From positions 1 to 34,468 of the forward strand of contig JAAYVF010000123.1 of assembly GCA_012517325.1 (NCBI GenBank): a stretch of 34,468 nt of DNA, read 5' to 3'. This DNA is from Myxococcales bacterium (GTDB lineage Bacteria; Lernaellota; Lernaellaia; Lernaellales; Lernaellaceae). Positions 1 through 34,468 of this stretch are shown here, in pieces (positions within the stretch are counted from its first letter, which is position 1; each line of letters opens with the position of its first letter). The notes under the pieces are model-generated. The model was not told the origin of the DNA. It was given only the letters and a program-made list of their open reading frames with translations, and ran no database searches. The translations under genes were made by a program, and so were the position numbers.

Positions 1-95
1 AGGGGCAGCTGCCCCTCCAGGACGCAGACCAGCAACCTCATCCGCTGTAACTCCTTGGGAGTCATCGAAATCATGTCCTTCTTCATGGGGGACAT
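1..95 (-). CDS. Transposase, N-terminal fragment (cut by window edge)
   Basis: The reading frame enters from the minus strand at an ATG at 95-93 and stays open for 31 codons to the window edge. It contains MTPKELQRMRLLVCVLEGQL. This is the usual start of ISNCY-type transposases, where a short helix leads into a helix-turn-helix that recognises the element's ends, followed downstream by a DDE catalytic domain. Neither the DNA-binding domain nor the catalytic domain is in view. Further in-frame ATGs at 86, 74 and 65 make the exact start uncertain. The 95 start lies inside the inner end repeat. Completeness and activity cannot be judged from here. Confidence 0.6.
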   Translation of the reverse strand, partial: MSPMKKDMISMTPKELQRMRLLVCVLEGQLP

Positions 96-132
96 AATCG
101 CTAAGCAGTTACAGGGGACAAAGTCGCTAAGC
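88..132. repeat. Tandem 19-bp repeats at IS end
   Basis: GGGGACATAATCGCTAAGC at 88-106 and GGGGACAAAGTCGCTAAGC at 114-132 match at 17 of 19 positions with a 26-bp period. The inner copy overlaps the first possible start codon of the transposase. They are probably transposase-binding sites at the element terminus (inference). Confidence 0.7.
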
Positions 133-158
133 TAATACAGAGGCGCGACGGCGATTCG

Positions 159-1682
159 TCAATTCGCGGCCAGCGCTTCGAACACCGGCCGCAAAGTCGG
201 ATAAAGATCGCGGTAAACCCGGTACAAATCCCGGTAGGTTTGCGTTTCGGCCGGCCGCGGTTGATGGCGCTCGCCTTCGCGCACCGCCAGCTCGCAGGCC
301 GCGCCGACGTCCGGGAACAAGCCGACCCCGACGCCGGCTAAAAGAGCCGCGCCCAGCGAAGCGCCCTCGACGATATTGATGGTCGCCACCGGCGTCGCCA
401 GCACGTCGGCCAGGATTTGCCGCCAAAGCGGCGAACGCGCGCCGCCGCCGGAAACCCGCACGTCGGCGGCGATCAAGCCCAGTTCGCGGATCAACTCGAA
501 GGAATCGCGCAGGCCGAAACAGACGCCTTCCAGCACCGCGCGGATCGTATGCGCCTTTTCGTGGCGCAACGAAAGGCCGAGGAAAGCCCCGCGCGCCCGC
601 GGGTCCGGGTGCGGCGTCCGTTCGCCCGAAAGGTAAGGCAGAAACAACAGCCCCTCGCAGCCCGGCGGCGCCTTCGCCGCTTCCGCCGTCATCAGCTCAT
701 ACGGGTCGACGCCCAGGGTCGCCGCCGCCGTTTTCTCCTGCTTGCCGAACACGTCCCGGTACCAGCGAAAACTGCCGCCCGCCGCCAGCATGACGCCCAT
801 TACGTGCCACAAACCGGGAGCCGCGTGGCAGAACGTATGCAGCCGCCCGCGCGCATCCACGAGCGGCCGGGCGGTCGGCGCAAAAACCACTCCCGATGTC
901 CCGAGCGAAACGGCCACCCGCCCTTCGCGGTAGAGCCCGGTGCCGATCGCCTGCGACGCCTGGTCCCCGCCGCCGGCGACCACGGGCGTCCCGGCGGTCA
1001 GACCGGTAGCCGCCGCGGCCTTGGCGTGAATCCGCCCGGCGACGGCCGTCGATTCGACGCTCGGCGGCGCCCAGGCGCGCGGAATGCGGGTGGCGTTGAA
1101 CATATCATCGGACCAGCGGCGCCGCGCCACGTCGAATAACGACGTGCCGGAAGCGTCGGACACCTCGGTGGTCATTTCGCCGGTCAGGCGATAGCGGACG
1201 TAGTCCTTCGGCAAAAGAAACCGCGCGGTTCGGTGAAAGATCTCCGGCTCGTGTTCGCGGACCCACAGCAGTTTGGGGAGTGTGAATCCGGGTAAAACCG
1301 GGTTGCCGGTCCAGGCCAGCAAGGTTTCCAGGCCCAGTTGCCGCGTCAGCGTGTCGCATTGCGGACCGGTTCGCTGATCGTTCCATAAGATGGCTGGGCG
1401 CAGCACCTCGCCGGCCTGGTCCAGTAACACCAGCCCGTGCATCTGCCCCGACAGCCCGAGGCCCGCCACCTCGGCCGCGCGAACCCGCCCCTTGGTCAGC
1501 ACCTCGCGCAGACAGGCGACGGCCCCCAGCCACCAATGCTCGGGATCCTGTTCCGCCCACAGCGGTTGCGGCGTCGCCAGCGGATAGGCCGAAGTCGCGG
1601 CGGCGATTTCCCGGCCGGTCTCGTCGATCAGCACGGCCTTGGCCGCCGAGGTCCCGATATCGATCCCCACCAGGCAGTTCAT
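159..1682 (-). CDS. xylB: Xylulokinase (FGGY carbohydrate kinase)
   Basis: This 507-residue FGGY-family kinase most likely phosphorylates D-xylulose to xylulose 5-phosphate for the pentose phosphate pathway. The N-terminal nucleotide-binding signature IDIGTSAAKAVLID is at residues 7-20. Xylulokinase features follow: SGQMHG near 78-83, the ILWNDQR block near 98-104, and GGGDQAS with Asp240 as the expected catalytic base. The C-terminal FGGY ATPase lobe shows SLGTSG and SGGGARSPLW. Length matches XylB. The gene lies 9 bp downstream of xylA on the same strand, so the two form an operon. A purine-rich stretch (AGGGCGAAG) precedes the ATG. Its 3' end abuts the insertion sequence, with only about 18 bp between the stop and the estimated element boundary. 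Xylulose is favoured as substrate by the xylA neighbour; another ketopentose cannot be excluded. Confidence 0.93.
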   Translation of the reverse strand: MNCLVGIDIGTSAAKAVLIDETGREIAAATSAYPLATPQPLWAEQDPEHWWLGAVACLREVLTKGRVRAAEVAGLGLSGQMHGLVLLDQAGEVLRPAILWNDQRTGPQCDTLTRQLGLETLLAWTGNPVLPGFTLPKLLWVREHEPEIFHRTARFLLPKDYVRYRLTGEMTTEVSDASGTSLFDVARRRWSDDMFNATRIPRAWAPPSVESTAVAGRIHAKAAAATGLTAGTPVVAGGGDQASQAIGTGLYREGRVAVSLGTSGVVFAPTARPLVDARGRLHTFCHAAPGLWHVMGVMLAAGGSFRWYRDVFGKQEKTAAATLGVDPYELMTAEAAKAPPGCEGLLFLPYLSGERTPHPDPRARGAFLGLSLRHEKAHTIRAVLEGVCFGLRDSFELIRELGLIAADVRVSGGGARSPLWRQILADVLATPVATINIVEGASLGAALLAGVGVGLFPDVGAACELAVREGERHQPRPAETQTYRDLYRVYRDLYPTLRPVFEALAAN

Positions 1683-1691
1683 TGCTTCGCC

Positions 1692-2843
1692 CTAACTACG
1701 AGGCAGTGGCGGCAGCGGCGACAACCGTTGCGGATGCAGCGCCCGCATCCGGATCAGGTAGCTTTCCAGCCAGCCCCGCGCTTTGTCGGGATGGTTGACG
1801 GCCCAGACCACCCGTTCGTGATCGAGGTGATTGACGCGGTCGTTCGCGGCGCGAATCGCATCCATCGAGTTGACGATCGCCGGCGCGGGGTTCATCCGCT
1901 CCGGATTGATATCGATGCCGAAATACCCGCGGTAACCATGCATCTTCAGAACGTAAAGCGCGGCCTCGAGTTGCTCGGGAGCGACGACGCCGACGTTCAG
2001 GTCCTGATCGTAATTGCCCAACGGCTGGCTGTTGACGTGGCAGTGGGCGAGCCGGCCATATTCCATGATCTGGCTGAAGGCGTAAGGCAAATCCTCGTAA
2101 GCCATCAGCATGTGGCCGATTTCCGGGTTCAGAGCCACCAACGCCTGCCCCTGGCGCAGCAACTCGCGGTTGCGGTCGTTGCGCAGCAGGCTCTCGACTT
2201 TCATTGCCAAGAGCAGACCTTCGGGCGTCGTCCCGTAGAAATGCCGGCCGCGCGGTTCATAGGGCTTGGGTTCGAACGCCAGGCGGATGCCGGGAACCAT
2301 ATCCATCGCCTCCGCCAGACTCTCGGCAAAGCGGTCGCGCGCCGCGATGAGGTCCATGCCGAAGGGATTTTCGTAACCGTCGATTCCCGACCAGACGATC
2401 GTGAAATCGGTGTCCAATTCCTCGTTGAGTCGCAGGCACTCGATGGTCCGCTGCACGGCGGCATGGCGCACGGCTTCGAGCGGCGAACTCAGAGCCCCGA
2501 ATTCGAAGCGCGCGTCGTAAAACAACTGCGGCACCACACTGATGATGCGCAGGCCGCTGTCGGCGCAGTATTTTTTCCATAAGTCGAGGTTCGCCTCGTT
2601 GATCTCGGTCGGATAATGAGCCTCCAGGCCGGACAAGCCGTCGGGGACGAGACGAGCGGCGATTTCCAACCGGCGCTCGATGTCCAAATCCGCCCGGTAC
2701 TTGTCGTGGAAACGGCTGCCGGCGGGCGAAAAGAACCAGATGCCGGCCGAGAATTTCAGCTCCAGGGCGAATTCGTTCAGATGACGGATCATTTCATCGG
2801 GCTTCCGGCGGATTTGCTGGTAGGTCAAATTCGGCAGAGCCAT
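1692..2843 (-). CDS. xylA: Xylose isomerase-like TIM-barrel sugar isomerase
   Basis: This 383-residue protein of the xylose isomerase TIM-barrel superfamily probably converts D-xylose to D-xylulose for the downstream kinase. Recognisable xylose isomerase landmarks are the catalytic His in SRFHDKY (His46), the EPKPYEPRG block with Glu191 and Lys193, the NPEIGH block with Glu241 and His244, the NYDQDLNVG block with Asp279 and Asp281, and a final Asp311 in FGIDIN. One ligand position differs. Where short-type xylose isomerases have HIDLN, this protein has HCHVN, so the metal-binding Asp is replaced by His269. A strong AAGGAG lies 6 bases before the ATG, which fixes the start. It is the first gene of a xylA-xylB operon, read away from the AT-rich gap. 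The His substitution leaves room for a related sugar substrate, but the XylB partner favours xylose. Confidence 0.85.
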   Translation of the reverse strand: MALPNLTYQQIRRKPDEMIRHLNEFALELKFSAGIWFFSPAGSRFHDKYRADLDIERRLEIAARLVPDGLSGLEAHYPTEINEANLDLWKKYCADSGLRIISVVPQLFYDARFEFGALSSPLEAVRHAAVQRTIECLRLNEELDTDFTIVWSGIDGYENPFGMDLIAARDRFAESLAEAMDMVPGIRLAFEPKPYEPRGRHFYGTTPEGLLLAMKVESLLRNDRNRELLRQGQALVALNPEIGHMLMAYEDLPYAFSQIMEYGRLAHCHVNSQPLGNYDQDLNVGVVAPEQLEAALYVLKMHGYRGYFGIDINPERMNPAPAIVNSMDAIRAANDRVNHLDHERVVWAVNHPDKARGWLESYLIRMRALHPQRLSPLPPLPRS

Positions 2844-3238
2844 CGGATTCTCCTTATTCGGAAAAGGCTATTACCCGGATTGAATTCAGAGTGCTTGGGA
2901 GAGCCGTTTTTGTCAATCAGCGGTTCACCGGTCGAAAGGTTCAGTAGGTGCCCAAAAGGAAAACAAAGGGGAGTACATACCTAAACTAAATTCTAGAAAT
3001 TATTGTTCATCTATTTGAATAATATATGTTTTTCACATCACAAATTTGCATTTTAACGAATCCTCTTGAAGCATTTTTTCGAAGCGGTTGAAAAATAGGC
3101 AGGAAAGGGCATTTTCCACTGAGTGCCAAAATTATTGTATTTTTCACATTCATGGTTATCCACCAATAATGCTTGAGAATTACTGGCGATTGTGACATTC
3201 TTACGCGAATTATCAATAGCCGTTTGGGGATTCACAGC
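2844..3238. other. AT-rich intergenic region between xylAB and the hybrid kinase
   Basis: These 395 bases separate divergent genes and should hold both promoters. From about 2980 to 3180 the composition drops sharply to AT-rich, unlike the GC-rich flanks. The 10-mer TTTTTCACAT occurs twice, at 3029-3038 and 3140-3149. A TTGACA on the minus strand at 2916-2911 is a possible -35 for xylA but has no good -10. A single DnaA-box-like TTATCCACC lies at 3156-3164. Short open frames on the minus strand here have no credible ribosome-binding sites. No RNA gene was recognised. Confidence 0.6.
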
Positions 3239-5881
3239 ATGCGACCGACACCCATGGTCATTTCTTTAGCCGATGAACACCCCGCCAATGTCGCCATGTT
3301 TTTACTGGATGATCGCGGACAAATCCTTTTTTACAACACGGCCGCCGCGAAAGTCGCCAGTCTGCAACCTGAGGAAATTTTGGGCAACTCGATCAATCGA
3401 GTCGCCGGAATCCATCTCTTTTCCGCGGAACACTCTTCCTTCCCTCATTTTTCAACGAACAATGGAACCGCCGATTGCCCGCCATCGATTCATTGGAAGA
3501 TCGAGCCGTTTGGGGATTTCCAAGACGACCGAGCCCGCTATCTCGCGCTGGGCATACCGGTCTCGCCGATTGTTGAATCCGCCGCTGTGGCCAAGGATTC
3601 GTTGCATCACTTATCGAAGCTGGCCAATAAAATTCCCGTCTTCGTCGCCCTGCTCGACGATCGGAACCGTTTTCTGTTCGCGAACCAAACCGCTGTCGAC
3701 TTTTTCGGGCTGCAGCCGGCGGAAATCGTCGGCCGGCCGTTTGCCGAACTCATCGATCACGAGATCGACCAACGCTTGCTGAAATTCGCCCGCCGGGCGC
3801 TGGACGGCAAGTTGGCGCGTTTCGAGACGACCCGGCGGGATCGCATCGGCCGCGACCGGGTTTACGACGTTTTGCTGATTCCCAATTCCGGCCAGACCGA
3901 AGACGCCCGAACCTTCTTCATGATCGGCCAGGACATCACCGACAAGCGCATCGCCGAGAACGCCCTGCGCCAGAGCGAGGAACGGCATCGATTTCTCTAC
4001 AACAAGACCCCGGTGATGCTCTTTTCGATCGACGCCGCCGGGCGGATTCTGAATGTCAGCGATTATTGGCTGGACGAATTGGGATACACCCGCGAAGAAG
4101 TCATCGGCCGGGAAACGACCGATTTTCTCGGCTACTCCTCGCGGCGCGAAATGAACGAGAAAATCCTGCCGGCGTTGTTCCGGATCGGACAATGCAAAAA
4201 CGTCGAATGCCGCTTCGTGAAAAAGACCGGCGAAATCAAAGACACCTTGTTGTCGGCCATCGCGGAGCGGGACGGTTACGGCCAGTTCACCCGCGTCCTG
4301 GCGGTTCTGATCGACATCGAGGATCGCCTCATCGCCGAGGATGCCCTGCTCGAAAGCGAGCAGAAGTATCACTCGCTGCTGGAGAACATCGCGGTCGGCG
4401 TCTACCGCACCACGATCGACGAGCCCGGCCGTTACTTGCAGGCCAATTCGGCCTTGGCGCACATGCTCGGCTACGACTCGGTGGACCAGCTGCTTTCCAT
4501 TCCGGTCGCGGACTTGTACGTCGATCCGGCGGAACGCAAGGCCGTCATCGAAAAGCTGATGGAACACGGCGAGGTCAAGGACTTCGAACTGCGCCTGCGC
4601 CGCAAAGACGGTTCGAGTTTCGCCGTGTCCTGCAATTCCCGGCTGCATCGCGACGAAAAAACCGGCAACCAGTGGATCGACGGGGTGATCAAGGACATCA
4701 CCGAACGCAAGCAAGCCGAGGAGAATCGGCGGCAGCTCGAAGAACAGTTGCGGCAGTCGCAGAAAATGGAGGCGGTCGGGCGGCTGGCCGGCGGCATCGC
4801 GCACGATTTCAACAATATTTTGACGGGCATTCTCGGCTACGCCGACCTCATGCTGGCTTCGGTCGGCGACGGCAACCCGCTGCGCGGCGACATTCAGGAA
4901 ATCAAGCGCGCCGGCGGCCGGGCGGCGGATTTGACGCGGCAATTGCTGGCTTTCAGCCGCAAACAAATGATTTGCCCGGTAGTGCTGAACGTGAACGAAG
5001 TCATCGCCCATTCGCAGAACATGCTGGGGCGGATCATCGGCGAGGACATCGCGCTGCGGGTGACCGCGGCGCCCGATCTACGCCCGATCAAGGCCGACGC
5101 AGGCCAGCTCGAACAAGTGCTGGTCAACCTGGCGGTCAATTCCCGCGACGCCATGCCCGCCGGCGGCGAATTGCTCGTCGAGACGGCCAACGTGGAGTTC
5201 GGAACCATGTACCTGCGCCTGCATCCGGAGGTGGCGGATCGGCCTTACGTGATGCTGGCCGTCAGCGACACCGGCTGCGGCATGGACGCGGAAGTGAAAA
5301 GCCACCTTTTCGAGCCTTTTTTCACCACCAAGCCCAAGGATAAGGGAACCGGTCTGGGGCTGGCGACGGTCTACGGCATCGTCACGCAGAACAACGGCTT
5401 TTTACACGTCTATTCCGAGGTCGGGATCGGGACGACGATAAAAATCTACCTGCCGTGCGTTGACGAGCCGCCCTCGCACCTGCGGGATCTGCACCCCGAG
5501 GAATGGCCGCGCGGCCGGGAAACCATTTTGCTGGTCGAGGACGAGGACATGGTGCGCACGTTCGCCAAGACGATCCTCCAGCGGCAGGGATACACCGTTT
5601 ACGAGGCGACGAACGGCGGAGAGGCGCTGCTGCTCATGCAGAAAATAGGCGACCAGGTCGATCTGCTGTTCACCGACGTGATCATGCCCAATCTGAACGG
5701 CAAGGAATTGTATCAGCAACTGCGGCGCCTGCATTCGGGTTTGAAGGTGCTGTACATGTCGGGTTACACCGAAAGCGTGATCGGTACTCAGGGCCTGCTC
5801 GACGAGGGGATCCACTTTCTGCAAAAGCCGTTCAACATCAAATCGCTGGCCGGAAAAGTCCGCGAGGCGCTCGATGACTGA
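3239..5881 (+). CDS. Multi-PAS hybrid sensor histidine kinase with C-terminal receiver
   Basis: This is a predicted soluble signalling kinase of 880 residues with no transmembrane segment. Domain order is a short N-terminal PAS (about 12-60), PAS (about 122-240), PAS (about 249-370), PAS with a PAC tail ending in KDITERK (about 377-495), HisKA (about 505-570), HATPase (about 615-745) and receiver (about 760-878). The phosphoacceptor is His522 in GGIAHDFNN. ATPase boxes are NLAVNSRDAM, DTGCGM and GTGLGL. The receiver has an acidic VEDED pocket, Asp813 in FTDVIMP, and the KPF lysine. An upstream TTG (3173) is in frame but lacks a ribosome-binding site, whereas the ATG at 3239 follows TTGGGGATTC, so 3239 is preferred. 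No separate response regulator is adjacent, so output probably passes to an unlinked phosphotransfer protein. The ligand is unknown. Confidence 0.9.
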   Translation: MRPTPMVISLADEHPANVAMFLLDDRGQILFYNTAAAKVASLQPEEILGNSINRVAGIHLFSAEHSSFPHFSTNNGTADCPPSIHWKIEPFGDFQDDRARYLALGIPVSPIVESAAVAKDSLHHLSKLANKIPVFVALLDDRNRFLFANQTAVDFFGLQPAEIVGRPFAELIDHEIDQRLLKFARRALDGKLARFETTRRDRIGRDRVYDVLLIPNSGQTEDARTFFMIGQDITDKRIAENALRQSEERHRFLYNKTPVMLFSIDAAGRILNVSDYWLDELGYTREEVIGRETTDFLGYSSRREMNEKILPALFRIGQCKNVECRFVKKTGEIKDTLLSAIAERDGYGQFTRVLAVLIDIEDRLIAEDALLESEQKYHSLLENIAVGVYRTTIDEPGRYLQANSALAHMLGYDSVDQLLSIPVADLYVDPAERKAVIEKLMEHGEVKDFELRLRRKDGSSFAVSCNSRLHRDEKTGNQWIDGVIKDITERKQAEENRRQLEEQLRQSQKMEAVGRLAGGIAHDFNNILTGILGYADLMLASVGDGNPLRGDIQEIKRAGGRAADLTRQLLAFSRKQMICPVVLNVNEVIAHSQNMLGRIIGEDIALRVTAAPDLRPIKADAGQLEQVLVNLAVNSRDAMPAGGELLVETANVEFGTMYLRLHPEVADRPYVMLAVSDTGCGMDAEVKSHLFEPFFTTKPKDKGTGLGLATVYGIVTQNNGFLHVYSEVGIGTTIKIYLPCVDEPPSHLRDLHPEEWPRGRETILLVEDEDMVRTFAKTILQRQGYTVYEATNGGEALLLMQKIGDQVDLLFTDVIMPNLNGKELYQQLRRLHSGLKVLYMSGYTESVIGTQGLLDEGIHFLQKPFNIKSLAGKVREALDD

Positions 5882-5890
5882 GCGCGGCGC

Positions 5891-6289
5891 TTACGGCAGC
5901 AGGCGCAATTGTTCGAGGCTGTCGACGCCCAGTTCGCCGCCCACGAAGGCGATGTTGTACTTCGTCTGGACGATCGATTTGACGACTCCCGGCAGATAGT
6001 TGCCGTTCTGAAACTGCGCCAGGACCCGGACTCCGGGTTTGATCTCGCCCGCCTGCGGCGGTTGATCGAGCACGATTTTCTCTTTCGGATAGCAGCCCTC
6101 GACATCGCCGTCGAGTTTTACGGACAAACCGCCCGGACAATCCTTCATGATCGTGCCATGATGCCAATCATCCGTCCCGATCGCGGCAAAGACCTCGCGG
6201 CCCGGGGTCAGCTTGGATTCGAACATCCCGCAAGCCGCGGCGAAAGATACCACCAACAACCCGGTAACCAGCAGCATCGCTCGCTTCAT
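5891..6289 (-). CDS. Small lipoprotein with two Tudor/SH3-like repeats
   Basis: This 132-residue exported protein has a typical lipoprotein signal: MKR, a hydrophobic stretch, then FAAAC with Cys20 as the predicted lipidation site. The mature part looks like two beta-rich repeats of about 45 residues. The first runs from about VFAAIGTDDWHHG to CYPKEKI and the second from VLAQFQNGNYLPG to EQLRLL. Both have the alternating 'variable channel/spread' pattern of Tudor- or SH3-like barrels. A GGGGAGG ends 8 bases before the ATG at 6289; an upstream in-frame TTG at 6295 is only 3 bases from that site and is less likely. The gene is convergent with the hybrid kinase, with 9 bp between the stops. The specific function is not recognised; cell-envelope binding is only a guess. 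Confidence 0.75.
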   Translation of the reverse strand: MKRAMLLVTGLLVVSFAAACGMFESKLTPGREVFAAIGTDDWHHGTIMKDCPGGLSVKLDGDVEGCYPKEKIVLDQPPQAGEIKPGVRVLAQFQNGNYLPGVVKSIVQTKYNIAFVGGELGVDSLEQLRLLP

Positions 6290-6436
6290 CGTCAAAACCT
6301 CCCCGGTTGGTCGCCGACTCCCTCATATCGGCCGAATGGGTCTCAGACTTGATATTCTCGCGAAAAACAGGTCGTTCGCCAACCGCATATTTACACCCTG
6401 GGCAAAAGGATCATTCCTGATTAAACTGGCGCGCAA

Positions 6437-7693
6437 ATGACGCACGTTAAACTACATCGCCGCATCAGCCTGATCGAGAACATGAAGATCTCGCTGCGCG
6501 CGGTCGGCGCGAACAAGCTGCGTTCCGGCCTGACGAGCCTGGGCATCATCATCGGCGTCGCCACCGTGATCGCCATGCTGTCCATCGTCGGCGGCATCAA
6601 CCAGATCGTCTCCAGCGAGTTCGAACGCCTCGGAGCGAACGTTTTCATTTTACAGAAATACCCGGCGATTTCGATCACCTTCGATTGGCATAAGTTCCAC
6701 AACCGGAAGGATCTCGAAATCGAGGACGTCGAGGCGCTCAAGCGTTCCTGCCCCTCCCTCGACCTGATCAGTCCGCTGATTTTCAACTGGCGCGGCGACG
6801 TCGTGCATGCCGAGGGCAAGAAGACCGATCCCGACGTGCAGGTGGCCGCGGTGACCGAAACCTACCTGCCGGTGAGCGGCATGTCGCTGGACCTGGGCCG
6901 CAATTTCCTGCCGCAGGAAGCGGTCGCCGGCACGCACGTCGCGGTGCTGGGCTACGATGTCATGGAAAAATTGTTCGCCTTCGGCAGCCCGATCGATCGG
7001 TTCATCCAGGTCCGCGGCGATCGCTACCGCGTGATCGGCCTGGTCGAACGGCAAGGCGCGATTTTCGGCGAAAGCCGCGACAACATCGTCGCCATTCCGT
7101 TCGGCGCGTATGCCAGCAAGTGGCAAATCCGGGACCAACTCGAAATCTACCTCAAGGCGAAGGAAGGCGTGCCGGTCGAGCAGGCGATGGACGAAGTGCG
7201 GGCGGTGATGCGCATCCGCCACAAGCTGAAGCTGACCGAAACCGACGACTTCGAACTGGTCACCCGCGACAGCCTGATGAGCACTTACCAGAGCATGACC
7301 GGATCGATTTTCATCGCGGCGATCGGCATCGCTTCGATCTCGCTGCTGGTCGGCGGCATCGGCATCATGAACATCATGCTGGTCTCGGTGCGCGAGCGCA
7401 CCCGCGAGATCGGGGTCCGCAAGGCGCTGGGCGCGCGCCGGCGCGATATCTCCCGCCAATTTTTGATCGAGTCGATCACCCTGTCGCTCCTCGGCGCGAC
7501 GATCGGCATCGCTCTGGCCCTGGGGTGCTTGAAACTGGCGACCTCCTTCACCGACAGCCTGCCCGTGACCTATTCCAGTTCGAGCGTTTTGCTGGCGGTG
7601 GGTTTCGCGATGCTGGTCGGTGTGTTCTTCGGTGTCTACCCGGCGCGCAAGGCCGCCGCCCTGGATCCGATCGAGGCGCTGCGGTACGAATAA
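6437..7693 (+). CDS. MacB/FtsX-family ABC transporter permease
   Basis: This 418-residue permease has the MacB architecture. A short cytoplasmic N-terminus leads to a first membrane helix (about 33-55, LTSLGIIIGVATVIAMLSIV), then a large periplasmic MacB_PCD domain of about 220 residues. A C-terminal FtsX domain with three helices follows, including GGIGIMNIMLVSVRERTREIGVRKA, the signature region of this family (split here by helix and loop). Such permeases act as dimers with a cognate ATPase in mechanotransmission, often with an adaptor and outer membrane channel. No ATPase, adaptor or channel gene is nearby, so the partner must be encoded elsewhere. The ATG at 6437 is used; an ATG at 6482 is a weaker alternative. 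It lies 68 bp upstream of a secreted Asp-tailed protein on the same strand. Confidence 0.88.
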   Translation: MTHVKLHRRISLIENMKISLRAVGANKLRSGLTSLGIIIGVATVIAMLSIVGGINQIVSSEFERLGANVFILQKYPAISITFDWHKFHNRKDLEIEDVEALKRSCPSLDLISPLIFNWRGDVVHAEGKKTDPDVQVAAVTETYLPVSGMSLDLGRNFLPQEAVAGTHVAVLGYDVMEKLFAFGSPIDRFIQVRGDRYRVIGLVERQGAIFGESRDNIVAIPFGAYASKWQIRDQLEIYLKAKEGVPVEQAMDEVRAVMRIRHKLKLTETDDFELVTRDSLMSTYQSMTGSIFIAAIGIASISLLVGGIGIMNIMLVSVRERTREIGVRKALGARRRDISRQFLIESITLSLLGATIGIALALGCLKLATSFTDSLPVTYSSSSVLLAVGFAMLVGVFFGVYPARKAAALDPIEALRYE

Positions 7694-7761
7694 TCCCCCC
7701 GGCCCATTGCCTGCCGACCCGACTACTTGATAAAACGGAATCAGAAAACCAAGGAGCAACC

Positions 7762-9300
7762 ATGCGCCGAACCGTGCTGATTCTATTTTGCCTCGCCCTC
7801 GCGAGTGGCATCGCCTGGCGGTCCGTCGCGGCCGCGCGGGCCGACGACGATCCCGCCCTGCTGGCCAAGGCCCAGGCCTACGATACCGGCGTGCGCGACC
7901 GGCACGTGCCGGGATACGGCGGCATCGTGCAAGCGCTCTACGAAACCGAGGATCTGCAGACCATCCTGATGTATCGCGGCCAGGGCGATTCCACCATGTG
8001 GACCTCCACCTACGGCGCCTCGCAGGCCTTCCGTTACGCGGTGACCGGCGACGCGGACGCCAAGGCCAACGCCATTGCCGCCGTCCAGACGTTGAACGAC
8101 CATTTGCGCGTCACGCAGACCACCGGCTACGTCGGGCGCTACGTCGGACCGGTCAGCGACCCGGCCTTCTGGCTCGATTACGCCGGCAGCGAAATCCTGC
8201 TGTACGGCTCCGGCCTCTGGCTCGGCACCTTCTACCTCTCCAACAGTTCTTCCGACCAATACGACGGCTTCTTTCACGGCCTTTCGGTCATCTACGATCT
8301 GGTCGACGACGCCCCGACGCGCGCGCTGATCAAGTCGATGATCAAGGAAGTCATCGACAAATTGCGCGCCAGCTACTGGTTCATCCTCAACGAGGACGGC
8401 CTGCCGACCACCGCCGCGCCGCAGATCGACGGCACCGAGCGGATCGCCTTCGCGCTGATCGCGGCGCATATCCTCGACACCGAGGAGTACTGGAATCTTT
8501 ACGCGCAGGTTTATGAGGAGGAGAAACCGGGCTTGCCGCTTTCGGCGATCTCGTTCTTCAACAAGTACACCGAATATTTCGCCAACAACCTGCGGCACCA
8601 GAATTTCTATACGCTCTTCACGATGGATCCCGACGACGAACGGGTCGCCTACTTCTTCCGCGTATTCATGGACAAGGTCCGGCCCTGGGTCGAAAACACC
8701 CACAACGTGTATTTCGACTGGGTTTACCTGACGGCCTGCCAGCGGCTCGACCGTTGCCGGGGCTCGCAGGCGATCATGGAAGACGGCGTGGCGATGTTGG
8801 GGCAGTTCACCGAGCCGCCCAACCGCGAAATTCACATCGATCCGCCGGCCGCCGCGGTCGACCCGATTTCGCAATGGCTGGTCGATTTTCAGAGCACCCT
8901 CCCCGATTGGCTGGGCGATCTGCTCGATTTTCAATTACAGGCCAAGGAAGCCTACCCGGTCGAATACCGCTGCCGGCAGGAATATTTGTGGCAACGCAGT
9001 CCGTTTCAGATGCAGTGCGCCGGATTCCTGCCGCAGCACGTCATGCCGGGCGTCGATTACCTGATGGCCTACTGGATGGGCCGCTATTACGACTACCTGG
9101 AACCGCACGACATCGACGGCCCCCCGGATGACGACACTACCGACGACGACAATGATGACAACGACGACAACGATGATACCGCCGGCACCGACGACGATAC
9201 GCGGACGGACGACGACACCACTTTACCGCCGGATGATGACACCTCGGGAAATGCCGAGGACAACGATGACGATTACGGAGACACCTGCTGCGGCATCTGA
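7762..9300 (+). CDS. Secreted protein with Asp-rich tail and Cys-Cys C-terminus
   Basis: This 512-residue exported protein has an AAGGAG 5 bases before the ATG and a clear signal peptide (MRR, hydrophobic core to about residue 20, then AARADD). The long body (about 30-450) is helix-rich, with repeated Trp/Tyr-containing segments such as GDSTMWTSTYGASQAF and SDQYDGFFHGLSVIYDLVDD. This reminds me of six-hairpin alpha/alpha barrels as in some glycosidase-like proteins, but no catalytic motif can be named. Residues about 456-504 are an Asp/Thr/Asn low-complexity tract, and the protein ends YGDTCCGI. The same tail style recurs in the protein at 18753-20447. The frame is open upstream of 7762 only as an overlap with the permease. 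Function unknown; an extracellular or surface location is likely. Confidence 0.8.
   Translation: MRRTVLILFCLALASGIAWRSVAAARADDDPALLAKAQAYDTGVRDRHVPGYGGIVQALYETEDLQTILMYRGQGDSTMWTSTYGASQAFRYAVTGDADAKANAIAAVQTLNDHLRVTQTTGYVGRYVGPVSDPAFWLDYAGSEILLYGSGLWLGTFYLSNSSSDQYDGFFHGLSVIYDLVDDAPTRALIKSMIKEVIDKLRASYWFILNEDGLPTTAAPQIDGTERIAFALIAAHILDTEEYWNLYAQVYEEEKPGLPLSAISFFNKYTEYFANNLRHQNFYTLFTMDPDDERVAYFFRVFMDKVRPWVENTHNVYFDWVYLTACQRLDRCRGSQAIMEDGVAMLGQFTEPPNREIHIDPPAAAVDPISQWLVDFQSTLPDWLGDLLDFQLQAKEAYPVEYRCRQEYLWQRSPFQMQCAGFLPQHVMPGVDYLMAYWMGRYYDYLEPHDIDGPPDDDTTDDDNDDNDDNDDTAGTDDDTRTDDDTTLPPDDDTSGNAEDNDDDYGDTCCGI
9127..9273 (+). repeat. Asp-codon low-complexity tract
   Basis: A GAC/GAT-rich tract encodes runs of Asp interrupted by Thr, Asn, Ala, Gly and Pro, just before the C-terminal DTCCGI of the secreted protein at 7762-9300. 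The mixture of GAC and GAT codons keeps it from being a perfect trinucleotide repeat. The Asp-x-Asp spacing resembles calcium-binding thrombospondin type 3-like stretches. Confidence 0.85.
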
Positions 9301-9311
9301 CGCGAGGGCCC

Positions 9312-9770
9312 ATGATCGAATCGCCGAGCCAGCTTTATTTTTTGAACTGGACCTTCTGGTTGCAAACCGGCATGGCGGTCGTCTGCGGCGCGTTGCTGGG
9401 CCTGGAACGCCAGATCCACGACAAACCGGCGGGCGTCCGCACGTCATTGCTGATCTGCGTCGGCTCCTGCCTGTTCGCGCTGCTCCCCGATATGCTGACC
9501 CGCCTTCATCCGAGCGCGCCGCCCGATTTTTCGCGCATCGCCGGCCAAGTCATCACCGGCGTCGGTTTTCTCGGCGCCGGGGCGATCATCCATCAGGGGT
9601 ACAGCGTCTACGGCCTGACCACCGCGGCGACCATCTGGCTGGCATCCGGCATCGGGCTGATCATCGGCCTGGGCTATCCCTACACGGGTTTGGTGATCAC
9701 GCTATGCGCGATCGCCACCCTGGTGCCGCTCGGCTGGTTGGAACATCGCTTCTTCGGACATTCAAAATAG
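9312..9770 (+). CDS. MgtC/SapB-family membrane protein
   Basis: This 152-residue inner membrane protein has about four to five helices. It carries the family hallmarks LLGLERQIHDKPAGVRTSLLICVGSCLFAL near residues 29-58 and GVGFLGAGAIIHQG-type sequence near 81-94. The family includes MgtC, linked to magnesium limitation and F-type ATPase modulation, and SapB-like proteins of unknown role. Only the N-terminal membrane domain is present; the ACT-like C-terminal domain of long MgtC proteins is missing, as in the short form. A GAGG precedes the ATG by about 6 bases. It lies 11 bp after the Asp-tailed gene and may be co-transcribed with it. No M-box-like leader is possible in that spacing. Confidence 0.9.
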   Translation: MIESPSQLYFLNWTFWLQTGMAVVCGALLGLERQIHDKPAGVRTSLLICVGSCLFALLPDMLTRLHPSAPPDFSRIAGQVITGVGFLGAGAIIHQGYSVYGLTTAATIWLASGIGLIIGLGYPYTGLVITLCAIATLVPLGWLEHRFFGHSK

Positions 9771-9789
9771 GCGGAGCGGCGCCTCGGCT

Positions 9790-10248
9790 TCAGGGCCGGT
9801 CGCTCCGGTTGTAAGCCTCGGTGGTTCCGGCCAGATCGGCATAACGCGTCCGGGCGCCCGCGGTCGGCATCGCCAGCAAATCCAGCACGATCGCCCAGCC
9901 GGCAAACAGGTAGAAGATCGGCGCCGGTTCGGCCAGAAAGAACAGCAACAAACCCAGACAGGCGATGGCGTCGGCGAACGCCCAGCGAATGAGATAGGCG
10001 ACGAAAAACGCCGCGCGCCGGGCCAGCAGCCGCGGAAAGAGAAAACTCATCACCGTGAGCAGCAGGCCGACGCCCAGAAACGCCCAGCGCAAGGGCGCGT
10101 ATTGCCCCGCCGATTCGGCGGCGGTGGTGACCGGCGGCACGACAAACGAGATGCCGACATAGAAAAAAATCGACATCAGCAGGGAAAACCAAAGGATCCA
10201 GACGACCAGCGGGGGCAGTTGCCGCAATTGCACTTGAGGCTGGGGCAT
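9790..10248 (-). CDS. Four-helix membrane protein of unknown function
   Basis: This 152-residue protein has a short proline-rich cytoplasmic N-terminus (MPQPQVQLRQLPP) and about four hydrophobic helices: 14-37, 52-72, 80-105 and 108-126. It ends in a polar tail, EAYNRSDRP. A GGAGG lies 5 bases before the ATG at 10248, fixing the start. It is convergent with the MgtC-like gene, with 19 bp between stops, and lies downstream of and co-directional with the oligoendopeptidase gene across a 61-bp gap. I do not recognise a family. Confidence 0.7.
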   Translation of the reverse strand: MPQPQVQLRQLPPLVVWILWFSLLMSIFFYVGISFVVPPVTTAAESAGQYAPLRWAFLGVGLLLTVMSFLFPRLLARRAAFFVAYLIRWAFADAIACLGLLLFFLAEPAPIFYLFAGWAIVLDLLAMPTAGARTRYADLAGTTEAYNRSDRP

Positions 10249-10309
10249 GCTTACCTCCGCGAATTGTCAAAAAATGAAACCCCGGCGCCCGATCGCCGCC
10301 CGCAATCGT

Positions 10310-12034
10310 CTATTGAATCGTCTCGAGCGTCTTGATCGTTTCCATCATCAAGGCGACCGCGCCTTGCAGCGTGTTGACTTCGAAGGAGAACTTCGCCCCG
10401 GCGGCGGCGAACAGTTCGGGCAGTGAAACGGTGCCGCCCAGCGCCAGCGCCCGGCGGTAATCGGCCAACGCCTGGGCGTGGTTTTTCAGCGACCGCCGCC
10501 AGACCTGCACGGCGCCAAGTTGGGCCAGGCCGTATTCGATGTAGTAGAACGGATAACGGTGGATGTGCAGCTTGCGATGCCAGCCGGTCGCCATCACTTC
10601 TTCAAAGCCGCGGTAATCGACGTTGGGCATGAACCGCCACCACAGTTCGGTCCATTTGGCGTCGCACCGCGCGGGGTCGGAAGCCTCGCGGTGATGCGTG
10701 TAAACCCAGTGCTGGAACATGTCGACCACCGCCATGTACGGCCAGAACATCAGCGAATTCTGCAGGTGCTCGAGTCGGGCGCGCGCCGCGTCTTCCCGCG
10801 TGTAAAATCCGCCTTCCAAGGCTTCCAGTTGGGGCGCGGCCAGTAGTTCCATCGCCATCGAGGCGACCTCGGCGAATTCCATCGGCACTTCTTTTTGCTG
10901 CTCGTACGGCAGGTGATCGGCGGCGAAGACGTGGAACGAGTGGCCCGATTCGTGCAGCAGGGTTTGCACGTCGTCGTGCAGCCCGACGGCGTTCATGAAA
11001 ACAAACGGCCGGCCGGCGACCGCGAAGGTGGTGCAGTAGCCGCCCGGCGCCTTGCCTTTGCGGTTTTCGAGGTCGAGCAGTTTCTCGTCGCGCATGGTCT
11101 GAAAATATTGGCCGAGTTCCGGATCGAGCCGCCGGAAAATCGCGGCGGTCTTTTCTTCGAGTTCCGCGACTTCGCCGAACGGCCGGAGCGGCGGCCGGGC
11201 GAACGGATCGACGTCGAGATCCCAGGGGCGCAGGGTTTCCACGCCGAGTTGCCGGCGCCGTTTTTCGTACAACATCGCGGCGGCCGGCACGACCACGTCG
11301 GCGATGGCATGGGCGAAGGTTTCGCAATCGGATGGGTTGTAATCGAAGCGCAGCAGTTGCTTCCAGCGGTAGTCGCGATAATCCTCGTACCCGGCGTTGG
11401 CGGCGATTTCGCCGCGCAGTTTCATCAGCTTGACCCAAACCCCGTTGATCGCCGCGCGATCCGCCAACTGCCGTTCGGCCGACAGCCGCCAGGCGGCCTC
11501 GCGCTTCGCGCGATCGATTTCCTGGTAGACCGGCCGTAATTGGGTGATGGTGATTTCCTTGCCTTCCCATTGCACGGTCTGCGCGCCGATGATGCGGTCG
11601 TATTCGTTCGCCAGCCGGCGTTCTTCCGTAAACAACGGCAGATTCGCCTCGCGGAAGATTTCCGCCTCGGCCTTCATGTTGCGAATCGGTATGGCGAAGC
11701 TGTTAGGCCGCATCCCGCAGGACAGCAGCTTTTCCTTGAGCTTCTGACCGGCGGCCCGCGCCCGGGGAATGATGTTTTCAAGATAGGCCAGATATTTTTG
11801 TTCCGCCGCGGTGTCCGTGGTATCCAGCGTGGTCGCCACCTGGAGCCGCTGCAACGATTCGTCAATCAACTCATTGACGCGCGTCCAATCCTTCAACCAC
11901 GTCGAAAGATTGATCTCATAGATCTGGCGATCTGCCAGATCGGCGAAAAACGGCTCGATGCGTTCCCACGGCCAATCCATGAATTCAAATACCGTTTTTG
12001 GCAAATCATCGAAGCGAATCCGCACATCGGCCAT
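10310..12034 (-). CDS. pepF: M3-family oligoendopeptidase (PepF-like)
   Basis: This 574-residue cytoplasmic metallopeptidase has no signal peptide. The zinc motif HESGH (His361, Glu362, His365) sits in LLHESGHSFHVFA, the typical oligoendopeptidase F context. The third ligand is expected in the following EFAEVASMAMELL helix. The N-terminal helical region and the late YYIEYGLAQLGA segment also match the M3B subfamily. The substrate is expected to be short peptides. The start ATG at 12034 is preceded only by a weak GGGG. The gene is divergent from metH across an AT-rich spacer and is followed by a small membrane protein gene. Length is close to the usual 560-600 residues. Confidence 0.9.
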   Translation of the reverse strand: MADVRIRFDDLPKTVFEFMDWPWERIEPFFADLADRQIYEINLSTWLKDWTRVNELIDESLQRLQVATTLDTTDTAAEQKYLAYLENIIPRARAAGQKLKEKLLSCGMRPNSFAIPIRNMKAEAEIFREANLPLFTEERRLANEYDRIIGAQTVQWEGKEITITQLRPVYQEIDRAKREAAWRLSAERQLADRAAINGVWVKLMKLRGEIAANAGYEDYRDYRWKQLLRFDYNPSDCETFAHAIADVVVPAAAMLYEKRRRQLGVETLRPWDLDVDPFARPPLRPFGEVAELEEKTAAIFRRLDPELGQYFQTMRDEKLLDLENRKGKAPGGYCTTFAVAGRPFVFMNAVGLHDDVQTLLHESGHSFHVFAADHLPYEQQKEVPMEFAEVASMAMELLAAPQLEALEGGFYTREDAARARLEHLQNSLMFWPYMAVVDMFQHWVYTHHREASDPARCDAKWTELWWRFMPNVDYRGFEEVMATGWHRKLHIHRYPFYYIEYGLAQLGAVQVWRRSLKNHAQALADYRRALALGGTVSLPELFAAAGAKFSFEVNTLQGAVALMMETIKTLETIQ

Positions 12035-12081
12035 CGGAAGACCCCGTTTCTAAATAATAAAATCGTGGTTTAACCTTTCGA

Positions 12082-12111
12082 TTGTTAGCTTGGGATTCTT
12101 TGCGCTAAAAT
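12082..12111 (+). promoter_or_regulatory. Predicted sigma70-type promoter for metH
   Basis: TTGTTA (12082-12087) and TAAAAT (12106-12111) are separated by 18 bases, matching 4/6 and 5/6 of the sigma70 consensus. Transcription would begin near 12118. The -10 box overlaps the ATG at 12110, so that ATG would not be in the transcript. This supports the later TTG start of metH. About 90 bases of AT-rich leader would follow. Confidence 0.5.
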
Positions 12112-12194
12112 GCAAACGAAAAATCCGGAATTGAGCAATAAAAAAGCGCCCAATTCTTTTCTGAAAAATATTATCCATCGGTCGTCCGATTATC

Positions 12195-12203
12195 GGGAGA
12201 AGG
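12195..12203 (+). promoter_or_regulatory. Ribosome-binding site deciding the metH start
   Basis: GGGAGAAGG lies 5 bases before a TTG at 12209 in the metH frame. There is no comparable site before the ATG at 12110, whose upstream sequence is TTTGCGCTAAA. It is the best Shine-Dalgarno-like sequence in the 5' part of the gene. Confidence 0.6.
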
Positions 12204-12208
12204 CAAAG

Positions 12209-15200
12209 TTGGATCTGTTAGCGTCGGCTCGAAAACGTATTCTTTTGCTTGACGGCGCCATGGGCACCGAGATTCAATCTTTGCGCCTACCGGACGAAGC
12301 CTTCGACGGGAAAACCGGCTGCAACGAAATACTCGTTCTGACCGTACCGGAAAAAATCCGTGAAATTCATTTGAATTATCTGCGCGCGGGCGCGGATGTG
12401 ATCGAAACCAATACCTTCGGCGCCAATCCGCTCGTCCTGGCCGAATACGGGCTGGCCGAAAAAACCGAAATAATCAACGAAACCGCCGCCCGCCTGGCGC
12501 GTGAGGCCGTCGCCGAAATCGGCACCGCCGACCGGCCGCGTTTCGTTTCGGGCTCGATCGGGCCGGGAACCAAACTCCCGACCCTGGGACAGATCGGTTA
12601 CGAGGAATTGTTCGAGAATTATTCCCGCCAGATCGCCGGCCTACTCGACGGCGGCGTAGACCTGCTGCAGATCGAAACGGTGCAGGACCTGTTGCAAGCC
12701 AAGGCCGTTCTCGCCGCGGCCGCGGCCGTCATGGCCCGCAAGCGGCGCGTGCCGCTGTACGTTTCGGTGACGATCGAACAAACCGGCACGCTGCTGACCG
12801 GCACCGATCTGCCGGGCGCGATCGCGATTCTCGAACCCTTCGGCATCGATATCCTGGGGCTGAACTGCGCCACCGGCCCGCTGGCGATGCGCCCGCACCT
12901 GGAAACCCTCGCCGGACTCTGGCCCGGATTGATCGGCGTTTACCCCAATGCCGGCCTGCCACTGCCGTGCGCGACCGGGATCTGCTATCCGGAATCGCCG
13001 GAAGCCTTTGCGCAAACATTGCGCCGTTTTCTCGCGGAACTGCCGATTCATTTCGTCGGTGGTTGCTGCGGCACGACGCCCGCGCACATCCGCCGCCTGG
13101 CCGCCGCGATCGCGGAGTTGCAACCGCTGCCGTCGCGGGCCGTCGCCGTGCCGGCGCTCGCCAGCCTGTTTAACGCCGTCACGATCCGCCAGGATCCGCC
13201 GCCGCTGTTTGTCGGCGAACGCGCCAACGCCACCGGCAGCAAGGCCTTCCGCGACGCGCTGCTGGCCGGCGATCACGACGCGGCGTTTGAAATCCTGAAC
13301 GAGCAGGCCGATTACGGCAGTCACGCCGCCGACCTGTCGGTCGCCTACGCCGGCCAGGATGAAGCGGCGCACATGGACGCGCTGATGCGGCGCGCCGCCA
13401 AGGAATGCCGGCTGCCGATTTTCATCGATTCGAACCTGTCCGCGGTGGTGGAAATCGCGCTTCGGCGGTATCCGGGCCGAGCGGTGATCAATTCGATCAA
13501 TCTCGAGGACGGCGGCAAGCGGGCGGCGGCGATCTGTCCCCTGGCCCGCCAATTCGGCGCCGGGATCATCTGCCTGACGATCGACGAGGACGGCATGGCG
13601 ATGACCGCCGACCGCAAGGTGTCGATCGCCAAACGGTTGGTCGAGCTGTGCGTCCGGGAATACGGCCTGCGCCCGCAGGACCTGTTCATCGACACGCTCA
13701 CCTTCACCATCGGCTCGGGCGATCCGAGCCTGCGCGGCGCGGCGGTGGAAACGATGGAGGCCATCCGGCGCGTCAAAGTGGAAATCCCCGGCGTGCACTG
13801 CCTGCTGGGCTTGTCGAACGTCAGTTTCGGGTTGTCGCCCAAGAGCCGCAAGGTGCTCAATTCGGTGTTTCTGGATTGTTGCCTGAAAGTCGGCCTCGAC
13901 GCGGCGATTCTCAATCCCAAGCACATCTTTCCGCTGGCGCAATTGAACGAGACCGATGTCGAGCGCGCACTCGATCTGATTTACGCCCGCTCGGCCGACG
14001 GCCGCGATCCGCTGGAGGCGTTCATCAACCATTTCGCAGGCCGGCCCGAACTGGAAGACGAAAAACAGACGGCGGCGCTGCCCCCGGCCGAGGCGGTGTT
14101 TCAGGGCATCACTAAGGGGCAGACCGCGCTCGTGCTGAAAAACCTGCCGGCGCTGCTCGCCGCGCGTTCGGCGGAAGACATTCTCAACGACTTGCTCGTC
14201 CCCGCCATGAAGCAGGTCGGCGAATGGTTCGGCGCGGGAAAAATGCAATTGCCCTTCGTGCTGAAAAGCGCCGAAGCGATGAAACGCGCGGTGGACGCGC
14301 TCAAGCCCCATTTCGGGGCGGCCGGCCCGGCGGGCCCCGCGAAAAAACTGCTGCTGGCCACGGTGCGCGGCGATGTGCACGACATCGGCAAGAACCTGGT
14401 GGACATCATCGTCGGCAACAACGGTTTCGCCGTGGCCAACATCGGCATCAAGGTGCCGGTCGAAGTCATCATGAGCGAGACGAAAAAACAGGGCGCCGAC
14501 GCGGTGGGCATGTCCGGCCTGCTGGTCAGTTCGGCATTGATCATGGCCGAAAACCTGCGGGCGATGACCGACGCCGGTCTGACGCTGCCTGTGCTGGTCG
14601 GCGGGGCCGCGCTGACGCCGGAATTCGTGCGCGACACGCTGGCGCCGGCCTACCCGAACGGCACGGTCACTTACTGCGCCGACGCCTTCGCCGGCCTGCA
14701 AGCCATGCAGGAAATCGCCGCCGGGCGCTCGCCCGTCTCGCCGGCGCCGTCAACGGAAAGCCCGTTGACCCGCGATTCCTACGCGCCGGAGCCGCTACGC
14801 ATCGCCCGGATCGAGGCGCCCGTTCCGCCCTTCTGGGGCAGCCGGGTCACGCGATCGCTGCCGCTGGATTCGGTGCTGAGCTACGTCAACAAAATCGCCT
14901 TATTCCGCGGGCGCTGGGGTTACCGGCGCGGCGACCTGCCCCGGGACGAATTCCAGCGCCTCATGCGGACGGAAGTGCAGCCCAAATTCCGCGAGCTGGT
15001 GCGCGTGGTCAAAGCCGAAAAACTGTTCGCGCCGCAAATCGTCCACGGCTATTTCCACGGCCGTGCCGAGGGCGACGCGGTGGTGGTCGAACACGAGGGG
15101 CGCGTCTGGCGGTTCCCCTTCCCGCGCCGCCGGACCGAGCCGCGCCTCTGCCTCGCCGATTTTCTGCGGCCGGACGACGACACGGTCGGCTTTTTCGTCG

Positions 15201-15586
15201 TAACGCTCGGCGGCGCGACGGCGGAACGCGGCCGGGAGATTTTCGCCCGGCACGAATACCTCGACTACTTCCTGCTGCACGGGCTGGCGGTCGAGGTGAC
15301 CGACGCGTTGGCCGAATACGCGCACGAAACGATGCGCCACGAGCTGGGCATCGGCGAACCGCGACGCCTGAACTGGCAGGAACTGGTGACGCAAAAATAT
15401 CGAGGCAGCCGGTACGGCTTCGGTTATCCGGCCTGCCCCGACCTGGCCGCGCACCGGGCCGTCTTCGATCTGCTGCAACCCGAACGCCTCGGCGTTGAGC
15501 TGGCCGAGTCCGATCAGCTGGTGCCGGAGTATTCGACGGCGGCGATCGTGCTGCACCATCCGCAAGCGAAGTACTTCGCGGTGTAA
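12209..15586 (+). CDS. metH: Cobalamin-dependent methionine synthase
   Basis: This four-module MetH transfers the methyl group of methyltetrahydrofolate through cobalamin to homocysteine. Numbered from the in-frame ATG at 12110, the homocysteine module has zinc ligands Cys253 (LNCATGP) and Cys319/Cys320 (GGCCGTTP). The pterin module starts near PLFVGERANATGS. The cobalamin module carries DVHDIGKN with axial His757. The C-terminal activation domain ends with the SAM-binding YGFGYPACPD motif, so reactivation by SAM and an electron donor is expected. I prefer the TTG at 12209 (1125 residues). It has a strong ribosome-binding site, and the extra 33 codons are Asn/Lys/Ser-rich and AT-rich, unlike the rest of the gene. 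The alternative is ATG 12110 (1158 residues). The metF-like gene follows 67 bp downstream. Confidence 0.93.
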   Translation: MDLLASARKRILLLDGAMGTEIQSLRLPDEAFDGKTGCNEILVLTVPEKIREIHLNYLRAGADVIETNTFGANPLVLAEYGLAEKTEIINETAARLAREAVAEIGTADRPRFVSGSIGPGTKLPTLGQIGYEELFENYSRQIAGLLDGGVDLLQIETVQDLLQAKAVLAAAAAVMARKRRVPLYVSVTIEQTGTLLTGTDLPGAIAILEPFGIDILGLNCATGPLAMRPHLETLAGLWPGLIGVYPNAGLPLPCATGICYPESPEAFAQTLRRFLAELPIHFVGGCCGTTPAHIRRLAAAIAELQPLPSRAVAVPALASLFNAVTIRQDPPPLFVGERANATGSKAFRDALLAGDHDAAFEILNEQADYGSHAADLSVAYAGQDEAAHMDALMRRAAKECRLPIFIDSNLSAVVEIALRRYPGRAVINSINLEDGGKRAAAICPLARQFGAGIICLTIDEDGMAMTADRKVSIAKRLVELCVREYGLRPQDLFIDTLTFTIGSGDPSLRGAAVETMEAIRRVKVEIPGVHCLLGLSNVSFGLSPKSRKVLNSVFLDCCLKVGLDAAILNPKHIFPLAQLNETDVERALDLIYARSADGRDPLEAFINHFAGRPELEDEKQTAALPPAEAVFQGITKGQTALVLKNLPALLAARSAEDILNDLLVPAMKQVGEWFGAGKMQLPFVLKSAEAMKRAVDALKPHFGAAGPAGPAKKLLLATVRGDVHDIGKNLVDIIVGNNGFAVANIGIKVPVEVIMSETKKQGADAVGMSGLLVSSALIMAENLRAMTDAGLTLPVLVGGAALTPEFVRDTLAPAYPNGTVTYCADAFAGLQAMQEIAAGRSPVSPAPSTESPLTRDSYAPEPLRIARIEAPVPPFWGSRVTRSLPLDSVLSYVNKIALFRGRWGYRRGDLPRDEFQRLMRTEVQPKFRELVRVVKAEKLFAPQIVHGYFHGRAEGDAVVVEHEGRVWRFPFPRRRTEPRLCLADFLRPDDDTVGFFVVTLGGATAERGREIFARHEYLDYFLLHGLAVEVTDALAEYAHETMRHELGIGEPRRLNWQELVTQKYRGSRYGFGYPACPDLAAHRAVFDLLQPERLGVELAESDQLVPEYSTAAIVLHHPQAKYFAV

Positions 15587-15653
15587 AAGAACGCTTCTAT
15601 CCGGCGGCGTTTTGTTTTATTGTGCATCCCATCCGGGAGGGTGAACCGCAACC

Positions 15654-17483
15654 ATGGCCGCGAAAACGTTGGTGGAATGGATCAAGGACCGGGTCGTCAT
15701 TTTCGACGGCGCGATGGGCACGGAACTGTACAAACGGCATCAGTTCGTCAACGTCTGTTACGATCAACTCAGCCTGACCCAACCGGAGATCGTCAAGGAA
15801 ATTCACCGCGCCAACAAACGCGCCGGCGCGGACGTCCTGACCACCAACAGTTTCGGCGCCAACCGCCGCAAGCTGTCGGGGTTCTTGCTCGGCGATCAGA
15901 CCTTCGCCATCAACAAGGCCGCGGCGGAAGTCGCCCGCGAGGTGGCCGGCGACGAATTGCTGGTCGCCGGCAGCGTCGGCCCGCTCGATCTGAGCGTCGG
16001 CATGGGCGGTTTCCCGGAAGACCAGGCGATTTCGCTCTATATGGAATCCATCCACGGCCTGAAGGAAGGCGGGGTGGATTTCATCATCTTCGAAACCTTC
16101 AGCCGCCGCGAAAACCTGCTGGCCGCGATCCGCGCCGCCGCGCGATTGGAAATGCCCTACATCCCCAGCATGGCGGTCGGCGAGCAGGGCATCACCCGCC
16201 ACGGCGAGACGATCGAACACTTTTACGCGCCCTTCCCGGCCGATCTGCCCGCGCCGCTGCTGCTCGGTTTCAACTGCGGCGTCGGCCCGGCCGAATGGCT
16301 GGAACTGCTCGAACGTTTCGTGCCGGGTTCGCCCTACCCGGTGCTGGTGCAACCCAACGCCGGCCTGCCCAAGTTCGTCAACGACCGGATGATCTACATG
16401 ACCAGCCCGGAATATTTCCTGACCTACGCCCTGCATTTCGTGCAGATCGGCGTACGGGCGATCGGCGGTTGCTGCGGCACCGGGCCGGAGCACATTCACG
16501 AGTTGACCGCCGGCGTCAAAGCGCTGCACAAAAAGCACGTCGAGGTCCGGGAACTCTCGCGGGAAAAGGTCGAATTGCGGGAACCCTGCCCGACCGAAGT
16601 GAAATCGCGTTTCGCCTGGAAGCTCGCCCACCGGCAATGGGTGACCAGCATCGAGATCGTGCCGCCGCTCGGCTTCGACATGAACCCGACGGTCGAGCGC
16701 GCCCGCGCCTGCAGCATCCAGGGCGTCGACGCGATCAACATCCCCGACGGTCCCCGCGCCAGTTCGCGCGTCAGCCCGCTGATCGCCGCGCTGACGATCC
16801 AGCAACGCGTCGGCATCGAGGTGATCCTGCACCTGACCTGCCGCGACCGCAACATCATCGGCATGCAATCCGACCTGCTCGGCTGCGCGGCGGCCGGCAT
16901 CAGCAACGTTTTGATCATCACCGGCGACCCGCCCAAACTGGGCGATTATCCCTTCGCGACGGCGGTGTTCGACCTGGACGCCATCGGCTTTACCAGCATC
17001 GCCGCGCGGCTCAACCGCGGCGTGGATATCGGCGGCCATCCGGTCGATCCGGCCACCTGTTTTTTGATCGGCGTCGGCGCCGACCCGTCCCACCTTGATC
17101 AAAAACGGGAAATCGACCGGCTGCACCAGAAAATCGCGGCCGGCGCGGAGTACGTAATCACCCAACCGATCTTCGACGTCGACGTCCTGATGCGTTTTCT
17201 GGAAAAGATCGGCGATCTGCCGGTGCCGATCATCGCCGGCATCTGGCCGCTGGCCAGTTTGCGCAACGCCGAGTTCCTCAACAACGAAGTGCCGGGCGTC
17301 ACGGTACCGGCCTGGATTCTCAAGCGCATGGCGGCGGCCTCGGCCAGCAAGGAAGCCGCCCGCGCCGAAGGGATCGCCATCGCCCGCGAACTGCGCGACC
17401 AGATCCGGCCGCACATCGCGGGCATTCAGGTCAGCGCCCCGTTCGGCAACGTTCAGACGGCGCTGGCGGTCACCGCGCCCTGA
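15654..17483 (+). CDS. Homocysteine S-methyltransferase / methylenetetrahydrofolate reductase fusion
   Basis: This 609-residue two-domain protein has YitJ-like architecture and length. The N-terminal homocysteine methyltransferase domain (about 1-290) has FDGAMGTELY, the zinc ligand in GFNCGVGP, and the paired Cys in GGCCGTGPEHI. The C-terminal domain (about 310-609) is a MetF-type TIM-barrel flavoprotein that reduces methylene- to methyltetrahydrofolate. It starts near TSIEIVPPLGFD and includes HLTCRDRN and ITGDPPK. The reductase half can supply methyltetrahydrofolate to MetH just upstream, and the methyltransferase half is a second homocysteine domain in tandem with MetH. A GGGAGG lies 13 bases before the ATG, a little far. 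A rubredoxin gene follows 12 bp downstream. Confidence 0.9.
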   Translation: MAAKTLVEWIKDRVVIFDGAMGTELYKRHQFVNVCYDQLSLTQPEIVKEIHRANKRAGADVLTTNSFGANRRKLSGFLLGDQTFAINKAAAEVAREVAGDELLVAGSVGPLDLSVGMGGFPEDQAISLYMESIHGLKEGGVDFIIFETFSRRENLLAAIRAAARLEMPYIPSMAVGEQGITRHGETIEHFYAPFPADLPAPLLLGFNCGVGPAEWLELLERFVPGSPYPVLVQPNAGLPKFVNDRMIYMTSPEYFLTYALHFVQIGVRAIGGCCGTGPEHIHELTAGVKALHKKHVEVRELSREKVELREPCPTEVKSRFAWKLAHRQWVTSIEIVPPLGFDMNPTVERARACSIQGVDAINIPDGPRASSRVSPLIAALTIQQRVGIEVILHLTCRDRNIIGMQSDLLGCAAAGISNVLIITGDPPKLGDYPFATAVFDLDAIGFTSIAARLNRGVDIGGHPVDPATCFLIGVGADPSHLDQKREIDRLHQKIAAGAEYVITQPIFDVDVLMRFLEKIGDLPVPIIAGIWPLASLRNAEFLNNEVPGVTVPAWILKRMAAASASKEAARAEGIAIARELRDQIRPHIAGIQVSAPFGNVQTALAVTAP

Positions 17484-17495
17484 CGAGGTCTGCCG

Positions 17496-17657
17496 ATGGA
17501 TGACAAATGGGTGTGCATCAACTGCGGCTTCATTTACGACCCGACGCACGGCGACCCGGCGCGCGGCTTTCCGCCCGCCACGCCGTTCGAGCGCCTGCCC
17601 GATAACTGGACGTGCCCGATCTGTTACGCGGCGAAGTCATCGTTCGATCGCTTGTAG
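17496..17657 (+). CDS. Rubredoxin
   Basis: This 53-residue rubredoxin is an electron carrier with a single iron on four cysteines. The first pair is CINCG (Cys7, Cys10), followed by FIYDP, GDP, PPATPFERLPDNW, and the second pair CPIC (Cys40, Cys43). Everything matches classic rubredoxin except that the residue after the last Cys is Tyr44 rather than the usual Gly. The ATG follows TGACGAGG by 7 bases, and the gene starts 12 bp after the methylenetetrahydrofolate reductase fusion, so co-transcription is likely. This suggests, but does not show, a redox link to the reductase or to MetH reactivation. It is short and easily missed beside a longer out-of-frame reading. Confidence 0.93.
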   Translation: MDDKWVCINCGFIYDPTHGDPARGFPPATPFERLPDNWTCPICYAAKSSFDRL

Positions 17658-17681
17658 CGCGTCCGGATCCGGCGGACACCG

Positions 17682-18593
17682 ATGAAAAAAACGACCCTGT
17701 TCCTCCTGTTTCTCATGAACGCGATCTGGGGCGGCACGTACGCCGCGGTCAAATCGATCATGCCGCACGCGCCGTACTACCTGGTCACTTCGACCCGCTA
17801 CCTGCTGGCCGCGATTCCGGTGCTGCTTTATGTCGGCCGGCGTTACGGCCTGCGCATGAGCCGCGGCGATTACCTGCGCTGCCTGATCATCGGCTTGTCG
17901 ACCCTGGTCTTCAGCCCGCTGCTGATGTACACCGGCGTCAACCTCGGCCGTTCGGCGGATGCCGCGATCCTCACCGCCACCGAACCGCTGCTCGTGGCCC
18001 TGGGAGCGTATTTCTACCTGCGGGAGCGAATCGGCGGCCGGACCGTGGCGGCGCTGTTCATCGCCTTCACCGGCGCCCTGCTGTTGTCCGAATTCTGGCA
18101 CGAAAACGGCCTGGTCAATCCGGCGGCCATCGCCCTGATCGCCACCGCGGTCCTTTTTGAATCGACCTATTCGGTCCTGAGCAAGGAACTGCTGGCCCGC
18201 CACGAACCGATCAAAATCCTGGCGGTCGTCCTGCTTTCCGGCTCGCTCGTCAACGCGACGGCGATCACCTTGCTCGGCTGGTGGCCCGGGCTCGCCGGCT
18301 TGAACGGCGTCGATTGGCTGGTGCTCGTCGTCTACCTCGTCCTGATCTGCACGGTTTTCGGCTTCGCCTTCTGGAATTTCGCCCTGCGCCGCAACGCGAC
18401 GGCCAACGTTTCCCTGACGATTTTCGTGCAGCCGCTGTTCGGCCTCCTCATCGGCTGGGTCTGGCTGCGGGAATCGCCCTCGCTCGGCCAATTGGCCGGT
18501 ACCATGATGATCCTGGCGGCACTGACTATCGCTTTCTCCGGCCAAACCGCCGGGCCGGACCGCGATCTGCCGCCGGCGCCCCCGTCCGTCTGA
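17682..18593 (+). CDS. DMT-superfamily (EamA) transporter
   Basis: This 303-residue inner membrane protein shows the two EamA repeats of five helices each. The first runs from MKKTTLFLLFLMNAIWGG to about residue 140 and the second from about 146 to 290. Typical EamA features are the WGGTYAAVK start, the TATEPLLVALGAYFYLRERIG loop-helix of repeat one, and the matching FVQPLFGLLIGWVWLRESPS of repeat two. Members usually export amino acids, nucleosides or other metabolites; the substrate cannot be deduced. It starts 24 bp after the rubredoxin gene and has only a weak ribosome-binding site, so coupling to the upstream operon is possible. A small GCCGG/CCGGC hairpin at 18626-18639 follows, without a T-run. 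Confidence 0.9.
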   Translation: MKKTTLFLLFLMNAIWGGTYAAVKSIMPHAPYYLVTSTRYLLAAIPVLLYVGRRYGLRMSRGDYLRCLIIGLSTLVFSPLLMYTGVNLGRSADAAILTATEPLLVALGAYFYLRERIGGRTVAALFIAFTGALLLSEFWHENGLVNPAAIALIATAVLFESTYSVLSKELLARHEPIKILAVVLLSGSLVNATAITLLGWWPGLAGLNGVDWLVLVVYLVLICTVFGFAFWNFALRRNATANVSLTIFVQPLFGLLIGWVWLRESPSLGQLAGTMMILAALTIAFSGQTAGPDRDLPPAPPSV

Positions 18594-18651
18594 CCACCCG
18601 CGGTCGTCACTGGCCCGCCCCACCGGCCGGTAAACCGGCAAATTAGTGAAT

Positions 18652-18679
18652 TTGACATCAAGCGAATCATGGGGATAAT
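18652..18679 (+). promoter_or_regulatory. Sigma70-type promoter for the beta-propeller gene
   Basis: A perfect TTGACA (18652-18657) and GATAAT (18674-18679, 5/6) are separated by 16 bases, the best promoter match I found in the window. Transcription should start near 18686, leaving a leader of about 67 bases before the ATG at 18753. With the terminator at 20469-20497 it defines a one-gene transcript. Confidence 0.65.
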
Positions 18680-18752
18680 CATCCCGGGGAGACTAACCGG
18701 CCCGGGACACCGTCCTGGCCTGCGATCGCGAAGCAGAGAAGGAGCGAATGCG

Positions 18753-20447
18753 ATGAAACCGAAACGGATTCTCCTGTGGATGACGGCAATTCTGTTATTG
18801 GCCGCTTCCCCGTTGTTCGCCGAATACGGAGATTGGGAAAAAATTTACAGCATCGGCGGAACGCCGGGATTCTCCAACGCGGCTTTCATGAGCCTGGGCA
18901 TCGGCGATCCGGACAACCTGTACACCGCCGGCATTCAGCAGACCGGCGGCATGTCGATCACTTACGCCTGGGACAGCCACGACGGCGGCTACACCTGGTC
19001 GCCGCTGATCGAAACCTCCGCCAGCGGTGAAGGCTGCGACATCATGTCGCTGTTTTCCTTCGTGATCACCGCCGGCGCGACCAATGCCGACTCCGCGGTA
19101 TTCGCCGGCATCCAGGTTTCGCCGGAATGCATCGAGGAAAACGAGTTCCCGGCCTGCATGTTCAAGTGCATGTTCCTGCTGGAACCGGTGGTGCACATCA
19201 CGACCGACGGCGGCGAGACGACGCAGCAAGCCACGATCACCGGCGCCGGCATGTACAACATGATCATGGCGTTCACGTTCGTCGATGAAACCATCGGCTA
19301 CGGCGCCGGCGTGCCGAACCTGCTGGTGCGGACGCAGGACGGCGGCCTTTCCTGGACCAAGCTGGCCGCCCCCGGCAACATCGCCACCTACTACAACGAC
19401 GTGCAATTCTTCGACGCCAACACCGGCTACCTGGTTTCCGGCGTCCCGGAAGAAGAGAAAAAATCGGGCGATTCGCCGCGGGAAAAATACGAAGAACTGA
19501 TGTTCGCCCTGAAATGGATGAAAGACCCGATCTTCCGGATGAACTGGCGCGAACAGCATCCGGACCAGGACGACAAAGGCCAGCTCGGCAAATTCTGGCG
19601 CACCACCGACGGCGGCGGGACCTGGGAAAATCCCTTCTCTTACGCCAACGCCAGCTTCCTCAATATCGAAATGGTCGACGAGGAAACCGGCTTCATCCTC
19701 GGCGAACCGCACACCGGCACGTATCCGGTCATTCTCTTCAAAACCACCGACGGCGGCGACACCTGGACCGATATTTCGGCGCGCCTGCCGCAGGATCTGC
19801 CCAATGTTTTGAAATGGGCGGTTTCCTCACTCGCCTTCCAGCCGATTTTCGGCGAAACCGGCTTCATCGGCGGCGTCGGCCAGAGTTTTTCCGGTTACCA
19901 GCCGATCCTGTTCTACACGGCGGACCTGGGCGAATCCTGGCAGTTTGACGAAACCGTGACCGACCTCGCCAACCCGATCATGCAACTGAAATGGGCGAAT
20001 CCGAAAACCGCCTTCACCGTCGGCTTCGAGCTCTCGGTCTTCAAATACACGCAGGAAAACGTGCCGCCGATGGCCGATGCCGGTGAGGATGGCGTTGGTG
20101 AAACCGGCCAGGAAATCACCCTGGACGGCTCGGCTTCGTTCGATTACGACGACGATCCGCTGACCTATCACTGGACGCAGATCGACGGCCCGAACGCGAC
20201 CATCGCCGATCCGACCGCCGCCGTGACGACCTTCGTCGTTTCCGACCCCGGCTCACCGATCTTCCAATTGACCGTCAACGACGGCCAGGAAGACGGCTCC
20301 GATTCGGTGACCTACACCGTCACCCAGGGCGCCGACGATGACGACACCGGCGCCGACGACGACAACGCCGACGACGACGCTTCGCCGACCGACGACGACA
20401 ACGCCGACGACGACGATGACGACGACAACGGCGGCTGCGGTTGCTGA
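18753..20447 (+). CDS. Secreted beta-propeller/PKD-like protein with Asp-rich tail and GCGC C-terminus
   Basis: This 564-residue exported protein has a signal peptide (MKPKR, hydrophobic core, then SPLFAEYGD). The first about 430 residues contain BNR/Ycf48-like propeller repeats with Asp-box motifs: DGGYTWSP, DGGLSWTK, DGGGTWEN and DGGDTWTD. A PKD/REJ-like beta-sandwich follows (about 443-524, PPMADAGEDG through SVTYTVTQ), with LDGSASFDYDDDPLTYHWTQ marking the family. Residues about 526-559 are an Asp/Asn/Ala tract, and the chain ends NGGCGC. AGAAGGAG lies 8 bases before the ATG; upstream in-frame codons to 18669 fall in the leader. The propeller architecture suggests surface or extracellular binding, with no catalytic motif. 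It shares its tail style with the protein at 7762-9300. Confidence 0.85.
   Translation: MKPKRILLWMTAILLLAASPLFAEYGDWEKIYSIGGTPGFSNAAFMSLGIGDPDNLYTAGIQQTGGMSITYAWDSHDGGYTWSPLIETSASGEGCDIMSLFSFVITAGATNADSAVFAGIQVSPECIEENEFPACMFKCMFLLEPVVHITTDGGETTQQATITGAGMYNMIMAFTFVDETIGYGAGVPNLLVRTQDGGLSWTKLAAPGNIATYYNDVQFFDANTGYLVSGVPEEEKKSGDSPREKYEELMFALKWMKDPIFRMNWREQHPDQDDKGQLGKFWRTTDGGGTWENPFSYANASFLNIEMVDEETGFILGEPHTGTYPVILFKTTDGGDTWTDISARLPQDLPNVLKWAVSSLAFQPIFGETGFIGGVGQSFSGYQPILFYTADLGESWQFDETVTDLANPIMQLKWANPKTAFTVGFELSVFKYTQENVPPMADAGEDGVGETGQEITLDGSASFDYDDDPLTYHWTQIDGPNATIADPTAAVTTFVVSDPGSPIFQLTVNDGQEDGSDSVTYTVTQGADDDDTGADDDNADDDASPTDDDNADDDDDDDNGGCGC
20334..20429 (+). repeat. Asp-codon low-complexity tract
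   Basis: A GAC-dominated tract encodes Asp runs broken by Ala, Asn, Thr, Gly and Pro, directly before the terminal GGCGC of the propeller protein. It is nearly a GAC trinucleotide repeat near 20404-20429 (seven Asp codons, then Asn), so replication slippage could change its length. Confidence 0.85.
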
Positions 20448-20468
20448 TCGATTCAATGAGTTGGAAGC

Positions 20469-20497
20469 AGCCCGGTCGGAAACGGCCGGGCTTTTTT
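20469..20497 (+). terminator. Rho-independent terminator
   Basis: A 10-bp stem with one G-T pair (AGCCCGGTCG, 20469-20478, with CGGCCGGGCT, 20483-20492) encloses a GAAA tetraloop. It is followed by a run of six T (20492-20497), the first of which is also the last base of the stem. It begins 21 bases after the propeller gene stop and should end that transcript. Confidence 0.92.
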
Positions 20498-20526
20498 ATT
20501 GACCCACAAAAACGGCGCGAACCGCC

Positions 20527-20634
20527 TTACCCGTTGATCATCGACAGGCACAAGACGGCAAAAAACGCGATCAGCAGAAAATAGCGTTGCGCGTCGGTCG
20601 CGAGTTGAAAGACGAGTCGGAGATCGTTCGGCAT
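20527..20634 (-). CDS. 35-residue single-helix membrane protein
   Basis: This small minus-strand frame starts with ATG at 20634, preceded by GGGGGAG at a spacing of 6. It encodes MPNDLRLVFQLATDAQRYFL followed by LIAFFAVLCLSMING and a TAA stop. The layout is a charged, amphipathic N-terminal half and one hydrophobic helix (about residues 18-33). The strong ribosome-binding site and coherent membrane topology support a real gene despite its size. It is convergent with the propeller gene, whose terminator lies between them. No family is recognised. Small single-helix proteins often bind larger membrane complexes, but no partner can be named here. Confidence 0.55.
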   Translation of the reverse strand: MPNDLRLVFQLATDAQRYFLLIAFFAVLCLSMING

Positions 20635-20788
20635 CGCTTGCTCCCCCAAGCAACTGCCCGAATCATAGGCGCGCCGCCGCGGCATCGCAAGGTCTTCGGC
20701 TCCGGCAAGCCGACTTTGCTTGCATTCGCCGGGTGGCTCGTATAAAAACCAAAGTCGAGTGCTTCGGTAGAGTTTTCAAGGAGCGGGC

Positions 20789-21613
20789 ATGTCGGCTGAT
20801 TATCAACGATTGATCGCGCATTTGCGCGATTACAAAAGGGCCGCGATCGCCTTTTCGGGAGGCGTGGACTCGTCGTTGCTGTTGGCGGCGGCGAAAGACG
20901 CCCTGGGCGACGAGGTTTTAGCGCTGATCGGCGTTTCGCCGACCCTGCCGCAACGTGAATTGCGGGAGGCGCAGGCGCTTTGCGACACCCTCAAGGTTCG
21001 TTATCAACTGGTGCAAACAGCCGAAATGGACGATCCGCATTATCGGGCCAACTCCGATCGGCGCTGCTACTATTGTAAAAAATATTTGTACCAGGCCTTC
21101 TTGCAGGCCGCCCGAAACCACGATTATTCGACCGTTCTCGAAGGCAGTAATCGCGACGATTTGAGCGACTACCGTCCGGGGATGGAAGCGCTGCGCGAAC
21201 TGGGCATCCGCTCGCCGTTCGTCGAACTGAACATCGGCAAGGAGCAAATCCGCCAAATGGCCCGCGAGCGCGGCCTGACGGTGTGGGACAAACCCGCGGC
21301 GGCCTGCCTGGCTTCGCGCATCCCTTACGGCGAGCCGATCGACGCGGAAAAACTCGCGCGAATCGAACGGGCCGAGGACTCGCTGCACGATCTGGGCTTT
21401 CGCCAGGTGCGCGCCCGCGACCACGGCGGCCTGGTGCGGATCGAAGCCGCGCCGGAGGATTTGCCCAAACTGCTCGACCCCGCCAAGCGGGAAGCCGTCG
21501 TCACGGCCATGAAAAGCGCGGGCTACCTCTATGTCTCCCTGGATTTGCAGGGTTACCGGCGCGGCGCGATGAACGAAGCGCTGCCCCCGGCGGAAAACGA
21601 TGAACCGAAGTGA
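20789..21613 (+). CDS. larE: LarE-like PP-loop sulfurtransferase
   Basis: This 274-residue PP-loop ATPase is of the LarE family. The loop FSGGVDSSL is at residues 22-30. A CxxC lies at Cys93/Cys96 in RRCYYCKKYLY, and a third Cys173 in PAAACLASRIPYGEP, the position of the sulfur-donating Cys in sacrificial LarE. A CxxC plus this Cys is the pattern I associate with [4Fe-4S]-dependent LarE enzymes rather than the suicide type (inference). LarE normally sulfurates the nickel-pincer precursor together with LarB and LarC, neither of which is here. AAGGAGCGGGC precedes the ATG. The gene overlaps mnmA by 14 bases. The real substrate may differ from that of lactate racemase maturation. Confidence 0.85.
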   Translation: MSADYQRLIAHLRDYKRAAIAFSGGVDSSLLLAAAKDALGDEVLALIGVSPTLPQRELREAQALCDTLKVRYQLVQTAEMDDPHYRANSDRRCYYCKKYLYQAFLQAARNHDYSTVLEGSNRDDLSDYRPGMEALRELGIRSPFVELNIGKEQIRQMARERGLTVWDKPAAACLASRIPYGEPIDAEKLARIERAEDSLHDLGFRQVRARDHGGLVRIEAAPEDLPKLLDPAKREAVVTAMKSAGYLYVSLDLQGYRRGAMNEALPPAENDEPK

Positions 21614-22691
21614 ATCGCCGACCGTGCTGGTCGCCATGAGCGGCGGCGTGGACAGCACGGTCGCCGCGGCGCTGCTGCGCGAACAGGGCTACCACGTCGT
21701 CGGCGCGACCCTGCGCCTGCACGATCTCACCCCACCCGGCGCGGCGGCCGCCTGCGGCGACCCGTCCGGCGTGGCGGCGGCGGAACAAGCGGCAAAATTC
21801 CTGGGCATCGAGCATCGGGTGATCGACGGCCGCGACCGCTTTCGCGAGGCCGTGCTCAAGGCCAGTTGGGACGATTACGCGAACGGCCGGACGCCCAACC
21901 CGTGCACCTGGTGCAACCGCGAACTCAAGTTCGGTTTCCTGTGGGAAACGGCCCGCGACCTGGGCGCGGCAATGATCGCGACCGGCCATTACGCCCGCCT
22001 CGTGCCGGGCGAAGGCGCCGTCGAACTGTATCGCGGCCGCGACCCGCAGAAGGATCAATCGTATTTTCTGTTCGCGCTGACCGCCGAGCAGCGGGCCCGC
22101 TCGCTGTTGCCGCTGGGCGAATACACCAAGCCCGAGGTGCGCGAACTGGCCCGCCGCCTGGGCGTGGCCAACGCCGAGCGGACCGAGAGCCAGGACGCCT
22201 GTTTCGCCTCCGGTGACGAAATTTTCGCCGAGGATCTGCGCCGCTTTTTTCAGGCGCCGGGCCGCGCCGGAACGATCGTGGATGAAAGCCGGCGGATTTT
22301 AGGCCGGCACGAAGGCCTGCACCGCTTCACGATCGGCCAACGGCAGGGTTTGGGCGTCGCCCTGGGAAAACGGGCCTGGGTCGAGCGGATCGACGCGGCC
22401 GACGCAACGGTGGTTGTCACGACCGATCCTGAACGGTTGCGGGCGAGCGGTCTGGTCGCCGCGCCGGTGTGCTGGTCGCGCGAACCCTGGGTCGGCCCTT
22501 GCGAAGTGCAGATCCGCTACCGGCACAAAGCGTCGCCCGCCCGGATCGAGATGGCGGATGCCGCGACCGCCGTGGTACGCTTCAATCAACCCTTGCGAGC
22601 GGTGACGCCCGGCCAAGCGGCGGTGTTCTACGACGGTGACCGCGTCATCGGAGGCGGCTGGATTCGGGAAGCGCTCGTCGGCGCCGAATGA
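21600..22691 (+). CDS. mnmA: tRNA 2-thiouridylase MnmA
   Basis: This 363-residue enzyme should thiolate U34 of Glu, Gln and Lys tRNAs. The PP-loop AMSGGVDST is at 12-20. The nucleophile region NPCTWCNRELKFG carries Cys105 as the canonical catalytic Cys, with an extra Cys102 making a CxxC. The second canonical Cys is Cys201 in ESQDACFASGD. Other hallmarks are ATGHYARL, DQSYFLF, and the C-terminal FTIGQRQGLG and VRFNQPLRAVTPGQAAVFYDGD barrel. The start overlaps larE by 14 bases with GCGGAAAACG before the ATG, so translation is probably coupled. Length is typical. Cysteine desulfurase and TusA-type sulfur donors are not in the window. Confidence 0.93.
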   Translation: MNRSESPTVLVAMSGGVDSTVAAALLREQGYHVVGATLRLHDLTPPGAAAACGDPSGVAAAEQAAKFLGIEHRVIDGRDRFREAVLKASWDDYANGRTPNPCTWCNRELKFGFLWETARDLGAAMIATGHYARLVPGEGAVELYRGRDPQKDQSYFLFALTAEQRARSLLPLGEYTKPEVRELARRLGVANAERTESQDACFASGDEIFAEDLRRFFQAPGRAGTIVDESRRILGRHEGLHRFTIGQRQGLGVALGKRAWVERIDAADATVVVTTDPERLRASGLVAAPVCWSREPWVGPCEVQIRYRHKASPARIEMADAATAVVRFNQPLRAVTPGQAAVFYDGDRVIGGGWIREALVGAE

Positions 22692-22716
22692 CCCTCTTTT
22701 CACGAGGAGCCAAGCC

Positions 22717-23457
22717 ATGCCAAGCGATCGCTATCAAGCCCAGGAAAAATGGCGGTTCTGGGGCCCGGAGGGCCAGGATAAGCTGCGCCGGGCGCGCGTG
22801 CTGATCGTCGGTTGCGGCGGTCTGGGCGGCCATCAGGCCAACCTGCTGGCGCGGGCCGGCGTCGGCTTTTTACGGCTCATCGACGCCGACCAACCGGACC
22901 TGAGCAACCTGCACCGGCAAATCCTGTTCGACGAAACGGACCTGGATTCGCCCGACGGCAAGGCCATCATCGCCGCCGAGCGCTTGCGGTGGGTCAACTC
23001 GGAAATTTCCATCGAAGGCGTCGAAGCCCGCTTCTCGGCCGCCAACGCCGATTCGTGGATCAAGGACGTCGATCTGGTCCTCGACGCTTCCGACAACTTT
23101 CCGACCCGCTTCGCCCTCAACCGCGCCTGCGTCGCCCGGAAGAAGCCCTGGATCTACGGCGGCGTGGTCGGAGCGACGGGCATGGCGCTCAATATCTTCC
23201 CGGGCGCAGGCCCCTGCCTGCAATGCCTTTACCCGGAGGAGCCGCCGGCCGATCAAATTCCGACCAGCCAAAACACGGGAATCGTCAACACCGCTCCGGC
23301 GATCATCGCCGCGCTGCAGGTCAACGAAGCCTTCAAAATCCTCTTGGGCGACCCCGCGGTGACCCGCGAACTGGTGCAGATCGATCTGTGGCAGCTTTCC
23401 TTCGCCGCGACGCGGATCGCGCGCAGCGAACAGTGCCCGGTTTGCGGAAAACTCTAG
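22717..23457 (+). CDS. MoeB/ThiF-family E1-like adenylyltransferase
   Basis: This 246-residue protein has the E1-like fold that adenylates C-terminal Gly-Gly sulfur carriers in molybdopterin and thiamine synthesis. It shows the GCGGLGGHQ nucleotide-binding loop (33-41), DADQPDLSNLHRQ with the Arg finger (56-68), and zinc Cys pairs Cys167/Cys170 (PCLQC) and Cys240/Cys243 (CPVC). These are at positions comparable to MoeB. The conserved Cys in the TCxEAG block is replaced: PTSQNTGIV has Ser184 there. Adenylation without a thioester step, as in MoeB, is plausible. GAGGAG precedes the ATG at 22717. It lies 25 bp after mnmA in the same operon, and no small sulfur-carrier gene is visible next to it. 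Confidence 0.88.
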   Translation: MPSDRYQAQEKWRFWGPEGQDKLRRARVLIVGCGGLGGHQANLLARAGVGFLRLIDADQPDLSNLHRQILFDETDLDSPDGKAIIAAERLRWVNSEISIEGVEARFSAANADSWIKDVDLVLDASDNFPTRFALNRACVARKKPWIYGGVVGATGMALNIFPGAGPCLQCLYPEEPPADQIPTSQNTGIVNTAPAIIAALQVNEAFKILLGDPAVTRELVQIDLWQLSFAATRIARSEQCPVCGKL

Positions 23458-23465
23458 CCGGATTT

Positions 23466-24047
23466 TTATTTCAGCAGCCGATTCAGTTCCCGCCAGACTT
23501 CCGTCAGGCCCTGCTTGGTGACGGCCGAGGTGACGAGGATTTCTTTCGGGTCCAGGCCGGTGGATAGGCCGACTTCGCGGATTTGATTGCGCAGGGCGTT
23601 GCCCTTGAGCTTGTCGGCCTTGGTGAAAACGAGCAGAGCAGGCCGGCCGAAGGCCTGCACGTAATCGAGCATCTGCCGGTCCAGTTCGCCGAAACCGCGC
23701 CGCAGATCGATCAGCACCACCACGCCGCGCAGGTTGTCGCGGGTCCGCAGGTAGGTTTCCATCATCGGACCCCATTTTTCCTGCTCGGCCGCCGCGACCT
23801 TGGCGAAACCGTAGCCGGGCAGATCGACGAAATAGAAGCTCTCGTCGATTTCGAAAAAATTGACCTGGCGGGTTTTTCCCGGCTGCTGGCTGACCTTGGC
23901 CAGCTTGCGAATGCCCAGCATGGCGTTGATGAGGGTGCTCTTGCCGACGTTGCTACGGCCGGCGATGGCGATCTCGGGCCGGTCGGCGGGCGGATAGTCG
24001 CGCGGCGAAACGGCGCTGACCAGGAACCGGGCGCGGTGGCCGGCCAT
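23466..24047 (-). CDS. engB: Ribosome-biogenesis GTP-binding protein YsxC/EngB
   Basis: This 193-residue TrmE-Era-EngA-EngB-type GTPase needed for late large-subunit assembly has all G motifs: GRSNVGKST (G1), TPGKTRQ region (G2), DLPGYG (G3), TKADK (G4) and TSAVTK (G5). Length fits EngB with no added domain. The start ATG at 24047 is 3 bp downstream of the ccsA stop, so it is the third gene of the resB-ccsA-engB transcript. It is convergent with the E1-like gene across 8 bp, with no clear terminator. Confidence 0.95.
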   Translation of the reverse strand: MAGHRARFLVSAVSPRDYPPADRPEIAIAGRSNVGKSTLINAMLGIRKLAKVSQQPGKTRQVNFFEIDESFYFVDLPGYGFAKVAAAEQEKWGPMMETYLRTRDNLRGVVVLIDLRRGFGELDRQMLDYVQAFGRPALLVFTKADKLKGNALRNQIREVGLSTGLDPKEILVTSAVTKQGLTEVWRELNRLLK

Positions 24048-24050
24048 GGC

Positions 24051-25373
24051 TTATCCCGTCGCGTAGGCGTGCAATCCCGACAGCAGCAGGTTCACGCCCA
24101 GGTAGGTGAAGATCACCGAGAGAAAGCCGACGATCGCGATCAGGTTGCTGCGACGGCCCGTCCAGCCCGCCGTCAGCCGCGTATGCAGATAAAGCAGGTA
24201 GATGATCCAGGTCACGAGGCTGGCGGTTTCCTTCGGATCCCAGCCCCAGGGGCGGCCCCAGGCTTTGTTGGCCCAGATGGCGCCGGTGACGATGACCAGG
24301 GTCATGAGCGGAAAGCCGACCATGACCGATTTGTAGCCCAGCCGATCGAGGGTTTCGGCGGACGGCAGGGCGGCCATGAGTTCGGCGTTGCGCCATTGGA
24401 AAATCAGCACCAGCAGGCAGCCCAGCCAGCCCAGCACCAGCAGCGCCAGCGCATAGGGATTGGCGGCCAGGCGGGTGTCGGGCATGCCGTGCGCCTTGAC
24501 GAACAGCCAGACCAGGCCGGCGGTCAGTAAAACGAAGGTCGCCAGCAGCGCACGCGTCGGCAGGATCAGGTCGGCGCGCTGCTTGGAAGGGACGGCGGCG
24601 ATCACCGTCAACACGGCCAGGATAAGCGCCGCCAGCAGCAGCGGCCCCGCGCCGGGCACCACCACCTGCGAAAACTGCCCTTCGGCGCCGCCCGGCAACG
24701 GCTCCTTGATCCAGGTGTCGTTCATCATCACGGTTTTATCCATCGGGAATGCCGCGCCGCCGATCACCGCGCCCTTCGACGCGCCCAGCACGGCGAACAC
24801 GACGAAGCCGGCGGCCACGACGATAAACCAGTTCATTCGCACCTTGTCTTTCAGCAAAAAAAGCACCGAGAAAACGAACGCCGTCAGAAAAGCCGCGTAA
24901 CCGATGCTGGCCACCGCGACGTGCAAATGCAGCCACACCGATTGCAGCGCCGGCACCAGCGGTTCGATCTCTTTGTTGGGCGACAGGCTGGCGATGCCCA
25001 TGGCGATGCCGGCCAGCGGCATGACGAAGGCGCCGGCGATCCGCACCTGGTAGCGGAACTCGACGAACAGGTAAACGACCACGATGCCCCAGACGAAGAA
25101 CACGAGGGATTCGTACATGTTGGTGAACGGCGGATGAGCCCACCCCGCCGCGATCCAGCGCAGGATCAGGGCCGCCGTCAGCGCGATGGCCGCGACCAAC
25201 CCGAAGAGCCGCCCGGTTTTCCAGACGCCGTCCCGCCGCCCGCCCAGGTAAATCAGATAGCAGACGGTCGTCACGATGAACGCCACGAAGGACAGGTCGA
25301 ACAGCGAGGCGCTGCCGGCGTCGGCACGGCCGCTGAAAAAACCCGCGATCATTTCGCGAAACAAGTCGATCAT
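24051..25373 (-). CDS. ccsA: System II cytochrome c maturation protein CcsA (ResC)
   Basis: This 440-residue multi-helix membrane protein of the CcsA/ResC family, with ResB, moves heme across the membrane and attaches it to apocytochrome c. The family's tryptophan-rich heme-binding segment is visible as WGRPWGWDPKETASLVTWI near residues 370-390. About ten helices surround it, including conserved His-containing helices such as LHLHVAVASIGYAAFLTAF and WIIYLLYLHTRL. It is longer than the minimal form (about 320-390 residues) because of an extended loop between about 225 and 265 (PMDKTVMMNDTWIKE to GQFSQVV). AAGGG lies 7 bases before the ATG. It starts 3 bp after resB, consistent with coupled translation. 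Confidence 0.9.
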   Translation of the reverse strand: MIDLFREMIAGFFSGRADAGSASLFDLSFVAFIVTTVCYLIYLGGRRDGVWKTGRLFGLVAAIALTAALILRWIAAGWAHPPFTNMYESLVFFVWGIVVVYLFVEFRYQVRIAGAFVMPLAGIAMGIASLSPNKEIEPLVPALQSVWLHLHVAVASIGYAAFLTAFVFSVLFLLKDKVRMNWFIVVAAGFVVFAVLGASKGAVIGGAAFPMDKTVMMNDTWIKEPLPGGAEGQFSQVVVPGAGPLLLAALILAVLTVIAAVPSKQRADLILPTRALLATFVLLTAGLVWLFVKAHGMPDTRLAANPYALALLVLGWLGCLLVLIFQWRNAELMAALPSAETLDRLGYKSVMVGFPLMTLVIVTGAIWANKAWGRPWGWDPKETASLVTWIIYLLYLHTRLTAGWTGRRSNLIAIVGFLSVIFTYLGVNLLLSGLHAYATG

Positions 25374-25376
25374 TCG

Positions 25377-26702
25377 TCAACCCTTTGCGATTTTTTCGGC
25401 CGTCTTTTCCAGCCATTCCCGCATGGCTTCGCGATGGCGCGTGGCCGTCCCGGCCACGGTGACGGATTTCCCCTCCACGCGCGCCCAGACCCGCTTATGG
25501 GAGGTGTACATGGTAAGCAACAACCCCACGAAGAACAGTCCGAACCCGGCCCAGAGCAGGCCCGCGCTGGGATCGGCGGTGACCAGCAGGCCGGTATAGT
25601 AACCTTGCTTCGCCCCGGCGAACGCCAGTGTGTACGGCCCGACCGGAAGCGGCGGCGCGTTTTGGGCCAACCAGGCCTCGGCCTCCCGGCCGCCGGATTG
25701 CAGGACGACATGTACTTCCGTCGCCCCTTCGGCGTTCTTGCGGGCGTCGTCGACGACCAACCCGTCGCGCTTTCCGGGCAACGACTGGATTTGCTGGAAA
25801 ACGACCGGCAGGGTCGTATCCAGGCCTTCGCCCTTCAATTGGATCAGCGGAAATTCCTGCCGTCCGTAGCTGGCCTGGAAAAAGCGATAGAGCCCCTGGC
25901 GCAGGGGATCGTTGACGACGATCGATTTTTCCCGCAGCTTCCGGCCGTCCTGCCACAGGCTGAGCCAACTGCGGAACTCCTTGGGCCGTTTCGATCCGGC
26001 GTAGAATTCGACGGTGAACTGGTCGCAGCGCACATCGAAAGGCAAGCGCATCAGGTCGCCGTTTTTAGTCAGGAAGACATTTTGGCTGCCGCCCTCGGGC
26101 AGCATCATCTGCCCTTCGATGCCGGCGAACAATTTGACCAGCGCGCCGGCGACGACCAGCAGAATGCTGAAATGGACCACGACGATCGCATAGCGCAGCC
26201 ACGGCGAATTTTGCGCGAAGAGATGGATGGCGCCGTTTTTCTCGGTCTGTCGGACCGTGCCGACCGGCCGCATCAGCGCGGTGAGCTGTTCGACCGATAA
26301 CGGGCTGTCGGCGATCCGTTTGACGAAGGAGGCGCCGGATTCGCGTTCCTTGTCGAGGGTCGGCTCAGCGTTGGCCAGGAGCCGCCGGGTGCGGCGGATA
26401 TAGGCGATGGTGCAGGCGGTGAGGTTCAGAATCAGGAGAATGACCAGAAACAGGAACCAGACGCTGTGAAAAACGTCGGTCAGGCCGAGCAGATGGTAGA
26501 TCCGCCAAGCGGGATCGTGCAATTTTTCGATTAAAACCTCCCGGGGCATGGTGACGTCCAGTTGCGGGAAAACGGTCCCGCACAGCGTCGCCAATCCCAG
26601 GGTGATGAGCGTATAGACCGTGACCCGCAGGGAGGCCAGCCAGTCGATCGCATCCTGGAGAAGACCGGTTTTTTTCTGGTTGCCGTCGCCCATGAACGCC
26701 AT
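25377..26702 (-). CDS. resB: System II cytochrome c maturation protein ResB (Ccs1)
   Basis: This 441-residue membrane protein is of the ResB/Ccs1 family and partners CcsA in heme delivery. Helices lie near 20-42 (LASLRVTVYTLITLGLATLCGTVF), 72-95 (FHSVWFLFLVILLILNLTACTI) and 168-190 (AIVVVHFSILLVVAGALVKLF). A large periplasmic domain (about 190-380) is followed by a C-terminal helix with FGLFFVGLLLTMYTSHKRVWARVEG. The LNLTACTI and SHKRVWAR segments are typical. No strong ribosome-binding site precedes either of the two nearby ATGs (26702, 26693), so the start is approximate. It heads the resB-ccsA-engB operon, and a perfect inverted repeat lies just upstream. Confidence 0.9.
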   Translation of the reverse strand: MAFMGDGNQKKTGLLQDAIDWLASLRVTVYTLITLGLATLCGTVFPQLDVTMPREVLIEKLHDPAWRIYHLLGLTDVFHSVWFLFLVILLILNLTACTIAYIRRTRRLLANAEPTLDKERESGASFVKRIADSPLSVEQLTALMRPVGTVRQTEKNGAIHLFAQNSPWLRYAIVVVHFSILLVVAGALVKLFAGIEGQMMLPEGGSQNVFLTKNGDLMRLPFDVRCDQFTVEFYAGSKRPKEFRSWLSLWQDGRKLREKSIVVNDPLRQGLYRFFQASYGRQEFPLIQLKGEGLDTTLPVVFQQIQSLPGKRDGLVVDDARKNAEGATEVHVVLQSGGREAEAWLAQNAPPLPVGPYTLAFAGAKQGYYTGLLVTADPSAGLLWAGFGLFFVGLLLTMYTSHKRVWARVEGKSVTVAGTATRHREAMREWLEKTAEKIAKG

Positions 26703-26714
26703 CCGTGAAAAGGG

Positions 26715-26730
26715 TGCTAGTTGGCTAGCA
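26715..26730. repeat. Perfect inverted repeat upstream of resB (possible operator)
   Basis: TGCTAG TTGG CTAGCA is a perfect 6-bp inverted repeat with a 4-base centre, 12 bases upstream of the resB start. It overlaps the expected -10 region of a TTGACA-type promoter on the minus strand. It may be a repressor-binding site; an RNA hairpin is an alternative. Confidence 0.45.
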
Positions 26731-26751
26731 TGACCCGGCTTCCAGTGTCAA
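26723..26751 (-). promoter_or_regulatory. Possible resB promoter
   Basis: TTGACA at 26751-26746 on the minus strand is a perfect -35. At 17 bases the -10 would be CTAGCC, a poor match lying inside the inverted repeat. A weak -10 overlapped by a palindrome suggests regulated rather than constitutive transcription. Confidence 0.3.
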
Positions 26752-26809
26752 GTTCGCGCCACGTTGATACCCGGGAGCAATAGGGTGGAAATCCCGAAAA
26801 TTCAGGCGC

Positions 26810-26839
26810 TTGACATTCCTCTTCCCGCTCGTTCATTCT
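26810..26839 (+). promoter_or_regulatory. Possible promoter for the Ca-loop protein gene
   Basis: A perfect TTGACA at 26810-26815 is followed 18 bases later by CATTCT (3/6). It is divergent from the TTGACA used by resB and lies about 60 bases before the ATG at 26897. The -10 is weak. Confidence 0.3.
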
Positions 26840-26896
26840 TAACTTCGGGGTCGGCAAAACCGAAACGCCGGGCACGGTGTATTCGGTTTGGAAAGC

Positions 26897-27307
26897 ATGT
26901 ATTTGCGACAAAAAATCACACTCGCGATTCTGCTGGTTTTGACGGTCGGGGCCATCGTGCTGGTTTGGGCCGACGGCGACGCGGTCGTGTCTCGTTTTGG
27001 CTACCAAAGAACGGGTACTTTCGGCCGCGATACCAATCACGACGGCAAGACCGATCTGATCGAAAACTGGCAATCCGGCGTGCTGATGAACATGGAAAGA
27101 GACACCAACGAAGACGGGAAGATGGATGCGGTGACCTATTTCAAAAACGGGGATCCGGTCCGGCTGGAATACGACCTGGATTACGACGGTGAAACCGATT
27201 ACCACTCGGTCACCGATGACCACGGGCAAGAACGAATCGAAGTTTTGCGCAACGGCGTTTTCGTGGAACAACCGACCGCGCCGCCGGCAGCGGAAACGGG
27301 GCAATGA
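26897..27307 (+). CDS. Membrane-anchored protein with three Asp-rich calcium-loop repeats
   Basis: This 136-residue protein has an N-terminal signal anchor or uncleaved signal (LRQKITLAILLVLTVGAIVL). Three loops of the EF-hand/dockerin-like DxNxDGxxD type follow: DTNHDGKTD, DTNEDGKMD and DLDYDGETD. The spacing is about 23 to 25 residues, with intervening strand-like Trp/Tyr and NG segments. It ends in a Pro/Ala-rich tail. Binding of calcium in the periplasm or at the surface is likely from the loop pattern. The ATG at 26897 follows TTTGGAAAGC; an in-frame TTG at 26888 is less likely. It is divergent from resB and followed by the SH3/FxLYD-like gene 39 bp downstream. I know no assigned function for this architecture. 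Confidence 0.75.
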   Translation: MYLRQKITLAILLVLTVGAIVLVWADGDAVVSRFGYQRTGTFGRDTNHDGKTDLIENWQSGVLMNMERDTNEDGKMDAVTYFKNGDPVRLEYDLDYDGETDYHSVTDDHGQERIEVLRNGVFVEQPTAPPAAETGQ

Positions 27308-27346
27308 TCCGTTCCGCCGATCCGGCCGGCGGGGAGGAAATGGCGG

Positions 27347-28096
27347 ATGAGTGAGGAGAACACCGAAAAGCGGTCCGCGCCCGAAGCCCCGGTCGGCGAT
27401 TGGGAACTGGAAACCGACATCAAGCACCTGAAGCGGTCCAGCAATTTTCTGGCCGTGCTCGGCCTGCTGATCATTGTATTGTTCATCGGCCTGCTGGGCA
27501 TGAAAATCCGGCAATCCATCGGCGAAGGCAACAAGGTTTCCATTCCCAAGTTTCTCGATGTCGGCACCGTTTCGGTCGAAACCGCCACCGTTTTCGAGCA
27601 GCCGCTGCCCACCGCCGGGCACATCGGCGAACTGCAACGGGAAGACGCCGTATTCATCATCGAGGACAAACCCAAAGACTGGTTCCGGGTCCACGCGGTG
27701 ATGGTGGACGGCGGCAATCGGCGCGAACTGGACGGCTGGGTGCGCAAGGAACAGATCCGGACCCGCACCGAATTGAAGCAACTGCGCAAGGATCTGGCAA
27801 CGCGCGAAAGCAAATCGCTGGACATCACCGACGTCAATTGGACGATCGACGAGGTCGGCAACTACACCATCAGCGGCAAGGTGTTCAACCTGACCGACGT
27901 GCCGTTGCGCAACATCAAGGTGATCATCACCTTCTACGACAAGGACAACAACGCCGTCGAACAGCGCTATACCTACGTGGCGTCCGATTCCCCGCTGACG
28001 AAACGAAATCCGATTCCGTTCGCCTTCATCGGTAAAAACGAGAAAACGTTCAACTTCGTCAATTGCCGGGCGGATTACCGCTTCAGCGAGGAATAA
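27347..28096 (+). CDS. Single-pass membrane protein with SH3-like and FxLYD-like domains
   Basis: This 249-residue protein has a charged cytoplasmic N-terminus (1-32), one helix near 33-53 (NFLAVLGLLIIVLFIGLLGM), and an SH3b-like module (about 72-138, ending in ELDGWVRKEQI). A C-terminal immunoglobulin-like domain (about 160-249) contains GKVFNLTDVPLRNIKVIITFYD. That last segment is the pattern of FxLYD or DUF3426-type domains found in envelope proteins. GGGGAGG precedes the ATG by 10 bases; a nearer upstream ATG runs into a stop after four codons. It sits between the calcium-loop protein and the DsbD-like gene on the same strand, so an accessory role in envelope redox or cytochrome maturation is possible but unproven. 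Confidence 0.75.
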   Translation: MSEENTEKRSAPEAPVGDWELETDIKHLKRSSNFLAVLGLLIIVLFIGLLGMKIRQSIGEGNKVSIPKFLDVGTVSVETATVFEQPLPTAGHIGELQREDAVFIIEDKPKDWFRVHAVMVDGGNRRELDGWVRKEQIRTRTELKQLRKDLATRESKSLDITDVNWTIDEVGNYTISGKVFNLTDVPLRNIKVIITFYDKDNNAVEQRYTYVASDSPLTKRNPIPFAFIGKNEKTFNFVNCRADYRFSEE

Positions 28097-28187
28097 TTCA
28101 GCCAAACCGACCGGGCCGCTTTATCGACCGCCGAAAGTGATTAAAGTATTCGGCAATTCGTTTCGCTCCCGGTTGGAAAGGATACCG

Positions 28188-30440
28188 ATGCTCCGAAAAA
28201 TCAGTTGGTTGATTTCGCTCGCGATGCTGCTGACCGCCGTTGCCCCCGCGCTGCTCGCGGCGCAGGAGCCGGCCACCGCGCCATCGCCCAAGGTCAGGGC
28301 CGAGATGCTGGCCGACGTCGACGCGCTCGCACCCGGCGCTCCGTTCCGCCTCGGCGTCCGGTTCCACGTCGAAAAAGAATGGCACATCTACTGGGTCAAT
28401 CCGGGCGAGGCGGGCATCCCGACCCAGGTGAAATGGAACGAGACCTCGGGCATCACCCCGGGCGAATTGCAATACCCGGCCCCGATTCTCTTCGGCGCCA
28501 GCTCGCCGATCAGCGGTTACGGCTACGAGGACGAGGTCCTGCTGTTCGTCGAGGCCACCGCGCCGAAAATCTTCCCGAGCCAACCGCACAAGTTCAGCGC
28601 CAAGGCTTCCTGGCTCGTCTGCCGCAACACCTGCGTTCCGGGTAGCCAGGAAGTCAGCCTGACCCTGCCCCCGGCCACCGCGGTCGAGCCGGGCAAGAAC
28701 CGGGCGCTGTTCGATCAGGCGCAGGCCGCCGTGCCGCCCCCGGCCGAACGGATCGCCGGGCTGACCGTCCGGCACACGCCGAGCGTTTCCGCGGTGCAAC
28801 CCGACAAGGATTTCCAGATACTGTTCGTGCTCAAGGGCCCGGCGGGCGTGCGATTGGCGCCGCGCGCCGATTCCCGAACGCCGGTCTTTGCGCCGTTTAA
28901 AAGCGAAATGGTCGAAGCGGGTAAGATCGAGGTCGACGACCCGCGGCCGGAACCGCGCGAGGAACTGGCCGTCAAATTCAGCGGCCACGCCCTTCCCGAA
29001 ATGGAAAAAGCCGAAAAAATCGGCGGCGTCTTTCAATTGGACTGGATCGAAAACGGCCGGAAAACGCCGGTCGTCTTCTCGTTCACCGTTGAACTGCCGT
29101 TCGCGGCGACCGGGGCGACCGTCGAGCACAATCCGCTGCCCGACTTCGCCGCGCCCGTGGCGACAGTTGGCGGCGCGATGGCCGCGGCGGGCCAATCGGT
29201 TTGGCTGATGCTGTTGTTCGCCTTCGTCGGCGGCATCATTCTGAACGTGATGCCCTGCGTGCTGCCGGTGGTGTCGATCAAGATCCTGTCGCTGGTCAAC
29301 CAATCCCAGATGAGCCGCAAGGATATCCGCCGTCACGGCCAGGCTTACGCCGCCGGCATCATCGTGACCTTCCTGATTCTGGCGATCGCGGTGGCGATCC
29401 TGAAAAGCGGCGGTGAGGCGATCGGCTGGGGATTTCAGTTCCAATCGCCGCTCTTCGTCGCGCTGCTCGCCGCGCTGGTCTTCGTCTTCGGCCTGTCGCT
29501 GCTGGACGTTTTCGTGTTGACGGCCCCGACCGGCGCCGCGCTGCAGGAAGCCGTCGCGAAGGAGGGTTTGCGCGGCTCGTTTTTCAACGGCATTTTCGCG
29601 GTCATCCTGGCGACGCCCTGCACGGCCCCGTTTCTCGGCACGGCCATCGGTTTCGCCTTCACCCAACCGACCGTGGTGACCTTCCTGATTTTCCTGGCGG
29701 TGGCCGGCGGACTGGCGTTTCCGTTCCTGCTGTTGGCCTACGTGCCGGCGTGGAAGAAATTCCTCCCCAAACCCGGCGACTGGATGGACACCTTCAAATC
29801 CGTCATGGGTTTTTTGTTGCTGGGCACCGTGATCTGGCTGCTGGACGTGCTCGGCAAGCAGACCGGCGGCGCGGGCTTGATCCGCATGCTGTGCTACCTG
29901 GGCCTCCTCGGCTTCGGCGCCTGGCTGTACGGCCGGTTCGGCAACATCACCCGAACCGCGCCCGTCCGCGTCGCGGCGACGATCTTCGCCCTAGCCCTGG
30001 CGGCCGGCGCCGGTTTTTACCTGCTGCGCTTCACGCCCCCCGCGCCCGTCGCCACCGCGTCGGAAGCGTTCGAAGCGGGCGGCATCGCTTGGCAGCCGTT
30101 TTCCGAAAAGAAGCTGCAAGAGCTGCTGGCCGCCGATCAAACCGTTTTCATGGATTTCACGGCGGCCTGGTGCTGGACCTGCAAGGTCAATGAAAAAGCG
30201 GTGATCGAGACCGACCCGGTGCGCCAGGCGCTGCACGAGTTGAAAATCGTTCCGGTGCGCGGCGACTGGACTAACCGCAACCCGGAGATCTCGGCGTTTC
30301 TCAAGGCGCACGGCAAGGCCGGCGTGCCGGTTTACGCGGTCGCCGGACCCGGAACCGGCAAGGAAATCGTGCTGCTGCCGGAAGTGATTACGAAGGAAAT
30401 GGTGATCGCCGCGCTTGAAAAAGCGGTGAAAGGCTCTTAA
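28188..30440 (+). CDS. DsbD/ScsB-like thiol:disulfide interchange protein
   Basis: This 750-residue protein passes reducing power from the cytoplasm to periplasmic thiols. A signal peptide (MLRKISWLISLAMLLTAVAP, cleaved near LLAAQE) leads to an N-terminal DsbD-alpha-like domain with CRNTC followed by VPG, the ScsB-type pattern. The eight-helix transmembrane module contains NVMPCVLPVV and ATPCTAPFLG, whose cysteines form the membrane redox pair. The C-terminal thioredoxin domain has the motif CWTC (Cys662, Cys665) in FTAAWCWTCKVNE. The frame extends to a GTG at 28137, but the ATG at 28188 follows GGAAAGGATACCG and gives a proper signal peptide. The TlpA-like gene follows. Here it may serve the role CcdA has in system II cytochrome maturation. 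Confidence 0.9.
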   Translation: MLRKISWLISLAMLLTAVAPALLAAQEPATAPSPKVRAEMLADVDALAPGAPFRLGVRFHVEKEWHIYWVNPGEAGIPTQVKWNETSGITPGELQYPAPILFGASSPISGYGYEDEVLLFVEATAPKIFPSQPHKFSAKASWLVCRNTCVPGSQEVSLTLPPATAVEPGKNRALFDQAQAAVPPPAERIAGLTVRHTPSVSAVQPDKDFQILFVLKGPAGVRLAPRADSRTPVFAPFKSEMVEAGKIEVDDPRPEPREELAVKFSGHALPEMEKAEKIGGVFQLDWIENGRKTPVVFSFTVELPFAATGATVEHNPLPDFAAPVATVGGAMAAAGQSVWLMLLFAFVGGIILNVMPCVLPVVSIKILSLVNQSQMSRKDIRRHGQAYAAGIIVTFLILAIAVAILKSGGEAIGWGFQFQSPLFVALLAALVFVFGLSLLDVFVLTAPTGAALQEAVAKEGLRGSFFNGIFAVILATPCTAPFLGTAIGFAFTQPTVVTFLIFLAVAGGLAFPFLLLAYVPAWKKFLPKPGDWMDTFKSVMGFLLLGTVIWLLDVLGKQTGGAGLIRMLCYLGLLGFGAWLYGRFGNITRTAPVRVAATIFALALAAGAGFYLLRFTPPAPVATASEAFEAGGIAWQPFSEKKLQELLAADQTVFMDFTAAWCWTCKVNEKAVIETDPVRQALHELKIVPVRGDWTNRNPEISAFLKAHGKAGVPVYAVAGPGTGKEIVLLPEVITKEMVIAALEKAVKGS

Positions 30441-30521
30441 AAATAAAAAAAACGATTTACCCCTGACCGCACTTCGTCGCCGCTCCGACCCAATGTGCGA
30501 GGAAAGCAGAATCGGCAACCG

Positions 30522-31058
30522 ATGAATAAACCAGCCCTGATAATACTGATCGTCATCCTCGCCGGAGGATGGGCGATTTCCTCCTCGGGCCAGCAAAATC
30601 CGCAAGGCCCGCCGTACATCAGTTCGTCGAAGGCCACTTACAAGCCGCTGGGCGCCGTGGAAAGCATCCCGATCTACAAGAACGTCGGCAAAACCACGCT
30701 CCTCGTATTCTGGGCCAGTTGGTGCATGCCCTGCCTGCAGGAAGTGCCGCAGCTCAATCACCTGCACAACCTGTACGGTGCTTCCGGGCTGAACATTCTG
30801 GCGATGAACATGGACGAAAGCTCCGATGAAAACGTCGCGCTGCTGGTGAAAAAATTCGAGATCATCTATCCGGTCGCGATTCCGACGCCCGAACTGGTGC
30901 GCGATTTCAAGGTGCACGCGATTCCGCTGACCCTGCTCTACGGGCCCAACGGCGTGCTCGAACAATCCTGGTTGGGGCCGGTTTCGGTCGAGGAACTGGA
31001 ACGCCAGATCAAAAAGGTGCTGCCGGCCAAACCGGAAGTCGACAAGGTCAAATCGTGA
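30522..31058 (+). CDS. TlpA/ResA-like thioredoxin-fold protein
   Basis: This 178-residue envelope thiol reductase has an N-terminal signal or anchor (KPALIILIVILAGGWAI) and a TlpA-type thioredoxin fold. The active site is WASWCMPCLQEVP, and the cis-Pro region is visible as HAIPLTLLYGPNG. TlpA/ResA proteins keep apocytochrome CXXCH cysteines reduced before heme attachment. Its DsbD-like neighbour upstream is the expected electron donor. The ATG at 30522 is preferred over an in-frame GTG at 30495 because it gives a normal signal segment, but a clear ribosome-binding site is lacking (GAGGAAAG is 18 bases away). Its stop overlaps the xseA start by 4 bases (GTGA). Confidence 0.88.
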   Translation: MNKPALIILIVILAGGWAISSSGQQNPQGPPYISSSKATYKPLGAVESIPIYKNVGKTTLLVFWASWCMPCLQEVPQLNHLHNLYGASGLNILAMNMDESSDENVALLVKKFEIIYPVAIPTPELVRDFKVHAIPLTLLYGPNGVLEQSWLGPVSVEELERQIKKVLPAKPEVDKVKS

Positions 31059-32395
31059 ACGAACGCGACCGCCGCGTCTGGACCGTCGCCGAACTCGCCG
31101 CGCAAATCAAAGGACAACTGGAAAAATCCTTCGCCGAAGTCCTCGTCCGCGGGGAAGTCAGCGCCCTGGCGCAGCCGGCCAGCGGGCACCTCTATTTCAC
31201 GCTCAAGGACGACCGGGCCGCGATCCGCTGCGTCCTTTATCGCCAAATCAGCCGTTTCCTGCGGGTTCTGCCGGAAGAAAAAAAGGAATTCCTCGTGCGC
31301 GGCAAGGTCAGCGCCTACGGCCCGCGCAGCGAATACCAGATCGTCGTCGATTTTCTGGAGCCGATCGGCCTGGGCGCGCTGTACGCGGCCTATCTGGCCT
31401 TGCAGCAAAAACTGGCGGCCCGCGGCTACTTCGCCCAGGAACGCAAGCGCCCGCTGCCGAAGCTGCCGCGCACGATCGGCATCGTCACCAGCCTCTCCGG
31501 TGCGGCGCTGCACGACATGCTGCGCATCCTCCTCGCCCGCCGGCCGGGCCAGCACGTGGTCGTCGCGCCCACCCTGGTGCAAGGCGACAAGGCGCCCGCC
31601 GCCATCGCCCGGGCCCTCCGCCTGCTGACCGACCGCGCCGCCCCCGATCTGGTGATCGTCGGCCGCGGCGGCGGCAGCCCCGAGGATTTGTGGTGCTGGA
31701 ACGAAGAGGAAGTCGTGCGCGCGGTGGTCGAGTGCCCCGTGCCGGTGATCTCGGGCGTCGGCCATGAAACCGACGTCAGCCTGTGCGACCTGGCGGCCGA
31801 CGCGCGCGCCGCGACGCCGACGCACGCGGCGGAAATGGCGGTGCCGGACATCGCCGAGTTGCTGGTCAAGGTCGGGCTGCAAAGACGCCGCCTGACGCGC
31901 ACCCTGGCCAATCGCCTCGAATCGCTGGACCGTCGGTTGGAACACCTGCGCCATCGGCTGCGCCAGGAAGCCGCGCCGACCGCGCCGGCCGGCCGACGGC
32001 TCGATGAACTGCACGAAAAGCTGGTGAACGAGCTTCATTTTCTGGTCACGCGGCGGCGGCACCAATTGGAAATGCTGAATCAGCGGCTGCAGGCGCAATC
32101 GCCGGCGGCCCGCCTCGCCCAGCGCCGCCAGCGGCTGGAAAGCCTGCACTTTCGCTTGCGGGGCGCATTGGCGCGGCAACTGGACAAACAGGAAAACCGC
32201 CGCGCCATCCTGCACGGCCGGCTGGAAAACGTCAGCCCGTTGGCGGTGCTGGAACGCGGCTACGCGATCGTCACCGACGCGCAACGTCGGGCGGTCCGCC
32301 ACGCCGGGCAAACCCAGCCCGGCGATCCGCTGCACGTGCGCCTGCATCGGGGGAAATTGTCGGCCGTCGTGACGGCGGTCGATCCCGGCGAGTGA
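31055..32395 (+). CDS. xseA: Exodeoxyribonuclease VII large subunit
   Basis: This 446-residue nuclease subunit starts with an OB-fold (about 10-105; VWTVAELAAQIKGQLEKSF, VRGEVSALAQPASGHLYF). The catalytic domain follows, with RTIGIVTSLSGAALHDML, the GRGGGSPEDLWCWNEE motif and GVGHETDVSLCDLAADARAATPT. A C-terminal coiled coil (about 265-400) and a VLERGYAIV segment complete the protein. It degrades single-stranded DNA together with the small subunit XseB, but no xseB gene follows in the window. Translation starts with GTG within a GTGA overlap with the TlpA-like gene, implying coupling. The gene is convergent with the ABC-F gene across 4 bp. Confidence 0.95.
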   Translation: MNERDRRVWTVAELAAQIKGQLEKSFAEVLVRGEVSALAQPASGHLYFTLKDDRAAIRCVLYRQISRFLRVLPEEKKEFLVRGKVSAYGPRSEYQIVVDFLEPIGLGALYAAYLALQQKLAARGYFAQERKRPLPKLPRTIGIVTSLSGAALHDMLRILLARRPGQHVVVAPTLVQGDKAPAAIARALRLLTDRAAPDLVIVGRGGGSPEDLWCWNEEEVVRAVVECPVPVISGVGHETDVSLCDLAADARAATPTHAAEMAVPDIAELLVKVGLQRRRLTRTLANRLESLDRRLEHLRHRLRQEAAPTAPAGRRLDELHEKLVNELHFLVTRRRHQLEMLNQRLQAQSPAARLAQRRQRLESLHFRLRGALARQLDKQENRRAILHGRLENVSPLAVLERGYAIVTDAQRRAVRHAGQTQPGDPLHVRLHRGKLSAVVTAVDPGE

Positions 32396-32399
32396 AACG

Positions 32400-34235
32400 C
32401 TACCGATCCTTCTGGGCCTGTAACGCCGCGCGTTTCGTTTCCAGTTCGTACCAGCGGGCGTAGAGCGCTTCCAACGCGTCGTGCGCCGCGCGGTGCGCCT
32501 CGAAGGCCTGTTGGAGCCGTTGGGCGTTGGTGTTCACCGCCGGGTCCTCCATTTCCCGCCGGTGTTTTTCGACCTCTGCCTCGGCCTGCAAGATGGCGGC
32601 CTCCAGCCCGTCGAATTCGCGCTGCTCGCGGAACGAAAGCTTGGTCGGCGCGGGGCGCGGCCGGACCTTGGGCGGCTCGCTCGTTTTTTTCGGTTTGGCC
32701 GCCGACCGTCGCGCCGCGCGATCCGCTTCCGCCTGCGCGTAATCAGCGAAGTATTTCGTTCCCCCCTCGCCGTCCAGTTCCAGCAGCACCGTGGAAATCC
32801 GGTCGAGCAGGTAGCGGTCGTGAGTGACCATCACCAGGGCGCCCGGAAAATCCGTCAGGCTTTCCTCCAGCACCTCCAGCGTGGGGATATCCAAGTCGTT
32901 GGTCGGCTCGTCGAGTAAGAGCACGTCGGCGGGCCGCAACATCAGCCGGGCGATCAGAATCTTCGCGCGTTCGCCGCCGGACAGGCGGCCGATTTCCACG
33001 TCCAATTGCGAGGCGGGAAAACGAAACCGCGCCGCCCAGGAGCCGACGTGAATCGGCCGGTCGCGGAAGATCACCGTATCGCCCTTTTCCGCCAACGCGC
33101 GCCGCAGGGTGAGGTTGGGATCGAGTTCCTCGCGGTGCTGATCGAAATACACCATGCGCAACTGCTCCACCCGTTGAATGCGACCTTCGTCGGGTTCGAG
33201 TTCGCCCGCCAGCAGCCGCAGCAAGGTGGTCTTGCCGCTACCGTTGGCGCCCAGGAGTCCCAGCCGCAGGCCCGGCCGCAACAGCAGGTCGAAATCGCCC
33301 AGCAGCCGCCGGCCGCCCAGCGATTTGCCGAGGCCGCTCGCCTCCAGCAGGCGTTTGGTTTTGCGGCCGGTGGCGACGAAGTCGATGCCCGCCCGTCCGG
33401 TCACGCCCTGCTGCTTCATCGTTTCCAATTCCCGGATCAACTGGTGGGCCTCGTCGATCCGGAATTGGGCTTTCGTGCCGCGCGCCTTCACGCCGCTGCG
33501 CAGCCAGGCGACCTCGTTGCGCACCTTGACGCTCAACGATTCCTGCTGCCGGGCGCGGGCGATCAGCATCTCCTCGCGCCGCTCCAGAAAGGTGCTGTAA
33601 TCCCCCTCGACCGAAAGAAACCCGCCGGGGTAGCGGCGGTCGAGTTCCAGGGTGCGGCAGACGCACCTTTGCAAAAAGGCCCGGTCGTGGCTCACGATGA
33701 CGTAGGCGAAGCGGCTTTCGACCAGCAGATTTTCCAGCCAGAGGATGCCGTCGAGATCCAGGTGGTTGGTCGGCTCGTCCAGCAGCAGGATATCGGGATC
33801 GGTCACCAGGGCTTGCGCCAGCGAAAGCCGTTTCCGCCACCCGCCGGAAAGGGTGTCGATCACGGCGGCAGGGTCGCCGAAGCCCAAACGGCTCAGAATG
33901 ATTCCGGCGCGCACGCGCGGGTCGTTTTCGCCATCCTGATGCGGCGCGGCATCCCGTTCCGCGGCTTCGCGCAGAATTTCGGCGACGGTCCGCCCCGCGG
34001 CGAAGCGGCTGTCCTGGGGCACGAAACCGACGCGCAGGCCCTTGGCGACGGCGCATTCGCCTTCGTCGGGCGATTCCAACCCGGCCAGAATGCGCAGGAG
34101 GGTGGTCTTGCCCGAACCGTTGGCGCCGATGACGCCGATCCGATCACCGGCGCTCACGCTCAGCGAAATGCCGGCGAACAACGGCCGATCCCAATAGCTC
34201 TTGGCGATTTCCCGGCAGGCGATCAGCGAAGCCAT
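32400..34235 (-). CDS. uup: ABC-F family ATPase, Uup type
   Basis: This 611-residue soluble protein has two ABC domains in one chain and no membrane segment. The first has Walker A GANGSGKT (37-44), signature LSGGWRKR and DEPTNHLD. The second has GANGSGKTTLLRLLAG, signature LSGGERAK and DEPTNDLD. The linker between them is basic and helical, as in ABC-F proteins acting at the ribosomal E site. The C-terminus (about 525-611) is a charged coiled coil rich in Glu, Arg and Ala, the feature of the Uup subgroup, which binds DNA and affects transposon excision and ribosome function. A purine-rich AGGTGG lies 4 bases before the ATG at 34235. It is convergent with xseA. Confidence 0.9.
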   Translation of the reverse strand: MASLIACREIAKSYWDRPLFAGISLSVSAGDRIGVIGANGSGKTTLLRILAGLESPDEGECAVAKGLRVGFVPQDSRFAAGRTVAEILREAAERDAAPHQDGENDPRVRAGIILSRLGFGDPAAVIDTLSGGWRKRLSLAQALVTDPDILLLDEPTNHLDLDGILWLENLLVESRFAYVIVSHDRAFLQRCVCRTLELDRRYPGGFLSVEGDYSTFLERREEMLIARARQQESLSVKVRNEVAWLRSGVKARGTKAQFRIDEAHQLIRELETMKQQGVTGRAGIDFVATGRKTKRLLEASGLGKSLGGRRLLGDFDLLLRPGLRLGLLGANGSGKTTLLRLLAGELEPDEGRIQRVEQLRMVYFDQHREELDPNLTLRRALAEKGDTVIFRDRPIHVGSWAARFRFPASQLDVEIGRLSGGERAKILIARLMLRPADVLLLDEPTNDLDIPTLEVLEESLTDFPGALVMVTHDRYLLDRISTVLLELDGEGGTKYFADYAQAEADRAARRSAAKPKKTSEPPKVRPRPAPTKLSFREQREFDGLEAAILQAEAEVEKHRREMEDPAVNTNAQRLQQAFEAHRAAHDALEALYARWYELETKRAALQAQKDR

Positions 34236-34327
34236 CTTTCCACCTTTATCCTGGACCTTCCGTCACAACGCGGATGAATGCTTACCACGTTCAAGGCGAG
34301 AAGCAAGCGGGGGAATGGAAAGTCAGA

Positions 34328-34468
34328 TTATTTGTTTCGCCAATAGAAATCGATGGCGCCCTCGTTGGTGTGCACGGCCACGCCGGGACGATTTTGCGAG
34401 TCGTAATCCAGAATATATTTTAGTGGAGTCGTGTGTTCCGGGACGTCGACCAGTTCCTCATGCCAGGC
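34328..34468 (-). CDS. C-terminal fragment of an unidentified protein (cut by window edge)
   Basis: An open frame enters from the right edge on the minus strand and runs 46 codons to a TAA at 34330-34328. It includes TTPLKYILDYDSQ and ends EGAIDFYWRNK. Codon use fits the rest of the window, and the frame ends 92 bases before the ABC-F start, so it is probably the end of a gene upstream of uup on the same strand. The start, length and family lie outside the window. The gap 34236-34327 holds no further feature that I can recognise. Confidence 0.55.
   Translation of the reverse strand, partial: AWHEELVDVPEHTTPLKYILDYDSQNRPGVAVHTNEGAIDFYWRNK

Follow-up and report, generated by a model that had tools for sequence, protein, structure and literature searches.

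Among described sorting signals, the closest to the one reported here is MYXO-CTERM (TIGR03901; MrtX/MrtC/MrtP), in which a GCGC-type cysteine motif follows a flexible tract on dozens of Sec-exported proteins of varied folds and is itself followed by a transmembrane helix and an arginine-rich cytoplasmic end. In the published model, a lipid is first attached to the cysteine of this motif and MrtX then cleaves immediately beyond it, the lipid itself being a prediction only (PMC11980579). GlyGly-CTERM/rhombosortase, PEP-CTERM/exosortase, PGF-CTERM/archaeosortase and LPXTG/sortase likewise use C-terminal homology tags carried by many unrelated exported proteins, and all of these tags consist of a motif, a helix and basic residues and are cleaved by a membrane protease. 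In Lgt/LspA lipoproteins, the lipid-bearing cysteine is N-terminal. Acidic residues beside it drive surface export in Bacteroidetes (the LES motif; K-(D/E)2, SDDDD; PMC5080379), and lipoproteins exported by the type II secretion system (T2SS) of Acinetobacter baumannii have an Asn/Asp-rich or Gly/Ser-rich stretch at this position (PMC12802150).

The tag described here, found in Candidatus Lernaellota, differs from the C-terminal signals listed above in being a motif only. Its consensus is DDDDDDSGCGC-stop, that is, an Asp-rich tract with CGC or CSC as the last three residues and no membrane helix. With MYXO-CTERM it shares the cysteine motif after a flexible tract and the wide range of exported carriers, whereas the helix and the arginine cluster are absent and the protein ends at the second cysteine. 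With the lipoproteins it shares a cysteine, one or two small residues and an acidic stretch; however, its cysteine is C-terminal, and the proteins have type I signal peptides without a lipobox. No paper on such a tag was found in the open-licence literature. The explanation favoured here, with a probability of about 0.6, is that (D-rich tract)-(S/G)-GCGC-COOH anchors proteins to the cell surface and is specific to this phylum; it would correspond to a MYXO-CTERM without the helix, combining a lipidated cysteine anchor with an acidic sorting element.

Two tagged proteins in the window

The window, the whole stretch of 34,468 nucleotides that was analysed, encodes two tagged proteins, P0001 and P0002, with the following features.

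18753..20447, forward strand: P0001, tagged exported protein (signal peptide, Ycf48-like/BNR repeats, PKD domain, Asp tract, NGGCGC end)
18753..18821, forward strand: predicted type I signal peptide of P0001, MKPKRILLWMTAILLLAASPLFA, without a lipobox (sequence; crude predictor)
20058..20324, forward strand: PKD domain of P0001 (PF18911, residues 436-524)
20334..20426, forward strand: Asp-rich tract of P0001, proposed surface-sorting linker (sequence; D/N profile)
20427..20447, forward strand: canonical CGC tag of P0001, NGGCGC at the C-terminus plus stop codon (sequence; terminal-residue counts)
7762..9300, forward strand: P0002, tagged exported protein (signal peptide, alpha-barrel body, Asp tract, DTCCGI end)
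9127..9282, forward strand: Asp-rich tract of P0002 (sequence)
9283..9300, forward strand: drifted variant of the CGC tag in P0002, TCCGI at the C-terminus plus stop codon (sequence; orthologue ends)

The initial annotation had pointed to a layout common to these two proteins. The signal peptide, body and Asp tract were indeed found in both, and the bodies were unrelated (BLASTP between the two, E 1.7), but the two endings were not equivalent: NGGCGC of P0001 is canonical and DTCCGI of P0002 belongs to a minority variant. P0001, with its Ycf48-like propeller and PKD domain downstream of the signal peptide, is a typical member of the tag family. Judging from its orthologues, which end in GGCGC, GSGCGC or GGGCGC, the CCGI end of P0002 has drifted from the canonical tag.

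No Pfam or PDB relative of P0002 was found by sequence. Its AlphaFold model (mean pLDDT 90.9) was largely helical and showed a weak resemblance, with a best E of 7e-4 and a TM of about 0.4, to (alpha/alpha) barrels, for example those of cellobiose 2-epimerases and of the GH9 endoglucanase CelD. The family is large, without a Pfam family of its own, alpha-barrel-like in fold and expanded in Lernaellota, with many matches per genome: 14 in the window's own genome (G000) and up to 27, fragments included, in G003. Its members are possibly surface carbohydrate-active enzymes.

Among the gene neighbours of both tagged proteins, no dedicated tag locus was obvious within the window, since the surrounding genes include those for a MacB/FtsX-like permease (6437-7693), a methionine synthase (12110-15586) and an MnmA-like tRNA thiolase (21600-22691). 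An ORF of 650 codons on the reverse strand (15597-17549) had no Pfam match.

Abundance and conservation of the tag

The pattern DDD..CxC-stop gave 97+42 = 139 raw matches, overlapping start points included, in the 5.25 Mb of G000, compared with 1 match for the reversed control. For DDxxCGC-stop, the corresponding numbers were 30 and 0. The tag is therefore far beyond chance. In about 0.94 Mb of this genome, 67 ORFs had an Asp-rich end that finished in a cysteine motif, and extra loci brought the number of CGC/CSC tails to 70; these are minimum numbers, as they were drawn from sequence selected around the hits. Thus, at least 70 distinct proteins of G000 have an Asp-rich tract and a CGC/CSC end. 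The larger family predicted from the two tails in the window was borne out, and the outcome was the opposite of finding no further proteins with this ending.

Among 82 Asp/Asn-rich C-termini sampled in G000, 70 ended in CGC/CSC, a share biased upward because the sample was chosen around CGC hits. Nine lacked the CGC but had a cysteine within four residues of the end (GCGD, GCGN, GSCGS, GGC, GGCI, CCGI and others), and the remaining three had none or were doubtful. In 66 Cys-ended tails, cysteine occupied positions -3 and -1 without exception (66/66), glycine position -2 in 65, glycine position -4 in 51, and glycine or serine position -5 in 49. The initial suggestion of a shared sorting or attachment tag was supported. 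Once the variants were included, the proximal cysteine was the more constant of the two, and the CCGI end of P0002 therefore fits the minority class.

Synonymous codons of the tag varied freely (TGC/TGT; GGC/GGT/GGG/GGA), and TGA, TAG and TAA were all used as stops, which indicates conservation at the protein level. Low-complexity Asp tracts expand easily, and an expansion of GAC repeats running by chance into a Cys-rich end would need no function. Such an origin is hardly credible, given an invariant CGC whose codons vary synonymously and which precedes any of the three stops, a control of 30 to 0, conservation across three families of the phylum and the near absence of the strict pattern from other phyla. 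Read-through of the stop codon into a hidden helix was also rejected: all three stops were used and there was generally no helix downstream. Transmembrane-like sequence was found 3' of the stop in 7 of 198 frames, and most of these seemed to be fortuitous or to belong to the beginning of a following gene. The proteins thus end at the motif, and the earlier statement that neither a helix nor basic residues follow it was correct.

Signal peptides were predicted for 84% of the tagged proteins and 39% of background ORFs (p 4e-10; home-made predictor, uncurated gene starts). They were mostly of type I; lipobox-like sequences occurred in 4 of 69 tagged proteins, and one of these looked plausible.

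Distribution of the tag

The tag was present in 7/7 examined genomes of the phylum Candidatus Lernaellota, which is listed as a phylum at NCBI, and it was kept across three families; the genomes were probably assembled from metagenomes, and frameshifts occur in G003. One genome (G005) had seemed tag-less under the strict pattern only, and the tag was found there on closer search. Dialects of the tag were observed, GCCGC in G002 and GCCG in G004. The latter genome belongs to a different family of the same class; GCCG-stop replaces CGC-stop in it (L154, L156, L168, L169), and it has a canonical-motif Lgt and no Lgt of group C (see below).

Outside the phylum, 80 genomes gave one match to the strict pattern and two to its reversed form. 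A scan for DDDxGCGC-stop over 84,980 genomes, one per species, returned many matches in one genome, FR-FEN-1099-1, and scattered single matches elsewhere. Wherever enough sequence was available to judge, the matches of FR-FEN-1099-1 were Asp-rich C-termini of long ORFs. We take FEN-1099 to be the placeholder name of the present Candidatus Lernaellota. The two names co-occur in the literature (PMC13248872, PMC11382960), and the phylum given here for the window depends on this equivalence. The scattered matches in other phyla were rejected as true tags, nearly all of them being fortuitous short frames that lacked an Asp tract. Hence, in these scans the tag appears phylum-specific, being nearly absent outside Candidatus Lernaellota.

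Matches in Terrisporobacter and Clostridium metagenome-assembled genomes (L123, L124) lay in a conserved frame of small size that contains hydrophobic stretches and has DDDDCGCGC or DDDGGCGC at its end. This frame is unrelated to the tag and resembles a small Gly/Cys-rich protein of Clostridia.

Relationship to MYXO-CTERM

Neither P0001 nor P0002 matched TIGR03901 (below the model cut-off). The generic GCGC cysteine motif of MYXO-CTERM is nevertheless present near the C-terminus of the tagged proteins, and a few proteins matching TIGR03901 were found in each of 6/7 Lernaellota genomes. A four-gene cluster of G000 (C122; L261, L080) includes DDDDDDDDGCGC-VIGGGADGAGLAFAMLALGLAALAVSLRKKR, in which the Asp-GCGC motif is followed by a helix and RKKR, and a similar cluster of G003 encodes DDDDDDDGCGC-SVTGGKASGFALPALMLMIGVFAYVLGLRRSR. 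The helix-bearing proteins carry the same DDDDDGCGC motif as the helix-less tag of the same genomes; in the sampled sequence of G000, there were 4 of them compared with about 70 helix-less proteins. The main helix-bearing proteins found were tandem small Cys-rich proteins with full MYXO-CTERM tails, located in G000:C122 and in G003:C25 at about 4000-5000 (L263). The tag had initially been set apart from the known ones, and this view had to be changed: the common tag is the MYXO-CTERM motif minus the helix and the arginines, and the genes that encode it end where the MrtX cut would fall.

A CPBP protein of the myxosortase family (Mrt_core) scored 118 bits in G000, with a cut-off of 100; scores over or near the cut-off were obtained in G000, G005 and G004, and a weaker one in G002. 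Together with the full MYXO-CTERM proteins, such candidate myxosortases occur in most of the genomes with the tag. However, G001, which is 99% complete, had no match to TIGR03901 or PF02517, yet it contained 21 strict tag sites. A myxosortase as the obligatory enzyme of the tag is therefore unsupported, and processing by a dedicated enzyme, another early suggestion, seems unneeded, at least of the myxosortase type.

Mirror-image anchors

Homologues without the tail, which the initial annotation had regarded as potential evidence against the tag, turned out to favour it. In 29 members of the P0002 family that were read, the tailed ones had type I signal peptides, and the tail-less paralogues, wherever the N-terminus was available, had a lipobox cysteine followed directly by an Asp tract, e.g., LSAC-GDDDDDDDNVAVDDDD. 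The family tree showed one clean split between the tailed side and the lipobox+Asp side. The one apparent exception to this split (L175) is a frameshifted gene with the tail on its second half.

A second family with swapped anchors comprised the lipoproteins of L059 and the tagged proteins of L085 (E 1e-28), so the two anchors are interchangeable within protein families. None of the 26 lipobox+Asp proteins in the G000 sample had a CGC end, and two seemingly double-anchored proteins (L126, L106) proved to be artefacts once their sequences were inspected. Apparently, the N-terminal lipobox+Asp anchor and the C-terminal tag are mutually exclusive.

The D/N profiles read outward from the cysteine were alike at both types of anchor (r = 0.82, compared with -0.25 when one was reversed). 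In each, two small residues precede a cluster of acidic ones, and the acidity dips at 10-14 residues and then rises again. The same genomes thus encode, on other proteins and also on paralogues, an Asp-rich lipoprotein anchor at the N-terminus of which the tag is the mirror image.

These results bear on two other explanations. As most members have two cysteines and are exported, hence probably to an oxidising location, the CGC end might form disulfide bonds, either to a scaffold on the cell surface or between tagged proteins, the Asp tract being a calcium-binding or repulsive spacer. Nevertheless, the single-Cys variants GCGD, GCGN, GGC and GGCI retain the tract and the position, which argues against an obligate CxC disulfide, and the lipobox swap in two families and the overlap with MYXO-CTERM favour a lipid; a disulfide tether is unlikely. 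It is quite unlikely that the tail is a transport signal without an anchor, read by the T2SS or another secretion machine that then releases the protein, with the cysteine as a recognition element only. A T2SS cluster is present and the tail lies at the extreme C-terminus, like some secretion signals; however, the same Asp tract also stands beside lipobox cysteines, where the cysteine is the expected lipid site, and paralogues exchange the tail for a lipobox anchor. Lipidation of the terminal cysteine, one of the functions first considered for the tail, is the leading mechanism, to which the MYXO-CTERM overlap and the lipobox swap point.

Candidate machinery

Each of the 7 Lernaellota genomes contained three genes of the Lgt family, while 3 or more Lgt matches were found in only 4/109 genomes of other phyla. 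One of these four, G034 (9 Mb), was the sole genome of 80 tested with several MYXO-CTERM matches. Orthologous groups read off the alignment, without a tree, placed Lgt A and B in 7/7 Lernaellota genomes and C in 6/7, G004 having a canonical-motif Lgt instead. The Lgt genes of G000 are located at C87:48576-49424, C27:44104-44862 and C7:33151-33879 (L231, L239, L259), and a GCCxG motif replaces the canonical GNFxNxE. Nothing telling was found in the Lgt gene neighbourhoods, and no paralogue was linked to the tag specifically. Since the excess is a single evolutionary event in one phylum, it is a correlation and a lead, not proof. For the T2SS, GspD family matches were found in 7/7 Lernaellota genomes (over the cut-off in 6/7; split in G002), and G003 has a GspC-C-D-E-F run.

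An isoprenoid or other thioether lipid attached by an enzyme unrelated to Lgt was also considered. Rab GTPases with CXC, CC or CCXX ends are geranylgeranylated, and the tag ends CGC, CSC, CCGC, CCGI and CCG overlap these types; in both cases, the C-terminus ends in cysteines and cleavage is unneeded. The likeness is a resemblance only: Rab proteins are eukaryotic and cytosolic and lack an Asp tract, and their modifying enzyme is cytosolic, whereas the tagged proteins are exported. This explanation is improbable, and an Lgt-family acyltransferase is preferred as the candidate.

Discussion

The proposed anchoring would proceed as follows. The type I signal peptide would export the protein through Sec, as the sequences support for most members. 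Next, an acyltransferase of the membrane, probably encoded by one of the three Lgt-family genes, would S-lipidate the terminal cysteine motif. C-terminal cleavage would be unneeded because the gene already ends at the presumed myxosortase cut. Finally, the acidic tract beside the lipidated cysteine would sort the protein to the cell surface, probably via the T2SS, a step drawn from the acidic residues beside the N-terminal lipid cysteine in other bacteria, and the lipidated end would hold it at the outer membrane.

What is hardest to explain is how a soluble tail would reach an acyltransferase in the membrane, as there is no hydrophobic segment, unlike in known Lgt or myxosortase substrates. 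Speculatively, an uncleaved signal peptide could keep the protein at the membrane for this enzyme. The two conserved cysteines of CGC also exceed the strict need of one lipid site, which speaks against lipidation as the best explanation.

A more far-reaching reading, offered tentatively and with less than even odds, is that the tagged proteins form a second, mirror-image class of bacterial lipoproteins, in which an encoded C-terminal cysteine is lipidated without a helix or proteolysis by a dedicated Lgt paralogue and the acidic export signal is read in reverse. If this is true, MYXO-CTERM anchoring could do without both its helix and its sortase step.

In Candidatus Lernaellota, the motif alone serves as the tag of dozens of proteins phylum-wide, beside a few full MYXO-CTERM proteins and lipoproteins anchored in mirror image at the N-terminus. 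The tag hints at the form of a mature MYXO-CTERM terminus, and the question of which enzyme lipidates the MYXO-CTERM cysteine becomes testable, with three Lgt paralogues as candidates. Should the tag be functional in laboratory hosts, proteins could be displayed on the surface by means of a very short C-terminal extension. For the uncultured phylum itself, it is a simple predictor of the surface proteome.
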